From: Bacteroidota bacterium
GTDB taxonomy: Bacteria > Bacteroidota > Bacteroidia > B-17B0 > Aurantibacillaceae
Length of the DNA: 64,000 bases
Assembly (NCBI GenBank): GCA_029237825.1
Contig: JAQZBQ010000010.1
Span: 62,001 to 126,000 of the forward strand
Direction of reading: 5' to 3'
Part shown: positions 1 to 64,000 of the stretch, in pieces
Layout: every line of letters starts with the position of its first letter
Position numbering within the stretch: position 1 is the first letter of the stretch
Notes under the pieces: generated by a model
Database searches by the model: none
What the model saw: only the letters and a program-made list of their open reading frames with translations
What the model was told of the DNA's origin: nothing
Position numbers and translations under genes: made by a program

Positions 1-1638
1 ACCCATTGTTCCGGGAGTTTTCGTATCGTCGTTAACCATTTGAAGCGTAAAATTCCGTTCAATTTCCTGATAGGCAGAATTTGGAGCAATCACCAACGAA
101 ATGGAAACCGGTTGATACTCCTGTGCTTCAAAGTTTACTTTATAGGTTTTCCCCTTTACACCCGGAGCTAAAATCATTAAATATTTACCGGTTTTCTCAT
201 TAGGGCGAATATCCTGAAGTACCAAACCATTTTCATCCATCACTGTGATACGCGCATTAGCCGGATGTTTATTTTCACCGTTAAATCGGAGAAGGCCTTT
301 TAGTAAGGTTAATGGTTCACATACTGAGCGTTCAAAATCAATCCGGTAAATATCTTTATCCCCAATACCGCCTTTACGGTTCGAAGAAAGATAAGCGCGT
401 TTACCGTCAGCAGATTGTACGAAAAAAATATCATGATCCGGCGTATTAATAGGAGCCCTTAAATTTTCGGGTTCGCTCCATTTACCGTCAGCTCCTCGGG
501 TTGTTTTAAAAACATCAAATCCGCCCATGTTTTTATGCCCCTTTGAACTAAAAAACATCGTTACGCCGTCTGGATGAATAAAAGGCGCTTCTTCATCCTC
601 TTTCGTATTAATAGTTGGTCCCATATTAGTAGCCTTACTCCATTCGCCATTTGGTAATTTTTCGCAGCTCCAGATATCTCTACCGCCAAATCCACCTTCT
701 TTTCTGTTACTCACAAAGTAAAGCGTGTTTCCATCAACAGACATCGTGGCGTGCGTTTCCCAGTCTGGAGAGTTAACGCTTGCACCAATCGGCAGCAAAG
801 GTGACCATATTTCACCTTCTAACCGGCTGTAATAAATATCCCCGCCATTCACGTCCTTGTATACAAAAAGCAAACTTCCATCGGGTGATAGGCCAATATT
901 TGCTTCATTGCCCGAGGTGTTGATGGTTGACGCAATTTGTGTGGCTTCGCCCCAGCTACCGTTTCTACGCTTGGTGCTCAGATAAATGTCTTCCATATAT
1001 AACCCGTCATCCGATTTTTCCCGACCCGTACTACCAGGCCGTCTTGAGGTAAATATCAGTGTTGATTCATCCGCAGAAATTACCGGTGCATAATCCGGGA
1101 AAGGAGAATTGATACTATCCCCTAAATTTACTACCCTTACCCTTGCGGTATCTTTTGTAAATTCCTGGGCATTGGTGTTTTTCTGAAGTTCTTTATCTAG
1201 TTCTGCTGTAAGGGAAGGATTTCTGTCGCCAACCTGTTCTTTGAACTTTTGGAAATTGACATAGGAAGCAATAAAATTATAATTTAATCGATAGGCTTCC
1301 GCCAGATAATAAAATGCCTGATCGGACGCTCTTTTTTCCAATGGGTTTTCAGGAGAGTAATTATGTGTTACATTTTTTACCGCCCTTTCAAGGTGATACA
1401 CTGCTTTCTCTTTTTCAGGCGATTGCAGGTAACATAAACCCAGCTTATAATTGATATTAGCTGAACTCGAATCAATTTGATAAGCCTCCTGAAAACTTCT
1501 AAGAGCCAAGGGATAATTTTCTTCCAGCATCAGGTAATTACCCTCAACAAACTTTTCCCGATACAATGTTTTATTACTCTGAGAATGAACGCTATGAGTT
1601 GTAATACCTAAAACAAAAAATAAAATGATTTTCTTCAT
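1..1638 (-). CDS. PorE-like T9SS protein: TPR + PD40 beta-propeller + regulatory-like domain (C-terminus off window)
   Basis: Reads from an ATG at 1638 leftward and stays open to base 1, so the C-terminus is missing. Residues 1-20 form a signal peptide. Residues about 20-130 look like TPR helices. Residues about 165-440 contain PD40/WD40-type blades with repeated patterns such as LYFVSNRKEGGFGGRDIW and MFFSSKGHKNMGGFDVF. From about residue 440 comes a carboxypeptidase-regulatory-like beta domain (LLKGLLRF..., GKYLMILAPG). This order matches PorE (P. gingivalis PG1058 family), a periplasmic/OM-associated part of the type IX secretion machine that normally ends in an OmpA-like peptidoglycan-binding domain. 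That domain would lie beyond the left edge and is not seen. It is divergent from the PorQ/PorV-like gene at 1795. The family is confident; the exact PorE orthology is inferred, since many Bacteroidota OmpA paralogues share this layout. Confidence 0.8.
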   Translation of the reverse strand, partial: MKKIILFFVLGITTHSVHSQSNKTLYREKFVEGNYLMLEENYPLALRSFQEAYQIDSSSANINYKLGLCYLQSPEKEKAVYHLERAVKNVTHNYSPENPLEKRASDQAFYYLAEAYRLNYNFIASYVNFQKFKEQVGDRNPSLTAELDKELQKNTNAQEFTKDTARVRVVNLGDSINSPFPDYAPVISADESTLIFTSRRPGSTGREKSDDGLYMEDIYLSTKRRNGSWGEATQIASTINTSGNEANIGLSPDGSLLFVYKDVNGGDIYYSRLEGEIWSPLLPIGASVNSPDWETHATMSVDGNTLYFVSNRKEGGFGGRDIWSCEKLPNGEWSKATNMGPTINTKEDEEAPFIHPDGVTMFFSSKGHKNMGGFDVFKTTRGADGKWSEPENLRAPINTPDHDIFFVQSADGKRAYLSSNRKGGIGDKDIYRIDFERSVCEPLTLLKGLLRFNGENKHPANARITVMDENGLVLQDIRPNEKTGKYLMILAPGVKGKTYKVNFEAQEYQPVSISLVIAPNSAYQEIERNFTLQMVNDDTKTPGTMG

Positions 1639-1662
1639 GAATTAAAAAAAACAGTAAAGTTT

Positions 1663-1670
1663 CAAATATA
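1663..1670 (-). promoter_or_regulatory. Candidate -7 box for the PorE-like gene
   Basis: On the minus strand this reads TATATTTG, a full match to the Bacteroidota -7 consensus TAnnTTTG, about 25 bases before the ATG. I found no TTG at the right -33 spacing. Confidence 0.35.
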
Positions 1671-1781
1671 ATCATTTCAATACGACGGTTTTGATAAACT
1701 ATGAACAATAACGGTACAACCCTCGAAAAAGTGAACAAATTAAAATATGCATCAGAGTGAAAATTCTTTCGGGATTTGATT

Positions 1782-1789
1782 TATATTTG
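1782..1789 (+). promoter_or_regulatory. Candidate -7 box for the PorQ/PorV-like gene
   Basis: TATATTTG matches TAnnTTTG but ends only five bases before the ATG at 1795, so transcription would begin almost at the start codon. No clear -33 TTG. It could be a chance match inside the symmetric TTTGATCAAA. Confidence 0.3.
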
Positions 1790-1794
1790 ATCAA

Positions 1795-2655
1795 ATGAAG
1801 TACTGCCTGTTTATATTATTTTTATTCCCTTTATCTCTTTTATCTTCCAATGGTGAAGGACCGATTGCCCCAAGATCCGCAGCATTGGGGCATGCATCCT
1901 TAACCCTTTTCGATGCCTGGAGTGTGAGAAATAACCAGGGTAGTTTAGGTTTTGTCCGTAAGGGAGAGGCGGCGGCTTTTTATGAAAACCGTTTTTTGGT
2001 AAAGGAACTAAGCCAGACCGGATTTGCGACCGCAGTGCCTGTGAAAAAAGGAACCTTTGGGTTGTGTTATTCTTCTATGGGTTACCAGCTTTACCGGGAG
2101 TCTCAGGCAACTTTGAGTTATGGAATGAAGCTAAGCGAGAATATCTCTGCAGGAATCGGATTTGATTACCTTTCTACTAAAATTGCAGACATTTATGGGA
2201 GAGCACACGCGTTTACCGGATCCGTTGGACTCACAGCTAAATTGCTTCCCCAGATTATCATCTCCAGTCATGTCTATAATCCTTTCAGGGCAAAAATTAC
2301 CAATTATAATAATGAACGCGTCCCTACCATTATCAAATTCGGAGCACAATACATCTTCTCCCCAAAAGTTTTTTTTGTAGCTGAAGCCGAAAAAACGTCT
2401 GCGCAAAAAATGAATATTAAAGGCGGTATCGAGTACAAGCCTTCGTCACTTATTTTTATTCGTGTGGGAGGCTCTTCGTTTCCCGCTCAGGCTGCATTTG
2501 GTGTTGGTGTTAATTATAATGGTTTAAAAATTGACCTGAGCTCTTCTTACCATTCGATTTTAGGTGTTTCACCACAAATAGGTTTAAGCTATTCGTTTGG
2601 AAAGGATTATTCCGCAAAAAAGAATGCATTGAACGATGATCCGGAAAAACTGTGA
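1795..2655 (+). CDS. Outer-membrane beta-barrel protein, PorQ/PorV-like
   Basis: A 286-residue protein with a signal peptide (cut near residue 18-20) and alternating hydrophobic strands expected of an outer-membrane barrel. The mature N-terminus has ...PRSAALGHASLTLFDAWSV followed by NNQGSL, which resembles the SARA.ALGGA...DD......NP segment at the start of PorV/PorQ (FadL-superfamily) proteins of the T9SS. The family fit is from this motif and size, not a full match. The stop overlaps the GTG start of the next gene (GTGA), so the two are almost certainly cotranscribed and probably act together in the outer membrane. Confidence 0.65.
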   Translation: MKYCLFILFLFPLSLLSSNGEGPIAPRSAALGHASLTLFDAWSVRNNQGSLGFVRKGEAAAFYENRFLVKELSQTGFATAVPVKKGTFGLCYSSMGYQLYRESQATLSYGMKLSENISAGIGFDYLSTKIADIYGRAHAFTGSVGLTAKLLPQIIISSHVYNPFRAKITNYNNERVPTIIKFGAQYIFSPKVFFVAEAEKTSAQKMNIKGGIEYKPSSLIFIRVGGSSFPAQAAFGVGVNYNGLKIDLSSSYHSILGVSPQIGLSYSFGKDYSAKKNALNDDPEKL

Positions 2656-4832
2656 ACATTAAAAACCATCTCTTAATAATCGTCGTTTTATGTTTTTGTC
2701 TGAAAAGCTTTCATGCTCAGGCCCAAACCGACACTGTCAATAAGAATAATGAGCAGGTTGATGAGTTGATTAACCAGAATATCGAATTGCTCACAGAACA
2801 ACTTCAATCGGAAGACGGCGATTTAACAAACTTAACGGAAACATGGACGTATTATAGAAACCATCCCTTAAACCTGAACAAGGCGAGAAGAGAAGAGTTA
2901 ACTGACCTTTTATTATTGACTGATATCCAGATTAATAATTTATTAAAACACCGTGAAAAAAATGGTTACCTGATTAGTATGTATGAGTTGCAAAGCATTG
3001 ATGGCTTTGATTTGTTAACCATAAAAAAAATTATGCCTTTTGTTTTTGTCAGTGACCAGTTTGACGCTGCATTTTTTTCGGTCAACGAAATGTTTAAAGA
3101 TGGGAAACACGAATTTGTTAGTCGTTTCCAGCGTATCTTAGAGCCTCAGGCGGGCTACAATGTAAAAGATAGTATCAAAAACTTAAAGCCAAATTCATAT
3201 TACCTAGGAGATCCAAACAGAGTATTCGCGCGTTACTCTTTTCAATACAATAATAATGTATCCTTTGTTTTAGCTGGGGAAAAAGATGCTGGTGAACAAT
3301 TTGGAATTGGTGGTTCAAAAATTGACAGTATCGCATCTAATGATGGCAGTGGAAAAAAGAGGGCAATGTATCGTCAAACCCAAGGCTTTGATTTTTACAG
3401 CGGGCATATTGCCGTTAGAAATATCAGGTCGGTTAAGACACTAGTTGTAGGTGATTTTCAAGCAATGTTTGGGCAGGGATTAACGCTATGGCAGGGATTT
3501 GGTTTTGGGAAATCCGCTTCCGCCATGAGCATCAAGCGCAGTGGGGTCGGCATTAAGCCTTATCGTAGTTTTGATGAAAATCGATTTTTCCGGGGCGCCG
3601 CCGGTACAATACGTTTAAAAGATTTCGAAATTACCGGAATGGCTTCATTCAAAAAAATTGATGCGAACGCCGTACAATCTGATACCCTGGAAAGTGGTGA
3701 AATTGATGTTGTAGGTGTCAGTAGTCTTGAAATCAGCGGATTGCATAATACAAACGCATTAATGGAAGATAAAGGGATTATCAATCAAACCGTGTTAGGT
3801 GGAAACATCGCATTCAACAAGCGGAATTTCCACATTGCTGCAACCGGCCAAAACATGAATTTAAATGCAGAGCTTATAAAATCGCCCAGTCTGTATAACA
3901 AGTTTGACTTTCAGGGAAGGAGCAATTTTGTTGGTGGACTCGACTATAATTATGTATTCCGAAATGCGAATTTGTTTGGTGAGTTTGCAATGAGCAGCAG
4001 TGAAGGAAAGGCATTTTGCCAGGGATTGATCGTGGCACTAGATCCAAAATTAACGTTCGCGGCTCACTACCGCAACTTTGAAAGAAATTTCCAAAATCTT
4101 TTTGGGAACGCCGTTTCAGAAAATACGCTTCCCCAAAATGAAAGAAGCCTTTATTTAGGGATGGAAGCAAAAATTTTTAAAAGCCTCACGCTTTCCTTAT
4201 ACATGGATCAATACCAGTTTTCATGGCTAAAATCCACCGCAAGCGCACCATCATCGGGAAGGGATTTTTTTGTACAGTTGAATTACACGCCAACAAAAAA
4301 AATTGACATGTACTTTAGGGTAAGGCACAGAACTAAATTTGTAAATACAACGGAAGACAATTTTTATGATTACGTGGAACCTTATATCCAACAAAATTAC
4401 CGGTACAACCTTTCCGCACAAATCACACCTGATATAAAATTTAAATCAAGAATTGAATACACCCACATTGATCAGGTTTCAAAAGCGGCCGAAAATGGGG
4501 TTGCCTTTATACAGGATATAATTTATAAGCGGATGAAGTTTCCGTTTTCGTTTACATTGCGATATGCTGTTTTTGACACCCGGAGTTTTACCAGCCGGGT
4601 TTATGCTTATGAAAATGATGTGCTTTACTCCTATTCCGTTCCGGCACTATATTACAAAGGCCAAAGGATTTACGGAATTGTAAACTGGGATATCACCCGA
4701 AATATTGAAATATGGGTTCGGGTTGCATCAACCATTTATGATAATCAACCCGTTCAATCGAAAGGAAGCTTAAATGAGATTAACGCGTATCATAAAACGG
4801 AATTAAAACTTCAATTGAGACTGAAATTTTAA
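2652..4832 (+). CDS. Secreted helix-hairpin-helix (ComEA-type) domain joined to an outer-membrane barrel
   Basis: 726 residues starting at a GTG that shares four bases with the previous stop. Residues 1-25 are a signal peptide. Residues about 72-131 are a ComEA-like helix-hairpin-helix region: HPLNLNKARREELTDL, then NNLLKHREKNGYL, then LQSIDGFDLLTIKKI. ComEA-type HHH domains bind DNA non-specifically in the periplasm during transformation. The remaining 590 residues are rich in alternating aromatic strands and end in LQLRLKF, a terminal-Phe strand typical of outer-membrane barrels. Proteins of this plan are widespread in Bacteroidota as conserved proteins of unknown role. Whether the HHH still binds DNA is not shown; it could instead be a structural plug or a protein-binding module. 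Confidence 0.75.
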   Translation: MNIKNHLLIIVVLCFCLKSFHAQAQTDTVNKNNEQVDELINQNIELLTEQLQSEDGDLTNLTETWTYYRNHPLNLNKARREELTDLLLLTDIQINNLLKHREKNGYLISMYELQSIDGFDLLTIKKIMPFVFVSDQFDAAFFSVNEMFKDGKHEFVSRFQRILEPQAGYNVKDSIKNLKPNSYYLGDPNRVFARYSFQYNNNVSFVLAGEKDAGEQFGIGGSKIDSIASNDGSGKKRAMYRQTQGFDFYSGHIAVRNIRSVKTLVVGDFQAMFGQGLTLWQGFGFGKSASAMSIKRSGVGIKPYRSFDENRFFRGAAGTIRLKDFEITGMASFKKIDANAVQSDTLESGEIDVVGVSSLEISGLHNTNALMEDKGIINQTVLGGNIAFNKRNFHIAATGQNMNLNAELIKSPSLYNKFDFQGRSNFVGGLDYNYVFRNANLFGEFAMSSSEGKAFCQGLIVALDPKLTFAAHYRNFERNFQNLFGNAVSENTLPQNERSLYLGMEAKIFKSLTLSLYMDQYQFSWLKSTASAPSSGRDFFVQLNYTPTKKIDMYFRVRHRTKFVNTTEDNFYDYVEPYIQQNYRYNLSAQITPDIKFKSRIEYTHIDQVSKAAENGVAFIQDIIYKRMKFPFSFTLRYAVFDTRSFTSRVYAYENDVLYSYSVPALYYKGQRIYGIVNWDITRNIEIWVRVASTIYDNQPVQSKGSLNEINAYHKTELKLQLRLKF

Positions 4833-4928
4833 GATTTAATTTCTGGAGATTTTCTGTAACCATTTTTTGTCTGAGACGTATAATTGAAAATTCACTAAAT
4901 AAGTTACACTTAGAATCACCGGTCACGA

Positions 4929-5390
4929 ATGGCTTTTTTACAAAAAATTCTTCCAATAACTTTTTTGTTACTTACTTCATTTCATCTTAAATCACAAGTA
5001 AGGGTAGTTGAAATCAATGCTTCGGCCTTAGTGGATGATAAAGCAACTAATAACTATTCGATCGTGATTTTTTCTGATGGTGAAAAGAAAGATTCCATAT
5101 ATAACAAAAAGACTAAGGCCATTAACCTGTCCCTGGATGTCAATACGCTTTATTCCATCGTATTTAAAAAAGAAAGCTATCCCGATAAGCTTGTAATCGT
5201 GAATACAAAAATACCTTCGGGCCTAATGGAATTGGTTGAGGATCCTTTTGAATTGCAAGTGGAATTAACACCCAATACAACCACACTCAAAAAAGATCTT
5301 TACGATTATCCTGTCGCTATTCTTCAGGTTGTCAGGAAAGTGAAATCGCTTATGGCAAGTGAAGCCTATCATAAATTCACTCATAATTAA
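4929..5390 (+). CDS. Small secreted protein of unknown function
   Basis: 153 residues with a clear signal peptide (hydrophobic residues 7-17, likely cleavage after LKSQ). The rest reads as a beta-rich domain (VRVVEINASALVDD..., LYSIVFKKESYPDKLVIV) that resembles a prealbumin-like or carboxypeptidase-regulatory-like fold, with a short helical tail. I do not recognise the family. It follows the HHH-barrel gene by 96 bases on the same strand with no terminator seen between them, so it may be the third gene of that operon. Confidence 0.6.
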   Translation: MAFLQKILPITFLLLTSFHLKSQVRVVEINASALVDDKATNNYSIVIFSDGEKKDSIYNKKTKAINLSLDVNTLYSIVFKKESYPDKLVIVNTKIPSGLMELVEDPFELQVELTPNTTTLKKDLYDYPVAILQVVRKVKSLMASEAYHKFTHN

Positions 5391-5418
5391 AGCCTTTTAA
5401 ATACCGATTTAGCAAATT

Positions 5419-5453
5419 TTGGTAGTGGTATTTAACAAATGTGCCTATCTTTG
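5419..5453 (+). promoter_or_regulatory. Promoter of the bacilliredoxin gene
   Basis: TTG at 5419-5421 and TATCTTTG at 5446-5453 match the Bacteroidota -33/-7 pattern with a spacer of 24, one base longer than usual. The leader to the ATG is about 30 bases. Confidence 0.5.
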
Positions 5454-5488
5454 TAGCGCATTAAAAATTAACTTTAAATTATAACGAT

Positions 5489-5899
5489 ATGTACCCAGAA
5501 GCACTTGTAAGTCCCATGAAAGCAGAACTAACTGCTGCAGGCTTTGAAGATTTAACTACACCCGATTGCGTTGAGAATGCATTAAATAATGATGGAACTG
5601 TTTTAATGGTTGTAAATTCTGTTTGCGGTTGCGCTGCCGGTGCTTGCCGCCCCGGTGTAAAATTGAGTTTAGATCATTCGAAAAAACCTGCCAAATTAAC
5701 TACAGTTTTTGCTGGTTTCGATGGTGAAGCAGTAAATCAGGCCAGAAAACATTTTGCTCCTTATCCACCATCGTCGCCCGCAATTGCTTTATTTAAAAAC
5801 GGTGAATTGGTGCATTTTATAGAACGCCATAATATTGAAGGTAAAACCGCGACAATGATTGCAGACCATTTAAAAATGGTTTATGACGAGTATTGCTAG
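5489..5899 (+). CDS. BrxA/BrxB family bacilliredoxin
   Basis: 136 residues, the usual length of the YphP/YqiW (DUF1094) family. The start MYPEALVSPMKAELT and the active-site motif Cys46-Gly-Cys48 in VVNSVCGCAAG are diagnostic. These thioredoxin-fold proteins remove low-molecular-weight thiols such as bacillithiol from oxidised proteins in the cytoplasm. Many Bacteroidota make bacillithiol, which fits. It has its own promoter and a strong terminator 41 bases after the stop, so it is a single-gene unit. Confidence 0.93.
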   Translation: MYPEALVSPMKAELTAAGFEDLTTPDCVENALNNDGTVLMVVNSVCGCAAGACRPGVKLSLDHSKKPAKLTTVFAGFDGEAVNQARKHFAPYPPSSPAIALFKNGELVHFIERHNIEGKTATMIADHLKMVYDEYC

Positions 5900-5940
5900 A
5901 AAAGAATACCAACAATTTACTATTAAAAAATATCCAAAAT

Positions 5941-5967
5941 AATAAAGCCTCTCAATGGGGCTTTATT
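5941..5967 (+). terminator. Intrinsic terminator after the bacilliredoxin gene
   Basis: Perfect 9-bp inverted repeat AATAAAGCC / GGCTTTATT (5941-5949, 5959-5967) with a 9-base loop. It lies between the bacilliredoxin stop and the real murB start. Confidence 0.7.
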
Positions 5968-5979
5968 TACTTTCAGGCT

Positions 5980-6996
5980 ATGATAATTTCTTCGAATATT
6001 TCATTAAAGCCTTATAATACGTTTGGTATTGATGCCTTTGCTAAGTTTTTTACTACGATTCGTTCCATCGAAAACTTCCAGGAATTGCTACAGGATGATC
6101 TGTACAAAAACAACGAACCATTAATTCTCGGCGGCGGAAGTAATATGCTATTAACGAAAAATGTGAACGGTCTGGTTATTAAGAATGAATTAAAAGGCAT
6201 TGAAATTGTAAAAGAAACGGGAAATGACATATGGGTTAAATGCGCTGGGGGTGAAGTTTGGCATGAGTTAGTGGAATGGTGCATCGCTAAGAATTTCGGC
6301 GGACTCGAAAACCTATCTTTAATACCAGGCTGCACGGGAGCGAGCCCAATGCAGAATATTGGTGCCTATGGCGTAGAGATAAAAGACACATTTTACGAAT
6401 TGGAAGCAATTCATGTAGTCACCGGAGAAAAAGTCACATTTTCTAAACGTGATTGTGAATTTGGGTATCGGGAAAGTGTTTTTAAACACCGGTATAAAAA
6501 TCAATTTTTAATCACATCAGTTACTTTTCAACTATCTAAATCCCCTGTTTTTCACATTGAGTATGGAGCCATAAAGCAAGAGCTGGAGACGATGAATATT
6601 AAAGAGTTGAGTATTCAAGAGATTTCTCAGGCGGTGATCCGAATAAGAAGCAGCAAATTACCTGACCCCAAAAAAATTGGTAATGCTGGAAGTTTTTTCA
6701 AAAATCCAGAGATACCTGCAACCCGTTTTCATGAGCTCAAAGCCGAGTTTCCGAATCTGGTTGCTTTTCCGCTTGAAAACGGTAATTATAAGTTGGCAGC
6801 GGGTTGGTTAATTGAACAGTGTGGTTTAAAAGGGTACCGAAAAGGCGACGCGGGTGTTCATAAACTACAAGCATTAGTATTGGTAAATTATGGACAAGCT
6901 TCAGGACAGGACGTTTACGATCTTTCAAGCCATGTTTTGAAAACTGTAAAAGATAAATTTGGTGTTGAATTAGAGCGCGAAGTGAACATTCTTTAA
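5980..6996 (+). CDS. murB: UDP-N-acetylenolpyruvoylglucosamine reductase
   Basis: MurB reduces UDP-GlcNAc-enolpyruvate to UDP-MurNAc with NADPH and FAD, the second committed step of peptidoglycan synthesis. FAD-binding motifs are clear: LILGGGSNMLL near the N-terminus, then LIPGCTGASPMQNIGAYG. YRESVFK is the YRxSxF signature of type I (E. coli-like) MurB. NAGSFFKNP supplies the catalytic Ser region, and the late FGVELEREV holds the catalytic Glu. The frame is open from 5893, but I choose ATG 5980 (338 residues): it begins MIISSNISLKPYNTFGI as the family does, and the preceding terminator hairpin would lie inside any longer version. Confidence 0.95.
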   Translation: MIISSNISLKPYNTFGIDAFAKFFTTIRSIENFQELLQDDLYKNNEPLILGGGSNMLLTKNVNGLVIKNELKGIEIVKETGNDIWVKCAGGEVWHELVEWCIAKNFGGLENLSLIPGCTGASPMQNIGAYGVEIKDTFYELEAIHVVTGEKVTFSKRDCEFGYRESVFKHRYKNQFLITSVTFQLSKSPVFHIEYGAIKQELETMNIKELSIQEISQAVIRIRSSKLPDPKKIGNAGSFFKNPEIPATRFHELKAEFPNLVAFPLENGNYKLAAGWLIEQCGLKGYRKGDAGVHKLQALVLVNYGQASGQDVYDLSSHVLKTVKDKFGVELEREVNIL

Positions 6997-7074
6997 TCGT
7001 TCACAGGTTTGAAATAGCCCGAATGCACCAATCTTCCCTTTAGAGGAATTTCATTTGAAAAATTTTAAACGCAT

Positions 7075-7105
7075 AAAAAAAACCTCCCAGAATTTGAGAG
7101 GTTTT
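7075..7105 (-). terminator. rplS terminator
   Basis: AAAACCTC / GAGGTTTT stem (7079-7086, 7098-7105) ending in a run of T on the minus strand, 17 bases past the rplS stop. Confidence 0.75.
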
Positions 7106-7121
7106 AATGTGATTATAGAGA

Positions 7122-7490
7122 TTAAGCTTTATCCGCGTTTCTCTGAATTTTTTCGCGAATACGAGCAGCTTTTCCTGTACGAGTACGGATATAGTAGATT
7201 TTAGCTCTACGAACAATTCCCGTTTTATTTAATTCAATTTTATCAATAAATGGAGACGCTACCGGAAAAATACGTTCTACTCCTACTCCATTAGAAATTT
7301 TACGAACTGTGAAAGAAGCTGTTGCCGGCTCATTTTTGCGTTGAATCACAACACCTGAAAACTGTTGAACACGTTCTTTTTCACCCTCTTTAATTTTATA
7401 GTGAACAGTTACCGTATCACCTGCTTTAAATTTTGGATGCGCAACTTCAGTTGCCAATTGCTTCTTTACGTAGTCTAATAATAAACTCAT
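7122..7490 (-). CDS. rplS: 50S ribosomal protein L19
   Basis: 122 residues, matching L19 in length and throughout: [47 protein letters not shown] and the basic tail ARIREKIQ. L19 sits at the interface of the 30S and 50S subunits. Here it is monocistronic, with its own promoter, a structured leader (7516-7555) and a terminator, unlike the rpsP-rimM-trmD-rplS operon of many other bacteria. The isolated arrangement makes self-contained feedback control through the leader plausible. Confidence 0.97.
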
Positions 7491-7515
7491 TGTTTCTTAT
7501 TTTAAATATTTATCA

Positions 7516-7555
7516 TTTTTAGCATTCGCTGCACCGTGCAACCAGCGGCTAAAAA
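7516..7555 (-). ncRNA. Structured 5' leader hairpin of rplS mRNA (candidate ribosomal-protein leader)
   Basis: Read on the minus strand, an 8-bp outer stem TTTTTAGC / GCTAAAAA (7548-7555 with 7516-7523) stacks on a 5-bp inner stem CGCTG / CAGCG (7543-7547 with 7527-7531). There is a 3-base bulge (AAT) on the 3' side and an 11-base loop. The hairpin begins within a few bases of the predicted transcription start, and 25 unstructured AT-rich bases separate it from the ATG. No T-run follows, so it is not a terminator. An autoregulatory L19-binding role is inferred. Confidence 0.55.
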
Positions 7556-7563
7556 GTGGAGTG

Positions 7564-7593
7564 CAAATATAATTTATTTTAAGTTAATGTCAA
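7564..7593 (-). promoter_or_regulatory. rplS promoter
   Basis: On the minus strand TTG (7591-7593), a 19-base spacer, and TATATTTG (7564-7571): an excellent Bacteroidota promoter. Predicted transcription start is near 7558-7560. Confidence 0.7.
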
Positions 7594-7636
7594 AATAAAA
7601 TAAAATGGCCAAGTCCGCTTTTTTAATGAACCTGAC

Positions 7637-8125
7637 CTATTTTTCATTTTCATCCTTAAATTCCTTTTTGTGACTGGAATTTGTGCGATATACGTCATCC
7701 ACATCGTCTTCGATCTCCTTTAACTCATGTTTCTTTTCTTTGCCAAGGTCTACATTTACAATCACTGGTGGTGGAGTAGCGTTAAATACCCAAACAGGTC
7801 CGTTCATGTAATAATAGCCCTGGCGCCAATTGTCCCAGTAAAAGTTATACCTTGGGAAATAGACCCAACGACGATGGTACGTGTGATGTGGATGCCAGTG
7901 CGGGTGAAAACCAACAATTTTTGCCGGCCGGTATGGACTGCGAACCACTGCCCGAGGGTGTGGCCGGGCATGATTTGGCTGAGCCATGACCTTATTACGT
8001 TTTATGCCGCTGTGAGGTTGATGACCATGGCCGTTTCCATTTCCTCGGCCTCGCTGTGCAAAACCGGTAACCACCGATCCAACCATAAACAGTGTTATTA
8101 ATACGATGTTTTTTAGTGTTTTCAT
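7637..8125 (-). CDS. His/Arg-rich secreted protein with acidic tail, function unknown
   Basis: 162 residues with a signal peptide (residues 1-23, cut after GFAQ). The next 80 residues are extremely rich in His, Arg, Pro and Gly (RGRGNGNGHGHQPHSG, HPHWHPHHTYHRRW). An aromatic patch (YFPRYNFYWDNW) follows, and the protein ends in an acidic Asp/Glu/Lys tail. No enzyme motif is visible. Similar short His-rich secreted proteins occur in Bacteroidota without a known role; divalent-metal binding or an interaction with polyanionic envelope polymers is a guess. It lies alone between rplS and the thioesterase operon, same strand. Confidence 0.7.
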   Translation of the reverse strand: MKTLKNIVLITLFMVGSVVTGFAQRGRGNGNGHGHQPHSGIKRNKVMAQPNHARPHPRAVVRSPYRPAKIVGFHPHWHPHHTYHRRWVYFPRYNFYWDNWRQGYYYMNGPVWVFNATPPPVIVNVDLGKEKKHELKEIEDDVDDVYRTNSSHKKEFKDENEK

Positions 8126-8177
8126 GATTTCATATTTTACTTTACAGAATCAAAAAATGTACTAAAATTATATTCCT

Positions 8178-8594
8178 TTATGAAATTAACCATTTTTGGG
8201 AAGTTCGGTATACCGTACCTTTAAAAAGTGCAACCACCGTCCGGTCCGAAACTTTGAAGATTTTTATGGAATAAATGCCGATTTTTTCCGAACACTTTTC
8301 TTCTTTTGCTTCTGCCATAATCTCGTCATTTTCCTTTAATGATTCTGTATGAGAGATCGACGTTTCAATGGAAACAGCCTTCCTTCCGTGGGAATTTGAT
8401 GCAAATGCCAAAGCACTGTCGGCTAAGGAATAACTAATGCCTCCGTGAGCAATTCCAAAACCATTTAACATGTCTTTCCGTATTTTCATCTTTAAAATAC
8501 AAGAACCATGATTTATGTCTACTAATTCAATTCCCAGCCACTGACTAAAATAATCAGCATTGATCATCATATTTGTAATTTCTTTTGGAGTCAT
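8178..8594 (-). CDS. PaaI-type hotdog-fold thioesterase
   Basis: 138 residues with the hotdog-fold signature NGFGIAHGGISYSLADSALAFASN, in which HGG and the following Asp form the active site of PaaI-type acyl-CoA thioesterases. The residues WLGIELVDINHGSCILKMKI form the preceding strand pair. PaaI proteins hydrolyse hydroxyphenylacetyl-CoA and other acyl-CoAs that would otherwise trap CoA; the substrate here is not readable. The ATG shares its A with the TAA stop of the cobalamin adenosyltransferase gene (TAATG), so the two are translationally coupled. Confidence 0.85.
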   Translation of the reverse strand: MTPKEITNMMINADYFSQWLGIELVDINHGSCILKMKIRKDMLNGFGIAHGGISYSLADSALAFASNSHGRKAVSIETSISHTESLKENDEIMAEAKEEKCSEKIGIYSIKIFKVSDRTVVALFKGTVYRTSQKWLIS

Positions 8595-9148
8595 TACATT
8601 CGTGGCTTCCAGGGCGTTTCCTCTGCTTTCAGGTCATAAGTGAATTTACGAGATAGCACAAATAAGTAATCAGACAGACGGTTCAGGTATTTGTAAATGA
8701 GTTCGGCAACAGGATGCTGTTCATTTAACCTCAAAACGCAACGTTCAGCACGGCGACAAACACATCTTGCAACATGGCAAAAAGAAATGGTTGTATGTCC
8801 GCCAGGAAGGACGAAATGCTTCATCTCGGTTAAACTCTCATTCATTTTGTCAATTTCTTTTTCCAACAATTCAACATCGGATTCCGAAATTTCGGGTAGC
8901 TGCATTTTATTTTTTTCCGGATCGGCGGCCAGTAAAGATCCAATTGTAAACAAACGATCCTGAACTTCGATCAAAATAGATTTAGAATGGTCATCAATAT
9001 CCTGATCCCTGACCAAACCAATATTTGAATTTAATTCATCAACTGTTCCATAAGCTTCAATACGAATATCAAATTTAGGAATACGGGTGCCTCCAATTAA
9101 TGATGTTTGTCCCTTATCCCCTGTCTTCGTATATATTTTAAATGCCAT
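8594..9148 (-). CDS. PduO-type ATP:cob(I)alamin adenosyltransferase
   Basis: 184 residues. The N-terminal KIYTKTGDKGQTSLIGG (ATP-binding loop), GTVDELNSNIGL and FVLPGG, with ARCVCRRAERCVL (the Arg-rich catalytic helix) define the PduO/MMAB family. The enzyme transfers the adenosyl group of ATP to cob(I)alamin to make adenosylcobalamin. In Bacteroidota the usual consumer is methylmalonyl-CoA mutase, and its chaperone MeaB is encoded at 56030-57010. It is the middle gene of a three-gene unit: nine bases after the TonB-dependent receptor and overlapping the thioesterase by one base. Confidence 0.95.
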   Translation of the reverse strand: MAFKIYTKTGDKGQTSLIGGTRIPKFDIRIEAYGTVDELNSNIGLVRDQDIDDHSKSILIEVQDRLFTIGSLLAADPEKNKMQLPEISESDVELLEKEIDKMNESLTEMKHFVLPGGHTTISFCHVARCVCRRAERCVLRLNEQHPVAELIYKYLNRLSDYLFVLSRKFTYDLKAEETPWKPRM

Positions 9149-9157
9149 TTTAAATTC

Positions 9158-11503
9158 TTAAAATTTAAAGCTGATGTTTACGTTCGGTAATATTGGTAAC
9201 TGGTTAACACGTTTGTTTTTTACGCGGTCGTAGTAGAAAATATTTTCACGGTTGTATACATTGGTTGCACCCACATTTATTTCAAGCTGGGTTTTTTCAC
9301 TGATGCTATAGGTCCATTTTAAGCTTACATCCATGCGATGGTAATCGGGTAAGCGGCGTGAATTATAGTCGCCTGGAACATAACCAAGGTTTGCATTTGA
9401 GGTAGTATAATCGTAGTTAAAATTATTATTAAAATCAACCTGAGGATAATAGCCCTGTGTAGGAGTGAAAGGGAAACCTGAGCCGTAATTCCAGCGAACA
9501 CTTAAATCGAGGTTACGTTTTTTTCCAAACGAATAAGTTCCAACGAGGTTTACATTATGGCGGCGATCGTAAATAGGTGCGTATTCATAAACATCACCGC
9601 TTGCTGTATTGCCTGTATAACGTTTATTAAAGGTTAAAGAATACACAGCCCAAAAATACAATCGCTTTTTCTCATATTTTAAAGTGAAATCCAATCCTTT
9701 CACATCGCCTTGCTCCATTATAAAATCTTTCTTCTGGGCGTCTAATTTGTCGGCATTCTCCGGAATGTCGTCAAATAATTTATCACGGTTCACGCTTGCC
9801 ATCTGAGTAAAATACTTTTGATAGCCTTCAATTTGAATCTCAATGTTTTTCAAAATATCAATTTCAAATCCACCAACCGCATGCCGTGATTTTTGAATCA
9901 CACCATTGGTTTTAACAAGTTGATTATTTTTATCCTTGTATTCACCCGGTAAATTCTCTGGTCCGTTGATGAATCCATAAAACAGATTTACGACATCGCG
10001 GTCAGAACTTGCGCTCATAATACTCTGACTGTATAAACCGCCGGCAAATTTAAAACGTATTTTCTTCGTGAAATTTACTTTTCCTTGTAACCGTGGTTCC
10101 GGGGATACCTGTGCAAACTTCGCATAATATTGGAGGCGGAAACTCGGTTCCAAAACGATCCATTTTTTCTTATCTAACCAACGAAATTTCATATGCGCTC
10201 CTAACTCAAGAGAGTTTTTAGCATACGATATTACGGCCAGGTTTGGATTTTGTAATTCATAATTTGTGTTTGTACCAACCAATTCAAAACCATATTTCAA
10301 CTCGTTACGTCCAAAATATTTTAAAAAGTTAAATCCACCGTTGAACCCTCCAACTGAGCTCGACTTTTTATCTTCTGGCACAGAACCCTCGTAATTGATT
10401 TTGTATTGGGAGTAGGCAAAATTTCCTTCGATGAGTAAGGTAGAATTTTGAGGTATTAAAATAAAATTACTTCCTCCTCCAAATGAATTCCAATTGAATT
10501 TTGCAAGGTCTTTATAAATAACCTTATCACTGAAATTATACCCAAAAAGATTTACTTTACTCCCGTTATTTCCATTGAAAGAGACCTTACCGTACAAATC
10601 TGTATAATAAAACGGCAAACCGTCGTTATTAGTTTTATTGGCGTAAGTATACAAAATTTTAGAGGTCTGAGGTAAGTAGGATGTTTTACCTGAAAGTAAA
10701 AATGAGGAACTTCCTTTACCGTCTTCTTTTAATTTTTTCAGTGGTCCTTCTAAGGTTAATTTGGCACCAAAAGTAGAGGCAGAAGCCTTTCCGGAAAGAC
10801 GCTTTTTGTTTCCGTCACGCGTGGTAATATCCATAATAGCTGAAGTTCTACCGCCATATTCCGCACCAAAACCTGCGCTATATACATCTGCATTCCGCAT
10901 GATATCATTATCGAATACAGAAAACAAACCGATAGAGTGAAATGGATTGTAGATTACCATACCGTCAAGTAAAACTTTATTTTGAATTGGTAAGCCACCC
11001 CTGATGTATAATTGCCCGCCCTGGTCTCCGGTAAAAACAACTCCTGGTAAAACCTGCAAATACTGAGCTAAATCTGGTTCTCCAACGCTTGGCAATTTAT
11101 TTATGGCTACCGGATCAATTTTTTGAACTGCTACATTCGGTGTTTCAATTTTTTCAATCTGATCAGCAGTAACATCCACCGAATTTAAAATGATTCCGCC
11201 TTTCTCGGCATAAAATTTTTTATTGAGAATCTCACCTGCCTTAATCGTAATATTCTCCGAAATCGTGTCAAATTCGAGGTTAGTTACCATTAACGTATAG
11301 GCTCCCGGGTTCACCTTGTTAATGGAAAAATATCCATTTAAATCTGTGGATGCCCCTGAGGTAGTTCCTTTTAAAAATACGTTTGAGAAAGCAACCGGTT
11401 CACCATTGGATTTATTATAAACAAATCCTCTGATGGTAGCGTTTTGAGAAAAAGCAACCAAAGAAAGTACTAAAAAGCAAAATGAAATTATTGAACGGAT
11501 CAT
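9158..11503 (-). CDS. TonB-dependent outer-membrane receptor with N-terminal regulatory-like domain
   Basis: 781 residues. Signal peptide 1-19, then a CarboxypepD_reg-like beta domain (IRGFVYNKSNGEPVAFSNV..., about 22-105), then a plug domain (LPSVGEPDLAQYLQVLPGV, GQLYIRGGLPIQNKVLLDG) and a 22-strand barrel ending NVNISFKF with terminal Phe. Such receptors import large scarce ligands through the outer membrane using TonB/ExbBD energy. It lacks a SusD partner, so it is not a classic SusCD glycan importer. It leads the operon with cobalamin adenosyltransferase, which hints at corrinoid uptake, but its leader is too short for a cobalamin riboswitch. The ligand is therefore open. Confidence 0.9.
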   Translation of the reverse strand: MIRSIISFCFLVLSLVAFSQNATIRGFVYNKSNGEPVAFSNVFLKGTTSGASTDLNGYFSINKVNPGAYTLMVTNLEFDTISENITIKAGEILNKKFYAEKGGIILNSVDVTADQIEKIETPNVAVQKIDPVAINKLPSVGEPDLAQYLQVLPGVVFTGDQGGQLYIRGGLPIQNKVLLDGMVIYNPFHSIGLFSVFDNDIMRNADVYSAGFGAEYGGRTSAIMDITTRDGNKKRLSGKASASTFGAKLTLEGPLKKLKEDGKGSSSFLLSGKTSYLPQTSKILYTYANKTNNDGLPFYYTDLYGKVSFNGNNGSKVNLFGYNFSDKVIYKDLAKFNWNSFGGGSNFILIPQNSTLLIEGNFAYSQYKINYEGSVPEDKKSSSVGGFNGGFNFLKYFGRNELKYGFELVGTNTNYELQNPNLAVISYAKNSLELGAHMKFRWLDKKKWIVLEPSFRLQYYAKFAQVSPEPRLQGKVNFTKKIRFKFAGGLYSQSIMSASSDRDVVNLFYGFINGPENLPGEYKDKNNQLVKTNGVIQKSRHAVGGFEIDILKNIEIQIEGYQKYFTQMASVNRDKLFDDIPENADKLDAQKKDFIMEQGDVKGLDFTLKYEKKRLYFWAVYSLTFNKRYTGNTASGDVYEYAPIYDRRHNVNLVGTYSFGKKRNLDLSVRWNYGSGFPFTPTQGYYPQVDFNNNFNYDYTTSNANLGYVPGDYNSRRLPDYHRMDVSLKWTYSISEKTQLEINVGATNVYNRENIFYYDRVKNKRVNQLPILPNVNISFKF

Positions 11504-11559
11504 ATAAAGTTATAAAATGAGATAGGGTTTTTGATATGGATTAATTTTTTTACGGATAG

Positions 11560-11567
11560 CAAATTTA
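11560..11567 (-). promoter_or_regulatory. Candidate -7 box for the TonB-dependent receptor operon
   Basis: Minus strand TAAATTTG matches TAnnTTTG; the leader would be about 52 bases. No convincing -33 TTG. Confidence 0.4.
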
Positions 11568-11634
11568 ACCATTAATGTGATTTAAAAAAGGTATTTTTTC
11601 TGGTTAAATGCCAAGCTTTAGGTTCAAAAATAAA

Positions 11635-11656
11635 AAGGCCGGCAATGGCCGGCCTT
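11635..11656 (-). terminator. Terminator after the TPR gene pair
   Basis: Strong GC-rich stem AAGGCCGGC / GCCGGCCTT with a 4-base loop, followed on the minus strand by TTTATTTTTG. It separates the TPR genes from the receptor operon. Confidence 0.85.
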
Positions 11657-11677
11657 CAAAAATAACTTAAAAATATT

Positions 11678-13015
11678 CTATTTTATCGTCTTAATTTTTT
11701 CGTTCATTTCTTTTCCTTTTGCCTCATTTCCGGTTTTATAGTAAAGCGTCCGTAAGGCCGACATAGTTGTGTGGTCGTTTGCTTTCACTGCCAAAGCCTG
11801 TTCCAGGTATGGAATTGCTTTGCGATAATATTCCATGCTTTTTGCATCTAACTCCTTTTGCTTCTTTGCCAATTCGGCAATGGTTGTTTTTTCCATGGCT
11901 TTGTTGTAAAGTGTATTACCATAGTTATTATATAATGCCCCGAGGTTATAAAGCGTATTAAAATAACTTTCCTGGTTGGAAGGTTTTAAGTCAACTGCTT
12001 TCTGATAATGTTCTGCAGCTTTAAATACCAGTTCATCATAGTCGGCCGGCTTGGTTGTATCTTTTCCAGATTTTCCTTTTGGGTTAGCAAGGTTATCATA
12101 AACATTCCCAATCACATATTGAAGAACTGCATTGTTTGGTTCTTTTGATATGGCCGCTTTTAAATTTTCAAGTGCCTTTTGCTGTTGACCTTTTTGAAGG
12201 AATATCTCAGTTTCCTTGTTCATTAAATAAATGTCGGTAGGAAATTTTTCACGCCCTTTTAATAAATATTCCATCGCTACAGCTGTATCATTCTGCGAGG
12301 ACTTCAGTTCATAAATAGTTTGATAATTATAAGGTGAAGCAATATTTAAATCAATCATTTTTTTGTTGTAGTCGAACATTTTGGCAGGGTTTTTCGCCTT
12401 TTGCGCGCAAACACTTGCGTTATAATAATTCGACGTATCCTTTTTACCAGTCATCATGGAATTGGAAACAGCTAACGCATAGAAATAATCGGCAGCCTCA
12501 TCAAACTTCTTTAACTTATATTTTCCAGTTGCCAAATTTGCCTGGTAAACCTGAATTTGGCTAATGGAAGTATACAATTTGCCATCCTCTTCCGAATCGG
12601 TTTCACCTTTTGAAATTTTTTCAAATTTCTTCGGGTCAATTTCCTGGATTTTAGTCACACTTTTGTTAGCTTCTTCGAGTTCTGATGTTGCTACATTGCC
12701 ATAAGCAGTTTGCATGCGTTCATTTTTATCGGCGATTGAACCTAGTTTCTTCTCCTCTGCTTTTAAGCTTTCGGAAAAGAGGCTCACATATATCCTTGTT
12801 CTGTAAGCATGCGTTTTTACCTGGTTTTTGGTTTCATCATTAGCAGCAGCCAAATCAATGTTTTCCTTTGCCTTTAACAAATACGACATATCCGGATTGT
12901 CTGCCAAAGTTGATTCGTAATCACTTAATGCCCTCCAGGCACCCTGAACTTTGTTTTTTTGAGAGAAAACAAAATAAGGTAGAATTAACAGAGCAATAAT
13001 TTGTATTTGTTTCAT
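11678..13015 (-). CDS. Secreted TPR protein (paralogue of the next upstream gene)
   Basis: 445 residues with a signal peptide (residues 1-18, cut after YFVFSQ). Repeated TPR-like helix pairs include KKFDEAADYFYALAVSN, QQKALENLKAAISKEPNNA, AAEHYQKAVDLKPSNQES and AIPYLEQALAVKANDHTT. TPRs are protein-protein scaffolds, here probably periplasmic. The N-terminal NKVQGAWRAL region and the overall plan parallel the product of 13034-14176, so the two arose by duplication. The genes are 18 bases apart in the same direction. Partner and role are unknown. Confidence 0.8.
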   Translation of the reverse strand: MKQIQIIALLILPYFVFSQKNKVQGAWRALSDYESTLADNPDMSYLLKAKENIDLAAANDETKNQVKTHAYRTRIYVSLFSESLKAEEKKLGSIADKNERMQTAYGNVATSELEEANKSVTKIQEIDPKKFEKISKGETDSEEDGKLYTSISQIQVYQANLATGKYKLKKFDEAADYFYALAVSNSMMTGKKDTSNYYNASVCAQKAKNPAKMFDYNKKMIDLNIASPYNYQTIYELKSSQNDTAVAMEYLLKGREKFPTDIYLMNKETEIFLQKGQQQKALENLKAAISKEPNNAVLQYVIGNVYDNLANPKGKSGKDTTKPADYDELVFKAAEHYQKAVDLKPSNQESYFNTLYNLGALYNNYGNTLYNKAMEKTTIAELAKKQKELDAKSMEYYRKAIPYLEQALAVKANDHTTMSALRTLYYKTGNEAKGKEMNEKIKTIK

Positions 13016-13033
13016 CTTTTTGTTTTAGAGATC

Positions 13034-14176
13034 TTATTTATATTTTGCCGCTTTTTCTGCTTCGCCTAATCTTGAGAATAATTTAAACAACTGTTGTTTG
13101 GTAGCTTTATCAGGAGAAACCTCATAAGATTTTTCAAAGTTAACAACTGCTTTCTTAAAATATTCATTTGCTTTAGCTTCATATTCTTTAGCCTTTGCAG
13201 TTTCTTTTGGAGGCAAATCTCCTAATTTGGTGTTCCATTCGTTTCCTTTATTGAAATAAATAACCCCTAAATTGTAATTGGCTACATCATAATCCGATTT
13301 AATATCCAAGGCCTTTAGGTACTCCTCTTCTGCCTTATCCGACTCCTTTGTCTGCACATACAAGTTCGCAAGTATCGCGTGCAAAACTTCATTATCAGGC
13401 GATAGTTCTATAGCTGAATTCAACTTAGTTTTTAACTCATCCGTTTTGTTCCTTGCCAGGTAAATATTGATTTCCTGGTTTACGAGTTCCATATTGTCCT
13501 CGAACATGGCTTTACCTTTTGCAATATAATCCAGTGCTTTGGTAGTATCTCTGTCAATTAAACAAATTTTTACCATGTTGGTATAAATGCGTGGTTCCTT
13601 ATAATTAATCGCGATCAGTTTATCGGCTGTTTCCATCATTTTAGCTTTATTGGCTGCATCACGGTAAGTTTCAAACTTATTAAACATCAGTTTTTCTTTT
13701 GTGATGTTTGCACGCTTCATTCCCTGGTCAAAATCATAAGGCAATGCCTGTTCAAGTAAATCATAACAATTCAACGCTTTTTCAAATTCCTTATTCACTT
13801 TATAAGCATTTGCTTTATTGCTGACAGCCGCAGTTGCCTGGACCAAAGGACCTTTCACCTCGTCTTTGTAGGCGCCGTCTTTATCAAGTTTCAAGCACTT
13901 AATATAACTCTCCAAACTTTTTTCAGCAGATTCATTATCATATGCCCTAACCACTTTTGACGTATCAAAATAAATAGCCTGATAAACTTTACCTCTATAC
14001 ATCCAGGCTTTTGCGTTGTTCATGGTGCTTTCGTGTACTATTGCAGCATCCGCTGAAGCTTTGGCTTTATCCAATTCTTTGTTGCGTAAATAGTTGTAGG
14101 CATTTTGCACCTGATTGCTTTGTGAAAAGGCAAAAGCTGTTACTGAAAGTAAAGCGGCTGTAATGGTTTTTTTCAT
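13034..14176 (-). CDS. Secreted TPR protein
   Basis: 380 residues with a signal peptide (residues 1-18, cut near AFAFSQ). TPR units include LDKAKASADAAIVHESTMNNAK in the N-terminal half, EFEKALNCYDLLEQALPYD, KTKLNSAIELSPDNEVLHA and KAEEEYLKALDIKSDYDVA. It is a shorter relative of the downstream 445-residue protein and is probably cotranscribed with it. It starts 108 bases after the M16 protease stop, with a terminator between, so the pair likely has its own promoter, though I see no clear box. Confidence 0.8.
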   Translation of the reverse strand: MKKTITAALLSVTAFAFSQSNQVQNAYNYLRNKELDKAKASADAAIVHESTMNNAKAWMYRGKVYQAIYFDTSKVVRAYDNESAEKSLESYIKCLKLDKDGAYKDEVKGPLVQATAAVSNKANAYKVNKEFEKALNCYDLLEQALPYDFDQGMKRANITKEKLMFNKFETYRDAANKAKMMETADKLIAINYKEPRIYTNMVKICLIDRDTTKALDYIAKGKAMFEDNMELVNQEINIYLARNKTDELKTKLNSAIELSPDNEVLHAILANLYVQTKESDKAEEEYLKALDIKSDYDVANYNLGVIYFNKGNEWNTKLGDLPPKETAKAKEYEAKANEYFKKAVVNFEKSYEVSPDKATKQQLFKLFSRLGEAEKAAKYK

Positions 14177-14191
14177 AACGTGAATAGAGTT

Positions 14192-14226
14192 AAAAAAAAA
14201 AACACCAGATAACTCCGGTGCTTTTT
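14192..14226 (-). terminator. Terminator after the M16 protease gene
   Basis: Stem CACCGGA / TCTGGTG (one G-T pair) followed on the minus strand by ten T residues. Confidence 0.75.
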
Positions 14227-14284
14227 ATATGTGGGTTATTTTTTCATTTATCGTACAAACACAAAGATTGTGCATTTGTATGAA

Positions 14285-17152
14285 TTAATCAACTGAAATC
14301 TTCTTTAATTTAACTTTATTTAAAACATCTTTATTTTTAGCGTCTTTAGCAGCTTTGTCAAGTTGTGCTTCAATCATTGCTTTATCTCCAACAACAACAG
14401 TAGTTAATTTGTTCAGGTCAAAATACTTTTTAATCTGAGCATTCAACTCATCCTTTGTCATATTTTTAAGGATTTGATTTTGCTGTGCTGTAAATCCTTT
14501 ATCTAAATTATAACGCACAATGTTCGAAAGAAAGGCAGCTTTTTGGTATGGAGCTTCGTATTTCAAAGCTTCTTCGTTCAATAAAGAATTTTTTGTGAAC
14601 TCTAATTCTTTATCCGTAATACCATTAGTTTGGTAGTTCGTGAATTCTTTAATGATTTCTGCCAATGATAGTGCTGTAGCAGGGCGCTTAACAGATGAAG
14701 AAATCGCAAAAGTTCCATTGTATTTTCCTCCACTAAAACCGGAACGAATTCCGTAGGTATATCCTTTATCTTCACGCAGGTTAAGATTTAACCGGCTATT
14801 GAATGCACCACCAAACACGTAATTAGCAATCCTATTTTTATAATAATCGCCGGTTGCATCAAACTTTAAAGATGGGTAACCCATTGTAATCACAGAAGAA
14901 GGAGCACCGAATTTATTATAAATAAAGAATTGAGGTTCAGCTGACGGGGTAGGTTCCGGAATGGGTTGAATTTTCACTTCTTTTGCCTGCCATTTGTTTA
15001 AGAAAGCAAGTTTAGTGAGGATATCTTTTTCTTCAATATCACCCACAACAACCGCGCTTGTTACAGATGGAGAGTAGTATTTTGCATAGTAATCTTTTAC
15101 ATCTGCCAGTTCTACATTTTCAATAGATTTAACTGATGGATCTAATCCCATAACGGTATTACCATATAACGCAAAATTAAACGCGCGGCTTGCCATCGCA
15201 TTAGCACTTGTTTCGTCATTTTTTACGCTTTCCTTATATTGCTTTTTCGCTAATTTAAAGTCCTCAGCGTTAAAGCCCGGGTTAAGCAACTTCTCTTCAA
15301 ATAATTTCAAAGTAGTATCAAGGTTTTTCTTCAGGGAACTGATTTGAATTGTTGTGGCAGATTTATTAGCTGAGAAATTAATCGAACTTCCTAATTTCTC
15401 GAGTTCCGCGCTGATCTGTTCAGTAGTATAATTTTTCGTACTTTCATTTAATACATAAGCCGTTAATTCGGCTACACCTAACTTTTTCAATTGATCAGGC
15501 GGTAGAACCAAACTTCCCCCATCCATTGTGAAGACAATCGTTATTTCCGGGGTTTCGGTATTTTTTGTACCGATTACAGAAATTCCGTTAGGAAGTTTTG
15601 AGGTGAAATAATCAGGAATAGTAACCGCTTTAGCAGCACCGGCTTTCGGACGAGCAGAGCGATCAAATTTGTCTGTTGCCGGGGCATATGATAAACCGTT
15701 GTATTCAGCTGGTGTTTCAAATTTCATGTTAGCGTACGGATTGATGCTTTTTACAGAATCCTTTTGGTTCATGATAGGATACGTATTCAAGACTGCTGCC
15801 CCCGCTCCCTTAATGTATTTATTGAACACGCGAACAATATCTTCTTTAGTAACTTTATTATAACGGTCTAATTCGTCAGAAAGCGTAAATGTTTTTCCTA
15901 ATAAACGTTCCCATTCAGAAATTGTACCTGCTTTATCCCCAACTGTGGATAAGCTACCATACATACTCGATTCTATTTCAGCTTTAGCCCTTGTCATTGC
16001 CTCATCCGTAATTCCAGACGTTCCAAATTCTTCAATGGTAGCTTTTACTTTGTTGTCAATATCAGTAAACAATTTTTCTAAATTGAAATCTTCAGGCGGA
16101 TACGCAAAAATCTGGATGGAAAATTCACCACCTAATTCTTTGGAACGGTGATTTACGTTTGCTCCGGCGGCAATTTCTGGTTTAGATTTCACGAAATTCT
16201 TGTAGAAAATCGAGTTATTCCCATTCCCCATCATCATTCCTAAAATGTCTAAAGCCGGCTCATCGCGGTGATATTGTGGCACTGTTGGATACACCCTTAA
16301 ATTCAACGGAAAATACGTACGGTCTTTATACGCCGTGTATTTATCGGTAGCAAGGGTTACAGGTGCTACGCGCATTTTCTTAACTTCCGGACACGGTTTT
16401 ATTCCTCCAAAATATTTATCGATCATGGCCAATGCTTCAGGAGAATTAAAATCTCCGGAAATGGTTAGAATAGCATTATTGGGACCATACCAACGCAGGA
16501 AAAAGTTTTTTACATCTTCCAAAGTCGCGCGATTCAAGTCATCAACATATCCAATTACAGGCCAGCTATAAGGATGTCCTTCCGGATACAATGCTTTTTG
16601 AATTTCTTCAACGAAAGCCATTGCATAAGGTTGATTTTCTACGTTCTGTGACTTTTCATTTTTTACGGCATCACGCTGATTTTCAAATTTTTTTGTAGTT
16701 AACGAATCCAACAAAAACCCCATACGGTCAGCTTCAAGCCATAAAGCCATTTCCAAATTATTGGATGGCACTGTTTCAAAATATACTGTCCGGTCTTCGG
16801 TTGTATTACCGTTCATATTACCACCGGCAGTCGAAACAATTTTAAAATGTTCCTCATCAGCCACGTGTTTGGAACCCTGGAACATCATATGTTCGAAAAA
16901 ATGCGCGAAACCTGATTTTCCTAAACTTTCACGATTTGACCCAACTTTGTAGGTAACTAACACATGAACAACTGGATCCGAATGATCTTCGTTCAGTAAT
17001 ATGGTTAATCCATTAGGTAATTTCCACTTTTCGTAGGGAATTACCACTTTGTCAGCTTTTTGCTCAACTTTTTCCACTAAAGTTGGTTGGGCCATAAGAG
17101 ATGTTAAGCCTATTAAACTTAATGCACCTGTGATGATTGTTTTTTTGTTCAT
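14285..17152 (-). CDS. M16 family zinc metalloprotease (two-domain, periplasmic)
   Basis: 955 residues from the ATG at 17152, with a signal peptide (NKKTIITGALSLIGLTSLMAQ). The frame extends 18 bases to a TTG at 17170, but that TTG is part of the predicted -7 box, so I prefer the ATG. HFFEH at residues 84-88 is the inverted zinc motif HxxEH of pitrilysin/insulinase proteases; the third ligand is the Glu in a helix near RDAVKNEKSQNVENQ. The second half (from about residue 510) repeats the fold without a zinc site, as in typical tandem M16 enzymes. These proteases form a closed chamber that degrades peptides. The substrate is unknown. Confidence 0.92.
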   Translation of the reverse strand: MNKKTIITGALSLIGLTSLMAQPTLVEKVEQKADKVVIPYEKWKLPNGLTILLNEDHSDPVVHVLVTYKVGSNRESLGKSGFAHFFEHMMFQGSKHVADEEHFKIVSTAGGNMNGNTTEDRTVYFETVPSNNLEMALWLEADRMGFLLDSLTTKKFENQRDAVKNEKSQNVENQPYAMAFVEEIQKALYPEGHPYSWPVIGYVDDLNRATLEDVKNFFLRWYGPNNAILTISGDFNSPEALAMIDKYFGGIKPCPEVKKMRVAPVTLATDKYTAYKDRTYFPLNLRVYPTVPQYHRDEPALDILGMMMGNGNNSIFYKNFVKSKPEIAAGANVNHRSKELGGEFSIQIFAYPPEDFNLEKLFTDIDNKVKATIEEFGTSGITDEAMTRAKAEIESSMYGSLSTVGDKAGTISEWERLLGKTFTLSDELDRYNKVTKEDIVRVFNKYIKGAGAAVLNTYPIMNQKDSVKSINPYANMKFETPAEYNGLSYAPATDKFDRSARPKAGAAKAVTIPDYFTSKLPNGISVIGTKNTETPEITIVFTMDGGSLVLPPDQLKKLGVAELTAYVLNESTKNYTTEQISAELEKLGSSINFSANKSATTIQISSLKKNLDTTLKLFEEKLLNPGFNAEDFKLAKKQYKESVKNDETSANAMASRAFNFALYGNTVMGLDPSVKSIENVELADVKDYYAKYYSPSVTSAVVVGDIEEKDILTKLAFLNKWQAKEVKIQPIPEPTPSAEPQFFIYNKFGAPSSVITMGYPSLKFDATGDYYKNRIANYVFGGAFNSRLNLNLREDKGYTYGIRSGFSGGKYNGTFAISSSVKRPATALSLAEIIKEFTNYQTNGITDKELEFTKNSLLNEEALKYEAPYQKAAFLSNIVRYNLDKGFTAQQNQILKNMTKDELNAQIKKYFDLNKLTTVVVGDKAMIEAQLDKAAKDAKNKDVLNKVKLKKISVD

Positions 17153-17167
17153 AATATGTATTTGGTT

Positions 17168-17175
17168 CAAATATA
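17168..17175 (-). promoter_or_regulatory. -7 box of the M16 protease gene
   Basis: Minus strand TATATTTG matches TAnnTTTG, 15 bases before the ATG at 17152. The -33 element is not clear. Confidence 0.45.
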
Positions 17176-17205
17176 AATGTAATGGTTCAACAAACTATTC
17201 CGGTA

Positions 17206-19761
17206 TTAACTAATATCGTCCGTTGGTGTAGTATTTTCGGCCGGAGGGATTTCTCCAGGTGCCACATCACCGGTTGGAGTTTCAGAAGTTTGATCTTCAA
17301 TAGAAACTTCCGATTCATCTTCGTGATCTACCTTCGTTACTGCGGCGATACTGTCACTATCCTGAATGTTAATTAAACGAACACCCTGCGTGGCTCTGCC
17401 CATTACCCTTAAATCAGAAACATTCATACGGATAGCGATTCCGTTTTTGGTGATGATCATTAAATCATTGGCATCAGTTACAGATTTAATGCCAACCAGG
17501 TTTCCGGTTTTATCTGTAATGTTAATGGTTTTCACCCCTTTCCCGCCACGGTTTGTTACACGGTATTCTTCAATATCAGAACGCTTCCCGTATCCTTTTT
17601 CAGAAACGACCAAAACGTTGGCCTGCATATCATCAATACAGATCATTCCTATTACTTCATTATTGCCACCTTCCTCATCATTTAAGTCAATTCCGATTAC
17701 TCCGGAAGCATTACGGCCCATTGGACGAACTTTTGCTTCAGGGAAACGACATACCTTTCCTAATTTAGTTGCAATCATGATTTCGTTACTTCCATTCGTT
17801 AAAGCTGCTTCCAATAATACATCTCCCTCACGAATGGTAATGGCATTAATTCCGTTGGTACGTGGACGGGAATACGCTTCCACTGACGTTTTTTTAATGA
17901 TACCGTCCTTGGTACATAATATGATGTAGTTATTTTGAATGTATTCTTCGTCCTGCAGGTTTTTAATATTGATAAACGCTTTTACTTTATCATCTGGTGC
18001 GATGCTAATTAAATTCTGAATCGCTCGTCCTTTACTGTTTTTTGCCCCTTCCGGAACCTCATAAGCCCGGATCCAGTAACATTGTCCCTTTTCGGTAAAC
18101 AATAAAATATAATTATGAGTAGAGGCAATGAACATATGCTCTACAAAATCTTCATCGCGGGTTGCCGTACCTTTGCTTCCCCTTCCTCCACGGTTTTGAG
18201 AGCGGTATTCGGCAAGATTGGTACGCTTCATATATCCCAAATGAGAAATGGTAATTACCACATCTTCATCGGCAATCATATCTTCAATTTTCAGATCATC
18301 ACCAGCATAAACGATGTCGGTCCGGCGCTCATCACCGTATTTCTCCTTAATTTCCACCAATTCGTCGCGAATAATCTGATAACGCAATTTTTCATTTCCT
18401 AAAATCTCTTTAAAGTGTGCGATGCTTTTCATCAATTCCTCGTATTCAGCATTCAATTTATCAACTTCAAGTCCGGTTAAAGTTCTTAAACGCATATCTA
18501 AAATAGCACGTGCCTGAATTTCAGATAATGTAAAACGGGAAATTAATTCGTCTTTAGCAGCATCCGGACTTTCGCTTTCGCGAATAATCTTGATTACCTC
18601 TTCAATATTCTTCTGCGCAATTAATAAACCTTCTAAAATGTGTGCGCGTTTCTCTGCCTGGATTAAATCAAATTTTGTACGGCGAACAACCACATCGTGC
18701 CTGTGTTCCACAAAATGAAAAATCATGTCCTTCAAATTCAACATTTCAGGACGCCCCTTCACCAATACAACGTTATTGATTGAAAACGAGGTTTGTAAGG
18801 CCGAGTATTTATATAAATTATTTAATACGACATTTGAAATTGCATCACCTCTTAATTCATAAACAATACGCATCCCTTCGCGGTTACTTTCGTCGCGAAT
18901 TTCAGTAATACCTTCAATTTTCTTTTCATTACATAGTTCCCATTGACGCTTAATCATCTCAGCTTTATTTATCTGATAAGGGATTTCTGTTACTACAATT
19001 CGCTCACGGTTATTCACAGGTTCAATGCTAGCCTTTGCACGCATAACGACGCGTCCGCGACCAGTACGAAAAGCATCTTTCACACCTTCATAACCGTAAA
19101 TAGTGCCGCCTGTAGGAAAATCCGGAGCCTTGATGTATTTCATCAATTCATCAATATCAATCGAATTATCATCTATATACGCGATGATACCGCTAACAAC
19201 CTCTGTTAAATTATGAGGCGCCATATTGGTAGCCATTCCAACTGCAATTCCGGAAGCACCGTTCATTAACAAATTTGGTATGCGTGAAGGAAGAACAGTA
19301 GGCTCTGTTAAAGAGTCATCGAAATTGGGACGAAAATCTACTGTATCTTTTTCGATGTCGTTGAGCATTTCTTCGGTTATTTTCCGTAAACGCGCTTCCG
19401 TATAACGCATCGCAGCTGGCGGGTCGCCATCCACAGAACCATAATTTCCTTGCCCGTCAACCAACATATACCTTAAACTCCATTCCTGTGCCATACGAAC
19501 CATTGTATCGTATACCGAAGTATCGCCGTGCGGGTGGTATTTTCCTAAAACCTCCCCCACAATACGGGCAGATTTTTTATAAGGACGATTGTGAAGAACT
19601 CCAAGGTCCAACATTCCGTATAACACTCTTCGGTGAACAGGTTTTAGACCATCTCTCACATCCGGTAACGCGCGTGACACAATAACCGACATCGAATAAT
19701 CGATGTAAGCTGTTTTCATTTCCTCTTCAATGTTAATCGGAATAATTTTCTCTCCGCTCAT
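17206..19761 (-). CDS. gyrA: DNA gyrase subunit A
   Basis: 851 residues. The N-terminal [27 protein letters not shown] is universal for type IIA topoisomerase A subunits, and Tyr120 in [10 protein letters not shown] is the DNA-cleaving tyrosine. The C-terminal domain holds the GyrA box [11 protein letters not shown], which wraps DNA and distinguishes gyrase from topoisomerase IV, followed by beta-pinwheel repeats and an acidic tail. In the quinolone-resistance region [10 protein letters not shown], Thr81 occupies the E. coli Ser83 position and the Asp equal to Asp87 is kept. A Thr there looks like natural variation rather than a known resistance change. It is divergent from clpC. Confidence 0.97.
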
Positions 19762-19976
19762 ATTCGTTTTATATTTTTAAGTTCTTGTATTTTTTACACT
19801 TTAACCAGCAATTATGTCAGTAAATCCGCATTGTAAATTTCACTGTTTTATACTTTCAAAAAATGCTAATAGGCTTTGAAAATACCTAATTAATCAGTAA
19901 TTTAGATGTATAGTTATTAACAAGTTTAATGTTAAAAAAAAGGCACCGAAAAAAAACCAAAACTGCCATTATCGGT

Positions 19977-19984
19977 TACTTTTG
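19977..19984 (+). promoter_or_regulatory. -7 box of clpC
   Basis: TACTTTTG matches TAnnTTTG and gives a leader of about 45 bases before ATG 20033. The alternative TTG start at 19982 falls inside this box, which argues against the longer reading. Confidence 0.45.
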
Positions 19985-20032
19985 AATGTGGCATTAAATA
20001 TGTTTAATTGCATAACAGAACTAAAAAAATAT

Positions 20033-22570
20033 ATGGAAGCAAAATTTTCACAGCGTGTAAAAGACGTGATAACGTTTAGCCGAGAAGAAGCACTAAGATT
20101 AGGGCACGATTACATTGGGATTGAACATTTAATGCTGGGAATGATCCGTGACGGGGAAGGCGTTGGTATTAAACTTTTAAAAAATCTCGCGATAAATATC
20201 CTGGATTTAAGAAAACAAATTGAACAGAGTTTACCGGTTTCAATGAAAAAGGTAAATAACCTGGCCAACATTCCGCTGGTTAAACAGGCGGAAAAAACAT
20301 TGAAACTCACTTATCTTGAGGCAAAAGTTTTTAAAGCGCCGCAAATAGGCACTGAACATTTATTGATGTGCATTTTAAAGGATAACGACAACGTGGTAAC
20401 AAAAACCCTTAACAAATTCGGAGTGGATTATAATGCCGTGAAATCAGAATTGGAAGGTTATATGGAGAATCCTCATAAAATTGAAAATGCCGCTACTGGC
20501 GACGACGATGAAAATGAAGAATCATTTGGCAGCGCAGGAACCGGGGCCGCAAAAAAACCGGGTGAATCCAAGTCTAAAACTCCTGTTTTAGATAATTTCG
20601 GGCGTGACCTGACAAAAATGGCAGAAGATGGAAAATTGGATCCTGTTGTTGGACGTGAAAAAGAAATTGAGCGCGTTTCCCAGATTTTATCTCGTCGTAA
20701 AAAGAACAACCCGATCCTTATTGGTGAACCTGGTGTGGGTAAATCAGCGATTGCTGAAGGGTTGGCTTTACGAATTGTTCAACGAAAAGTTTCGCGCGTT
20801 CTTTTTGGGAAACGTGTGGTAACGTTGGATTTAGCGTCTCTGGTTGCCGGTACAAAATACCGTGGTCAGTTTGAGGAGCGAATGAAGGCAGTGATGAACG
20901 AGTTGGAAAAAAATCCGGATGTGATTTTATTCATTGACGAAATTCATACGATTATTGGTGCAGGTGGTGCAAGCGGAAGCATGGATGCCAGCAATATGTT
21001 TAAACCGGCTTTAGCGCGCGGAGAAATCCAATGCATTGGAGCTACTACTCTTGATGAGTTCCGTCAGCATATTGAAAAAGATGGAGCTTTGGAGCGTCGT
21101 TTCCAGAAAGTAATTATCGAGCCGGCTACACAGGATGAATCTTTGCAGATTTTAAATAACATTAAAGCTAAATACGAAGATCATCATAACGTAACTTATA
21201 CTCCGGAAGCCATCAAAGCTTGTGTAACATTAACCGCCCGTTATTTAACTGACAGGCATTTACCGGATAAAGCCATCGATGCCCTGGATGAAGCGGGTTC
21301 CCGTGTTCACATTACCAATATCAATGTTCCTGAAAACGTTTTGGAACTTGAGAAAAAAATGGAAGACATCAAAGAGTTGAAAAACCAGGTTGTTCGTTCG
21401 CAGAAATATGAAGAAGCAGCAAAATTACGTGATACTGAAAAACAGTTACAGGCTCAGTTAGATGCTGCTAAAAAAGCCTGGGAGGAAGAAACCAAAATGA
21501 ACCGCGTCATTGTTACGGAAGATAACGTTGCTGAAGTGGTTTCGATGATGAGCGGTGTACCTGTGCAGCGTATTTCGCAAAATGAAGGCGAAAAATTGGT
21601 AAAAATGGTAGAACAATTACAGGGCAAAGTAATTGGTCAGGACGAAGCTTTAAAGAAAGTTGTTAAAGCCATTCAGCGTAACCGTGCAGGTTTAAAAGAT
21701 CCAAATAAACCGATTGGTTCGTTTATTTTCCTTGGACCAACAGGGGTAGGAAAAACACAATTGGCAAAAATTCTGGCAAAGCATTTATTTGATAATGACG
21801 AGGCGTTAATTCGTATCGACATGAGTGAATACATGGAGAAATTTGCTGTAACCCGTTTAATTGGTGCTCCTCCTGGGTATGTTGGTTATGAAGAAGGAGG
21901 TCAATTAACGGAAAAAGTTCGTCGCCGCCCTTATTCTGTTGTGTTGTTAGATGAAATCGAGAAAGCTCACCCGGATGTTTTTAATATGCTTTTACAGGTA
22001 TTAGATGATGGGCAATTAACCGACAGTTTAGGACGCAAAATTGATTTTAAAAACACAATCATTATCATGACTTCCAATATTGGTGCACGCCAGTTGAAGG
22101 ATTTCGGACAGGGAGTAGGTTTCGGTACTCAAGCACGTTTAGAACATGCTGAGGAAGCAAATAAAGGTGTTGTTGAAAATGCTTTGAAAAAGGCATTTGC
22201 TCCTGAGTTCTTAAACCGTATTGATGATGTGATCATGTTTAACTCTCTCGAGAAAAATGACATTCATAAGATCATCGATATTGAATTGAACAGTTTGTTC
22301 GGACGAGTTAATAATTTAGGTTATACCATTAAGATCACTGATGCTGCCAAAGACTTCATTGTTGAAAAAGGCTATGACGCTCAATACGGTGCCCGACCTT
22401 TAAAACGCGCAATTCAAAAGTATTTGGAGGACCCAATGGCGGAAGAGATTATTCAAAGTAATTTAGCAGAAGGCGATCAAATTGAAATAGATTATGATAC
22501 GGAAAAGAGCCAGATTGTGGTAAAAACAATTAAGCCTAAAACTAAAAAGAAGAAAGAAGATAACGGTTAA
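20033..22570 (+). CDS. clpC: ClpC-type AAA+ unfoldase, ATPase subunit of Clp protease
   Basis: 845 residues from the ATG at 20033, the usual ClpC start [22 protein letters not shown] Clp_N double repeat comes first ([25 protein letters not shown]). Two AAA+ modules follow, with Walker A motifs [10 protein letters not shown] and [10 protein letters not shown] and Walker B motifs ILFIDEIHT and VVLLDEIEK. Between them lies the UVR-like coiled segment [17 protein letters not shown] typical of ClpC rather than ClpA/ClpB. ClpC hexamers unfold substrates and feed them to ClpP. I see no CtsR/McsA/McsB genes beside it. A strong terminator closes this single-gene unit. Confidence 0.95.
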
Positions 22571-22602
22571 AAAAAATCCCCTGGTAATTCAGGGGATTTT
22601 TT
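22571..22602. terminator. Bidirectional terminator between clpC and the small lipoprotein gene
   Basis: Stem AATCCCCTG / CAGGGGATT with a 6-base loop, A-run on the left and T-run on the right, so it works for both converging genes. Confidence 0.85.
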
Positions 22603-22607
22603 TTATT

Positions 22608-22817
22608 CTATTCTACATGACAATCTTTTAGGCGATTGATCGTATCATTTGTTGATTTACAAGCTTTTTCAAATCCTTTTTTTCCAAGGTTTGTGGTTCT
22701 CACTTTTTCACCAAACGTTTTTTCACCCGTTTTTTCGTTGGTACAAACACATACGTACTCCTTTTGACAGGAAGTGTAAAATAGTATGAGTATTGCAAAT
22801 ATTAAAAACTGCCTCAC
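22608..22817 (-). CDS. Small cysteine-containing lipoprotein, function unknown
   Basis: 69 residues. A hydrophobic signal followed by the lipobox-like LFYTSC marks it as a lipoprotein anchored at Cys17. The 50-residue mature part has four more cysteines (VCVCTNE, EKACKST, LKDCHVE) that could form two disulfides. Very similar small lipoproteins with a YxCxCT core are common hypothetical proteins in Bacteroidota. It is convergent with clpC and shares its terminator. Confidence 0.7.
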   Translation of the reverse strand: MRQFLIFAILILFYTSCQKEYVCVCTNEKTGEKTFGEKVRTTNLGKKGFEKACKSTNDTINRLKDCHVE

Positions 22818-23074
22818 GCTAATCGTTTAAATTGACAGTTAGCAGAAAGTAGAAATGTTCATGCGAAATATCACTAGTGTTATCTTTAGAAAAACTAAAA
22901 ATCATAACACTTTTATGAATTGATACGCATTTTTGCATGGTTATTAAGTCAAAGATATAAGGCACTGCAGGTAATATCAATACCCAAGAGCAGGTATTTA
23001 TCCGACAAATCTATATCACCATTTTCATATTGACCCTACCACTTAACGGATTTTTAGCACATTTCATTAAATCA
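22818..23074. other. Intergenic region with no recognised gene
   Basis: About 260 AT-rich bases between the lipoprotein start and the YqeY terminator. I see stop codons in all frames, no RNA gene and no clear TAnnTTTG promoter box. It presumably holds the lipoprotein promoter. Confidence 0.5.
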
Positions 23075-23107
23075 TAAAAAAAGTCCGCATCAATTTTAAT
23101 GCGGACT
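23075..23107 (-). terminator. Terminator after the GatB/YqeY gene
   Basis: Perfect 9-bp stem AGTCCGCAT / ATGCGGACT with an 8-base loop and a T-run on the minus strand. Confidence 0.85.
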
Positions 23108-23130
23108 CCAAATTCGAATACATTATGTTT

Positions 23131-23571
23131 TTAACTTAACATGGATTTTACCAATTGGGAAACCACCTTGCCATCCGCTCTTCCTGCTATCGCCTTATTT
23201 GCTACGCCCATTACTTTACCCATATCTGCAGCAGAGCTGGCGCCTGTTTCGGCAATTGCAGTTTGGATGATGCTTTTAATCTCATCATCACTTAATTGTT
23301 TTGGCAAATATTCCTCCATCACAGATGCCTGAGCAAGTTCCTCGGCAGCAAGGTCGGGACGGTTTTGCTGAGTATAAATATCTGCAGTTTCCTTCCGTTT
23401 TTTATATTCTTTTTGAATCGCTTTTGTAGCGCTTTCTTCTGTTAAACCTTCAGGCGAAGTTTTTAATAAAAGGATTACTGATTTAATGGCGCGCACCGCT
23501 TCGAGTCGTTTTGCGTCCTTAGCAAGCATGGAAGCCTTCACGTCGGCATTAATTTTTTCTTCTATTCCCAT
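23131..23571 (-). CDS. GatB/YqeY domain protein
   Basis: 146 residues, the length of stand-alone YqeY proteins. The sequence MGIEEKINADVKASMLAKDAKRLEAVRAIKSV begins the conserved helical domain, and SSAADMGKVMGVANKAIAGRADGKVVS is the C-terminal helix set shared with GatB of the tRNA amidotransferase, where it contacts tRNA. Stand-alone members have no firmly established role. It is divergent from tag. Confidence 0.92.
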   Translation of the reverse strand: MGIEEKINADVKASMLAKDAKRLEAVRAIKSVILLLKTSPEGLTEESATKAIQKEYKKRKETADIYTQQNRPDLAAEELAQASVMEEYLPKQLSDDEIKSIIQTAIAETGASSAADMGKVMGVANKAIAGRADGKVVSQLVKSMLS

Positions 23572-23590
23572 AATATGATTAATTTTAGCA

Positions 23591-23620
23591 TAAAGATAAA
23601 CTTCGAAAGTTAAATTACAA
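23591..23620 (-). promoter_or_regulatory. Candidate promoter of the GatB/YqeY gene
   Basis: Minus strand TTG (23618-23620), 19-base spacer, TATCTTTA (23591-23598), one base off the TAnnTTTG consensus. Confidence 0.4.
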
Positions 23621-23639
23621 AAAGCAGATTTTATACCTT

Positions 23640-24200
23640 ATGCAATGCACCTGGCCTGGAAATGATGAGCAAATGCAAGAATATCATAATACCGAATGGG
23701 GTACGCCCGTTCATGATGATAAAAAACATTTTGAATATTTAGTATTAGATACTTTCCAGGCGGGCCTTAGTTGGAAAACCATTCTTCACCGACGAAAACA
23801 TTTTAAAAAAGCATTTGCCAATTTTGATGTAAAAAAAGTGTCTAAATTTAATGAAGACAAGGTGGCAGAATTAATGGCCAATGAAGGAATTATCCGGAAT
23901 AAATTAAAGATTACCGGCACAATTAAAAATGCGAAAGCGTTTATTGAGGTGCAAAAAGAATTCGGATCGTTCGATAACTACATCTGGCAATTCACTGGCA
24001 ATAAAACCATTGTAAACAAAGTAAAGCAGTCCTCTGAAATCCGCGCTACCAGCCCCGAATCAGATGAAATGAGTAAAGCTTTAAAGAAACGCGGATTTAC
24101 ATTTGTGGGTTCAACCATTTGTTATGCCTATATGCAGGCAGCAGGATTAGTAAATGATCACTTAATGAGTTGCAGCAGGTATAAAGAGGTGATGAAATAA
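23640..24200 (+). CDS. tag: DNA-3-methyladenine glycosylase I
   Basis: 186 residues. CTWPGNDEQMQEYHNTEWG at the start and FQAGLSWKTILHRR are the Tag signature. Zinc-binding residues of the E. coli enzyme are all present: Cys3, His16, and His174 and Cys178 in DHLMSCSRY. Tag removes 3-methyladenine from alkylated DNA in the base-excision repair pathway. It begins a tight three-gene unit, with only four bases before the Nif3-like gene. Confidence 0.95.
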   Translation: MQCTWPGNDEQMQEYHNTEWGTPVHDDKKHFEYLVLDTFQAGLSWKTILHRRKHFKKAFANFDVKKVSKFNEDKVAELMANEGIIRNKLKITGTIKNAKAFIEVQKEFGSFDNYIWQFTGNKTIVNKVKQSSEIRATSPESDEMSKALKKRGFTFVGSTICYAYMQAAGLVNDHLMSCSRYKEVMK

Positions 24201-24204
24201 AATT

Positions 24205-25299
24205 ATGATTTTACAGAATATACTAACAGAGTTAGAAAACTTTGCCCCTCTCTCCTACCAAGAATCGTACGACAATTGCGGTTTATTAACAGGTCAAAAA
24301 GATCAGGAAATTACGGGTGCTTTGTTGTGCCTCGATTGTACGGAAGCTATTATTGAAGAAGCTATCAAAAAAAAATGCAATTTGGTAATAGCCCATCACC
24401 CTATCATATTTGGCGGACTAAAGAAAATTAATGGAAACAATTATGTTGAAAGAACTATTATAAAAGCGATACAAAATAACATTGCTATTTATGCCTGCCA
24501 CACAAACCTGGATAATGTTATACGTGGTGTAAATAAAAAGATTGCCGATAAAATAGGGCTTGTCAACCAGAAAATTTTATCTCCCAGGAAATCACTACTG
24601 AAAAAGTTGGTCACTTTTGTTCCCCCGTCACATTTAGAAGTTGTTAAAGAAAATTTATTTAATGCGGGAGCTGGCAACATTGGTAATTACGACAGCTGCA
24701 GTTTTATTTTAGAAGGTACCGGTACGTTCAGAGGAAATGATTTGAGTAACCCAACTGTTGGAGAAAAAAGAAAATTAAGTACGGAAAAAGAAATACGGCT
24801 AGAAGTAATTTTTGAATCAATAAACGAAACAAAAATCATTTCCACATTAAAGAGCTGTCATCCTTATGAAGAAGTGGCTTATGATATTTACCAGCTGGAA
24901 AATTATTACCAGAATATTGGCTCAGGCATTACCGGAGAGCTCCCGACTGAAATGGACGAGAAAGAATTTTTGGATCTCCTGAAAGCCATTTTCAAGGTTA
25001 AATTTTTAAAACATACCGCTTTCAGGAACAATCCGATTAAAAAAGTAGCTTTATGCGGAGGCAGCGGAAGTTTTCTCCTTAAAAATGCAATTAACTGCAA
25101 ATCAGATATTTATATCAGTTCGGACTTTAAATATCACGAGTTTTTTGATGCCGAAGGAAAGATTTTAATTGCCGATATCGGGCACTACGAAACAGAGCAA
25201 TTTACCCCCGAAATTTTTTATGAAATAATATCAAATAAATTTCCTACTTTCGCAAGCTATTTAACGGAAACAAACACTAACCCAGTTAATTATTTTTAA
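24205..25299 (+). CDS. Nif3-like dinuclear metal-centre protein
   Basis: 364 residues, matching the long (YqfO-type) Nif3 proteins with a central CutA/PII-like insertion (about residues 130-240: VTFVPPSHLEVVKENL..., SCHPYEEVAYDIYQ). Metal-ligand motifs of the family are AHHPIIFGGLKKI near residue 65 and, at the C-terminus, SSDFKYHEFFDA and ADIGHYETEQ. Members form hexamers with two metal ions per subunit; a GTP cyclohydrolase-like activity has been suggested for some, but the biological role is unsettled. It sits between tag and the zinc-ribbon gene with 3-4 base gaps. The Nif3/zinc-ribbon pair is recurrent in bacteria. Confidence 0.93.
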   Translation: MILQNILTELENFAPLSYQESYDNCGLLTGQKDQEITGALLCLDCTEAIIEEAIKKKCNLVIAHHPIIFGGLKKINGNNYVERTIIKAIQNNIAIYACHTNLDNVIRGVNKKIADKIGLVNQKILSPRKSLLKKLVTFVPPSHLEVVKENLFNAGAGNIGNYDSCSFILEGTGTFRGNDLSNPTVGEKRKLSTEKEIRLEVIFESINETKIISTLKSCHPYEEVAYDIYQLENYYQNIGSGITGELPTEMDEKEFLDLLKAIFKVKFLKHTAFRNNPIKKVALCGGSGSFLLKNAINCKSDIYISSDFKYHEFFDAEGKILIADIGHYETEQFTPEIFYEIISNKFPTFASYLTETNTNPVNYF

Positions 25300-25302
25300 A
25301 CT

Positions 25303-26064
25303 ATGTGCGCTAAAATCGAAGAAAAAATTGATGCATCTATCGAAGGTAAACTTCGTGCTTTATATGAATTACAAATTATCGATTCAAAAATTGATCGTAT
25401 CCGCACGGTGCGTGGTGAATTACCTCTTGAAGTTCAGGACTTGGAAGACAGCGTTGCAGGTTTAGAAACCCGTGTAAATAATTTATCAGAAGAATTAAAG
25501 GAATTAGAGGAGCAGGTTGCTGAAAAAACACAGGCAATTAAGGATTACAAAGCGAATATTAAAAAATACGAGGCTCAGCAAGGTAAAGTGAGGAACAACC
25601 GTGAATACGATGCGATCACAAAAGAAATTGAATTTCAGAATTTAGAAATTCAGTTAGCCGAAAAACGTTTGAAAGAATATAAGTTCGCAATCGAATCAAA
25701 ATCTGAGATTGTTGAGAAATCCCAACACGATTTTTCAGAACGTAAAAAAGATTTGAAATTAAAAAAATCAGAGTTAGACGAGATTATCGCCGAAACTGAA
25801 AAAGAAGAAAAAGACCTAATTGCGGCTTCCGAAAAAGCAACAGCTGGTATCGAAGACAGATTAGTAAACGCTTATAAAAGAGTTCGCGCCAATACGCGCA
25901 ATGGATTAGCAGTTGTTCCTGTAGAGCGTGATGCCTGCGGTGGATGTTTCAATAAAATTCCACCACAGAAACAATTGGATATCCGTATGAACAAAAAAAT
26001 TCTGGTATGCGAACATTGTGGCCGTATAATGGTTGATCCAAATATCATTCCAACAGAAGCATAA
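25303..26064 (+). CDS. Coiled-coil protein with C4 zinc ribbon
   Basis: 253 residues. Residues about 20-195 are a long, heavily charged antiparallel coiled coil. The C-terminus has Cys-x2-Cys and Cys-x2-Cys pairs (ACGGCFNKIPPQKQ and LVCEHCGRIM), a zinc ribbon (zf-RING_7/DUF164 family). Relatives in other phyla include chlamydial CdsZ and helicobacter HP0958, which act as chaperone-like factors; a role in nucleic-acid or protein handling is inferred only from family. It is the third gene of the tag unit, three bases behind the Nif3-like gene, and ends at a terminator. Confidence 0.9.
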   Translation: MCAKIEEKIDASIEGKLRALYELQIIDSKIDRIRTVRGELPLEVQDLEDSVAGLETRVNNLSEELKELEEQVAEKTQAIKDYKANIKKYEAQQGKVRNNREYDAITKEIEFQNLEIQLAEKRLKEYKFAIESKSEIVEKSQHDFSERKKDLKLKKSELDEIIAETEKEEKDLIAASEKATAGIEDRLVNAYKRVRANTRNGLAVVPVERDACGGCFNKIPPQKQLDIRMNKKILVCEHCGRIMVDPNIIPTEA

Positions 26065-26079
26065 TTTATAGTATGAAGC

Positions 26080-26112
26080 AAAAGCCGATGCAATCATGTA
26101 TCGGCTTTTTTT
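26080..26112 (+). terminator. Terminator of the tag/Nif3/zinc-ribbon operon
   Basis: 10-bp stem AAAAGCCGAT / ATCGGCTTTT with a 10-base loop and a run of nine T. Confidence 0.85.
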
Positions 26113-26162
26113 TTGCGTTTAGGGTAAGAAATGAATTAAGAGGAGTTATTCGTGCTTCAATA

Positions 26163-26170
26163 TATTTTTG
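26163..26170 (+). promoter_or_regulatory. Candidate -7 box upstream of the first cargo/PorP pair
   Basis: TATTTTTG matches TAnnTTTG, 44 bases before the ATG at 26215. No TTG at the expected -33 position. Confidence 0.4.
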
Positions 26171-26214
26171 TAACTTAATACACTCAATTTTGTATAAAAA
26201 AAGCGTGGTGTTTT

Positions 26215-27585
26215 ATGCTCTTTAAAAAGAGAATCATAGTAATAATTTTCTGCTTTCTCACATTCCCTATATGTGCGCAATCTGATGGAGGTATCGCCTC
26301 GGGTTCGCAAACATTTTGCGATACCATTAATTCAGGATTCGTTTCGATTTCTGGATATGTTGGCAATGTTGTTACATGGCAGTATTCTACAAATGGAGGT
26401 GCGACATGGACTAGCAACGGGAATACAACAACGAGTCAAAGTTATTTCAATACCAAAACAAGTACCTGTTTCAGGGCTATTGTAAAAAGTGGCTCATTCC
26501 CGGCAGACACTTCAACAACCGCTTGTATTACTGTTTATATGCCTTCTGTTGGAGGTACCATTTTGGGCGGAGGTACGTATTGCGGTGGTTCGGGAACAGG
26601 AAATCTGTATTTAACCGGAAATATCGGGAATGTACTTTACTGGCAGTCCTCAGTAAATGGTGGTTTAAACTGGACAAATATTTCAAATACTTCAACTATT
26701 TTGTCGTATTCAAATATTAGTCAGGATATAATTTACAGAGCAATTGTTCAGAACAGTGTTTTTTGTTTAAGAGACACGTCCTCTGTTGCAGGCTTCACAA
26801 TCAACCCGGTTACAGTAGCAGGAACAATATCTGTTATTGGAACCAACACAGTGTGTTATGCAAGTAATACAAACACATTTAACCTTTCAGGAAACACCGG
26901 AAATGTGTTAAAGTGGGTTTCCTCAACGGATAATGGAATAACCTGGTCTGTAATATCAAATACAACAAGCACTTATATATCGTCTGATTTAACACAGACT
27001 ACGCTTATAAAAGCTGTTGTTCAAAGTGCTTCCTGTAGTATTGATAGTACCAATACCATTAAAATTAATGTAATTGCCCCGGCACTAGTAAATGCCGGCG
27101 CAGATACAACTATTAACCAGGGGCAAACCGTATCGCTCAATGGTTCTGGTGCAGGTGCGCCACTATGGTTTCCAACGGCCGCTCTCAGTAATCCTTCGAT
27201 TTTTAACCCCATCGCATCACCGTCAAGTACTACCGATTATATTCTAACTGTCACAGATGGGAACTCTTGCACAAATTCTGATACTGTAAGAGTGAACGTA
27301 CTTCCTCTCGATTACGATGGTGTAATTACAAATGTATTTTCTCCAAACGGAGACGGTATTAACGATTACTGGTACATCGAAAACATTCAGTACTATCCAA
27401 ATAATGAAGTAACGGTTTATAATATTTACGGAAACATTGTCTTCAATCAAAAGAATTACGCCAACGACTGGGGTGGTACCTATAACGGTGCGCCGCTGCC
27501 TGATGGTACTTATTATTATGTGTTGTTATTTACGGACACTGGTGCTACATTGAAGGGTTCACTTGATATTTTAAAAAATAAATAG
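26215..27585 (+). CDS. T9SS type B cargo protein with Ig-like repeats
   Basis: 456 residues with a signal peptide (residues 1-22, cut after PICAQ). Three related units of about 85 residues share a core of GNV..W..S.NGG..W..ISNT (near residues 45, 138 and 227), each with cysteines. A fourth Ig/PKD-like domain follows (ADTTINQGQTVSLNGSG). The last 95 residues are the gliding-motility-associated C-terminal domain, a type B sorting signal: NVFSPNGDGINDYWYI, VYNIYGNIVF, LPDGTYYYVLLF. Such domains direct export through the T9SS and need a PorP/SprF-family partner, encoded eight bases downstream. Likely a surface adhesin or matrix protein; the ligand is unknown. Confidence 0.88.
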   Translation: MLFKKRIIVIIFCFLTFPICAQSDGGIASGSQTFCDTINSGFVSISGYVGNVVTWQYSTNGGATWTSNGNTTTSQSYFNTKTSTCFRAIVKSGSFPADTSTTACITVYMPSVGGTILGGGTYCGGSGTGNLYLTGNIGNVLYWQSSVNGGLNWTNISNTSTILSYSNISQDIIYRAIVQNSVFCLRDTSSVAGFTINPVTVAGTISVIGTNTVCYASNTNTFNLSGNTGNVLKWVSSTDNGITWSVISNTTSTYISSDLTQTTLIKAVVQSASCSIDSTNTIKINVIAPALVNAGADTTINQGQTVSLNGSGAGAPLWFPTAALSNPSIFNPIASPSSTTDYILTVTDGNSCTNSDTVRVNVLPLDYDGVITNVFSPNGDGINDYWYIENIQYYPNNEVTVYNIYGNIVFNQKNYANDWGGTYNGAPLPDGTYYYVLLFTDTGATLKGSLDILKNK

Positions 27586-27593
27586 ATGTAGCT

Positions 27594-29027
27594 ATGAAGA
27601 AACTGCTACACATAATAATCTTTTTGTTCTTCGTCAATATTACAGTTGGCCAGCAGATTGTTGGATTTAGTCATTATTTTTATAAGCCAATGATTTACAA
27701 TCCTGCCTTCACGGGCAATACTGATGGAGCAAATCTTTTGCTTGTAAACCATACACAATGGACAGGTTTTAAAGGTGGGCCGCAATACAATATACTTTCG
27801 TTGGATGGCAGCTTGATCAATAAAAATACAGGTCTTGGTATAACCATTATCAGTGATAGAAAAGGGATAAATAACAGAATTGGAGGAAATATAAATTACT
27901 CTTATAAAATCAGATTTAAGGAAAAAATTCATTTGGCGCTGGGGCTTTCCATCGGAGGCATAAACCAATCGCTCGACTATTCCAAAGCGTTGTTAGAAAA
28001 TCCAAATGATCCGTCTTTATTTTCTAATAACCAAAGTAAATCAACTTTTGATGCCAATGTCGGACTGGCCTTTGTATGCAAAGGCTTCGAGCTGGGATTT
28101 GCAGTGCCTCAGCTCCCGAACAATAAAATATCTTATTCGGCGAATACTAATAGCCGTACGTTTTATACCCAAACCAGGCATTACATGGGGTCAATGAAAT
28201 ATAAATTCCTTCTTTCAAAATCCAAAGAAATAACGCTGTCTCCACTAGCGTTAGTGCGTTACGTGCCAAATGCTCCCATGCAGTACGATTGTAACATCAA
28301 CTTTGATTTTCAGAATAAATTCTGGGTTGGCGCCACATACAAAAACGACTATGCAATTGGCCTTAACCTTGGTGTGATTTTGTTTAAGCGTTTATCAATA
28401 GGGTATTCATATGATTATATCACTGGAAGTATCAGCAAATACTCTGGTTTAAGCCATGAAATACTCTTGAATTTTAAATTTACTAAAAAGAAAAAAGAAG
28501 TTCCTACAAACGAACAAGAGGAAGATGAGGAATTAGCACGGCTTAAGAAACAAGATTTAAATAAACTAATCATACAACGTTTACTTGCCAAAATTGAATA
28601 TGTGTTGGATAAGGAAAATACGACTCCAGCTGAAATTCAGGAACTCCTTGATGAAATTTCTGCGTTTCTGGATGATGATTCAACAGATCCTGCCCAGGAA
28701 ACATTAAACAAATACTATAAGTCTTTGAAAAACCAGGCAAAAGGAGAAATAAACGTTCTTGTAAAAGGAAGACTACTGCTGGACCCCGCAGACTCCACAC
28801 CGGATTATGGTGATGCAATGATAACAGTAAATGATCTTGAAAGTAAAACAGTCATAGCAACAAGCACTCCAACCAGGGAAGGAAAATATTACATTATCCT
28901 CAAGCCAGGCAGGCGATACCAGTTAACTATAGAAAAAAGTGGTTATCAAACATTACTTCGTAACGTAACCATTCCTGCTACATCCGAATCATACGAGTTA
29001 AATCAGGAAATCCAGTTAAAACGGTAA
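27594..29027 (+). CDS. PorP/SprF-family T9SS membrane protein with C-terminal periplasmic domain
   Basis: 477 residues. A signal peptide (cut near VGQQ) precedes a PorP/SprF barrel of about 280 residues with the hallmark FSHYFYKPMIYNPAFTG and later LSIGYSYDYITG. An ordinary PorP ends there, near 300-340 residues. This one continues through a charged helical linker (about 300-383, TPAEIQELLDEISAFLDDD) into a carboxypeptidase-regulatory-like domain at residues 384-477 (VLVKGRLLL, EGKYYIILKPGRRYQLTI). That domain resembles the one in the PorE-like protein at the window start. It follows its presumed cargo gene by eight bases. It probably receives that cargo at the outer membrane; the added domain should face the periplasm. 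Confidence 0.88.
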   Translation: MKKLLHIIIFLFFVNITVGQQIVGFSHYFYKPMIYNPAFTGNTDGANLLLVNHTQWTGFKGGPQYNILSLDGSLINKNTGLGITIISDRKGINNRIGGNINYSYKIRFKEKIHLALGLSIGGINQSLDYSKALLENPNDPSLFSNNQSKSTFDANVGLAFVCKGFELGFAVPQLPNNKISYSANTNSRTFYTQTRHYMGSMKYKFLLSKSKEITLSPLALVRYVPNAPMQYDCNINFDFQNKFWVGATYKNDYAIGLNLGVILFKRLSIGYSYDYITGSISKYSGLSHEILLNFKFTKKKKEVPTNEQEEDEELARLKKQDLNKLIIQRLLAKIEYVLDKENTTPAEIQELLDEISAFLDDDSTDPAQETLNKYYKSLKNQAKGEINVLVKGRLLLDPADSTPDYGDAMITVNDLESKTVIATSTPTREGKYYIILKPGRRYQLTIEKSGYQTLLRNVTIPATSESYELNQEIQLKR

Positions 29028-29128
29028 AACAACTGTTTCACTCATTTGTTATTAATTGTTCATTTAAAACATCAAAAATTAGCAACCCTTTCACTATTTT
29101 TAACGTAAGATGCTAAAAGAAATACTGT

Positions 29129-32100
29129 ATGCGCCCCACTCTACTCCTAATTCTATTATCGGTAATTCTATTTCCACTCGGATTATCCTCGCAGTGCGAC
29201 CCGACGACTCCTACGTTTACAGTTAATTTAACAGGCAACCCTAGCGGTACCTGGATAAGTCCGAATATTGTGAGAGATGGTGCATGTTGTGGCCAAAATC
29301 CGCGGTGTATTAAATTCATTATTACGCTTGATCCAATGGCGGCAGGGATTACGTTCACGTTTGCGTCAGGCGCCGTTCCTTCGGGAGCCCTGGAATATCA
29401 GATTGGATGTGCACTACCTCCAACCCCGGTTGGGCAACCGATTTGTTTGTCTGGCGTAGGACCACATGTATTAACTTTTTGTAAACCTGGCAATAATGCC
29501 AATACTTATGCCATAACGTCCATACCGCAAGCTGTAGGAGGAACAGATGCCAGCATTAATGACGGGTGTTCAAAACAGATTTTTGCGACCGGTTTTAACC
29601 CTGCTACTGTAAACTGGACTTCTATTTCTCCGGGTGCCCCCGGCGCATACAATAGTTATATGTCAAGCACCACAAGTGTATCACCAACAGTTACCGGAAC
29701 GAATTCATCGCCCCTTTATGTTGATTATAAAGTATGCGGGCAACCGGCAGCTCAATGTAATTTTAATACCGTATGTGATACTGTTCGGGTCTATTTTAAT
29801 CCCACTTTAGCGGTTAATATCATTCCTGTTAATCCTACAATTTGCTTTGGGCAAACATCCACAACGCTTACTGCAATTGGCGCAGGCGGAACGCCGCCTT
29901 ATAATTATTTATGGAATAACGTCAATCCTTCTCAGACAATCAACGTCGGTGTCGGCACATATAACGTTCAGTTAACGGACGGATCTGGATGTCCGCCCGT
30001 GTTTAACCAGGTCACTGTAACCGCCTTTTCAGTAGCTATCACAGCAAATGCCGGTGCCGATCAAATTAAATGTATACAAAGTCCCTTAGCAACTTTAAAC
30101 GGTACAGTTACTGGTGCAAGTGGAGGGATTTGGTCGGGTGGAACCGGTACCTTTTCGCCCAATAATACAACGTTAGCCAACATTACCTATTCGCCAACTG
30201 CAGCAGAACTTGCCAATGGTTTCGTAAATTTAATTCTAACAACCACAGGCAACGGAACGTGCCCTCCTAAATCTGATACGGTTAGAATTTCGTACCTGCC
30301 ATTTACTGGAGTTCCAACTGCTAGTGTTACAAATGTGAGTTGTTTTGGAGGTGCCAACGGTACCGCCGCCATCACCTTAAGTGGTGGAATAACACCATAC
30401 ACCTATCTCTGGAGTACATCTCCAACGCAAACTACTTCTTCCATAGCAAATTTACCAATTGGAACTTATTCTGTAACTATAAGGGATGGTATAGGATGTA
30501 CATTACCCACAACTGTAATGATAAATCAACCTCCTGTTCTTGCTGTAAATGCTACTGTGACGAATGTATCCTGTAATGGCGGCAACACAGGTTCAATTTC
30601 TTCTATGCCCAGCGGAGGAACTTCTCCCTACTCTTTTTCGTGGAGTCCTGGAGGCCAAACTACCCAAACTGCGACAGCCTTAACAGCCGGAAACTATTCT
30701 CTTACAGTAACTGACGCTCTGGGTTGTACTAGGACTGCAACTTATACGGTTACACAGCCACTTCCAATCACAAATACACTTGTTCCAACGCATGTATCTT
30801 GTTTTAATGGAAGTAATGGTACAGTTACCAGCACAGTCAGTGGAGGAACAACCCCTTATACTTTTTCATGGAGTCCGGGGGGAGCAACTTCTCAAAATGT
30901 TACTGGTTTGGTGGCAGGCATATATACATTAACAATCAAAGATAATTTAAATTGTATCTTAACAAATACGGTTTCTATTACTCAGCCTACTTTATTGGTA
31001 GCTTCAACAAGTATAACTAATGAAACCTGTGATTACCTAAACAATGGTACAGCAACAGCCAGTCAAACCGGTGGTACTGCTGGCTATATGTATTCATGGT
31101 CTCCAGGTGGGCAAACCACCGCTTCCATTTCAGGTCTTGCCAGTGGAACATACACAGTAGTGGTTACTGACAGCAAAGGATGTCAATCTACAGCATTAGC
31201 TACAATTGCACAACCAGCACCACTTGTGGTAGGATTTATTAACCAGGTAAACGTGAGTTGTTTTGGAGGAAGCGATGCCAGTATTGGAGCAAGCCCATCC
31301 GGTGGAACTCCTAACTACACTTATTCCTGGAGCCCGGGTGGAAGTACAAACTCCTCGTTAACTAACATTCCCATTGGTACGTATACAGTAAAAGTTACTG
31401 ATGCTAATTCCTGTATTGCCACAAATACGGTAACTATTATTCAACCAACAGATATTGTCACAACCAATACAATTGTTAACGTTTCATGTAATGGTGGAAG
31501 CAATGGTAGTATTTCAATTACACCTACCGGTGGTGTTTCTCCATATTCTTATCTCTGGACTGCGGGTGGACAAACCACTTCATCGGTATCGGGATTACCC
31601 ATTGGGACTTATTCGGTAACAGTTACAGATGCAAATGGATGCACGAAAAATTATGCTTATACAATCACTCAGCCACTTTCCATCGCCATTTCATTTACAC
31701 CAACCCATGTTTCTTGTTTCGGTGGTAGTGATGGAACGGCAACTTCTTCTGTATCCGGAGGAACTACACCATACTCATATAACTGGAGTCCAGGCGGAGC
31801 AACTACCCAAAATGTAACAGGATTAATTGCCGGTACCTATACCTTAACCGTTACCGACTTTTTAAATTGCATAGCCACAAATACAATTACAATAACAGAA
31901 CCAACTTTATTAGTTGCGTCAACCTCTGTTACCGACGAAACCTGCGATTACCTAAACAATGGTACAGCAACAGCCAGTCAAACTGGTGGTACTGCTGGCT
32001 ACACGTATTCATGGTCTCCAGGGGGGCAAACCACGGCATCCATTTCAGGTCTTGCTAGTGGAACATACACAGTAGTGGTTACTGACAGCAAAGGATGTCA

Positions 32101-35100
32101 ATCTACAGCGCTAGCTACAATTGCTCAACCCGCTCCACTTGTGGTAGGATTCATTAACCAGGTAAACGTGAGTTGTTTTGGAGGAAGCGATGCCAGTATT
32201 GGAGCAAGCCCATCGGGTGGAACTCCTAACTACACTTATTCCTGGAGCCCGGGTGGCACATCAACAAATGGATTATTTAATATTTCTGCTGGCATCTACA
32301 CCATAACAATTACCGATGCCCAGGCCTGTGTTGTCCAAAATACTATCGCAATTACTCAGCCTACAGCAGCATTAACTGTTTCTGCTATTTCTGTTTCCAC
32401 AACCTGCAACGGCGGTACTGATGGTTCAGCAACTGGTACTGCCGCTGGCGGTACCCCAGGATATACCTATAACTGGATGCCGGGTACAGTTACAGGCCAA
32501 ACCCTTTCTAACATTCCATCAGGAACCTATTCTGTGACAGCCACTGATATTATGGGCTGTACCATTACAAATACAGTTTTTGTAAATCAACCGGCTCCTA
32601 TTTTGCCAGTGACGACAAGCACTAACTCCACTTGCGGTAATTCAAACGGTATAGGAGCAGTGTCAGTTACAGGAGGAATCGGCCCATACACCTATTCATG
32701 GATGCCTTCTGGGGGAACCAATTCTGTGACAACAGGTGTTCCGGCAGGCGTATACTCTGTTTCAGTTACAGATGCGAATAATTGCGTGGCCGGCGAACTT
32801 TTATCGCTGGATGATAACAGCGGTCCAAGTTCAAGTATCTTCTCTATTTCTCATGTAACGTGTTTTGGCGGTAACGATGGTTCTGCAACGGCACAGATAA
32901 TTGGGGGCGTCGCACCAATTACATACACCTGGTTTCCAACAGGGGGTAATGGGATTACAGCAACAGGATTAACTGCCGGTACTTATTATATTATTGCCGA
33001 AGATGCAAATGGGTGTGTCTCCAGCGCAATTACAAGTCCATCAATTACACAACCTACTCAGGTAACTGAAACCATACTAACAACCAGCATTAGTTGTTTT
33101 GGCGGGACAAATGGAACTGCTACAGTTATTGCTACTGGCGGTACTCCTGGATATACATATACATGGATGCCGGGAGCAACAACAGGATCCGTAGTATCCG
33201 GGTTAGCGATGGGAATTTATTCAGTTCAAATTCAAGACTCAAATAATTGTGTCCATACAGCAACATACTCCATTTCCCAACCAACCGCTGGTCTTGCGGC
33301 CAGCGCTGCTTCTGGTTCAGTGTCGTGTTTTTCCGGAAGTAACGGTTCAGCCACTGTAACAGTTACAGGAGGAACAACTCCTTACAACTATAACTGGATG
33401 CCAGGGAATTTCAGTGGTCAGTCTATTTCCAATTTAACGGCAGGAACGTACACATCAACAGTAACAGATATTAATAATTGTATCACAACAGCAACCGTAA
33501 ATGTTATTCAACCTACAGCCATCGTGTTAACTACCGGAAGCGTTAATTCAAATTGTGGTGCGGCAAACGGTCAGGCTTCTGTTTCGGCTACAGGTGGAAA
33601 TGGTTCTTATACTTATTCATGGATACCGGTTGGCGGAACAAACCCTACAGCAAGTGGATTACAGGCAGGAACCTATACTGTGCAGGTTAAAGACATCAAT
33701 AGTTGTGTAAAAACAACGACTCAAACAGTTGCAGATAATCCAGGACCAACTGTCTCTGTGGTTTCTACTACGAGTGTGAGCTGTAATGGAGGCTCTAATG
33801 CTACCGCTACAGCAAGTGTTAGCGGTGGAATGCAGCCATTCACATATACCTGGTCTCCGGCAGGAGGTAATAACCAAACCGGCACTGGTTTATCAGCTGG
33901 AACATACACAGTGTTTATTACAGCGGCTAATGGCTGTCTGGCTAATGCTGTAACGCCATCAATTGCCCAGCCAACATCTTTATACAGTGTAATCTCAACC
34001 TCAAATGTCAGTTGCTTTGGCGGAAATAATGGTACTGCTACCATAACTACCGGTGGCGGAAGTCCGGGGTATACATACACATGGATGCCGGGCGCAACCA
34101 CTGGTTCAGTGGTAAGTGGTTTAAGTTCAGGGATTTTCTCAGTTCAGGTAAAGGATATCAATAACTGTATTCACACAAATACCTATTCTATTTCGCAGCC
34201 AACTGCAGCACTTTCAGCAAGCGCTACATCAAGTGCAGTTACTTGTTTTGGTGGGTCGAATGGAACAGCCACTGTTTCAGCAACTGGGGGAACCACTCCT
34301 TACAACTATAACTGGATGCCAATGAGTGTGAATAGCCAGACCGTTGGTGGGCTTTCAGTTGGTGTTTATACAGTAGGCGTAACTGATTTTAAAAATTGTA
34401 CTACAACAGCAACCGTGACAGTAAACCAACCTACGCTTGCGTTATCTGCAACCGCTAACAGTGTTCCCACGAGTTGTTCTGGTGGTTCCGATGGAACAGC
34501 AACTGTCACCCCAACCGGAGGTACTCCCGGATATACCTATTCCTGGTCGCCTACGGGAGGGAATTCACAAAGCGCATCAGGTCTCTTACCTGGGACTTAC
34601 GTGATAACAGTCAGCGATTTAAATGGCTGCCAGACAAGTGTGCCTGTAAACGTTTCTTCACCAACACCTGTAACGGGAACTTTAACAGGAATAGATGCAG
34701 CTTGTGGCTTGGCCAATGGATCGATCACGTCACAGGTTTCGGGTGGAATCGGACCATATACTTATACGTGGAGCCCTGTTTTATCAAATGCGTCGAGCGT
34801 AACGGGTCTTCTGCCAAACACGTACACACTCCAGATCGCTGATTCATATAATTGCATCAAAACACTCACCACAACCTTAATCAACATTGCAGGTCCTAGC
34901 CTCACCGTAACATCAGTACTTCATGATTCTTGTTATGGCGGCGATAATGGTGCAGCAACAATCAATATCACACAGGGAACTTTGCCTTATTCAACATCCT
35001 GGATGCCATATGGTGGAAATTCAACAACAGCATCGCAATTAACAGCAGGAACCTATACTGCTACGGTAACCGACGGACGAGGCTGTATTTCTTCTATAAC

Positions 35101-36874
35101 AGCTACAATCAATGAACCATCACCTGTGGCAATCTCAATTTCAACCGTAATTAACGTTTCGTGCCATAACGGAAATGATGGTTCAATCACTGTAATTGCT
35201 TCCGGTGGAACGCCTGCTTACACGTATTCCTGGCTACCATCGGGGACAGGTCCTACCATTAATAACTTATCATTAGGAACATATACTGTTAAAGCCACTG
35301 ATTCTCATTTTTGTACTTCTGTAATTTCTATTAATGTTGATCAGCCTACCCAACTCACATCAACAATTTCCAATGTGGTTAATCCAATCTGCTTTAATGG
35401 AACTGGCAATACTTCAGCATCGGTTACAGGCGGTACTGCTCCTTACAGTTATACGTGGACAACTACACCGCCACAACATGGAAGCACTGCAATGAACATT
35501 ACCAGTGGTACTTATACCGTGTATATTAATGACGCCAAAGGTTGCAGTACATCAAACACCGTTACCCTTACTCAGCCCACACAGGTTGTAACCCATGCAG
35601 GTTTAAATGATACAATTTGCTTAAATCTTTCCGGAGCAGTTACCGCCTCGGCAACTGGTGGATCAGGAGGTTATTATTATGCATGGCTACCGTCCGGAGC
35701 AATTAACGCAGGAACGCTTTCCATTAATCCCGCAACAGCAACAACTAATTATACCGTTATGGCTTTCGATCAAAACGGATGTGGTGGAGTTGCTGATACG
35801 GTAAAAGCTGTTGTTTATAATTTAACATCTGCTAATATCGAAGCTATCGCGATCACTCCAATTTGTCCTGGTCAGGGCACTACGATTTATGCCGCCGCAA
35901 CAGGATTAACCGGGCCATTAACTTATTCCTGGAATAACGGCCTGGGTGGTGGTCCGGGAGCATTTGTTACCATTCCAGCTCAACCTACCACTTATGTAGT
36001 TACTGTGACAAATGCATGTGGGGCCACCATAGTGGATTCAATCAGGGTTGATTTTTCACCGCCACCAACCATGGCCGTAAGTTCTAACGGAACCCTATCA
36101 TGTATCCCAACAGCGCTTACATTTTTTGATAATTCGGTTTCGGGTAATCCGAATGATCCAATCACTAATTGGAGCTGGAATTTTGGCGATGGCACTTCAT
36201 CCACCTCACAAAATCCAAGTCATATTTACACTTCACCAGGAACTTATTCTGTAACCCTTACTGTTTCAACAAACGGCGGCTGTACTAACAATACATCTTC
36301 ATCTCCTTTAGTAGTAAGTGCCTATCCGTTCCCAGTGGCATCCTTTACAGTAAATCAATATGAATTTAACTTGCCATACGACAAACTGATTTGTACAAAT
36401 CTTTCTACCGGGGCGGTATCCTATAATTGGAGTTTTGGAGACGGGGGAACATCAACGGCCGTGAACCCTCAGTATACCTATTCTACAGTTGGATTCTACA
36501 ATATTCAGCTCATTGCAACATCTGCATTCGGTTGTTCGGATACTGCAACCGTGAGAGTTTCTACAGACGCTTCAATAATTTTCCCGAATGCATTTACGCC
36601 TAATGAAGACGGAACCAACGATGGCTATTACATTCCGGGAAGTTTAAATAATGATATTTTCTTCCCATATGCTTCTGGTGTTATTGAATATAAATTTCAG
36701 ATTTTTAACCGTTGGGGCGAATTAATTTTTGAAACCGACGACTTTAAACAAGGCTGGAATGGATATTATAGGGGAAAAATTTGTCAGATAGGAGTATACG
36801 TATGGAAAGCATATGTAAAACTAAATAATGGCAAGGTTTTCAATTTAACCGGCGATGTTACTTTACTAAGATAA
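29129..36874 (+). CDS. Giant SprB-repeat adhesin with type B T9SS sorting domain
   Basis: 2581 residues with a signal peptide (about 1-21). Residues about 22-310 are a non-repeat head with one degenerate SprB unit. From residue 402 to about 2160 I count 23 SprB repeats of 75-77 residues with the consensus VSCFGG.NGTAT...GGT.PYTY.W.PGG...........AGTYTV.VTD...C......I.QP. Two PKD domains follow (NWSWNFGDGTS near 2345; NWSFGDGGTS near 2435). The last 95 residues are the gliding-motility-associated type B sorting domain (FPNAFTPNEDGTNDG, FQIFNRWGELIF, GVYVWKAYV). F. johnsoniae SprB is the mobile adhesin of gliding; this relative is probably a surface filament moved or displayed through the T9SS. 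The partner SprF-like gene is seven bases downstream. Confidence 0.93.
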   Translation: MRPTLLLILLSVILFPLGLSSQCDPTTPTFTVNLTGNPSGTWISPNIVRDGACCGQNPRCIKFIITLDPMAAGITFTFASGAVPSGALEYQIGCALPPTPVGQPICLSGVGPHVLTFCKPGNNANTYAITSIPQAVGGTDASINDGCSKQIFATGFNPATVNWTSISPGAPGAYNSYMSSTTSVSPTVTGTNSSPLYVDYKVCGQPAAQCNFNTVCDTVRVYFNPTLAVNIIPVNPTICFGQTSTTLTAIGAGGTPPYNYLWNNVNPSQTINVGVGTYNVQLTDGSGCPPVFNQVTVTAFSVAITANAGADQIKCIQSPLATLNGTVTGASGGIWSGGTGTFSPNNTTLANITYSPTAAELANGFVNLILTTTGNGTCPPKSDTVRISYLPFTGVPTASVTNVSCFGGANGTAAITLSGGITPYTYLWSTSPTQTTSSIANLPIGTYSVTIRDGIGCTLPTTVMINQPPVLAVNATVTNVSCNGGNTGSISSMPSGGTSPYSFSWSPGGQTTQTATALTAGNYSLTVTDALGCTRTATYTVTQPLPITNTLVPTHVSCFNGSNGTVTSTVSGGTTPYTFSWSPGGATSQNVTGLVAGIYTLTIKDNLNCILTNTVSITQPTLLVASTSITNETCDYLNNGTATASQTGGTAGYMYSWSPGGQTTASISGLASGTYTVVVTDSKGCQSTALATIAQPAPLVVGFINQVNVSCFGGSDASIGASPSGGTPNYTYSWSPGGSTNSSLTNIPIGTYTVKVTDANSCIATNTVTIIQPTDIVTTNTIVNVSCNGGSNGSISITPTGGVSPYSYLWTAGGQTTSSVSGLPIGTYSVTVTDANGCTKNYAYTITQPLSIAISFTPTHVSCFGGSDGTATSSVSGGTTPYSYNWSPGGATTQNVTGLIAGTYTLTVTDFLNCIATNTITITEPTLLVASTSVTDETCDYLNNGTATASQTGGTAGYTYSWSPGGQTTASISGLASGTYTVVVTDSKGCQSTALATIAQPAPLVVGFINQVNVSCFGGSDASIGASPSGGTPNYTYSWSPGGTSTNGLFNISAGIYTITITDAQACVVQNTIAITQPTAALTVSAISVSTTCNGGTDGSATGTAAGGTPGYTYNWMPGTVTGQTLSNIPSGTYSVTATDIMGCTITNTVFVNQPAPILPVTTSTNSTCGNSNGIGAVSVTGGIGPYTYSWMPSGGTNSVTTGVPAGVYSVSVTDANNCVAGELLSLDDNSGPSSSIFSISHVTCFGGNDGSATAQIIGGVAPITYTWFPTGGNGITATGLTAGTYYIIAEDANGCVSSAITSPSITQPTQVTETILTTSISCFGGTNGTATVIATGGTPGYTYTWMPGATTGSVVSGLAMGIYSVQIQDSNNCVHTATYSISQPTAGLAASAASGSVSCFSGSNGSATVTVTGGTTPYNYNWMPGNFSGQSISNLTAGTYTSTVTDINNCITTATVNVIQPTAIVLTTGSVNSNCGAANGQASVSATGGNGSYTYSWIPVGGTNPTASGLQAGTYTVQVKDINSCVKTTTQTVADNPGPTVSVVSTTSVSCNGGSNATATASVSGGMQPFTYTWSPAGGNNQTGTGLSAGTYTVFITAANGCLANAVTPSIAQPTSLYSVISTSNVSCFGGNNGTATITTGGGSPGYTYTWMPGATTGSVVSGLSSGIFSVQVKDINNCIHTNTYSISQPTAALSASATSSAVTCFGGSNGTATVSATGGTTPYNYNWMPMSVNSQTVGGLSVGVYTVGVTDFKNCTTTATVTVNQPTLALSATANSVPTSCSGGSDGTATVTPTGGTPGYTYSWSPTGGNSQSASGLLPGTYVITVSDLNGCQTSVPVNVSSPTPVTGTLTGIDAACGLANGSITSQVSGGIGPYTYTWSPVLSNASSVTGLLPNTYTLQIADSYNCIKTLTTTLINIAGPSLTVTSVLHDSCYGGDNGAATINITQGTLPYSTSWMPYGGNSTTASQLTAGTYTATVTDGRGCISSITATINEPSPVAISISTVINVSCHNGNDGSITVIASGGTPAYTYSWLPSGTGPTINNLSLGTYTVKATDSHFCTSVISINVDQPTQLTSTISNVVNPICFNGTGNTSASVTGGTAPYSYTWTTTPPQHGSTAMNITSGTYTVYINDAKGCSTSNTVTLTQPTQVVTHAGLNDTICLNLSGAVTASATGGSGGYYYAWLPSGAINAGTLSINPATATTNYTVMAFDQNGCGGVADTVKAVVYNLTSANIEAIAITPICPGQGTTIYAAATGLTGPLTYSWNNGLGGGPGAFVTIPAQPTTYVVTVTNACGATIVDSIRVDFSPPPTMAVSSNGTLSCIPTALTFFDNSVSGNPNDPITNWSWNFGDGTSSTSQNPSHIYTSPGTYSVTLTVSTNGGCTNNTSSSPLVVSAYPFPVASFTVNQYEFNLPYDKLICTNLSTGAVSYNWSFGDGGTSTAVNPQYTYSTVGFYNIQLIATSAFGCSDTATVRVSTDASIIFPNAFTPNEDGTNDGYYIPGSLNNDIFFPYASGVIEYKFQIFNRWGELIFETDDFKQGWNGYYRGKICQIGVYVWKAYVKLNNGKVFNLTGDVTLLR
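30563..31477 (+). repeat. SprB four-repeat block A1 (repeats 2-5)
   Basis: 915 bases, residues 479-783, four SprB repeats. Each repeat matches the repeat four positions later (block A2) better than it matches its immediate neighbours. The last 1.5 repeats are nearly identical to A2 at DNA level. Confidence 0.85.
31478..32392 (+). repeat. SprB four-repeat block A2 (repeats 6-9)
   Basis: 915 bases, residues 784-1088, exactly in phase with block A1. About 330 bases around 31939-32258 match 31024-31343 with about 15 differences counted by hand. Confidence 0.85.
32393..34232 (+). repeat. SprB four-repeat blocks B1 and B2 (repeats 10-13 and 14-17)
   Basis: Two consecutive blocks with a period of 306-307 residues. 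Corresponding members share features: repeats 13 and 17 both carry TWMPGATTGSVVSGL, and repeats 11 and 15 both carry a CG..NG start and a DN.GP linker. Block B matches diverge more than A1/A2. Confidence 0.7.
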
Positions 36875-36881
36875 TCCTGAA

Positions 36882-37892
36882 ATGAACAGATATTTAAAAT
36901 TCTTATTCCTCACTTTTTTATTCCGAACATTGGTTCACGGGCAGGACATGCACTTCACGCAATTCTATGCGTCGCCTCTTTATCTTAATCCAGCATTTAC
37001 GGGTGCCAATGTCTGTTCACGGGCAACACTGGTATATCGAAACCAATGGCCTGGAATTAAAACCACCTACCGCTCCTACCTCATGTCGCTCGACCATTAC
37101 CTTGTGAAACAGCACATTGGTGTGGGATTACAATGCGGTGTCGATGTTGCCGGAACGGGAGGTTTGAAAACAACCATCATTCATCCTTCGGTTGCGTATG
37201 AGGCTAAATTATCCAAAACGATAATGGTGCGTGCAGCACTTCAGCCAGGGGTAACTATTAAAAGTATTGATTTTGATAAATTACTATTTGGTGATCAAAT
37301 TGCACGGGGAGGAAATACCGGCGCTTCGTCAATTGCCACCGTGGAAACCCCTACTCAATCAAAAGCATTTTTTGATATCGGCGCTGGTGGATTGATATTT
37401 ACTACTAATTATTGGTTAGGAGCTTCGTTCTCTCATATCAATAAACCAAACGAATCTTTAACAGGTGCAGAAGGGGTAATTTTACCTATGAAAACGAGTA
37501 TTCATGGTGGCGGGAAATTTTATCTGAATCCTGATGAAAAAGATCCTGACCTTCGAAGATCAATGTCGTTAGTTATGCATTATCGCGGACAAGGTGAATT
37601 TGACCAGTTTGACATTGGAATATATTATACAATGAACGGAATAAATATGGGAGTTTGGTACAGAGGGCTACCTGGTGTTAAAGCTTATAAACCAGGATAT
37701 AGCAACAACGATGCAACAGCCCTAATCTTAGGTTACCAAAACGATCGCTTGAGCATCGGTTATAGCTACGATATTACTATTTCTCAATTACAACGCTTAA
37801 CGAAGGGCGCTCATGAATTAACCCTTTCATACCAGTTATGCAAGTTTAAACAGAAGCAAAAAAGAGTGTTAGTTTCTTGTCCTAAATTTTAA
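36882..37892 (+). CDS. PorP/SprF-family T9SS membrane protein
   Basis: 336 residues, the normal family length. Signal peptide 1-20, then the family hallmark QDMHFTQFYASPLYLNPAFTGAN, LVYRNQWPGI, a barrel with repeated GVGLQ and GAGGLIF strands, and the late LSIGYSYDITISQLQRLTKGAHEL. In F. johnsoniae the gene after sprB is sprF, needed for SprB secretion. Here it follows the SprB-like gene by seven bases, so it is very probably the dedicated partner for that adhesin. It lacks the C-terminal extension of the PorP at 27594. The stop faces the BamD-like gene with a three-base gap and no terminator is visible. Confidence 0.93.
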   Translation: MNRYLKFLFLTFLFRTLVHGQDMHFTQFYASPLYLNPAFTGANVCSRATLVYRNQWPGIKTTYRSYLMSLDHYLVKQHIGVGLQCGVDVAGTGGLKTTIIHPSVAYEAKLSKTIMVRAALQPGVTIKSIDFDKLLFGDQIARGGNTGASSIATVETPTQSKAFFDIGAGGLIFTTNYWLGASFSHINKPNESLTGAEGVILPMKTSIHGGGKFYLNPDEKDPDLRRSMSLVMHYRGQGEFDQFDIGIYYTMNGINMGVWYRGLPGVKAYKPGYSNNDATALILGYQNDRLSIGYSYDITISQLQRLTKGAHELTLSYQLCKFKQKQKRVLVSCPKF

Positions 37893-37895
37893 GCC

Positions 37896-38471
37896 CTATT
37901 TGTTTTTCTTAAGGAATTCTTTCACTAGCTCCTCGTCACTTTTCCCAAGGTTCTGAATTGCTGCTTTTGCGTCGTTAGCAAATGAGGTTTGTGGATACTC
38001 ACGGATTATTTGATGATAGAGCGTGCTTGCCTCATTTTCGTTATTTAAAATAGAAGGGTCATCATACAATTGCGCAAGAAGAAACATGGCTGCGCCTCTA
38101 CTTTTAAAGTTCGGAAAATCATCGATACACTTTTGAAAATATGCCTGAGCCTGTGTAAATTTGCGAATCGATTGCGCAACTTGCCCCGCTTTTACTAAAA
38201 AGACAGGTGCCCTATCATCTTGTTTACAATTTGAGGCAAAATCGTAAAATGCTTTGATTGCATTTTCGGCATCCAGTGGATTAATAGTATTAGCCTTCAT
38301 TAAAATATCATCCATGCGTTGCGCTTCAGCAAATTTCGAAGCACAATCTAAACCTCCGCTCTTAATAGAATCGTTTTTTGTAACAGCATCATTTGTATCA
38401 GTTGCCTGTTTTGAAGTACAAGATGCCAAAGCAAAAGCTAGAAGAAAAAAAGCTGAAATTTTAGTGAACAT
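37896..38471 (-). CDS. TPR lipoprotein, BamD/YfiO-like
   Basis: 191 residues. The lipobox ALASC puts the lipidated Cys at residue 18, followed by a Thr/Asp-rich linker. TPR-like pairs are visible: FTQAQAYFQKCIDDFPNFKSRGAAMFLLA and EASTLYHQIIREYPQTSFANDAKAA, the same FPxS/YPxSxxAxxA periodicity seen in BamD-type proteins. A true BamD is longer (240-280 residues), so this is better called a BamD-like lipoprotein. Its ATG lies two bases after the def stop, so it is cotranscribed with peptide deformylase. Confidence 0.75.
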   Translation of the reverse strand: MFTKISAFFLLAFALASCTSKQATDTNDAVTKNDSIKSGGLDCASKFAEAQRMDDILMKANTINPLDAENAIKAFYDFASNCKQDDRAPVFLVKAGQVAQSIRKFTQAQAYFQKCIDDFPNFKSRGAAMFLLAQLYDDPSILNNENEASTLYHQIIREYPQTSFANDAKAAIQNLGKSDEELVKEFLKKNK

Positions 38472-38473
38472 AA

Positions 38474-39073
38474 TTAACGTTTGGGCTGAAACACTCTCGT
38501 TTTATAGTCTGCCCGAAATTTTCCTTTAGAAATATCGGTTAACTTTCCGCTGATTAATTTCCGTTTAAACGGATTAATTTTATCCGTAAATAACACACCT
38601 TCGATATGATCATATTCATGTTGGATAACTCTTGCAATCACGCCATCATAAGTTTCTTTATGTTTTTTAAAGTTCTCGTCAAGGTATTCAATGGTTAAGT
38701 TCGGTTTTCGCAAAACGTCTTCCCTTATTTTAGGTATGCTTAAACAGCCTTCATTAAATTTCCATTCCTCTCCGGTTTCTTCCAGTATTTGAGCATTGAT
38801 GAATGTTTTTTTAAAGCCTTCCATTTGCTTCATTTCTTCTGCAGAAAACTCAGGTTCATCGTCTTCATCCACTTCAGCAAACGGAGATGCATCAATCACA
38901 AACAGACGGATGGCTTTCCCAATCTGGGGCGCAGCTAACCCAACACCATTCGCTTCATACATGGTTTCATACATATTTTTAATCAAGTCCTGTAAATTTT
39001 CATAGTTCGCATCTATGTCAACACATTTTTTTCTTAACACCGGATCTCCGTATACTACTATTGGTAAAACCAT
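38474..39073 (-). CDS. def: Peptide deformylase
   Basis: 199 residues from the ATG at 39073 (MVLPIVVYGDPVLR). The frame runs 66 bases further upstream, but that extension has no family similarity. The three deformylase motifs are intact: GVGLAAPQIG, EGCLSIP and QHEYDHIEG, giving the metal ligands Cys, His, His and the catalytic Glu. The enzyme removes the formyl group from new N-termini. A short acidic insertion (about 70-90, EVDEDDEPEFSAEEMKQMEG) between motifs 1 and 2 is common in Bacteroidota deformylases. It leads a pair with the lipoprotein gene. Confidence 0.96.
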   Translation of the reverse strand: MVLPIVVYGDPVLRKKCVDIDANYENLQDLIKNMYETMYEANGVGLAAPQIGKAIRLFVIDASPFAEVDEDDEPEFSAEEMKQMEGFKKTFINAQILEETGEEWKFNEGCLSIPKIREDVLRKPNLTIEYLDENFKKHKETYDGVIARVIQHEYDHIEGVLFTDKINPFKRKLISGKLTDISKGKFRADYKTRVFQPKR

Positions 39074-39173
39074 CTGTTTCTTTGTTTTAAATGCTATTAA
39101 ATTATTCCGACTAACTGTCAAATATTTAAAGTTTCGCAAAACACTCTAAATTTTTGACAAAAGGTTAACTGGC

Positions 39174-40658
<1,485 letters not shown>

Positions 40659-40678
40659 TTAGTTTGTTAAAATTCGGG

Positions 40679-40712
40679 CAAATATAACCAAAAAAAATCG
40701 TTTTAAAAACAA
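40679..40712 (-). promoter_or_regulatory. guaB promoter
   Basis: Minus strand TTG (40710-40712), 23-base spacer, TATATTTG (40679-40686). The leader is about 25 bases. Confidence 0.6.
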
Positions 40713-40716
40713 AACT

Positions 40717-41478
40717 CTAAGGCTTATCATTTACCTCTGAGGGGCCAGTGCCTGAAGATTCTTTATAATGGTAAATGATTTTAAGTGGATCTGAAGACGG
40801 TTCATTTTCCATTTCTTTCATCCCTTGTTCCATAGCAAGTTGGTTATTGTATTCAGCCTCCAGATCGCGTTCTTCTTCCGGCCATTCAATTTTTGCTGGT
40901 TGTGGACCATCTTTGCGAAAGCTAAAAGCTACCAGTACGCCTGAAACGGAACCAAATAAATGGCCTTCCCATGAAACTGTTTTATCGAAGGGAAATATTC
41001 CCCAGGTAATACTTCCATAGGTAAATACAACGAAAGCCGACACCATCATCAGCTGTTTATGTTTTCTAAACACACCACTAAAAAACAAAAATGTGGAAAA
41101 GCCATAAATGAGCGTACTTGCACCAATGTGAAAAACAGGGATTATTTCATTGTTTCTCCCACCAACCCATAACCAAAATCCGCTAATCAAATATATCCAT
41201 AAAACAGAAGGCCAGGCTATTGTCTTATAAAAATAAAAGATCATAGTGCCAAGAATTAAAATAGGTAAACTGTTATTCAGGATATGGTTGAGATCTCCGT
41301 GGATGAAAGGTGCGAACGCAATACCTTTTAAACCGCTCACCGTTCGTGGACTTATACCAAATTTTACAAGGTCTAACTGCATGACTTCGCCGGCGATAAA
41401 AACGCCCCAACAAACAACAAGAAATATAATCGGGTATAAGGTAACCGAGATAAGCTCTTTTAATGGAAACTGTTTCAT
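40717..41478 (-). CDS. Rhomboid family intramembrane serine protease
   Basis: 253 residues from the ATG at 41478 (MKQFPLKELISV). The extra 19 codons upstream are not convincing. Six hydrophobic segments are visible. FIHGDLNHILNN is the rhomboid loop/TM2 motif, HIGASTLIYG carries the nucleophile Ser (GxS), and SWEGHLFGSVSG holds the catalytic His. Both members of the dyad are therefore present. A cytoplasmic acidic tail of about 60 residues follows. Rhomboids cleave transmembrane proteins inside the bilayer; the substrate is unknown. Confidence 0.88.
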   Translation of the reverse strand: MKQFPLKELISVTLYPIIFLVVCWGVFIAGEVMQLDLVKFGISPRTVSGLKGIAFAPFIHGDLNHILNNSLPILILGTMIFYFYKTIAWPSVLWIYLISGFWLWVGGRNNEIIPVFHIGASTLIYGFSTFLFFSGVFRKHKQLMMVSAFVVFTYGSITWGIFPFDKTVSWEGHLFGSVSGVLVAFSFRKDGPQPAKIEWPEEERDLEAEYNNQLAMEQGMKEMENEPSSDPLKIIYHYKESSGTGPSEVNDKP

Positions 41479-41602
41479 GTTGTTGAATATGAAACATAAT
41501 ATCCAAAAACATACCATCCCTGAAAACCATGACAATTCATGCTTTTACAGTCAGACTGACACCTTAATTTTAAATAGTTTCCTAAAATGAAATAATGCGA
41601 TA

Positions 41603-42802
41603 CTAAGCTTTCTTTCCCGGGTAAACTTTTAAAGCTTCCTTCAGGCAAATAACGGCATTTTTAAGATCTTCCCTATTTAATACATATGCCAACCGCACTT
41701 CATCGGTTCCGGCACCGGGAGTAGAGTAAAATCCTGTAGCGGGTGCCATCATAACCGTTTGGCCTTCAAAAACAAATTCTTCAAGTAACCATTGGCAGAA
41801 TTTATCTGAATTATCAATTGGTAATCGTGCTATACAATAAAAGGCTCCACTTGGCTTAGGACAAAATACACCATCGATTTTATTTAGTTCCTGAATTAAA
41901 TAATCGCGACGCGCAATGTATTCCGTTTTTACGCCCTCAAAATATTCTTTTGGAGTATCTAAAGCGCCCTCTGCCCCTATTTGTCCATAACTTGGTGGCG
42001 ATAAACGCGCTTGTGCAAATTTCATTGCTGCGGCCATAACTTCCTTATTCTTGCTGATCATGGCGCCTATCCGGGCACCGCAGGCACTGTACCTTTTAGA
42101 AATTGAATCCAATAATACTACATTGTTCTCAATTCCGTTGAGATGCATTACGGAAATGTATTCTTTTCCATCATAGCAAAATTCACGGTAAACTTCATCA
42201 CTTAGTAAAAACAAATCGTATTTTTTTACCAGATCGCGTAAAGCTTCCAATTCGGCTTTTGTATACAAATAACCCGTTGGATTACCGGGATTACATATCA
42301 TAATCCCTTTAGTTTTAGGTGTGATTACCTTTTCAAAATCACTTATTGCCGGTAAAGCAAATCCAGATTCAATATAACTTCTCACCGGAACAACCTTAAC
42401 ACCGGCAGCCATTGAAAAGCCGTTGTAATTCGCATAAAACGGTTCCGGGATGATAACTTCGTCACCTTCGTTAAAACAAGTCATCATAGCAATCTCAATA
42501 GCTTCTGAACCGCCACAGGTAATAATTACTTCCGAAGAATCAATATTAATATTATAAGATTGATAATAGCCGCACAACTTTTTGCGATAACTTTCATTAC
42601 CTGCGCTATGACTGTATTCCAACACTTTTACATCTGCCGTTTTTACAGCGTTTAAAAAAGATTCGGGAGTTTCAATATCAGGCTGACCAATATTTAAATG
42701 GTAAATTTTAGTGCCTTTTTTTTTAGCAGCTTCTGCAAAAGGCACGAGTTTACGAATTGGAGAAGAAGGCATATCTAAGGCCTTAACTGATATTTTTGGC
42801 AT
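41603..42802 (-). CDS. Class I/II PLP-dependent aminotransferase (aspartate/aromatic type)
   Basis: 399 residues from ATG 42802 (MPKISVKALDMPSSPIRKL); the in-frame ATG 36 bases upstream would add an unlikely 12 residues. Fold-type I features are clear: YHLNIGQPDIETP, ICNPGNPTGYLYT, SDEVYREFCYDG and the PLP lysine in SISKRYSACGARIG, with a final Arg in DEVRLAYV. The family moves amino groups between amino acids and 2-oxoacids, most often aspartate/2-oxoglutarate; the precise substrate is not readable. Confidence 0.92.
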   Translation of the reverse strand: MPKISVKALDMPSSPIRKLVPFAEAAKKKGTKIYHLNIGQPDIETPESFLNAVKTADVKVLEYSHSAGNESYRKKLCGYYQSYNINIDSSEVIITCGGSEAIEIAMMTCFNEGDEVIIPEPFYANYNGFSMAAGVKVVPVRSYIESGFALPAISDFEKVITPKTKGIMICNPGNPTGYLYTKAELEALRDLVKKYDLFLLSDEVYREFCYDGKEYISVMHLNGIENNVVLLDSISKRYSACGARIGAMISKNKEVMAAAMKFAQARLSPPSYGQIGAEGALDTPKEYFEGVKTEYIARRDYLIQELNKIDGVFCPKPSGAFYCIARLPIDNSDKFCQWLLEEFVFEGQTVMMAPATGFYSTPGAGTDEVRLAYVLNREDLKNAVICLKEALKVYPGKKA

Positions 42803-42825
42803 AGAGTAATTGTATAAATGAGCGA

Positions 42826-42833
42826 CAAAAATA
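42826..42833 (-). promoter_or_regulatory. Candidate -7 box of the aminotransferase gene
   Basis: Minus strand TATTTTTG matches TAnnTTTG, 24 bases before ATG 42802. No clear -33. Confidence 0.35.
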
Positions 42834-42995
42834 AGCAATTTAATCTGATCATTTAATGATTGAATAATCGAAAAAAAAGAGGTCGTTATAATTACTTATC
42901 CATCCAAGAATATCATGGAAATGTCATTGTCAATTGCACTTACTCATAGATGCTGCATTGATTTTTAAATCAAGTAATTAGTTCATTAAATTCAG

Positions 42996-43003
42996 TAAAT
43001 TTG
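42996..43003 (+). promoter_or_regulatory. Candidate -7 box of the HD-domain gene
   Basis: TAAATTTG matches TAnnTTTG, 14 bases before the ATG. A palindrome TTGATTT-TT-AAATCAA lies at 42958-42973 just upstream. Confidence 0.4.
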
Positions 43004-43017
43004 GTTTTAATCTATTT

Positions 43018-44244
43018 ATGGTTTCCAACAAACGAAAAATAATCAATGATCCCATCTACGGCTTTGTAACCCTGCCTGATGACCTCGTGTATGATTTGAT
43101 CAATCACCCAATTTTTCAGCGTTTAAGAAGAATCAAACAATTGGGTTTAACAAACCTGGTTTACCCTGGTGCCTTGCATACTCGCTTTCATCACGCCATT
43201 GGCGCCATGTATTTAATGACTGAAGCTTTACAAACATTAAAAGCAAAAGATGTAAGAATTACCGATGACGAGTGCCGTGCAGCAACCATCGCCATTTTAT
43301 TACACGACATAGGACACGGGCCTTTTTCTCATGCTTTGGAACATACCATTGTAAAGGGTATTCATCACGAAGATGTGTCGGCTATGCTCATGGATGAACT
43401 CAATAAAGTATTTAAAGGTAAACTTACTTTAGCAATAAAAATTTTCAAAGATGAACATCCTAAGAAATTCCTCCATCAATTGGTATCGAGTCAACTAGAT
43501 ATGGACCGACTTGATTACCTGAACAGGGACAGCTTTTTTACCGGTGTTTCTGAAGGGGTTGTTAGCAGTGACCGGATCATTAAAATGCTCAATGTAAAGG
43601 ATGGGCAGCTCGTTGTTGAAGCAAAAGGTATTTACAGCGTAGAAAATTTTCTGATTTCACGAAGGTTAATGTATTGGCAGGTCTACCTTCATAAGACAGT
43701 TTTAAGTGCAGAAAAGTTACTCGTAAATGTATTGAAACGTGCGAAGGAACTATCGTTGAACGGTGAAGATCTCTTTGCAACACCGGCGCTTTCTCTATTT
43801 TTAAAAAACAATTTCAGTAAAAGAGATTTTATAAACCGGCCAGAACTGCTCCAACAGTTTGTGTTACTCGATGATTATGATATTATGGCATCAGTTAAAG
43901 CATGGATGACACACAAGGATTTCGTACTTTCATACTTATGCACAAATTTGATTAACCGGAATTTATATAAGATTGAACTTCAAAATAAAAAATTCTCGCA
44001 AAATGAGGAGAACGCTTTATTGGAACGGGTAATGAAAAAATACAAACTGACTAGAAAAGAAGCGAGTTACCTTGTCTTTACGGAAAACGTAAATAACAGT
44101 GCATACAATTCACATTTCCAAATTCATATAGTTCAGAAAAACGGTTCGCTGGTCGATGTTGCTAAAGCATCCGATCAATTGAACATTAAAATGCTGAGTA
44201 AAAAGGTAACCAAGTATTTTATGTGCTATCCTAAAGGATTGTGA
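43018..44244 (+). CDS. HD-domain phosphohydrolase (dNTPase-like, YwfO type)
   Basis: 408 residues. The N-terminal IINDPIYGFVTLP and RLRRIKQLGLTNLVYPGALHTRFHHAIG give the first metal His; LLHDIGHGPFSHALEH is the HD motif (His96-Asp97); QLDMDRLDYLNRD supplies the last Asp. This matches YwfO/SAMHD1-like proteins, which cleave nucleoside triphosphates. The substrate could be dNTPs or another nucleotide. It is divergent from the aminotransferase gene and converges on the TPR membrane protein gene with a 19-base gap. Confidence 0.92.
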   Translation: MVSNKRKIINDPIYGFVTLPDDLVYDLINHPIFQRLRRIKQLGLTNLVYPGALHTRFHHAIGAMYLMTEALQTLKAKDVRITDDECRAATIAILLHDIGHGPFSHALEHTIVKGIHHEDVSAMLMDELNKVFKGKLTLAIKIFKDEHPKKFLHQLVSSQLDMDRLDYLNRDSFFTGVSEGVVSSDRIIKMLNVKDGQLVVEAKGIYSVENFLISRRLMYWQVYLHKTVLSAEKLLVNVLKRAKELSLNGEDLFATPALSLFLKNNFSKRDFINRPELLQQFVLLDDYDIMASVKAWMTHKDFVLSYLCTNLINRNLYKIELQNKKFSQNEENALLERVMKKYKLTRKEASYLVFTENVNNSAYNSHFQIHIVQKNGSLVDVAKASDQLNIKMLSKKVTKYFMCYPKGL

Positions 44245-44263
44245 TTTAATTTGCAGAAAAGAG

Positions 44264-44917
44264 TTAGCCAGGCATTCGGCTAATTTGTTTTTCCATAGTT
44301 TTTAGTTGCGAAACAATCTCTTCATTTTTAGGCTTTAGATCTTTTGCTTTCTTAAAATGTTGCTTTGCAATTCGGTATTGCATCCGTTGCGCTTCAATAT
44401 TACAAAGTTGTAAATACGCTGCTGCTAAACTGTCTTTATCCGGAATTCCTGCCTTTACAGCTTCCATCAAATGAAGCCTGGCCTGTTTAGTATTTCCTTT
44501 TTTTAATTCAATAAATCCCAGCTGCATCAAATTTGATCCTTCCATATCACCGGTAATCTTTGACTTAATTTTCAGGCTCTTTCTAATGTTTGACTCTGCC
44601 TTATCCAAGTCATTCGAAGCCATTGACAGGTTACTTTGTAACATGTAATACCCCGAACGAATTGGTTTAAACAATAACCTCGGAAATTTAATCTTATTAA
44701 GATAAAACATGGCTTTATCTACATCTCCGTCTGTAACAGCTTCCTGCACAAGTCGCATTGTTCCCATCATAAAATACAATAGTAAAGAAATAATAGCTAA
44801 ACTATAACATATCCAGGCCGTAACAGGATCAAGAAACACATGCGCTAACACTCCCAAAACAATCAGTGCAATGATAATTTGTAGTCGGTATAAAATGTAA
44901 AATCTTAAAAATTTCAT
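44264..44917 (-). CDS. Membrane-anchored TPR protein
   Basis: 217 residues. Two hydrophobic helices (about 10-27 and 33-50) form an N-terminal hairpin in the inner membrane. The soluble part reads as four TPR-like units: AMFYLNKIKFPRLL, LDKAESNIRKSLKI, TKQARLHLMEAVKA and YRIAKQHFKKAKDLKPKNEE. Such proteins are scaffolds; no partner is evident from the context. The C-terminal half probably faces the cytoplasm, judging by flanking basic residues. Confidence 0.8.
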   Translation of the reverse strand: MKFLRFYILYRLQIIIALIVLGVLAHVFLDPVTAWICYSLAIISLLLYFMMGTMRLVQEAVTDGDVDKAMFYLNKIKFPRLLFKPIRSGYYMLQSNLSMASNDLDKAESNIRKSLKIKSKITGDMEGSNLMQLGFIELKKGNTKQARLHLMEAVKAGIPDKDSLAAAYLQLCNIEAQRMQYRIAKQHFKKAKDLKPKNEEIVSQLKTMEKQISRMPG

Positions 44918-44953
44918 ATAAGTTCAATAATGGTTGGTTATTTTTTTGAGCGC

Positions 44954-44961
44954 CAAAGATA
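44954..44961 (-). promoter_or_regulatory. Candidate -7 box of the TPR membrane protein gene
   Basis: Minus strand TATCTTTG matches TAnnTTTG, 37 bases before the ATG at 44917. No -33 TTG. Confidence 0.35.
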
Positions 44962-45010
44962 CAATTTTTATCTATGTTCGGAGCTTCGAAAAAAGGCTAA
45001 GTACATTAAA

Positions 45011-45046
45011 AAAAAAGCCTTCCTGGAGAACAGGAAGGCTTCTTTT
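45011..45046 (-). terminator. Terminator of the M43 metalloprotease gene
   Basis: Perfect 11-bp stem AAGCCTTCCTG / CAGGAAGGCTT with a 5-base loop, followed by a T-run on the minus strand. Confidence 0.9.
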
Positions 45047-45062
45047 GTTTAATAACACTTAA

Positions 45063-47870
45063 TTACTCAATAATTAACTTCTTCGTTACTTTTCTACCAT
45101 CAATGTTAATGGTAATAAAGTAGATACCTGAATTTAACTGATTTGATGCGTTAACGGTATGTTTTATTGTTACTCCGGCAATTCCGGTAAGTTCACTTGT
45201 CTCAACAACTCGTCCTGTTACATCATAAACCAAGATGTTCACTGGAGCGCTGGAAGGAGAAGTGAATTCAATGTCGGAAGAAGAACTGGTTGGATTTGGA
45301 TAGATCGATAAACTTAATGAATTCTCGAACTCATCAACACTTACAACACCTGACACATTGATGTTATCGATATACAAGTTTTGAGAACTTCCAGTAGACA
45401 CATCATTCTGGAACCAGAAACGGAATTTAACATCTTTCTTATTTGGAATACCTATTATATTAAAAAGAGTTGGAGAAAATGCTTTGTTAACCCATTTAGG
45501 GTTTGGAACTGCTGAACTCCAAGGAATATAAGGTGCATTCACTGTCCCTCCGCTTGTAGCCATCTGAGTAGCTGTCAAACCAGTAATGGTTTTCCAGGAA
45601 CCACCACAATCAAAGCTATACTGAACTTTAAATGTATCTGCAACAACACCCGTTTTTCTCGCGAAAGAATAATCGAATGATAAGGAGATATTGGTAGTGT
45701 TTGAGAAATCGAAAGCAGGAAGTTCAAGGATATCAACATTCGAAGCAAACCCTGGCCAAGAATTAGGTGTGTAATTAGCATTAGGCAGAATAGCAGATTT
45801 AGATGAAGTTCCTGCGCCATAATTTGATAATTCCCATCCCGGTGTTCCATTGTCTTCATTCACGAATTTCATTCCTGCTGGCCACCATTGACCGCTTTCA
45901 AATGTCTCTGTATATGGCAATGAAATCTGATCAGCGTTCCAATTAGTCGTAATATAATCATTAACTGATTTTGTAGAAGTTCCGTCAGCATTCGTTACTG
46001 TTAGTGTTACCGAATATATTCCAGGAGTAGAATAAGTAACTGTTTGAACAGCAGATGTCGAAGTTGCTGGTGTTCCACCTTCAAATTGCCATAAGTAAGT
46101 CATCGGAGCAGATGAATTATAAGAGGTACTGTTAAAGGTAAGTGTTTGACCTGCACAGTTAATGAAATTCGTAACAGCAAAATCTGCAATTGGTGCACAT
46201 GGAGTGGTTGGAGTAGGATTACCAGAAGCATCCAGGATACCGGTAGCAATTAAGTTTGCTACACCACATAATGAATCACGTGCTGAAATTGATGATAATA
46301 AAGATGTTCTCATTTTATCACGCTGACCTTCAGTAAACATTTTAGGACAAGATGAATAATCCATGATGTTTTCAATATTAGGACGTTTGTCTGAACAGGT
46401 TGCCATAATTAAATTTGGAGTCTGAGGAGTCGATTGAGTATTACCAATATTAAAATTATAATCCTCGATTTCGCCACTTACCGGAACCATGTTAGCACTC
46501 GTAATCGGTGAATCTGACGTGATAATTCTCATCCGGTAAACACCATACATTCCTGTTGGGAATGTATAGGATGCAGTAAAGGTTTGAGGGCCAAATAAAC
46601 CAGCAGGAGACGTAAAAATAGTTTCTCCTGCATCAACGAAATCACCGTCCTTATTCTTATCAAAATAAACGGTTACGTAATTATTCACTGAGTATTGAGC
46701 AATACTTTGAATGGTAAAAGTATTGGCTGTTCCAGAATTAAAATCATTTCCATAAATTCCCGAAAAATCAGAATATCCGCCAGCTGTTCCCGGAGCTGTA
46801 TAACTTACAGTATCTGCCGTAGGAGATACAGTAGTGGCTGTCATCGCGAATAACGGTTTAATAACATTTGAACTTAACGAGTTCAGAGGGCTTACATTTG
46901 TAAATAATCTGTATTTTGGGGAAGAAGGGCTAACAACCGGAATACCAAAACTAAATTTAACGATATCAGAACTGTCGACCGGATTAAGAACTGACGGGGT
47001 ATAGCTATAGTTGGCTGCTTTTGGGCATGTACTAAAAAAGCCTGTAGTTGGAGGGGTATCAGCGATGTCGTCATTTCCACATTCAAAACCTGGATCGTTC
47101 GTTGCACCAAAAGTATGTGCCAAGCCAAGCCAGTGTCCAATTTCATGACTTAACGAGCGAGCATCCAATCCGCTTAAAAAGTCATAACGGTATACTATTG
47201 CATCAGCTGGATCTATAGGCGAAGTACCAGGTAAATGTGTGTATCCCACAATAATTCCACCACCTACAACAGATCCACTGGAAATAATGTTTTTAACAAT
47301 ATAGATATTCATATACTTAGATGGATTCCAACTATTTGCTGCCATCGTACTGTATTGGTAATTAAACAAATCAGATTGTGACCAGTTAGTTTTTTCATCA
47401 TAATGACGAACGATACCATTGGTACAATTTCCCTGAGGATCTTTTTTAGCCAATTCAAAATGAATATTTGAGTTTACATATAACGGCTTATAAAGCTTGT
47501 CAATATTAACTGTATCAGATCCTTCTTTAGCAAAATCCCTGTTTACCTGAGCAAGAGCGTTGATTAACTGCGCATCAGAAACATTAATCCCGGAACCAAC
47601 GTTTTCACCTAAATGCAAAACATGAAAAACAACCGGAACGGTAAAAGTATAATTTGGAGCAACCGTTCTGGAAGCAGCAGCATTTTGCAAAAACGCCTGA
47701 TATTCAGCGTCAGATGCAGCTGTTGCCGCGTTTAATTTAGCCGCGTATCCTGGAACATTTTTAAGGTAAATCTCGCGGGCCTGGTAGGTAGCACATGGCT
47801 GTATTTGCTGGGCGCTGCCAGAAACTGCCATGGTTAAACAAGCCGATGCACTAAGTAATAATTTTTTCAT
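45063..47870 (-). CDS. Secreted M43 (pappalysin-type) metalloprotease with T9SS type A sorting domain
   Basis: 935 residues with a signal peptide (about 1-20, cut near SGSAQQ). A propeptide and metzincin domain follow. Near residue 242, HEIGHWLGLAHTFG is the zinc motif HExxHxxGxxH, and DIADTPPTT follows as in pappalysins. The Met-turn NIMDYSSCP appears only near residue 500. Between them lies a GEVED-type beta domain (VYFDKNKDGDFVDAGE, VSGEIEDYNFNIG). After the catalytic part come a PKD domain (about 565-645), a carbohydrate/MAM-like beta domain with FDFSNTTNISLSFDYSFA, and a type A sorting domain (LSIYPNPTSSSSDIEF ... VTKKLIIE). The protein is exported by the T9SS and likely attached to, or released from, the cell surface. 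Substrate unknown. Confidence 0.92.
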   Translation of the reverse strand: MKKLLLSASACLTMAVSGSAQQIQPCATYQAREIYLKNVPGYAAKLNAATAASDAEYQAFLQNAAASRTVAPNYTFTVPVVFHVLHLGENVGSGINVSDAQLINALAQVNRDFAKEGSDTVNIDKLYKPLYVNSNIHFELAKKDPQGNCTNGIVRHYDEKTNWSQSDLFNYQYSTMAANSWNPSKYMNIYIVKNIISSGSVVGGGIIVGYTHLPGTSPIDPADAIVYRYDFLSGLDARSLSHEIGHWLGLAHTFGATNDPGFECGNDDIADTPPTTGFFSTCPKAANYSYTPSVLNPVDSSDIVKFSFGIPVVSPSSPKYRLFTNVSPLNSLSSNVIKPLFAMTATTVSPTADTVSYTAPGTAGGYSDFSGIYGNDFNSGTANTFTIQSIAQYSVNNYVTVYFDKNKDGDFVDAGETIFTSPAGLFGPQTFTASYTFPTGMYGVYRMRIITSDSPITSANMVPVSGEIEDYNFNIGNTQSTPQTPNLIMATCSDKRPNIENIMDYSSCPKMFTEGQRDKMRTSLLSSISARDSLCGVANLIATGILDASGNPTPTTPCAPIADFAVTNFINCAGQTLTFNSTSYNSSAPMTYLWQFEGGTPATSTSAVQTVTYSTPGIYSVTLTVTNADGTSTKSVNDYITTNWNADQISLPYTETFESGQWWPAGMKFVNEDNGTPGWELSNYGAGTSSKSAILPNANYTPNSWPGFASNVDILELPAFDFSNTTNISLSFDYSFARKTGVVADTFKVQYSFDCGGSWKTITGLTATQMATSGGTVNAPYIPWSSAVPNPKWVNKAFSPTLFNIIGIPNKKDVKFRFWFQNDVSTGSSQNLYIDNINVSGVVSVDEFENSLSLSIYPNPTSSSSDIEFTSPSSAPVNILVYDVTGRVVETSELTGIAGVTIKHTVNASNQLNSGIYFITINIDGRKVTKKLIIE

Positions 47871-47916
47871 CGTTTATAGAGTTAATTTTTAAATAAATGG
47901 GGATTTATTCTAATCA

Positions 47917-47946
47917 CAAACTTAACGATTAATTTAATTAATGCAA
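47917..47946 (-). promoter_or_regulatory. Promoter of the M43 protease gene
   Basis: Minus strand TTG (47944-47946), 19-base spacer, TAAGTTTG (47917-47924): a good Bacteroidota promoter with a leader of about 43 bases. Confidence 0.6.
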
Positions 47947-48013
47947 AATATTGTGAAAAAAATGAAGGGTTAAACAAGTTGAAAAAACGAGCAGGACAGG
48001 GAAATGAAGTTAA

Positions 48014-48748
48014 TTATTTAATTTCCTTCCAGTTGGTGAGATCTCTGATAACCACCGATGCACAAGTCATCCCGAACACGGCAGGTATATAAGAGATTGT
48101 TCCATAGGCCGATTTCTTAAAATTTGACCCATCGGTTTTCATAATCGACCTTTTGTCGGGAAGCTCAGTTGAAAATACGGCTTTAAACCCTTTGTAAATA
48201 CCAACTTCCTTCAAACGCTTCCTCAGATAATATGCCATAGGGCAATGACAGGTTTTTGAAATATCAACTACTTTTAACTGAGTGGGGTCCATTTTACCGC
48301 CTGCTCCCATCGATGAAACAATACTGTGCCCTTTTTCCATTGCAGTTTTAATTAAATGTATTTTCGGAGTAATACTGTCGATGGCATCAACCACGTAATC
48401 AAATGGTTTTTGAAGTAATAAAATCATCTTCTCAGGGTCCTGAAATTCAGAGATAACATTCAATCTGACATAAGGATTGATATCTGTAAGGCGCGCCTCC
48501 ATCAGTAATGCTTTACTTTGACCGTGTGTGGAGGATAAAGCCTGTAATTGACGGTTGCGGTTTGTGGGATCTACAACATCGCCGTCTACGATAGTAAGTT
48601 CCCCTATACCGGCTCTACATAATGCTTCTGCCGCATAAGAACCAACTCCACCCAGGCCAACAATTAATACGTGGGCTTTGTTTAAATTATCCATGCCCTC
48701 ATCTCCTACCAAAAGTTTGGTCCTTTGCATCCAATGTTTATCTTCCAT
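48014..48748 (-). CDS. tcdA: tRNA threonylcarbamoyladenosine dehydratase
   Basis: 244 residues of the MoeB/ThiF/E1-like family. VLIVGLGGVGSYAAEALCRAGIG is the ATP-binding glycine loop, and VDPTNRNRQLQA the conserved adenylation Arg region. The length and the sequences SSMGAGGKMDP and CHCPMAYYLRKRLK match TcdA (CsdL/YgdL), which cyclises t6A to ct6A at position 37 of ANN-decoding tRNAs. The start overlaps the TatD-family gene by 11 bases, so the pair is coupled. Confidence 0.9.
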   Translation of the reverse strand: MEDKHWMQRTKLLVGDEGMDNLNKAHVLIVGLGGVGSYAAEALCRAGIGELTIVDGDVVDPTNRNRQLQALSSTHGQSKALLMEARLTDINPYVRLNVISEFQDPEKMILLLQKPFDYVVDAIDSITPKIHLIKTAMEKGHSIVSSMGAGGKMDPTQLKVVDISKTCHCPMAYYLRKRLKEVGIYKGFKAVFSTELPDKRSIMKTDGSNFKKSAYGTISYIPAVFGMTCASVVIRDLTNWKEIK

Positions 48749-49382
48749 TCGCTAAAAATATATCAGTAAAATTACGGTAAATTATCATTTTTAATGTATC
48801 ACATTCAATATTTAAAAAGCGTGATGCCTGTGAATATACGTTTTCAATCGAAAGATCTGATCGGGTATCTGTTTCCAGAAAAAACTGTATTTGGCCTGTC
48901 TTTAAAAAATTTTCCTTATTAAAAACTGAAGGGTTCAATGAAATCAAAAAACCATGACCTGCTAATTGAAGCGCCAGGTCGTCGGATTTATTAAAACCAT
49001 GAATGAGCATCGAAATTTTATTTTTGTAAGGTTTACACGTGGCAATTAATTCATCGAACGCCCTTACGCAATGAATAATTACAGGTTTGTTGTACTGACA
49101 GGCAAGATCCAACTGCTTGGTGAAAACGTTTTTCTGAAAGGTAATTCGTGGTCCCTTCAGCCGATCCAATCCGCATTCGCCAACTGCGAGACAATTTTTA
49201 TGTGACAGAAATTTTTCAAACTCATTCCAATTTATATCCCTATCAGCATCCCAAGGATGCACACCTACTGAGAAATAAGAGGATGTGTAAATTTCCTTAT
49301 CAAACCCGAACCGATTGTTAAACAAAAACACACCATCTTCTTTTGGAAAATGGTGTGTATGTATATCAACAAATGGTATCAT
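48738..49382 (-). CDS. TatD-family metal-dependent hydrolase
   Basis: 214 residues, shorter than E. coli TatD (260), as usual for the Bacteroidota branch. VDIHTHHFP carries the HxH metal motif, AVGECGLDR the bridging Glu, VIIHCVRAF and MLIHGF the next His ligands, and LETDTRSD the last Asp. The family includes 3'-5' exonucleases and D-aminoacyl-tRNA deacylase-like enzymes. It is upstream of and overlapping tcdA. Confidence 0.88.
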   Translation of the reverse strand: MIPFVDIHTHHFPKEDGVFLFNNRFGFDKEIYTSSYFSVGVHPWDADRDINWNEFEKFLSHKNCLAVGECGLDRLKGPRITFQKNVFTKQLDLACQYNKPVIIHCVRAFDELIATCKPYKNKISMLIHGFNKSDDLALQLAGHGFLISLNPSVFNKENFLKTGQIQFFLETDTRSDLSIENVYSQASRFLNIECDTLKMIIYRNFTDIFLANGR

Positions 49383-49418
49383 TTAAACCGGCTTGTAAAC
49401 GTAAGCCGTTGGTAAATA

Positions 49419-50678
49419 TTAAAGGGCCTGAGAAAATCCTTCGCGGATTTCATCTGCTACGTATTGTCCTCCATACAATTTATCCTTTATTTTAGAAAAG
49501 CTCTCGATGGTATATTTAACATCTTCTAAGGTATGCATTGCAGTAGGAATTAAACGCAAAATGATCATTCCTTTTGGAATAACAGGATAAACTACCATGG
49601 AACAAAAGATCCCAAAATTTTCGCGCAAATCAATTACCATATTTGTTGCCTCAGGAATAGAACCACGCATATAAACCGGCGTTACTGGTGTATTCGTTAC
49701 TCCAATATCAAAACCGGCGTCAACCAAGCCTTTTTGAAGCGCAGAAGAAATTTCCCACAACTTCGTACGGTATTCAGGATGTTTATTAATTAATTCCAGG
49801 CGTTTCAATAAACCATACACCAAAGGCATTGGCAACGATTTGGCAAATATCTGCGAACGCATGTTATAGCGTAAATAGGTAACCACCTGTTTTGTAGAAC
49901 TGATGTAACCTCCAATTAGGGCGAATGATTTTGCAAACGTACCGAAATAAATATCAATTCCATCCTGGCATCCCTGTTCTTCTCCTGTCCCTCCACCATT
50001 TGGCCCAAGTGTACCAACTCCGTGTGCATCATCTACAAATAACCGGAAATTGAATTTTTTCTTCAAAGCAACGATTTCCTTTAATTTTCCCTGATCTCCA
50101 CGCATACCAAACACGCCTTCTGTAATTACCAAAATTCCTCCTCCTGTTTGATCCGCTAACCGCTTCGCCCGCTCCAATTGCTTTTCACAATCTTCTACGT
50201 CGTTGTGTTTAAATACAAAACGTTTTCCCATATGTAAACGAACACCGTCTAAAATACAAGCGTGACTTTCTGCATCATACACAATTACGTCATGTCTGTC
50301 TACAAGGGCATCAATGGCCGAAACCATTGCCTGGTATCCAAAATTACAGAGAATGGTATCTTCTTTTTGTGATAATTTTGATAGGCCTCTTTCCAACTCT
50401 TCGTGTAAATCCGAGTTTCCACTCATCATACGTGCGCCCATCGGCAAAGCAAGTCCAAATTTTTCTGCGCCTTCCTTATCAGCTTTTCTAACTTCAGGAT
50501 GATTTGCCAAACCTAGATAATTATTCAAGCTCCAATTCAACAATTTTTTTCCTCTGAATCCCATATGCGGCGACACCTCTCCTTCCAATTTCGGGAATGT
50601 AAAATATCCGTGTGAAGCTTTTGAATGTTCACCAATCGGACCCATGTTTTTTTCAATTTTTTCGAAAATATCTTTCAT
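49419..50678 (-). CDS. Alpha-oxoamine synthase, serine palmitoyltransferase type
   Basis: 419 residues, fold-type I PLP enzyme of the AONS/KBL/SPT family. Motifs: LNWSLNNYLGLANHPEV, NFGYQAMVSA, DAESHACILDG (substrate His), VDDAHGVGTLG and the PLP lysine in GTFAKSFALIGGYIS. The run RSQIFAKSLP after the lysine resembles serine palmitoyltransferase rather than biotin-pathway AONS. In Bacteroidota such enzymes make 3-ketosphinganine for sphingolipids, or use cysteate to begin capnine-type sulfonolipids needed for gliding in some species. Which amino acid is used is not readable, and 2-amino-3-ketobutyrate ligase cannot be fully excluded. Confidence 0.82.
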   Translation of the reverse strand: MKDIFEKIEKNMGPIGEHSKASHGYFTFPKLEGEVSPHMGFRGKKLLNWSLNNYLGLANHPEVRKADKEGAEKFGLALPMGARMMSGNSDLHEELERGLSKLSQKEDTILCNFGYQAMVSAIDALVDRHDVIVYDAESHACILDGVRLHMGKRFVFKHNDVEDCEKQLERAKRLADQTGGGILVITEGVFGMRGDQGKLKEIVALKKKFNFRLFVDDAHGVGTLGPNGGGTGEEQGCQDGIDIYFGTFAKSFALIGGYISSTKQVVTYLRYNMRSQIFAKSLPMPLVYGLLKRLELINKHPEYRTKLWEISSALQKGLVDAGFDIGVTNTPVTPVYMRGSIPEATNMVIDLRENFGIFCSMVVYPVIPKGMIILRLIPTAMHTLEDVKYTIESFSKIKDKLYGGQYVADEIREGFSQAL

Positions 50679-50781
50679 TGTATTTCTGGTTAACTTGTAT
50701 AATGTGTAAAATTAAGAAAATTCCTTGATCGTGTGTTAATTTGAAGAGTGTATAATTTATTAACGCTTTGTTATGAAGACT

Positions 50782-51561
50782 TTATACTATCTTTTTAATT
50801 ACCCTCAGCATGTGTGAATATTTTTTATTATCAGAATGAAATATCCCGTAATGATCAAACTTATCAATTCGTACGCAGCCGCTCGCATGAATGATCTGCT
50901 GGTTTTCTAACACAATCCCAACGTGAACGATGTGACCTTCCTCATTATCAAAAAAAGCAAGGTCACCGGGTTGAGCTTCTTCTACAAAACTTAAAGGAGT
51001 ACCAATTTCAACTTGCTGACTGGCATCCCTTGGTAATTTATAACCGTTCAATTTAAAGACAACCTGTACAAAGCCGGAACAATCAATTCCAAAAGGACTT
51101 CTTCCACCCCAAAGGTAAGGCGCATTTAAAAAAAGATAAGCCGTTTCTTTAATATCTGTAATGGGTCTTTTAAGAGAAGAGTCAATCACGCTTCCTTCAA
51201 ATAAAAAATCAGAATCTCCGCACTTTAATTTGCCATTTAAATAATTTGGAAGCGTTGCCCCAACAGTTAACGGAAAAATAACGTTTCGGTCGATACCCGA
51301 AATCACCTGAACCAACTCTGAACTTACAATGAAGGAATTCATGGTTTCAAGGTCACTTGCTGAAAGTTTTGTGTGTTGTTTAGCGCTGATCCAGCATAGA
51401 TAATTATCATAATTAGTTCTGATTTGCAACCAGTCTTCCCCATCCTGAACAATAGTATAGGTTTCTCCAAATAACAATTGGGTCACCATTTCACTGGCGC
51501 CGGATGGCTCTTTCCTGCAGGGAACAATGCTAAGAGTACAAATACCAAAACTCATAGGCAT
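50782..51561 (-). CDS. NlpC/P60 (C40) cell-wall peptidase with SH3-like domains
   Basis: 259 residues. No signal peptide is evident, although the N-terminus is hydrophobic (MPMSFGICTLSIVPC). Residues about 5-60 are a bacterial SH3 domain (LLFGETYTIVQDGEDWLQIRT), and a second SH3-like stretch follows. The C-terminal 125 residues are the papain-like NlpC/P60 domain: YLWGGRSPFGIDCSGFVQ has the catalytic Cys, EGHIVHVGIVL the first His and IIHASGCVRI the second. These enzymes cleave gamma-D-glutamyl-diaminopimelate bonds. Without a leader it may act on recycled muropeptides in the cytoplasm, as YkfC-type enzymes do. It is divergent from the ABC exporter. Confidence 0.9.
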   Translation of the reverse strand: MPMSFGICTLSIVPCRKEPSGASEMVTQLLFGETYTIVQDGEDWLQIRTNYDNYLCWISAKQHTKLSASDLETMNSFIVSSELVQVISGIDRNVIFPLTVGATLPNYLNGKLKCGDSDFLFEGSVIDSSLKRPITDIKETAYLFLNAPYLWGGRSPFGIDCSGFVQVVFKLNGYKLPRDASQQVEIGTPLSFVEEAQPGDLAFFDNEEGHIVHVGIVLENQQIIHASGCVRIDKFDHYGIFHSDNKKYSHMLRVIKKIV

Positions 51562-51627
51562 AAATTTAACTTACAGATGAACAGTAAAAAGATACAAACC
51601 AAATAGTTATTCACTATGCATTATTAA

Positions 51628-51659
51628 TTGAAAGGTTAAAAACATTAGTCGTAATTTTG
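51628..51659 (+). promoter_or_regulatory. Promoter of the ABC exporter gene
   Basis: TTG (51628-51630), 21-base spacer, TAATTTTG (51652-51659): full match to the Bacteroidota consensus. The ATG is 23 bases on. Confidence 0.65.
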
Positions 51660-51682
51660 ATTTCTGTTTTTTTTGTTCGTCC

Positions 51683-53431
51683 ATGAAAATATTATATAGC
51701 TACATAAAATCCCATAAAGGCTTGCTTTTGCTCGCGCTTGTTTTAGCTGCGATAAATCAGTGTTTTTCTTTATGCGATTCGATTATTACCGGTAAATTAT
51801 TAAATCAATGCGGCGTTGGATTACCCAACTTCAATAACGATTTGAACGCTTTTTTAAAGGTTCTCCTTAAGTTTCTTGGATTGTCAATGGGAGCTGCGAT
51901 GATGTCACGGATAGCAAAGAATTTTCAGGATTATTTTACTAACATCATCATTCAACGGGTTGGCGCACAGATGTATACCGACGGTATCCAAAAAGCGCTT
52001 CAATTGCCCTACCAGGATTTTGAAGACCAGCGCAGCGGTGAAACACTGGGTAAATTACAGAAAGTAAAAATAGACTGTGAACGGTTTATTACCTTTTCAA
52101 TTTCCATGATCTTTCAATCATTGGTTGGGATTACTTTCGTAGTAATTTATGCAGTAAACATTCACTGGCTTCTTGGTCCTATTTTTTTAGCAACTGTTCC
52201 CGTAATTGGTTTGATCAGTTCGTTCCTTGGAAAAAAAATTAAGAAGGTATCAAAGGAAATTCTGGGAGAAACAACCGCTCTGGCCGGCGCTACTACTGAA
52301 TCACTCCGAAACATTGAACTGGTAAAAAGTTTAGGTTTAACTGAACAGGAAGTAAACCGGTTAAATACCACGACGATTAAAATTCTGGGGCTTGAACTAA
52401 AAAAAGTACGTTTTATCAGAAGTTTAAGTTTCATTCAGGGAACAACGGTCCACTTTATGAGGACGATCCTCGTCTTTTCCCTTTACCTATTTCTTTTTCA
52501 TGGAATTATTAAACCAGGAGATTTGATTACACTCATGTTCTTCTCATTCTTCCTTTTCAACCCTCTTCAGGAACTAGGTAATGTTATTGCCACTTATAAT
52601 GAAACCCGGGCATCGATGGAAAATTTTGAAAAGCTAATGAATTCAAAAAGTGAAGCTAAACCCGATAAGCCGCAAACTATCGGCAATATTATCAGTCTTA
52701 GATTTTCAAATATTTCGTTTAAGCATCAAACCGCAAATTCTTACGCTGTGAAAAACATTTCCTTTCAGGCAAACGCAGGTGAAACTATTGCTTTTGTGGG
52801 ACCTTCAGGTAGCGGAAAAACCACCCTGGTGAAAATGCTGGTGGGATTGTATAATCCAGAGGAAGGTGATATTTTCTATAATGAAATGAATTCACGACAA
52901 ATAGATTTGACAGAATTAAGACAGCAACTGGGGTTTGTAACTCAGGATGCTCAGCTATTTTCAGGCACTATTAAAGATAATTTGTTATTTGTGAAACCCA
53001 ACGCCACTAATGAAGAAATTGACGAGGTACTTCAAAAGGCGGCATGTGGCAACTTGTTGAAGCGGGCAGAAAACGGAATCAATACCACCATTGGTGAAGG
53101 CGGAATTAAAGTTTCCGGTGGGGAAAAGCAACGCTTATCAATTGCCCGTGCATTGTTAAGGGATCCGCATCTATTGATTTTCGATGAGGCAACTTCTGCC
53201 CTTGATTCAATTACCGAAGAGGAGATTACTCAAACCATACGCGAAATTTCAACAAAGAAGGACCAGATAACAGTGTTAATTGCACACCGGTTATCAACCA
53301 TTATGCATGCTGATAAAATATTTGTTCTGGAACAGGGACAAATTATTGAGCAAGGGAAACACGACGATCTTTTAAAAGAAAAAGGATTGTACTATGCTAT
53401 GTGGAGGCAACAAATTGGAGAACGAAAATAG
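51683..53431 (+). CDS. ABC exporter half-transporter (permease fused to ATPase)
   Basis: 582 residues. Six transmembrane helices occupy about 1-310 (type 1 exporter fold), and the ATPase follows: Walker A GPSGSGKTTLVK, signature VSGGEKQRLSIARAL, Walker B LLIFDEATSALD and the H-loop IAHRLST. It should work as a homodimer. Lipids, peptides or drugs are all possible cargo and the neighbours do not settle it. The stop abuts the stop of the HPP gene with no base between. Confidence 0.93.
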   Translation: MKILYSYIKSHKGLLLLALVLAAINQCFSLCDSIITGKLLNQCGVGLPNFNNDLNAFLKVLLKFLGLSMGAAMMSRIAKNFQDYFTNIIIQRVGAQMYTDGIQKALQLPYQDFEDQRSGETLGKLQKVKIDCERFITFSISMIFQSLVGITFVVIYAVNIHWLLGPIFLATVPVIGLISSFLGKKIKKVSKEILGETTALAGATTESLRNIELVKSLGLTEQEVNRLNTTTIKILGLELKKVRFIRSLSFIQGTTVHFMRTILVFSLYLFLFHGIIKPGDLITLMFFSFFLFNPLQELGNVIATYNETRASMENFEKLMNSKSEAKPDKPQTIGNIISLRFSNISFKHQTANSYAVKNISFQANAGETIAFVGPSGSGKTTLVKMLVGLYNPEEGDIFYNEMNSRQIDLTELRQQLGFVTQDAQLFSGTIKDNLLFVKPNATNEEIDEVLQKAACGNLLKRAENGINTTIGEGGIKVSGGEKQRLSIARALLRDPHLLIFDEATSALDSITEEEITQTIREISTKKDQITVLIAHRLSTIMHADKIFVLEQGQIIEQGKHDDLLKEKGLYYAMWRQQIGERK

Positions 53432-54046
53432 TTATTCCTCTTCGAAAATTCCCTTTTTAGGGATTCCGAAAATAAAACGTAGACGCCTTTTATAATCTTT
53501 ATTGATTGGATAACTCCTGTTATCAGTGAGGTTATTGAATATTAAAGCGATGACGAACAAAACCATTACACCAGTTAAGACTGGCGACAATACATAGAAA
53601 TAACCAAGGTTACGGATTTTTTCGCTGCCTATATTTGCGATGAGGGCGGTGGCGCCGCCTGGCGGGTGCAGGGTTTTTGTCACCTGCATTAACACAATGG
53701 AAAGTGACACTGATAATGCCGAAGAAAGCCAAAGTTCAGTGGGAATTAATTTATGGATGGTAACCCCTACTAATGCACTTACTATATGACCACCTATTAA
53801 ATTGCGCGGTTGGGCTAAGGGACTGTTAATTGCTCCATAAATTAAAACAGACGAAGCTCCAAATGAACCAATTAAAAATAAATTGTCATTAACCACTAAG
53901 TGTTCGCTATTGATAAAGCCAATAATTGCAATTCCAAAAAAGGCGCCAAGAAATGTAAAAAAATGCTCCTTTTTGTCGATGAGCGTTTCTTTATAGAATA
54001 CAAATTTTACTTTACGGTAGCTCCTTTTTATTTTTTTAATAGCCAT
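53432..54046 (-). CDS. HPP family membrane protein
   Basis: 204 residues from the ATG at 54046 (MAIKKIKRSYRKVKF); the frame is open 36 bases further but without support. Four to five hydrophobic helices and the family signature in KTLHPPGGATALIANI, plus GSFGASSVLIYGA, match the HPP family. Some members in cyanobacteria and plant plastids transport nitrite; others are unassigned. The basic N-terminus is cytoplasmic. Confidence 0.88.
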   Translation of the reverse strand: MAIKKIKRSYRKVKFVFYKETLIDKKEHFFTFLGAFFGIAIIGFINSEHLVVNDNLFLIGSFGASSVLIYGAINSPLAQPRNLIGGHIVSALVGVTIHKLIPTELWLSSALSVSLSIVLMQVTKTLHPPGGATALIANIGSEKIRNLGYFYVLSPVLTGVMVLFVIALIFNNLTDNRSYPINKDYKRRLRFIFGIPKKGIFEEE

Positions 54047-54153
54047 AGTTAATGTAAGTTCGTCGATATGCACGCATGTCATTCATGCTGTTTTATCAAC
54101 ACGGTAAAAATAGAACTTATTTTTTCGGATACGAAACTACAAAAATGGATCTG

Positions 54154-54633
54154 CTATTCTCCCTCACCAACATACATAAAAAGCAAAGGTGAGTCAAGGG
54201 AATATATGCCTTTATTGGCTGTGATATCCATCACGAATTTTAGCACAAACGAATCATTCAAAACCAAATCCACAATTAGCCGGACTTTCCCAACTGCTGT
54301 GGAAACATCCGTTTTTTTGGCAAAACTTTCGTATCCTGAGTAAACCACCGACAGATCTGGTGTTAAAACAAGCTCTTTCAGAGATTCATGGGTTTCGATA
54401 AAAGCATCGGTAAAAGGCTTTAAAATTAATAATGAATCTGCCTTTGTTTTAACAACTTTATTCCTGAAAATTTCCTGCTGGTTTAAAAGACTCAGGTAAT
54501 ACACAGAATCCCTTTCTCCCACTGCTTTAAAGTTTTTAGTGAGCAAGGAATCAAGATTGTTGAATGTCGTTTGCGATTTCGAAGACATCGTAAAGCAAAG
54601 CAATATTATAAGACTATTTGTGAATCGTATCAT
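54154..54633 (-). CDS. Secreted protein of unknown function
   Basis: 159 residues with a signal peptide (residues 1-20, cut near SSKSQ). The rest is a compact alpha/beta domain (FNNLDSLLTKNFKAVGERDSVYYLSLLNQQ...) that resembles the NTF2-like shape of many small periplasmic proteins, but I do not recognise a family. The start lies inside the end of the glycosyltransferase gene (20-base overlap), so the two are translationally coupled. Confidence 0.65.
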   Translation of the reverse strand: MIRFTNSLIILLCFTMSSKSQTTFNNLDSLLTKNFKAVGERDSVYYLSLLNQQEIFRNKVVKTKADSLLILKPFTDAFIETHESLKELVLTPDLSVVYSGYESFAKKTDVSTAVGKVRLIVDLVLNDSFVLKFVMDITANKGIYSLDSPLLFMYVGEGE

Positions 54634-55741
54634 GGATCAGTTTGATAAGCTTTTGTTTTTCTGATTGCCAGTTATTTTCGATGGCTGCGATCACCGTATT
54701 GCTTTTTACGTTAAGGTATTCTTTGCTATTCAAAAATGTTCCAATCTGTAGGGCAATGTGTGCAGGGTCGTGATTTTCAATAAATGTGCCAATATGGTAC
54801 CTTTTAACTAAATTTTCAATTTCGGGAAGGCGGCTTGCCAACACCGGAATTCCAGCGTGCATGTAATCAAAAATTTTGTTTGGCAGCGAAAAATGGTAAT
54901 TCAGGTTGGTGTCCTTGTCAATGGTAATCCCAAGATGTGAATTCGCCGTGTAATGCTGCAGTTCCCGGGCGGGTATTTTACCAATGAATTTTACCTTGTC
55001 TTTAAGTTGAAGTTTTACAACCATTTCCTTTAATTGAGGAATCACATCGCCGTCACCTACTATAAGTAATATATACGTTTCATCCAAATGCTGAAAGGCC
55101 TCCACGAGTTCTTCTGCACCTCTTTGTACATTAATACCGGCGCCCTGAAGTATGATCAATTTTTTACCGACCGGTAATCCTAGGTCTGTTCGGGATTTCA
55201 GGGGAATTACTTTTTTGTAATCAGGAATATTCCTCACAAAAATAAAGGGTATCTGATATTTCCGGTGATAATAATCAGAAATACTTTGATTCACCGTAAT
55301 GCAATGTTTCAGTTTTGGAACGATCCACGATTCCAGTTTTTCCCATATTTTTTTCTTTAAAGGATTAGTTTGAAGTTCGGGAACCTCACAGAAAATTTCG
55401 TGGCTATCATATATTAATGGGATTCGTTTAAGTTTAGCTATGAGGTAATTAGGAAGAAGCGTATCAAGATCATTTGCAAACAATATATCAGCTTTGGAAA
55501 ACAGTAACAAAAAGAATAAACGCAGGTTGAAAAAAAGATAAAACTGCGGGCCCTGTTCAAAGAGCAATTTCATTCTTACACAATCGTAATCACGCTTTTC
55601 AAGAGGTTTCGATTTTTTTTGTTCTCTTCCAACCAGTATCACTTTAAAATTAAGGTCAAACAGTACAGAACAGGAACGGGCAACCCTTTGATCAGTAACC
55701 AAATCGTTAATAACAGAAACAATAACGGTTTTTTTATTCAT
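54614..55741 (-). CDS. Glycosyltransferase family 4
   Basis: 375 residues with the GT-B fold. VIVSVINDLVTDQRVARSC begins the acceptor domain. The C-terminal donor domain has LIILQGAGINVQRGAEELVEA, LLIVGDGDVIPQLKEMV, KVKFIGKIPARELQHY, and FSLPNKIFDYMHAGIPVLASRLPE, the EX7E-type region of GT4 enzymes (here the first Glu is replaced by Lys/Phe context, the second is present). The sugar and acceptor are unknown; LPS or surface glycans are likely. There is no glycan gene cluster nearby, so it looks like an isolated enzyme. Confidence 0.88.
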   Translation of the reverse strand: MNKKTVIVSVINDLVTDQRVARSCSVLFDLNFKVILVGREQKKSKPLEKRDYDCVRMKLLFEQGPQFYLFFNLRLFFLLLFSKADILFANDLDTLLPNYLIAKLKRIPLIYDSHEIFCEVPELQTNPLKKKIWEKLESWIVPKLKHCITVNQSISDYYHRKYQIPFIFVRNIPDYKKVIPLKSRTDLGLPVGKKLIILQGAGINVQRGAEELVEAFQHLDETYILLIVGDGDVIPQLKEMVVKLQLKDKVKFIGKIPARELQHYTANSHLGITIDKDTNLNYHFSLPNKIFDYMHAGIPVLASRLPEIENLVKRYHIGTFIENHDPAHIALQIGTFLNSKEYLNVKSNTVIAAIENNWQSEKQKLIKLIHDTIHK

Positions 55742-55861
55742 TTACAAAGTGAAATTCAAAATAGACGGATTAAAGCTAAAAAACAAACTAAGATCCTTAT
55801 AAGAAATTTATGAAATGATATAAAGCATTTAAATCTGTTTGAATGCATCTTTGAACAATAA

Positions 55862-55884
55862 GAGCCTGGAATGCCAGGATCAGA
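55862..55884 (-). terminator. Possible weak terminator downstream of meaB
   Basis: Hairpin with CCTGG / CCAGG core and a 4-base loop, flanked by two more pairs after one mismatch. Only a poor T-run (CTTATTG) follows on the minus strand. Confidence 0.35.
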
Positions 55885-55890
55885 TTTTGT

Positions 55891-56028
55891 TTAGTGGGTC
55901 CTTCTCAATATGTCAGGTTGGCGCAATGGGGAGTCAAGAACACGAGGATTTTCCAACCTTCTAATCGTGACCAACGAATCGGTAGGCGAGTTTGTAACCC
56001 ATTTATTGTGAGGGTACCCATTAAACAT
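55891..56028 (-). CDS. Possible 45-residue ORF behind meaB
   Basis: An ATG at 56028, one base after the meaB stop, opens 45 codons (begins MFNGYPHNKWVTNSPTD, ends DILRRTH) to TAA. No signal peptide, membrane helix or motif is visible. The position suggests coupling to meaB, but a chance reading frame of this size is quite likely. Confidence 0.25.
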   Translation of the reverse strand: MFNGYPHNKWVTNSPTDSLVTIRRLENPRVLDSPLRQPDILRRTH

Positions 56029-56029
56029 T

Positions 56030-57010
56030 TCAGTTGAGCTTTTTGAAAAGGTCACGAACAACCTGGTAAGGATTAACCGGTTTCAACTCCATTTGCTTTT
56101 CAATTCGTTGAATTTCATCCCTAACTATTTGTTTAGAGTAAAAATTAGTTATCAATGTGTCGTGAATGGTGTGATGAAGCCACTGGCGGGATTGTCTATT
56201 GCGTTTTGTTTGGAAATAATTATTAAGAGTTGTATGCCGTTTATATTTTTCAATCATGTCATACACTTCTCTGATCCCTTTATTCTCAGTACTTGAACAG
56301 GTTAGTACCTCAGGAATCCACTGACTGTCGGTTGGGGGAAATAAATGCATCGCTCTGGCATATTCTGCACGTGCTAATTTTGCTTTCTCTGTATTTGAAC
56401 CGTCGGCCTTTGTAATCACGAGCCCGTCAGCCATTTCCATAATTCCACGCTTAATTCCCTGTAGCTCATCCCCTGCCCCGGCAAGTATTAACAGTAAAAA
56501 AAAATCCGTTACTTCATGAACGGCGGTCTCACTTTGCCCTACACCAACGGTTTCTACAAAAATATAATCATACCCCGCTGCTTCGCAAATGATCATACTC
56601 TCTTTTGTTTTCCGCGAAACACCACCTAAACTTCCGGAACTTGGTGAAGGACGGATAAATGCGCGAGGGTGAACGGAAAGTTTTTCCATGCGCGTTTTAT
56701 CGCCGAGAATACTTCCCTTACTTAACTGGCTACTCGGATCAATGGCTAATACCGCAAGTTTATGACCGCGTTCAATTACCTCCATACCAAAACTTTCAAT
56801 GAAAGTACTTTTACCTACACCCGGTACGCCTGTTATGCCTAAACGAAACGAATTTCCGCTATGTTGAATCACTGAATTAATAATTTCCTGGGCAGCTTCC
56901 TGGTGTTCTTCTTTCGTGGATTCAACCAGTGTGATGGCTCTGCTTACATACGTGATATTGGACGATAAAATTCCATCCACGTACTCGCTGTTATTTATCG
57001 CCTTGGCCAT
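56030..57010 (-). CDS. meaB: MeaB/ArgK GTPase, methylmalonyl-CoA mutase chaperone
   Basis: 326 residues of the G3E family. LGITGVPGVGKST (Walker A, residues 58-69), AVLAIDPSSQLSKGSILGDKTRM (switch regions), ETVGVGQSE, and VITKADGSN in the position of NKxD match MeaB. MeaB gates adenosylcobalamin loading of methylmalonyl-CoA mutase and protects it from inactivation. The mutase genes are not in the window, but the adenosyltransferase that makes the cofactor is at 8594-9148. Confidence 0.95.
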   Translation of the reverse strand: MAKAINNSEYVDGILSSNITYVSRAITLVESTKEEHQEAAQEIINSVIQHSGNSFRLGITGVPGVGKSTFIESFGMEVIERGHKLAVLAIDPSSQLSKGSILGDKTRMEKLSVHPRAFIRPSPSSGSLGGVSRKTKESMIICEAAGYDYIFVETVGVGQSETAVHEVTDFFLLLILAGAGDELQGIKRGIMEMADGLVITKADGSNTEKAKLARAEYARAMHLFPPTDSQWIPEVLTCSSTENKGIREVYDMIEKYKRHTTLNNYFQTKRNRQSRQWLHHTIHDTLITNFYSKQIVRDEIQRIEKQMELKPVNPYQVVRDLFKKLN

Positions 57011-57017
57011 TGCAAAA

Positions 57018-57051
57018 CAAAAATAGGATTTAATTCTGGCTTAATATTCAA
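57018..57051 (-). promoter_or_regulatory. meaB promoter
   Basis: Minus strand TTG (57049-57051), 23-base spacer, TATTTTTG (57018-57025). The box ends only seven bases before the ATG, so the mRNA would be nearly leaderless. Confidence 0.5.
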
Positions 57052-57123
57052 GTCAATTTAACAATTGATAACTATCTTGGTTGCAGTATTTACCGTTACC
57101 TTCAAAATTTTGTTTACTACCCT

Positions 57124-59610
57124 ATGAAAAAAGTACTTTTAGCTTCGGCATGGATTTTAGCTTCCACGCCTTTTTTTTCACAACAAAACCAAACACTCAA
57201 TTCTGCCGAAATTCTCCTAAACCTTAAAAAATTAAATACCGTTGCTAGTGTTTTGTATATCGCGGCGCATCCCGACGATGAAAATACACGCTTACTGGCT
57301 TATCTGGCCAATGAAAGGAACTTCAGAACCGGTTACCTTTCTCTTACACGAGGTGATGGCGGCCAGAATCTTATTGGTAAAGAACAAGGAGAATTGTTAG
57401 GAGTAATCCGTACACAGGAATTACTTGCAGCCCGTAAAACAGATGGAGCCGAACAATTTTTTACCCGGGCCTACGATTTTGGCTTTTCGAAAACACCCGA
57501 AGAAACTTTTTCTTTCTGGAATAAAGACAGCATTTTATCGGATGTAGTTCTCACGATTCGTCGTTTTAAGCCGGATGTTATTATTTGTCGTTTTCCGACA
57601 ACCGGCGAAGGCGGACATGGGCACCACACCGCATCTGCAATTTTAGCTGTGGAAGCATTTGAAGCCGCTGCAGATCCAAAACGGTTTCCTGAACAATTAG
57701 TTGAAGTACAAACCTGGCAGGCAAAACGAATTTTATGGAATACGTTTAATTTCGGCACAACAAATACCACTTCGCCAAATCAACTAAAAATAGACGTTGG
57801 TGGGTTTAATCCTTTATTGGGAAAGAGCTATGGTGAAATCGCTGCGGATAGTCGATCAAATCATAAAAGTCAGGGCTTTGGGACTGCAAGGCAACGCGGG
57901 TCAACCATCGAATATTTTAAACATCTTAAAGGCGACAGCGCAAAAACCGATTTGTTTGATGGAATTGTAACCGGTTGGTCACGCTTTAATGGTATGGATA
58001 AAATCGGGAAACTCATTGATGCCTGCATCGGAAAATTTAATCCTTTAGTTCCGGAAAATTCAATTTCAGGCCTTGTTACCGTTTATAAAGCATTACAAAC
58101 TTTCACAACCAAGGAAGCTTACTTAACCCATTGGAAAGAAATAAAACTGAAGGAAACTGAAAACTTATTACTGGCCTGTTCCGGTTTATGGCTGGAAGCT
58201 GTTGCATCTGAATATTCGGGTATTGCGGGCGAAGACATTAATATATCAGTTAATATAGTAAACCGTCTCAAATCAGAGATTCGTGTAAAAAATATTTCAT
58301 ATTTGAATGGAGATACCACGCTTTCGCTGACTTTGAACCCAAATGAACTTTATACTTTTAAAAGAAAAGATAAACTTCCTAAACAGCTGGCGTTTTCAAA
58401 CCCATACTGGTTGAACCAAAAACATGAGTTGGGACTATTTCATGTTTCGGAACGGGCATTGATTGGGAAACCGGAAAACGCCTCAGAAACTACCGTTTCA
58501 TTTAATATTCAAATTCTGGACTTAAATCTAAAAATTGAAAGGGAACTCGTTTATAAATTTACCGATCCTGTGAAAGGCGAAATTTACAGACCTTTTGAGA
58601 TTCTTCCGCCGGCAACCGTTCACATACCTGAAAAAGCATTTATTTTTACCGACACAACTTCAAAAACCATTCTGCTAACCGTAAAAGCCAATACAGCACC
58701 GGTAAATGGAAGATTGGAATTAAACGGAAGTGAAGGTTGGGACTTTCATGTGTTAAACCCCGATTTTAGTCTCACTGAAAAAGGTGAGGAAACAGTAATT
58801 ACCGTAAAGGCTTCTGCTAAAGGCCAGGCGAAAGATGGAAAATTTAATGTGTTGCTCAAAGTGAATGGCGCCAACTATCAAAAAAGTATTAAACGCATTG
58901 AGTATGATCACATTCCTTACCAGTTTATTTTAACCGATGCACAAGCCGGATTGGTAAACATGGAATTGAAAAAAGCAGGAAATCGTATAGGATATATTCC
59001 GGGTGCCGGAGACGAAATACCAGCAGCATTGAAACAGATTGGATACCACGTAACCATCCTGACTGACGACTTGTTAAGCAAGGGAGAGCTTTCAGGATAC
59101 AACGCTATTGTTACAGGAATTCGTGCATATAACACAAGCGAACGTTTACCGGCGCATTATCACACCTTAATGGATTATGTAAAAAACGGTGGAAACTTAA
59201 TTGTGCAGTATAATACCAATAGCCGGGTCGGTCCGGTAAAAACCAAAATTGGCCCCTACCCTTTTACCATTTCACGCGATCGGGTAACTAACGAATCCGC
59301 AGAAGTAAAGTTCAAAAACGAAAAGCACCAGGTTCTCAATTACCCAAACACAATCTCGTCAAAGGACTTTGAAGGCTGGGTTCAGGAACGGGGAATATAT
59401 TTTGCCACCGACGTGGATAGTCATTATGAAACCATACTCACCATGAATGACCCGAACGAAAAAGCAAATGAGGGCAGTTTGATTATCGGAAAATATGGAA
59501 GAGGAAACTTTGTTTATACAGGCCTCGCTTTTTTCAGACAGCTACCTGCAGGTGTTCCGGGAGCCTACCGGTTGTTTGTAAATTTACTCAGTCTTCCTGA
59601 AAATAAATAG
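57124..59610 (+). CDS. Secreted PIG-L (LmbE) family deacetylase
   Basis: 828 residues with a signal peptide (1-19, cut near PFFSQ). The N-terminal 250 residues are a PIG-L domain: AAHPDDE at 48-53 gives the zinc His and two catalytic Asp residues, and GHGHHTAS near 164-168 the later His. PIG-L enzymes remove acetyl groups from N-acetylglucosaminyl compounds. The middle is beta-rich, and the last 220 residues contain a GATase/ThuA-like flavodoxin fold (VTGIRAYNT, YVKNGGNLIVQYNT, FVYTGLAFFRQLP). A periplasmic GlcNAc-containing glycan or muropeptide is the likely target. A tiny membrane protein and a sodium symporter follow at once, in the same direction. Confidence 0.9.
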   Translation: MKKVLLASAWILASTPFFSQQNQTLNSAEILLNLKKLNTVASVLYIAAHPDDENTRLLAYLANERNFRTGYLSLTRGDGGQNLIGKEQGELLGVIRTQELLAARKTDGAEQFFTRAYDFGFSKTPEETFSFWNKDSILSDVVLTIRRFKPDVIICRFPTTGEGGHGHHTASAILAVEAFEAAADPKRFPEQLVEVQTWQAKRILWNTFNFGTTNTTSPNQLKIDVGGFNPLLGKSYGEIAADSRSNHKSQGFGTARQRGSTIEYFKHLKGDSAKTDLFDGIVTGWSRFNGMDKIGKLIDACIGKFNPLVPENSISGLVTVYKALQTFTTKEAYLTHWKEIKLKETENLLLACSGLWLEAVASEYSGIAGEDINISVNIVNRLKSEIRVKNISYLNGDTTLSLTLNPNELYTFKRKDKLPKQLAFSNPYWLNQKHELGLFHVSERALIGKPENASETTVSFNIQILDLNLKIERELVYKFTDPVKGEIYRPFEILPPATVHIPEKAFIFTDTTSKTILLTVKANTAPVNGRLELNGSEGWDFHVLNPDFSLTEKGEETVITVKASAKGQAKDGKFNVLLKVNGANYQKSIKRIEYDHIPYQFILTDAQAGLVNMELKKAGNRIGYIPGAGDEIPAALKQIGYHVTILTDDLLSKGELSGYNAIVTGIRAYNTSERLPAHYHTLMDYVKNGGNLIVQYNTNSRVGPVKTKIGPYPFTISRDRVTNESAEVKFKNEKHQVLNYPNTISSKDFEGWVQERGIYFATDVDSHYETILTMNDPNEKANEGSLIIGKYGRGNFVYTGLAFFRQLPAGVPGAYRLFVNLLSLPENK

Positions 59611-59624
59611 GTAAACGTTAGATC

Positions 59625-59744
59625 ATGGACGAAAATCAAAAATCACCGATTTTAGGTACCTGGAAGAATGTTTACGCTTTAGTAATTGGTGTTTTAGTTG
59701 CCATCATAATTTCACTTTATCTGTTTACAGAACATTATCAATGA
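59625..59744 (+). CDS. 39-residue single-pass membrane protein, likely partner of the symporter
   Basis: ATG at 59625 opens MDENQKSPILGTWKNVYALV, followed by a hydrophobic helix (about 16-35) and a short FTEHYQ tail. The start lies 14 bases after the PIG-L stop, and its TGA overlaps the symporter ATG (ATGA), the classic sign of translational coupling. Very short proteins with a W..VY.....L.......FT pattern preceding sodium:solute symporters are a plan I associate with Bacteroidota, comparable in idea to the YhdT/PanF pair; this is recollection of a pattern, not a search. Probable role: a small accessory subunit in the inner membrane. Confidence 0.75.
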   Translation: MDENQKSPILGTWKNVYALVIGVLVAIIISLYLFTEHYQ

Positions 59745-61435
59745 GCATCACCGACTGGATTGTACTTTGCATTACTCTTTTGTCCATCATTTCCTATGGT
59801 ATCTGGAAAAGCCGTGGTTCAAAAAACATCGAAGGCTACTTGCTTGCCGACCGGCAGATGCCGTGGTACCATGTTGGTTTATCGGTAATGGCCACCCAGG
59901 CCAGTGCCATCACGTTTTTATCGGCGCCAGGACAAGGCTACACCGACGGATTACGCTTTGTCCAATTCTATTTTGGTTTACCATTAGCAATGGTTGTTTT
60001 ATGTATAACCTTCATTCCCATCTTTCACAAACTAAATGTTTTTACCGCTTATGAATACCTTGAAAAACGTTTCGATAATAAAACACGTACGCTAACGGCT
60101 TCACTCTTTTTAATTCAGCGTGGTCTGTCCACAGGAATAACAATTTATGCGCCTGCTATAATCCTTTCAACAATCTTAAGTGTTGATGTGAATTATATGA
60201 TTGTCTTAAATGGGGTTCTGGTAATTATCTATACAGTGTATGGTGGTGCCAAAGCTGTATCATACACGCAACTGTTTCAAATGAGTGTAATTTTTGCCGG
60301 ATTATTTTTAGCCGCGTACATGGTCGTTCACATGTTACCCGATAATGTAAGTTTTAACGATGCATTACACATTGTAGGAAAAATGGATAAACTGAAAGCC
60401 ATTGATACAAATTTTGACCTGAACAACCGTTATAATATATGGTCGGGAATTATCGGCGGATTCTTTTTACAGCTTTCTTATTTTGGCACAGACCAATCAC
60501 AGGTTGGACGCTATTTAACGGGAAAGTCCATTACACAAAGCCGTTTGGGACTTGTGATGAACGGTCTCGTAAAAATCCCAATGCAGTTTTTAATCCTTTT
60601 AATTGGTGTAATGGTTTTTGCATTTTACCAGTTTCATCAGTCACCTCTGTTTTTTAATAAAGTAGAGCTAAAAAAAATAGAAAAAAGTGCTTACAAAGAC
60701 GATTATAAAAAATTAGAAAGCGCGTACGAGGTTGCCTACGAGGAAAAGAAAGCAGAAGTGAACACCCTCATTGAAGCCATTCACGCAGAAAATAAAGAAG
60801 CAATAGATTTGGCAGGAAATAATCTAAGAAAAGCAGATCATAAATCCCAGGCTATCCGGAAAGACCTTCAAAATCTAATGCAGAAGAACGATCCAGATGC
60901 AGATGTGAATGATACGAATTATATCTTCCTGAGTTTTATTACGAATCATTTGCCCATTGGTGTAATTGGTTTACTCATCGCAATCATCTTTTTAGCGTCG
61001 ATGGGTTCGATGGCCAGCGGTTTAAATTCACTGGCCTCAACAACGGTTGTCGATTTTTATAAGCGGCTCATGAAAAAGGACGAGAGTGATAAGAATTATC
61101 TTTTTATGTCTCGCTGGACAACTGTAGGCTGGGGTGTATTCTGCATATTTGTTGCTTTTTATGCGAGCAGGGTTGGAAATTTAATTGAGGCAGTAAACAT
61201 ACTGGGTTCACTTTTTTATGGAACCATTCTTGGAATATTCCTGGTAGCATTTTATATGAAACGCATCAGCGGTACGGCTGTGTTTTACGCCGCATTAATC
61301 GCGGAATGTTTCATTGTATTTGCGTGGTTAACCAACCTAACTGCTTTTTTATGGCTGAATGTAATCGGATGTTTACTGGTTATGTTGTTTGCCTTTGCTA
61401 TTCAATATCTTTTTATAAATAAAAAGGCTGGTTAA
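59741..61435 (+). CDS. Sodium:solute symporter (SSS family)
   Basis: 564 residues and about 13 transmembrane helices. SSS hallmarks: an early GYLLADRQMPWYHVGLSVMATQASAITFLSAPGQGY, QMSVIFAGLFLAAYMV, GTDQSQVGRYLTGKS, and LASMGSMASGLNSLAS, where the Ser residues form the Na2 site in vSGLT-like transporters. Between two helices (about residues 305-390) lies an 85-residue, highly charged helical insertion (ELKKIEKSAYKDDYKKLES onward) predicted to be a coiled coil. Substrate is probably a sugar or amino sugar, judging from the PIG-L gene upstream and murQ nearby, but this is inference. Confidence 0.92.
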   Translation: MSITDWIVLCITLLSIISYGIWKSRGSKNIEGYLLADRQMPWYHVGLSVMATQASAITFLSAPGQGYTDGLRFVQFYFGLPLAMVVLCITFIPIFHKLNVFTAYEYLEKRFDNKTRTLTASLFLIQRGLSTGITIYAPAIILSTILSVDVNYMIVLNGVLVIIYTVYGGAKAVSYTQLFQMSVIFAGLFLAAYMVVHMLPDNVSFNDALHIVGKMDKLKAIDTNFDLNNRYNIWSGIIGGFFLQLSYFGTDQSQVGRYLTGKSITQSRLGLVMNGLVKIPMQFLILLIGVMVFAFYQFHQSPLFFNKVELKKIEKSAYKDDYKKLESAYEVAYEEKKAEVNTLIEAIHAENKEAIDLAGNNLRKADHKSQAIRKDLQNLMQKNDPDADVNDTNYIFLSFITNHLPIGVIGLLIAIIFLASMGSMASGLNSLASTTVVDFYKRLMKKDESDKNYLFMSRWTTVGWGVFCIFVAFYASRVGNLIEAVNILGSLFYGTILGIFLVAFYMKRISGTAVFYAALIAECFIVFAWLTNLTAFLWLNVIGCLLVMLFAFAIQYLFINKKAG

Positions 61436-61520
61436 TTTGAAGCAATCTGCTTGTTAACAAGAAATTAAAAGATACAACGTCGAGACCATTAGCTAGCACG
61501 CAAGTTTATAAATGGGATAA

Positions 61521-61553
61521 AAATAAAAGTCCTGCCATTTCTGGCAGGACTTT
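61521..61553 (-). terminator. Terminator of the DUF2911 gene
   Basis: Perfect 11-bp stem AAAGTCCTGCC / GGCAGGACTTT with a 6-base loop and a TTTTATTTTT run on the minus strand. It also faces the converging symporter gene. Confidence 0.85.
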
Positions 61554-61572
61554 GGTAATTAAAATGCGTCGA

Positions 61573-62421
61573 CTATTTATTCTCGGCAATTAATTTTTTT
61601 GCCATGGCAACATAGTCATCATTCTTCGCTTCCGTTGCAAGTGTAATAACTTTCTCTGCCGAGGCTACAGCACCTTTTTTATCACCTTGTTTCGCCTGAA
61701 TTTTTGCTTTTAATAATAGCATCCAGAACGCTTTTGGGTTTGAGGCAATGGCTTTATCTGCCCATTCATTGGCTTTCGTAAGATCCTTATTATTTTCATA
61801 ATAATACGATGCAGCCTGGAAATACGGACGGTTATCATTCACCACATTTGATTCAATATTTTTCATGATCTTCGAATCAATATCCGCAGTTACATTAAAT
61901 GCAACGCGGGTTTTCTCCCAGTCTAATGCAATGTTTGCAGAACTTGAAGTAATATCAGCCACATCAATGGTAAAGGTTTCTACTTTATCATTCAAGGTTT
62001 TTGGCTTAACGTTAAAGCGAACAAGTTCATTTTCTTTTTTATAATCTGCTACATTCCCGCCTAGTGTGAGGTCTTTATACAGCATAACTTCCCAACTATC
62101 TTTGTTTGGGGTAGTATATAATGCATATGTGCCCGCCGGAACAGCATTCCCTTCAACTTTAACATCTTCCCCAAATGTAATTTTGGTAGAACTGTTAGCA
62201 CCCGTTCTCCATAATTTTCCAAAAGGAACAACGTCTCCATAGATCACACGGCCTTTCGCACTCGGCCTTGAATATTCAATTGTAATTTCTGACAAAGCAA
62301 AAGCCTGTTTAACGGTTTGCAGTGGACTTGGTGCTGGAACTTTTAACTGGGCAGTTACGTGTGAGGCGGTTAGCGCCATGAAAGCGGCTACGGTCAATGA
62401 TTTCATCGGGTTTAATAACAT
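61573..62421 (-). CDS. DUF2911 family secreted protein with TPR-like tail
   Basis: 282 residues with a signal peptide (start ATG 62421 or the ATG at 62406; cut near HVTAQL). The DUF2911 domain occupies about 25-175: KQAFALSEITIEYSRPSAKGR, PFGKLWRTGANSSTKITF, VPAGTYALYTTPNKDSWEV. The C-terminal 100 residues form TPR-like helices (LTKANEWADKAIASNPKAF). Many Bacteroidota have several copies, all of unknown role. The promoter region carries a -7 box and an inverted repeat. Confidence 0.9.
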   Translation of the reverse strand: MLLNPMKSLTVAAFMALTASHVTAQLKVPAPSPLQTVKQAFALSEITIEYSRPSAKGRVIYGDVVPFGKLWRTGANSSTKITFGEDVKVEGNAVPAGTYALYTTPNKDSWEVMLYKDLTLGGNVADYKKENELVRFNVKPKTLNDKVETFTIDVADITSSSANIALDWEKTRVAFNVTADIDSKIMKNIESNVVNDNRPYFQAASYYYENNKDLTKANEWADKAIASNPKAFWMLLLKAKIQAKQGDKKGAVASAEKVITLATEAKNDDYVAMAKKLIAENK

Positions 62422-62450
62422 AGTTTTTTTGTTTAATTAATAATTCCTGC

Positions 62451-62476
62451 CAAAGATAAAGTTGTACTTTACAACT
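62451..62476 (-). promoter_or_regulatory. -7 box and inverted repeat upstream of the DUF2911 gene
   Basis: Minus strand TATCTTTG (62451-62458) matches TAnnTTTG. A perfect 7-bp inverted repeat AGTTGTA-CTT-TACAACT occupies 62460-62476, between the expected -33 and -7 elements, a position suited to an operator. No TTG at the normal -33 spacing. Confidence 0.4.
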
Positions 62477-62512
62477 ATCGGTTTAATAACATTTTTTGGC
62501 AAATCAGGTTAG

Positions 62513-62734
62513 CTATGATTTTTCACTCATGTGGAGGTATAAATCTTCCACTTTTTTTCTGGCCCATGGAGTTTTTCGTAAAAATTTCAAGCTCGAATTC
62601 ATACTGGGATTATCTTTAAAGCATTTGATATCAATATGGTAGGCAAGACCTTCCCACCTGTAATGTACGAGGAGTTCTTCAAGTATGGCCTGCAACGTTT
62701 TTCCGTGCAAGGGGTTATTTTTTTGTTGGTTCAT
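62513..62734 (-). CDS. VF530 family (DUF2132) DNA-binding-like protein
   Basis: 73 residues, the family's normal size. The sequence [38 protein letters not shown] and [15 protein letters not shown] is nearly the family consensus. The Vibrio VF530 structure resembles small DNA-binding folds, but function is unproven. Its ATG overlaps the TGA of murQ by four bases (ATGA), so both are made from one transcript. Confidence 0.92.
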
Positions 62735-63543
62735 TCTATATTGAAATTCTCCGTTGCTTTTCTCACACTGCCATGCTTCAATAACAACGCTTTAGCTGCC
62801 TCATAATCTTCCAATCCGGTATTTTTCATTACCATCCGTGTACCCCGATCAACCAATTTATCATTACTCAATTGCATGTCAACCATCTTATTACCTTTCA
62901 CCCTTCCCAGTTTTATCATCACCGATGTTGAAATCATATTCAGAACCAGTTTTTGGGCCGTACCGGATTTCATGCGCGTTGAACCGGTAACAAATTCAGG
63001 GCCAACCACTACTTCAACCGGAAACTTTGAAACAGCAGCAACAGGAGAACCTTCATTACAAACAATACAACCGGTTAGTACCGAATTGCGATTGCAGGTA
63101 TCCAACGCACCGATTACATAAGGCGTCGTTCCCGAAGCGGCAATGCCAATAACCACGTCATTGCTGTTGATATGATATTGCTGCAAATCAACCCAGCCCT
63201 GGTTTACATCATCTTCCGCAAATTCGACTGCTTTGCGAATCGCCGTATCTCCTCCGGCAATCAGACCTACTACCCTGCCCTGTTCTATACCATAAGTGGG
63301 CGGACATTCACTTGCGTCAAGAATTCCCAAACGGCCGCTGGTGCCTGCACCCATATAAAACAATCGTCCGCCCTGCTGCATTTTTTCGACAATCGCAGCA
63401 ACCAGTTTTTCAATCTGCAGTATCGCCTTCTCCACCGCGAGTGGAACAGTTTTATCTTCCTTATTCATATTAAACAACAATTCCTGAACACTCATGGTTT
63501 CAAGGTTTGTGTAATATGAATCGGCTTCTGTTGTTTTTTGCAT
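62731..63543 (-). CDS. murQ: N-acetylmuramic acid 6-phosphate etherase
   Basis: 270 residues of the SIS-domain family. [24 protein letters not shown] is the phosphosugar-binding signature, [16 protein letters not shown] the second SIS motif, and [20 protein letters not shown] the catalytic region. MurQ cleaves the D-lactyl ether of MurNAc-6-phosphate to GlcNAc-6-phosphate, the key step in recycling of MurNAc. It is slightly short against the 298-residue E. coli enzyme. No MurNAc kinase or MurP is in the window. Confidence 0.95.
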
Positions 63544-63682
63544 TTTCTAATATTTCAGTTTATTTTAAATTGAGGGTACTTTATTCCTTGATGCGGATGC
63601 CTGAAAGCGGGAGATGTTTCCTTCAACGTCTCTGAAACTACCGACATCCAAGTTCCTACTTCAAAGGAGAAATTATTTCGCA

Positions 63683-64000
63683 CTACGCGAATTGTTTCAC
63701 ATCCTTATCTGTAATTTCTTTTCCGCACAATATAATGAGGCGTTCTATCACATTCCGGAATTCCCGGATATTCCCAGTCCAGTCTTTTTGCTGTAATGCT
63801 TTTATGGCATCTTTAGTAATGGTTTTTAAAGGCATGCCGTAATCGGCGCAAATCAACCCGATAAAATGTTCAGCGAGTAAGGGCATGTCTTCCTTGCGAT
63901 CGTTTAAAGACGGTACCTGGATTGGTATCACGCTTAAGCGGTGAAACAAATCTTCACGAAACTCGCCCTTCTCAATTTCCTTTTTTAAATCTTTATTGGT
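63683..64000 (-). CDS. Sigma-54-interacting AAA+ transcription regulator (N-terminus off window)
   Basis: The last 105 residues of the protein; the 5' part lies beyond base 64000. TNKDLKKEIEKGEFREDLFHRLSVIPIQVPSLNDRKEDMPLL is the sensor I/Arg-finger end of a sigma-54 AAA+ domain, and WTGNIREFRNVIERLIILCG carries the sensor II GNxREF motif. The protein stops 16 residues later at KDVKQFA, leaving no room for the usual C-terminal Fis-type helix-turn-helix. The lost N-terminus may be a response-regulator receiver domain, as in similar Bacteroidota proteins, but this cannot be seen. Confidence 0.88.
   Translation of the reverse strand, partial: TNKDLKKEIEKGEFREDLFHRLSVIPIQVPSLNDRKEDMPLLAEHFIGLICADYGMPLKTITKDAIKALQQKDWTGNIREFRNVIERLIILCGKEITDKDVKQFA

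Follow-up and report, generated by a model that had tools for sequence, protein, structure and literature searches.

PorP/SprF-like proteins, among them PorP of P. gingivalis and SprF and Fjoh_3951 of F. johnsoniae, act as shuttles of type B cargo of the T9SS, and the known SprF-like shuttles are encoded directly after their type B cargo (PMC12618676). PorP binds PG1035, a type B protein, and is itself bound directly by PorE, the OmpA domain of which binds peptidoglycan; PorK/PorN are also recovered in small amounts with purified PG1035-PorP (PMC9143113). In F. johnsoniae, type B substrates whose operon includes a PorE-like gene are static, and those without one are mobile (PMC12618676, PMC9143113). 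SprF is joined to the moving GldK by a disulfide through cysteines in its short C-terminal tail (PMC12635249).

In this study, we analyzed a 64,000-nucleotide stretch of DNA from a Bacteroidota bacterium (the window), in which the gene at 27594-29027 encodes a carrier that shares with these shuttles the barrel family, the gene order and the presumed role as carrier and anchor. Typical PorP/SprF proteins end soon after the last strand, whereas this carrier continues into a 180-residue helical and CRD tail; unlike SprF, which has a CXC motif for GldK in its short tail, it contains no cysteine after residue 296, and the SprF-type motif is thus absent. The features concerned are as follows.

16-315, minus strand: first CRD of a PorE-like protein that is truncated at the window start (profile and alignment)
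26215-27585, plus strand: type B T9SS cargo, 456 aa, with a CHU_C/TIGR04131 sorting domain at residues 371-450
27594-29027, plus strand: PorP/SprF carrier with CRD tail, 477 aa (Pfam and NCBIfam; AF2 full-length model, pLDDT 87.4)
27594-27650, plus strand: signal peptide of the carrier, residues 1-19 (by sequence; helix 2-12 in the model)
27657-28481, plus strand: 14-strand FadL/PorV-type outer-membrane barrel, residues 22-296 (PF11751, AF2 strands, Foldseek)
28491-28751, plus strand: helical linker, residues 300-386 (AF2 model; 61-83% identity among three species)
28752-29024, plus strand: PorE-type CRD, a transthyretin-like beta sandwich, residues 387-477 (profile, alignment, AF2 model)
29129-36874, plus strand: giant SprB-like repeat protein with a type B sorting domain, 2581 aa (NCBIfam)
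36882-37892, plus strand: ordinary short PorP/SprF, 336 aa, with a cysteine-containing tail (..QLCKFKQKQKRVLVSCPKF)

Architecture of the carrier and its CRD tail

Barrel and long tail lie in one reading frame without an intervening stop, in agreement with the initial annotation, which had described a PorP/SprF barrel, a helical linker and a C-terminal beta domain in a single ORF. The barrel scored above the curated PorP/SprF family cut-offs in both PF11751 (residues 19-294, E 1.3e-64, 218.8 bits against 22.3) and TIGR03519 (residues 1-296, E 2e-72, 244.1 bits against 90.55). Fourteen strands were placed at residues 46-296 in the full-length model, and the top Foldseek matches were FadL and the T9SS complex chains 8gl6_F and 6h3i_F; chain F of these translocon complexes we take to be PorV. 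No solved PorP/SprF structure was found by sequence search. Following the Bacteroidetes Q-rule, the mature carrier probably starts at Gln20. The other PorPs of the same genome are open frames of 310-365 aa without such a tail, which bears out the earlier view that ordinary PorPs end at the barrel. An assembly chimera or frameshift artefact was ruled out, because fusion and gene order are repeated in two other assemblies, from two other species, and linker and CRD have a dN much lower than dS.

The tail gave a weak match to Pfam CarboxypepD_reg (E 1.9e-4, under the gathering score), and a profile of it matched carboxypeptidase M by sequence among PDB entries (E 1.2e-6). Residues 300-477, modeled with AF2 at pLDDT 87, formed three helices and a seven-strand sandwich, of which residues 388-476 superposed on the transthyretin-like domain of carboxypeptidase D (5aq0) with Z 10.9 and an rmsd of 2.0 A over 79 residues; the fold also resembles the N-terminal extension domain of SusCdex (9hfj, Z 9.4). 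These carboxypeptidase and SusC domains share the fold with the carrier CRD (Z 9-11) but stand in another protein context, at a sequence identity of about 10-28%.

The type of the CRD was assigned from its sequence relatives. In tblastn against its own genome, the tail region of the carrier matched proteins of 520-761 aa (best E 2.1e-7). Further loci were fetched because the tail matched them, and the fetch covered 60 whole genomes, so other CRD families could have turned up. By profile in these loci, all 35 distinct proteins with a related CRD outside the fused proteins contained a PD40 propeller, and 17 of them an OmpA domain; it is thus common for a PorE-like protein to end with the CRD, 18 of the 35 examined having no OmpA match. 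The gene at the window start, through which the window edge cuts, encodes as a whole a 760-aa PorE-like protein of the order TPR-PD40-CRD-CRD-OmpA, and the motif pair singled out in the initial annotation, EGKYYIILKPGRRYQLTI in the carrier and TGKYLMILAPGVKGKTYKV in the window-start protein, falls in the same alignment columns. By sequence, then, the carrier CRD is of the PorE type, as the initial annotation had proposed, and a chance resemblance of the tail to PorE was ruled out by profile, fold and neighbour analysis. PorE-like here denotes domain make-up and not orthology, since no protein of three congeneric genomes attains the cut-off of the NCBI PorE model.

PorE and PorE-like proteins (TPR-propeller-CRD-OmpA) share this CRD type and the same proposed job of joining PorP to the periplasm or wall. 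PorE is, however, a separate protein, whereas the CRD of the carrier is covalently joined to the barrel and comes without TPR, beta-propeller and OmpA. Pfam found no TPR, PD40 propeller or OmpA domain in the carrier; judged by domain content it is not a PorE, as three of the four defining domains are missing, and lack of OmpA closes the known PorE route to peptidoglycan.

By sequence comparison, the module of linker and CRD also occurs beyond PorP. In genome G404, a 1222-aa secreted protein (L103:5461-9129, minus strand), which by eye is probably an outer-membrane barrel, has the same helical linker and CRD as its C-terminus; next come a gene that matches SPOR weakly (E 0.002, below cutoff) and genes for an FKBP isomerase of four domains and an OmpA protein. 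A stand-alone 202-aa secreted protein of genome G134 (L104:6948-7556, plus strand) carries the same CRD at its end, with a diverged helical part.

Cargo, neighboring genes and conservation in the genus

The carrier gene lies directly downstream of the type B gene 26215-27585, the position of a type B shuttle, and the sorting domain of this cargo was recognized by CHU_C (E 2.8e-25) and TIGR04131 (E 2.5e-19). Given this arrangement, the cargo is presumed to be the cognate substrate of the carrier. It aligns over its full length, at 44-55% identity, with cargos upstream of PorP-SPOR cassettes elsewhere, comprising both CRD/SPOR tandem loci and lone SPOR-tailed carriers.

Two of 19 congeneric genomes contained this fusion with its gene order kept; with the species of the window, this makes three of 20 in the genus. 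The conserved order runs from a zinc-ribbon protein through the type B cargo (458-459 aa) and the CRD-tailed PorP to the SprB-like giant, and is closed, where the contig reaches, by a short PorP ending CPKF. Identity among the three species was 61-83% in the linker and 49-66% in the CRD. Across linker and CRD, dN was 0.15-0.48 and dS was saturated; the low dN relative to dS indicates that this part of the protein is under purifying selection.

The SprB-like giant forms the next cargo and carrier pair of the conserved cluster, with gene order kept in L058/L059. The short PorP at 36882-37892, paired with this 2581-aa protein, has two cysteines in its tail (..LCKFKQKQKRVLVSCPKF), close to where SprF has its CXC motif but with different spacing, and may be the track-linked, mobile carrier of the cluster. 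A scan of the window ORFs detected neither a SPOR nor an OmpA gene, the OmpA part of the window-start gene lying outside; the whole genome encodes seven SPOR proteins and many PorE-like proteins. Elsewhere in this genome, a short PorP stands beside a separate 274-aa SPOR protein (L060:4953-6776, minus strand), the same parts as in SPOR-tailed PorPs but unfused, and another locus (L051:5841-13000, minus strand) combines a type B cargo, a PorE-like TPR-PD40-CRD protein without OmpA and a PorP ending SCPKF.

Tail types across Bacteroidia and separate PorE-like adaptors

Long tails are a minority among PorPs. Of the roughly 150 PorP frames listed from an even draw of 25 Bacteroidia genomes, about 14 reached at least 434 aa, and the possibility that nearly all PorPs carry a long tail was ruled out. 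The survey across the class scored seven candidates per genome, which makes the counts of long tails lower bounds. Among 47 collected long tails, a Pfam SPOR domain was found in 32 (E up to 0.05) and TPR repeats in seven; OmpA, CRD and one GldN-like domain were rare ends. SPOR is a peptidoglycan-binding fold. The GldN-like domain (PF19841, E 1e-9) forms the C-terminus of a PorP/SprF barrel protein encoded downstream of a type B gene in genome G134 (L120:6767-8146, minus strand). Two further PorPs (L112:5756-7693 and L114:6376-8313) have a cysteine-rich thrombospondin type 3-like segment ahead of the SPOR domain, and no type B gene was recognized next to them. A search confined to open-access literature found no paper on PorP-like proteins with SPOR, OmpA or CRD tails.

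At least eight distinct PorPs are CRD-tailed: three in the window genus and five in more distant Bacteroidia (L100, L101, L102, L228 and L235). All five of the latter adjoin a SPOR-tailed PorP, with one small ORF between the carriers at two loci. Four of the five loci show a type B cargo gene upstream; the contig of L228 stops short of that position. No SPOR-tailed carrier was found at the window locus or the two congeneric loci. The SPOR-tailed PorP-like proteins (such as L100:6218-7657 and L102:9136-10557) have the closest barrels, homologous cargo and a long periplasmic tail, but end in SPOR where the present carrier ends in CRD. In barrel trees, the CRD-tailed carriers are nested in the SPOR-tailed clade (99-100% SH-aLRT), whose tails mostly end in SPOR. 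This nesting makes it most likely that a SPOR tail was exchanged for a CRD tail, with at least two changes on supported branches. Tandem copies within one genome sometimes group together rather than by tail type, a pairing that suggests gene conversion or recent duplication.

Long-tailed and short carriers differed in their neighbors. In a set of 112 PorPs (47 long-tailed and 65 short), with neighbors counted on the same strand within two genes, a PorE-like gene adjoined none of the 47 long-tailed but 19 of the 65 short carriers (Fisher p 1.3e-5, related sequences counted). Among carriers immediately preceded by a type B gene, the figures were 0 of 41 and 14 of 30, respectively (p 6e-7, again counting related sequences). 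A paired test on the tree for replacement of PorE by the tail comprised 3-4 independent contrasts and gave no significance. The most informative case is a reversal: six short PorPs, which seem to have lost the tail, are nested in the long-tail clade (100% SH-aLRT as a group), and all six have a downstream PorE-like gene ending in SPOR:

L217-L220, L222 and L223 (e.g., L219:1744-3729), directly downstream of the short nested PorPs: PorE-like proteins with a SPOR end in place of OmpA

Pfam recognized the order TPR-PD40-SPOR in all three of these proteins that were searched, and a weak CRD in two. Where the tail is absent, CRD and SPOR thus occur in line in a separate protein. This cross-genome pattern agrees with a module built in cis in place of a separate adaptor, and carriers with built-in tails form a scattered set, which suggests that these bacteria swap built-in and separate tethers. 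Tail cysteines were rejected as a marker of static or mobile carriers: they occur in 5 of 41 long and 4 of 30 short type B-paired carriers, without difference, and their absence is not specific, as they are also missing from most short type B-paired carriers.

The initial annotation had also envisaged a barrel carrying its own PorE-type module, with no separate adaptor. This idea stood in part: the in-cis pattern agrees with it, long-tailed carriers being without a PorE-like neighbor and the tail-less nested ones having one, but only one of the four PorE domains is present in the tail.

Possible roles of the tail

The best reading of the barrel, the cargo neighbor, the absence of a tail cysteine and of a PorE neighbor, and the CRD in cis is that of a carrier whose own tail tethers it in the periplasm for static display. 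We slightly favor a role of the 27594-29027 protein as the dedicated shuttle of the 26215 cargo, its tail replacing a PorE-like adaptor and reaching a wall-linked partner. The barrel would pick up the 26215 substrate at the outer-membrane translocon and keep hold of it through the C-terminal sorting domain. Helical linker and CRD would hang into the periplasm, because both ends of a 14-strand barrel should face that side, and would take over in cis the job of the PorE-like adaptor that other carriers have as a separate gene product: to connect the carrier, once loaded, with a wall-linked partner in the periplasm. We know of no peptidoglycan-binding activity of CRDs, and the tail has neither OmpA nor SPOR. 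With no SPOR or OmpA gene among the window ORFs, a wall-linked partner would have to come from a gene outside the window; the CRD would be a protein-docking rather than a wall-binding domain. The cargo would accordingly be displayed in place and not moved along the gliding track.

The initial annotation had instead connected the cargo exit to the periplasmic ring, the CRD tail docking the carrier on the moving PorK/N (GldK/N) ring or track and so linking exit to motor. The joining of the SprF C-tail to GldK (PMC12635249) and the small amounts of PorK/PorN with purified PG1035-PorP (PMC9143113) are consistent with such docking, and the GldN-like tail of the related carrier L120:6767-8146 means that tail-to-ring fusions exist. 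However, the present tail has neither a cysteine for an SprF-type disulfide nor similarity to GldN, and its CRD belongs to PorE-like wall-linked adaptors, PorE-linked substrates looking static (PMC12618676). Nothing ties the CRD tail to PorK/N, and we consider this link quite unlikely. The tail could also be a regulatory or assembly domain that gates, stabilizes or times the carrier at the translocon without anchoring it, as the periplasmic CRD at the N-terminus of SusC-type barrels does. The fold match to the SusCdex extension points in this direction, as do the linker and CRD on the unrelated L103 protein and the CRD on L104, by which the domain is not tied to T9SS carriers; but most homologous carriers have SPOR in the place of the CRD, or a PorE-like neighbor if tail-less, which argues for tethering and leaves a purely regulatory tail unlikely. 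We consider a neutral fusion with no function very improbable: the tail occurs in only three of the 20 species in the genus, but linker and CRD are under purifying selection in these three species and the tail persists in several families.

The frequent pairing of the two tail types raises the further possibility of an adaptor split between two carriers, in which CRD- and SPOR-tailed carriers share one cargo, SPOR holding the wall and CRD docking, with an unlinked SPOR protein taking the second part in the window genus. Five of the eight CRD-tailed carriers adjoin a SPOR-tailed one, four of them with one type B cargo gene upstream; CRD is followed by SPOR in one chain in the PorE-like neighbors of related carriers; the CRD-bearing L103 gene precedes the weak SPOR match; and seven SPOR proteins are encoded in the genome of the window. 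Against this, the window locus and those of two congeners are without a SPOR-tailed carrier, and contact between the two tails is putative, so we hold a division of this kind to be improbable here. Type B carriers in general may be modular, with a swappable built-in tether (SPOR, TPR-SPOR, OmpA, CRD or GldN) that replaces the link to PorE or the ring, the CRD form being the docking half of a split PorE and the SPOR half sitting on a second carrier; we put this forward tentatively, as a possible but doubtful generalization.

The wider family of tailed carriers is of more interest than the single protein at 27594-29027, as it touches the question of what fixes or moves surface-displayed T9SS proteins. 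In current models, a separate PorE adaptor makes for static display and the cysteine link between SprF and GldK for mobility. Carriers with built-in tails would be natural fusions that name the link directly, and the tail would thereby predict the fate of the cargo.

Follow-up and report, generated by a model that had tools for sequence, protein, structure and literature searches.

The stretch of DNA analysed here, hereafter the window, comprises 64,000 nucleotides of a contig (JAQZBQ010000010.1) from a member of the Aurantibacillaceae and, towards its end, carries on one strand the genes for a PIG-L family deacetylase, a 39-residue membrane protein and a sodium/solute symporter of the SSS family (Table 1). 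The start, the single helix and the ATGA overlap with the symporter, which a first-pass annotation had assigned to the small ORF, are borne out by the sequence coordinates and the hydrophobic stretch, and the overlap suggests that the small ORF is probably translationally coupled to the symporter. The same 4-nt overlap is found in 63 of 75 pairs from named genomes, with other junctions in the remaining 12, and in 135 of the 221 pairs of a larger set. The PIG-L gene directly upstream was absent from that annotation; it is separated from the small ORF by 14 nt on the same strand and, because of this short gap, the three genes likely form an operon, of which the PIG-L gene would likely be the first. 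Matches to a Bacteroidetes promoter-type pattern were no more frequent than expected by chance.

Table 1. Features of the small-protein and symporter locus, in positions of the window.
Feature	Position	Strand	Basis or remark
PIG-L family deacetylase, 828 aa, signal-peptide-like N-terminus	57124..59610	+	PF02585, E=4.4e-16
39-aa one-helix membrane protein	59625..59744 (stop codon included)	+	ATG start; one hydrophobic stretch
Small-protein codons F34-T35, putative periplasmic end	59724..59729	+	Columns 31-32 of the 221-pair alignment; coevolution
ATGA overlap of the small-ORF stop (TGA, 59742-59744) and the symporter ATG (59741)	59741..59744	+	Sequence
SSS sodium/solute symporter, 564 aa, 13 predicted membrane helices (TM0-TM12)	59741..61435	+	Family profiles and structure model
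Symporter codons L218-A220, TM5-TM6 loop, coevolving with F34/T35	60392..60400	+	Coevolution
Symporter residues 306-386, helical hairpin inserted between TM7 and TM8	60656..60898	+	Secondary structure of the model
Terminator-like inverted repeat of 12 pairs, separating the symporter from the convergent gene	61526..61553		T tail on the - strand only

The symporter scores 143.5 bits against PF00474 (curated cut-off 22.8) and 233.4 bits against TIGR00813 (curated cut-off 184), and its structure model (m13642f62db49; pLDDT 85, pTM 0.80) is closest to SiaT (5nva; Z 45.8, rmsd 2.2, 463 residues aligned), followed by NIS, SMCT1 and SGLT. Judged by these profiles and by the model, the 564-aa protein is a member of the SSS family with a LeuT-type SSS fold. 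The 13 membrane helices and the extra hairpin at residues 306-386 were counted from the secondary structure of the model, and the SSS topology would place the hairpin in the periplasm. The C-terminal helix TM13 of SGLT proteins follows residue 640, and the alignment of the model with SGLT2 stops at residue ~550; since the model ends at the equivalent of that residue, the symporter is devoid of TM13. A relative of 807 aa encoded elsewhere (L045:6079-8499; G061:C56) has a long extension past the usual length.

The small peptide is recovered by sequence in relatives, between the same PIG-L and symporter genes. Among 23 relatives carrying the W...Y motif, pN was lower than pS in all 253 pairwise comparisons, and the small-ORF frame had a median pN/pS of 0.40, with 0.81 and 1.40 for the two alternative frames. 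The third codon positions of the small ORF were also the most variable (0.42, versus 0.26 and 0.15). By the way in which its sequence has evolved, the small ORF is a conserved protein-coding gene, and a chance ORF is ruled out by the purifying selection together with the counts of co-location with the symporter given below. Known small-protein families were rejected as its source, the window peptide giving no match above cut-off to any Pfam or NCBIfam model and 35 of its relatives giving weak matches only (for Pfam, among the matches listed, which take in 25 of 39 weak families). No likeness to the symporter profile, as a sign of internal duplication, was detected by hhalign (probability 0.3), and a detached N-terminal helix of the symporter was discarded on the grounds that the symporter retains TM0 (residues 3-24) and aligns to SiaT from residue 1.

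The association with the symporter was followed across genomes with a small-protein profile built from 35 rows (A1). Among 100 relatives, the symporter is present in 42 (E<=1e-60), and class-level relatives with symporters of 46-66% identity mostly have a recognisable small ORF upstream; the exceptions near this symporter are G070 (L033), with other sequence between PIG-L and symporter, and G068 (L046), and a symporter paralogue of 40% identity (L048) has no recognisable small ORF upstream. In 395 genomes of the phylum, the symporter occurs at 144 places in 143 genomes (E<=1e-90). Among the matches listed, which are the best 150 of the A1 search, 79 of the 81 at E<=1e-4 lie directly upstream of the symporter, and at least 104 of the 144 symporter places have an A1 match in that position. 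The 40 places without a listed match were all inspected: 19 have an upstream ORF scoring at least 8 bits, 12 a diverged one-helix ORF upstream, judged by eye and in some cases without the Trp, and five a small gene elsewhere in the genome (G369 and four g111 genomes), so that, among the matches listed and the loci inspected, the small gene is missing at four of the 144 places (G257, G208, G231 and G239). The two matches at E<=1e-4 away from an intact symporter come from G124, where an intact small ORF precedes a symporter remnant, and from G369, where the small gene lies 108 kb from the symporter on the same contig. In the four g111 genomes, the small gene is found ~15 kb from the symporter with another gene cluster between them (sequence read in L112 and L113).

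Scanning named genomes yielded 80 loci, from genera including Pedobacter, Mucilaginibacter, Sphingobacterium, Chitinophaga, Dyadobacter, Tenacibaculum and Algoriphagus, and a few from metagenome bins labelled Ignavibacteriales, Eisenbacteria, Thermoanaerobaculia, Myxococcales and Aminicenantes. The small ORF adjoins the symporter in 76 of them; it lies ~200 bp upstream in L171 and 3.7 kb upstream, still beside PIG-L, in L162, and no small ORF occurs within the flank sequence examined in L152 and L194. The small gene has been kept after moving off the symporter in three settings (G369, g111 and L162). The only other SSS protein of the window's own genome (24% identity) is without such an upstream ORF. 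Its loss in a few lineages shows that some symporters manage without the small protein, which is not always needed.

Several loci show rearrangements of their own. The remnant in G124 (L116; G124:C19) matches the symporter in its N-terminal 26 and C-terminal 55 residues only, possibly owing to an internal deletion, and in kin of that genus (L097, L098 and L099, from G231, G239 and G208) PIG-L runs directly into the symporter, a natural loss, with no small gene genome-wide at E<=0.1 among the matches listed. The intervening cluster in L112 and L113 (G123 and G149) contains NagB-like, second PIG-L, SusC/D-like, transporter and kinase-like genes, named by eye. A truncated second copy of the small ORF lies upstream of the intact one in L171 (628-798), and in G388 the small gene and symporter occur twice, near both ends of one contig (G388:C1:21448 and 3845703), one symporter copy having stops, through either duplication or assembly overlap.

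The anatomy of the small protein was derived from 221 pairs, taken from 289 loci by an A1 score of at least 8 bits and removal of duplicates (30 scored lower). A Trp at the helix start is present in 217 of the 221 and a Tyr four residues later in 220, frequencies that are biased upward because the pairs were selected on the A1 score. Over the 15 residues that precede the helix, Lys and Arg together number 2.6 on average, versus 0.6 after it, and they are more numerous before than after in 191 pairs, equal in 29 and less numerous in one. Because positive residues concentrate before the helix, the positive-inside rule predicts an N-in/C-out topology, and nearly all copies are thus predicted to have the Trp and Tyr at the cytoplasmic end. 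The conserved residues W13, Y17, V20, L24, I28, L31, T35 and Y38 are spaced by three to four positions, on one face of the helix, and the conservation has a periodicity peak at 100 degrees (p=0.0001; p=0.0034 without the Trp and Tyr). A conserved one-sided stripe along the whole of a helix is expected of a helix packed on a partner.

Coevolution points to a candidate site for this packing. Mean-field direct coupling analysis (DCA), run on the 221 pairs (effective number 139), gave small-protein F34 and symporter L218 a z of 12.1, and on reduced columns a z of 10.1, a value surpassed by one pair among the 47,586 within the symporter. When the pairing was shuffled ten times within clades, the inter-protein maxima were 4.4-6.2, with F34-L218 at 2.9 or below; the next pairs, T35-A220 and the TM2 sites 82/85 (z ~5), fall inside the shuffle range, and only F34-L218 stands clear of it. 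Tree-aware sign tests, chosen after the scores were seen, gave a median p of 0.012 for F34 against M218 and of 0.016 for T35 with A/V220. Mutual information (MI-APC) gave no clear inter-protein signal and did not single out F34-L218, and some top DCA pairs are topologically odd (L35, R25). The TM5-TM6 loop, with L218 and A220, is periplasmic in the SSS topology, and a C-out helix would place F34 on that side of the membrane too. When small protein and symporter (L156) were modelled as one chain, the small helix had a pLDDT of 46-70, with two alignment rows covering it, and docking is unconfirmed by this model. The claim that the peptide is conserved where the symporter is kept, on which the first-pass annotation had staked its proposal, has been checked and has survived, through the gene tie, the conserved residues, the helix face and the coevolving pair.

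LeuT-fold symporters with small membrane partners are already known, and the premise of that annotation, that SSS symporters work by themselves, goes too far, as evidenced by DUF4212, adjoining an SSS gene in the same phylum, and by MAP17, a one-helix subunit of SGLT2, as well as by DUF485 and MetS. The closest parallel is MAP17 (PDZK1IP1), which, according to PMC10803289, packs as one helix on the fixed side of SGLT2, binds its TM13 and is termed an 'essential auxiliary subunit'. As in the pair described here, the partner of one helix dedicated to it has the SSS fold (human SGLT2/SGLT1; SLC5 is the animal SSS); MAP17 differs in being an animal protein encoded by a separate gene and in its seat, the TM13 that is absent from the window symporter. 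The window peptide matched only PF12679 in Pfam (E=0.067), and A1 found no MAP17 match among PDB sequences at E<=10. DUF4212 (PF13937) is similarly a small membrane protein whose gene lies directly upstream of or overlaps an SSS gene in Bacteroidota, ending in L302 at 1746, where the SSS ORF starts, although it has two predicted helices and 85-90 aa and accompanies a different SSS; it has no match in the window peptide or this genome, and hhalign of A1 with three members gave a probability of 1.5. The gene for DUF485 (PF04341; YjcH) also immediately precedes an SSS symporter gene (L308), and ActP is an SSS member, although DUF485 has two predicted helices, is longer and belongs to another sequence family. 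The operon acs-yjcH-actP is named as such in PMC6498577. DUF485 passes the cut-off in one of 61 genomes of the phylum, and neither in this genome nor in the window peptide.

A MetS-like protein (NF033493) has one helix, and its gene overlaps that of a LeuT-fold sodium symporter (L310), which, judged by eye, is an NSS transporter, versus SSS here; the small gene is downstream in that case. For MetPS of Corynebacterium, MetS is called a transporter subunit in PMC2807442. No NF033493 match was detected in the window peptide or this genome. Finally, AcrZ, MgtS, MgtU and SgrT act on other transporter families and are not known to be encoded in obligate overlap with their targets. They are cited in PMC10710835 as transporter-binding proteins no longer than ~50 aa. 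No description of this small protein, or of a one-helix partner of an SSS subfamily, encoded upstream and overlapping across a phylum, was found in the literature searched, with most subscription journals outside it.

Taken together, these data make it probable that the small protein is a dedicated one-helix subunit of one SSS symporter subfamily, MAP17-like by convergence. Its dedication to the symporter, the first half of the earlier proposal, is well supported by genomic co-occurrence, including at loci without PIG-L (see below), and stands; the second half, a physical subunit, stays at the level of what we infer, as do the docking site, translation and a stabilising role. The small protein would be made just ahead of the symporter, probably by ATGA coupling, and would insert with its N-terminus in the cytoplasm, so that the conserved face (W13, Y17, V20, L24, I28, L31, T35 and Y38) could pack along the symporter and its periplasmic end could approach the TM5-TM6 loop at L218 and A220, and perhaps TM2. 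By analogy with MAP17 and SGLT2, it would most likely stabilise or scaffold the transporter and aid its active state, a resemblance by convergence and not by descent.

An unlikely alternative is that the small protein is a regulatory, non-stoichiometric membrane peptide that acts on the symporter, for example by protease shielding or handover in the manner of MgtU/MgtR. Loss in a few lineages fits a modulator, and PMC10710835 gives examples of small one-helix proteins that play such parts on other transporters; nevertheless, the 4-nt overlap in most of the named pairs (63 of 75) suggests constant co-production with the symporter. It also seems improbable that the helix acts as a missing 14th helix, in effect split off, replacing the SGLT-type TM13 in a 13-helix symporter. 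The model, which matches SGLT2 only to ~550 and SiaT over its length, is consistent with this view, as SGLT TM13 is absent, and so is the predicted in-to-out direction, which is that of TM13; however, the coevolving sites are in the TM5-TM6 loop and perhaps TM2, neither of which is known to be the TM13 site, and 13-helix members such as SiaT are not known to require an additional helix.

That the partner of the small protein is the PIG-L deacetylase instead of the symporter is very improbable. PIG-L adjoins the small ORF in the window and, at 50 of the 80 named loci, is found no more than 420 bp upstream of the symporter, and in L162 the small ORF has stayed beside PIG-L, away from the symporter; nevertheless, of 18 named loci in which PIG-L is missing from at least 3 kb of upstream sequence, 17 still pair small gene and symporter, so the small gene appears dedicated to the symporter and PIG-L is dispensable for the pairing, and coevolution with the symporter, the pairing for which alone it was computed, also argues against PIG-L. 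Hardly credible is a leader ORF in which only the act of translation matters, coupling ribosomes into the symporter gene, since the ATGA overlap common in relatives, which would suit it, is set against selection on the amino acids, the conserved Trp/Tyr and helix face, the retention of the gene after relocation and the other junctions in 12 of the 75 named pairs.

The neighbourhood provides further observations. In loci of the Chitinophaga/Sphingobacterium type (L126, L133-L136, L147, L148, L158, L167, L177, L188, L189 and others), PIG-L and the one-helix ORF are separated by a further small membrane ORF of ~47-67 aa, which is rich in glycine, has two hydrophobic stretches and is absent from the window. 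Tail to tail with the symporter, the window contains a gene at 61573-62421 (-), presumably of the DUF2911 type; a relative of it is present in 32 of the 80 named loci, 31 times on the strand opposite the symporter and often no more than 500 bp away, and MurQ, next door in the window, recurs in one of the 80 loci only. With respect to the symporter substrate, PIG-L and the convergent gene recur and no pathway follows from these neighbours, PIG-L being only a hint; no description of PIG-L with a symporter in Bacteroidetes was found in the literature searched, again with most subscription journals outside it.

The preferred reading of a dedicated one-helix subunit can be extended, as a possible and still rather doubtful generalization, to a large SSS subfamily, in most Bacteroidota and some neighbouring phyla, that would be an obligate two-protein transporter, formed by a 13-helix SiaT-like symporter and a one-helix subunit at the periplasmic TM5-TM6 loop and TM2, which arose independently of MAP17 to do the same job. 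If this were true, the pair would be a simple bacterial counterpart of SGLT2-MAP17, whose helper role is still debated, and the question of how one helix enables an SLC5-type transporter would become accessible to bacterial genetics, with natural cases of a helper gene that is coupled, lost or relocated available for comparison. Moreover, the symporter expressed alone may be inactive or unstable, and a common nutrient transporter of a major phylum would be studied and annotated at present minus one part.
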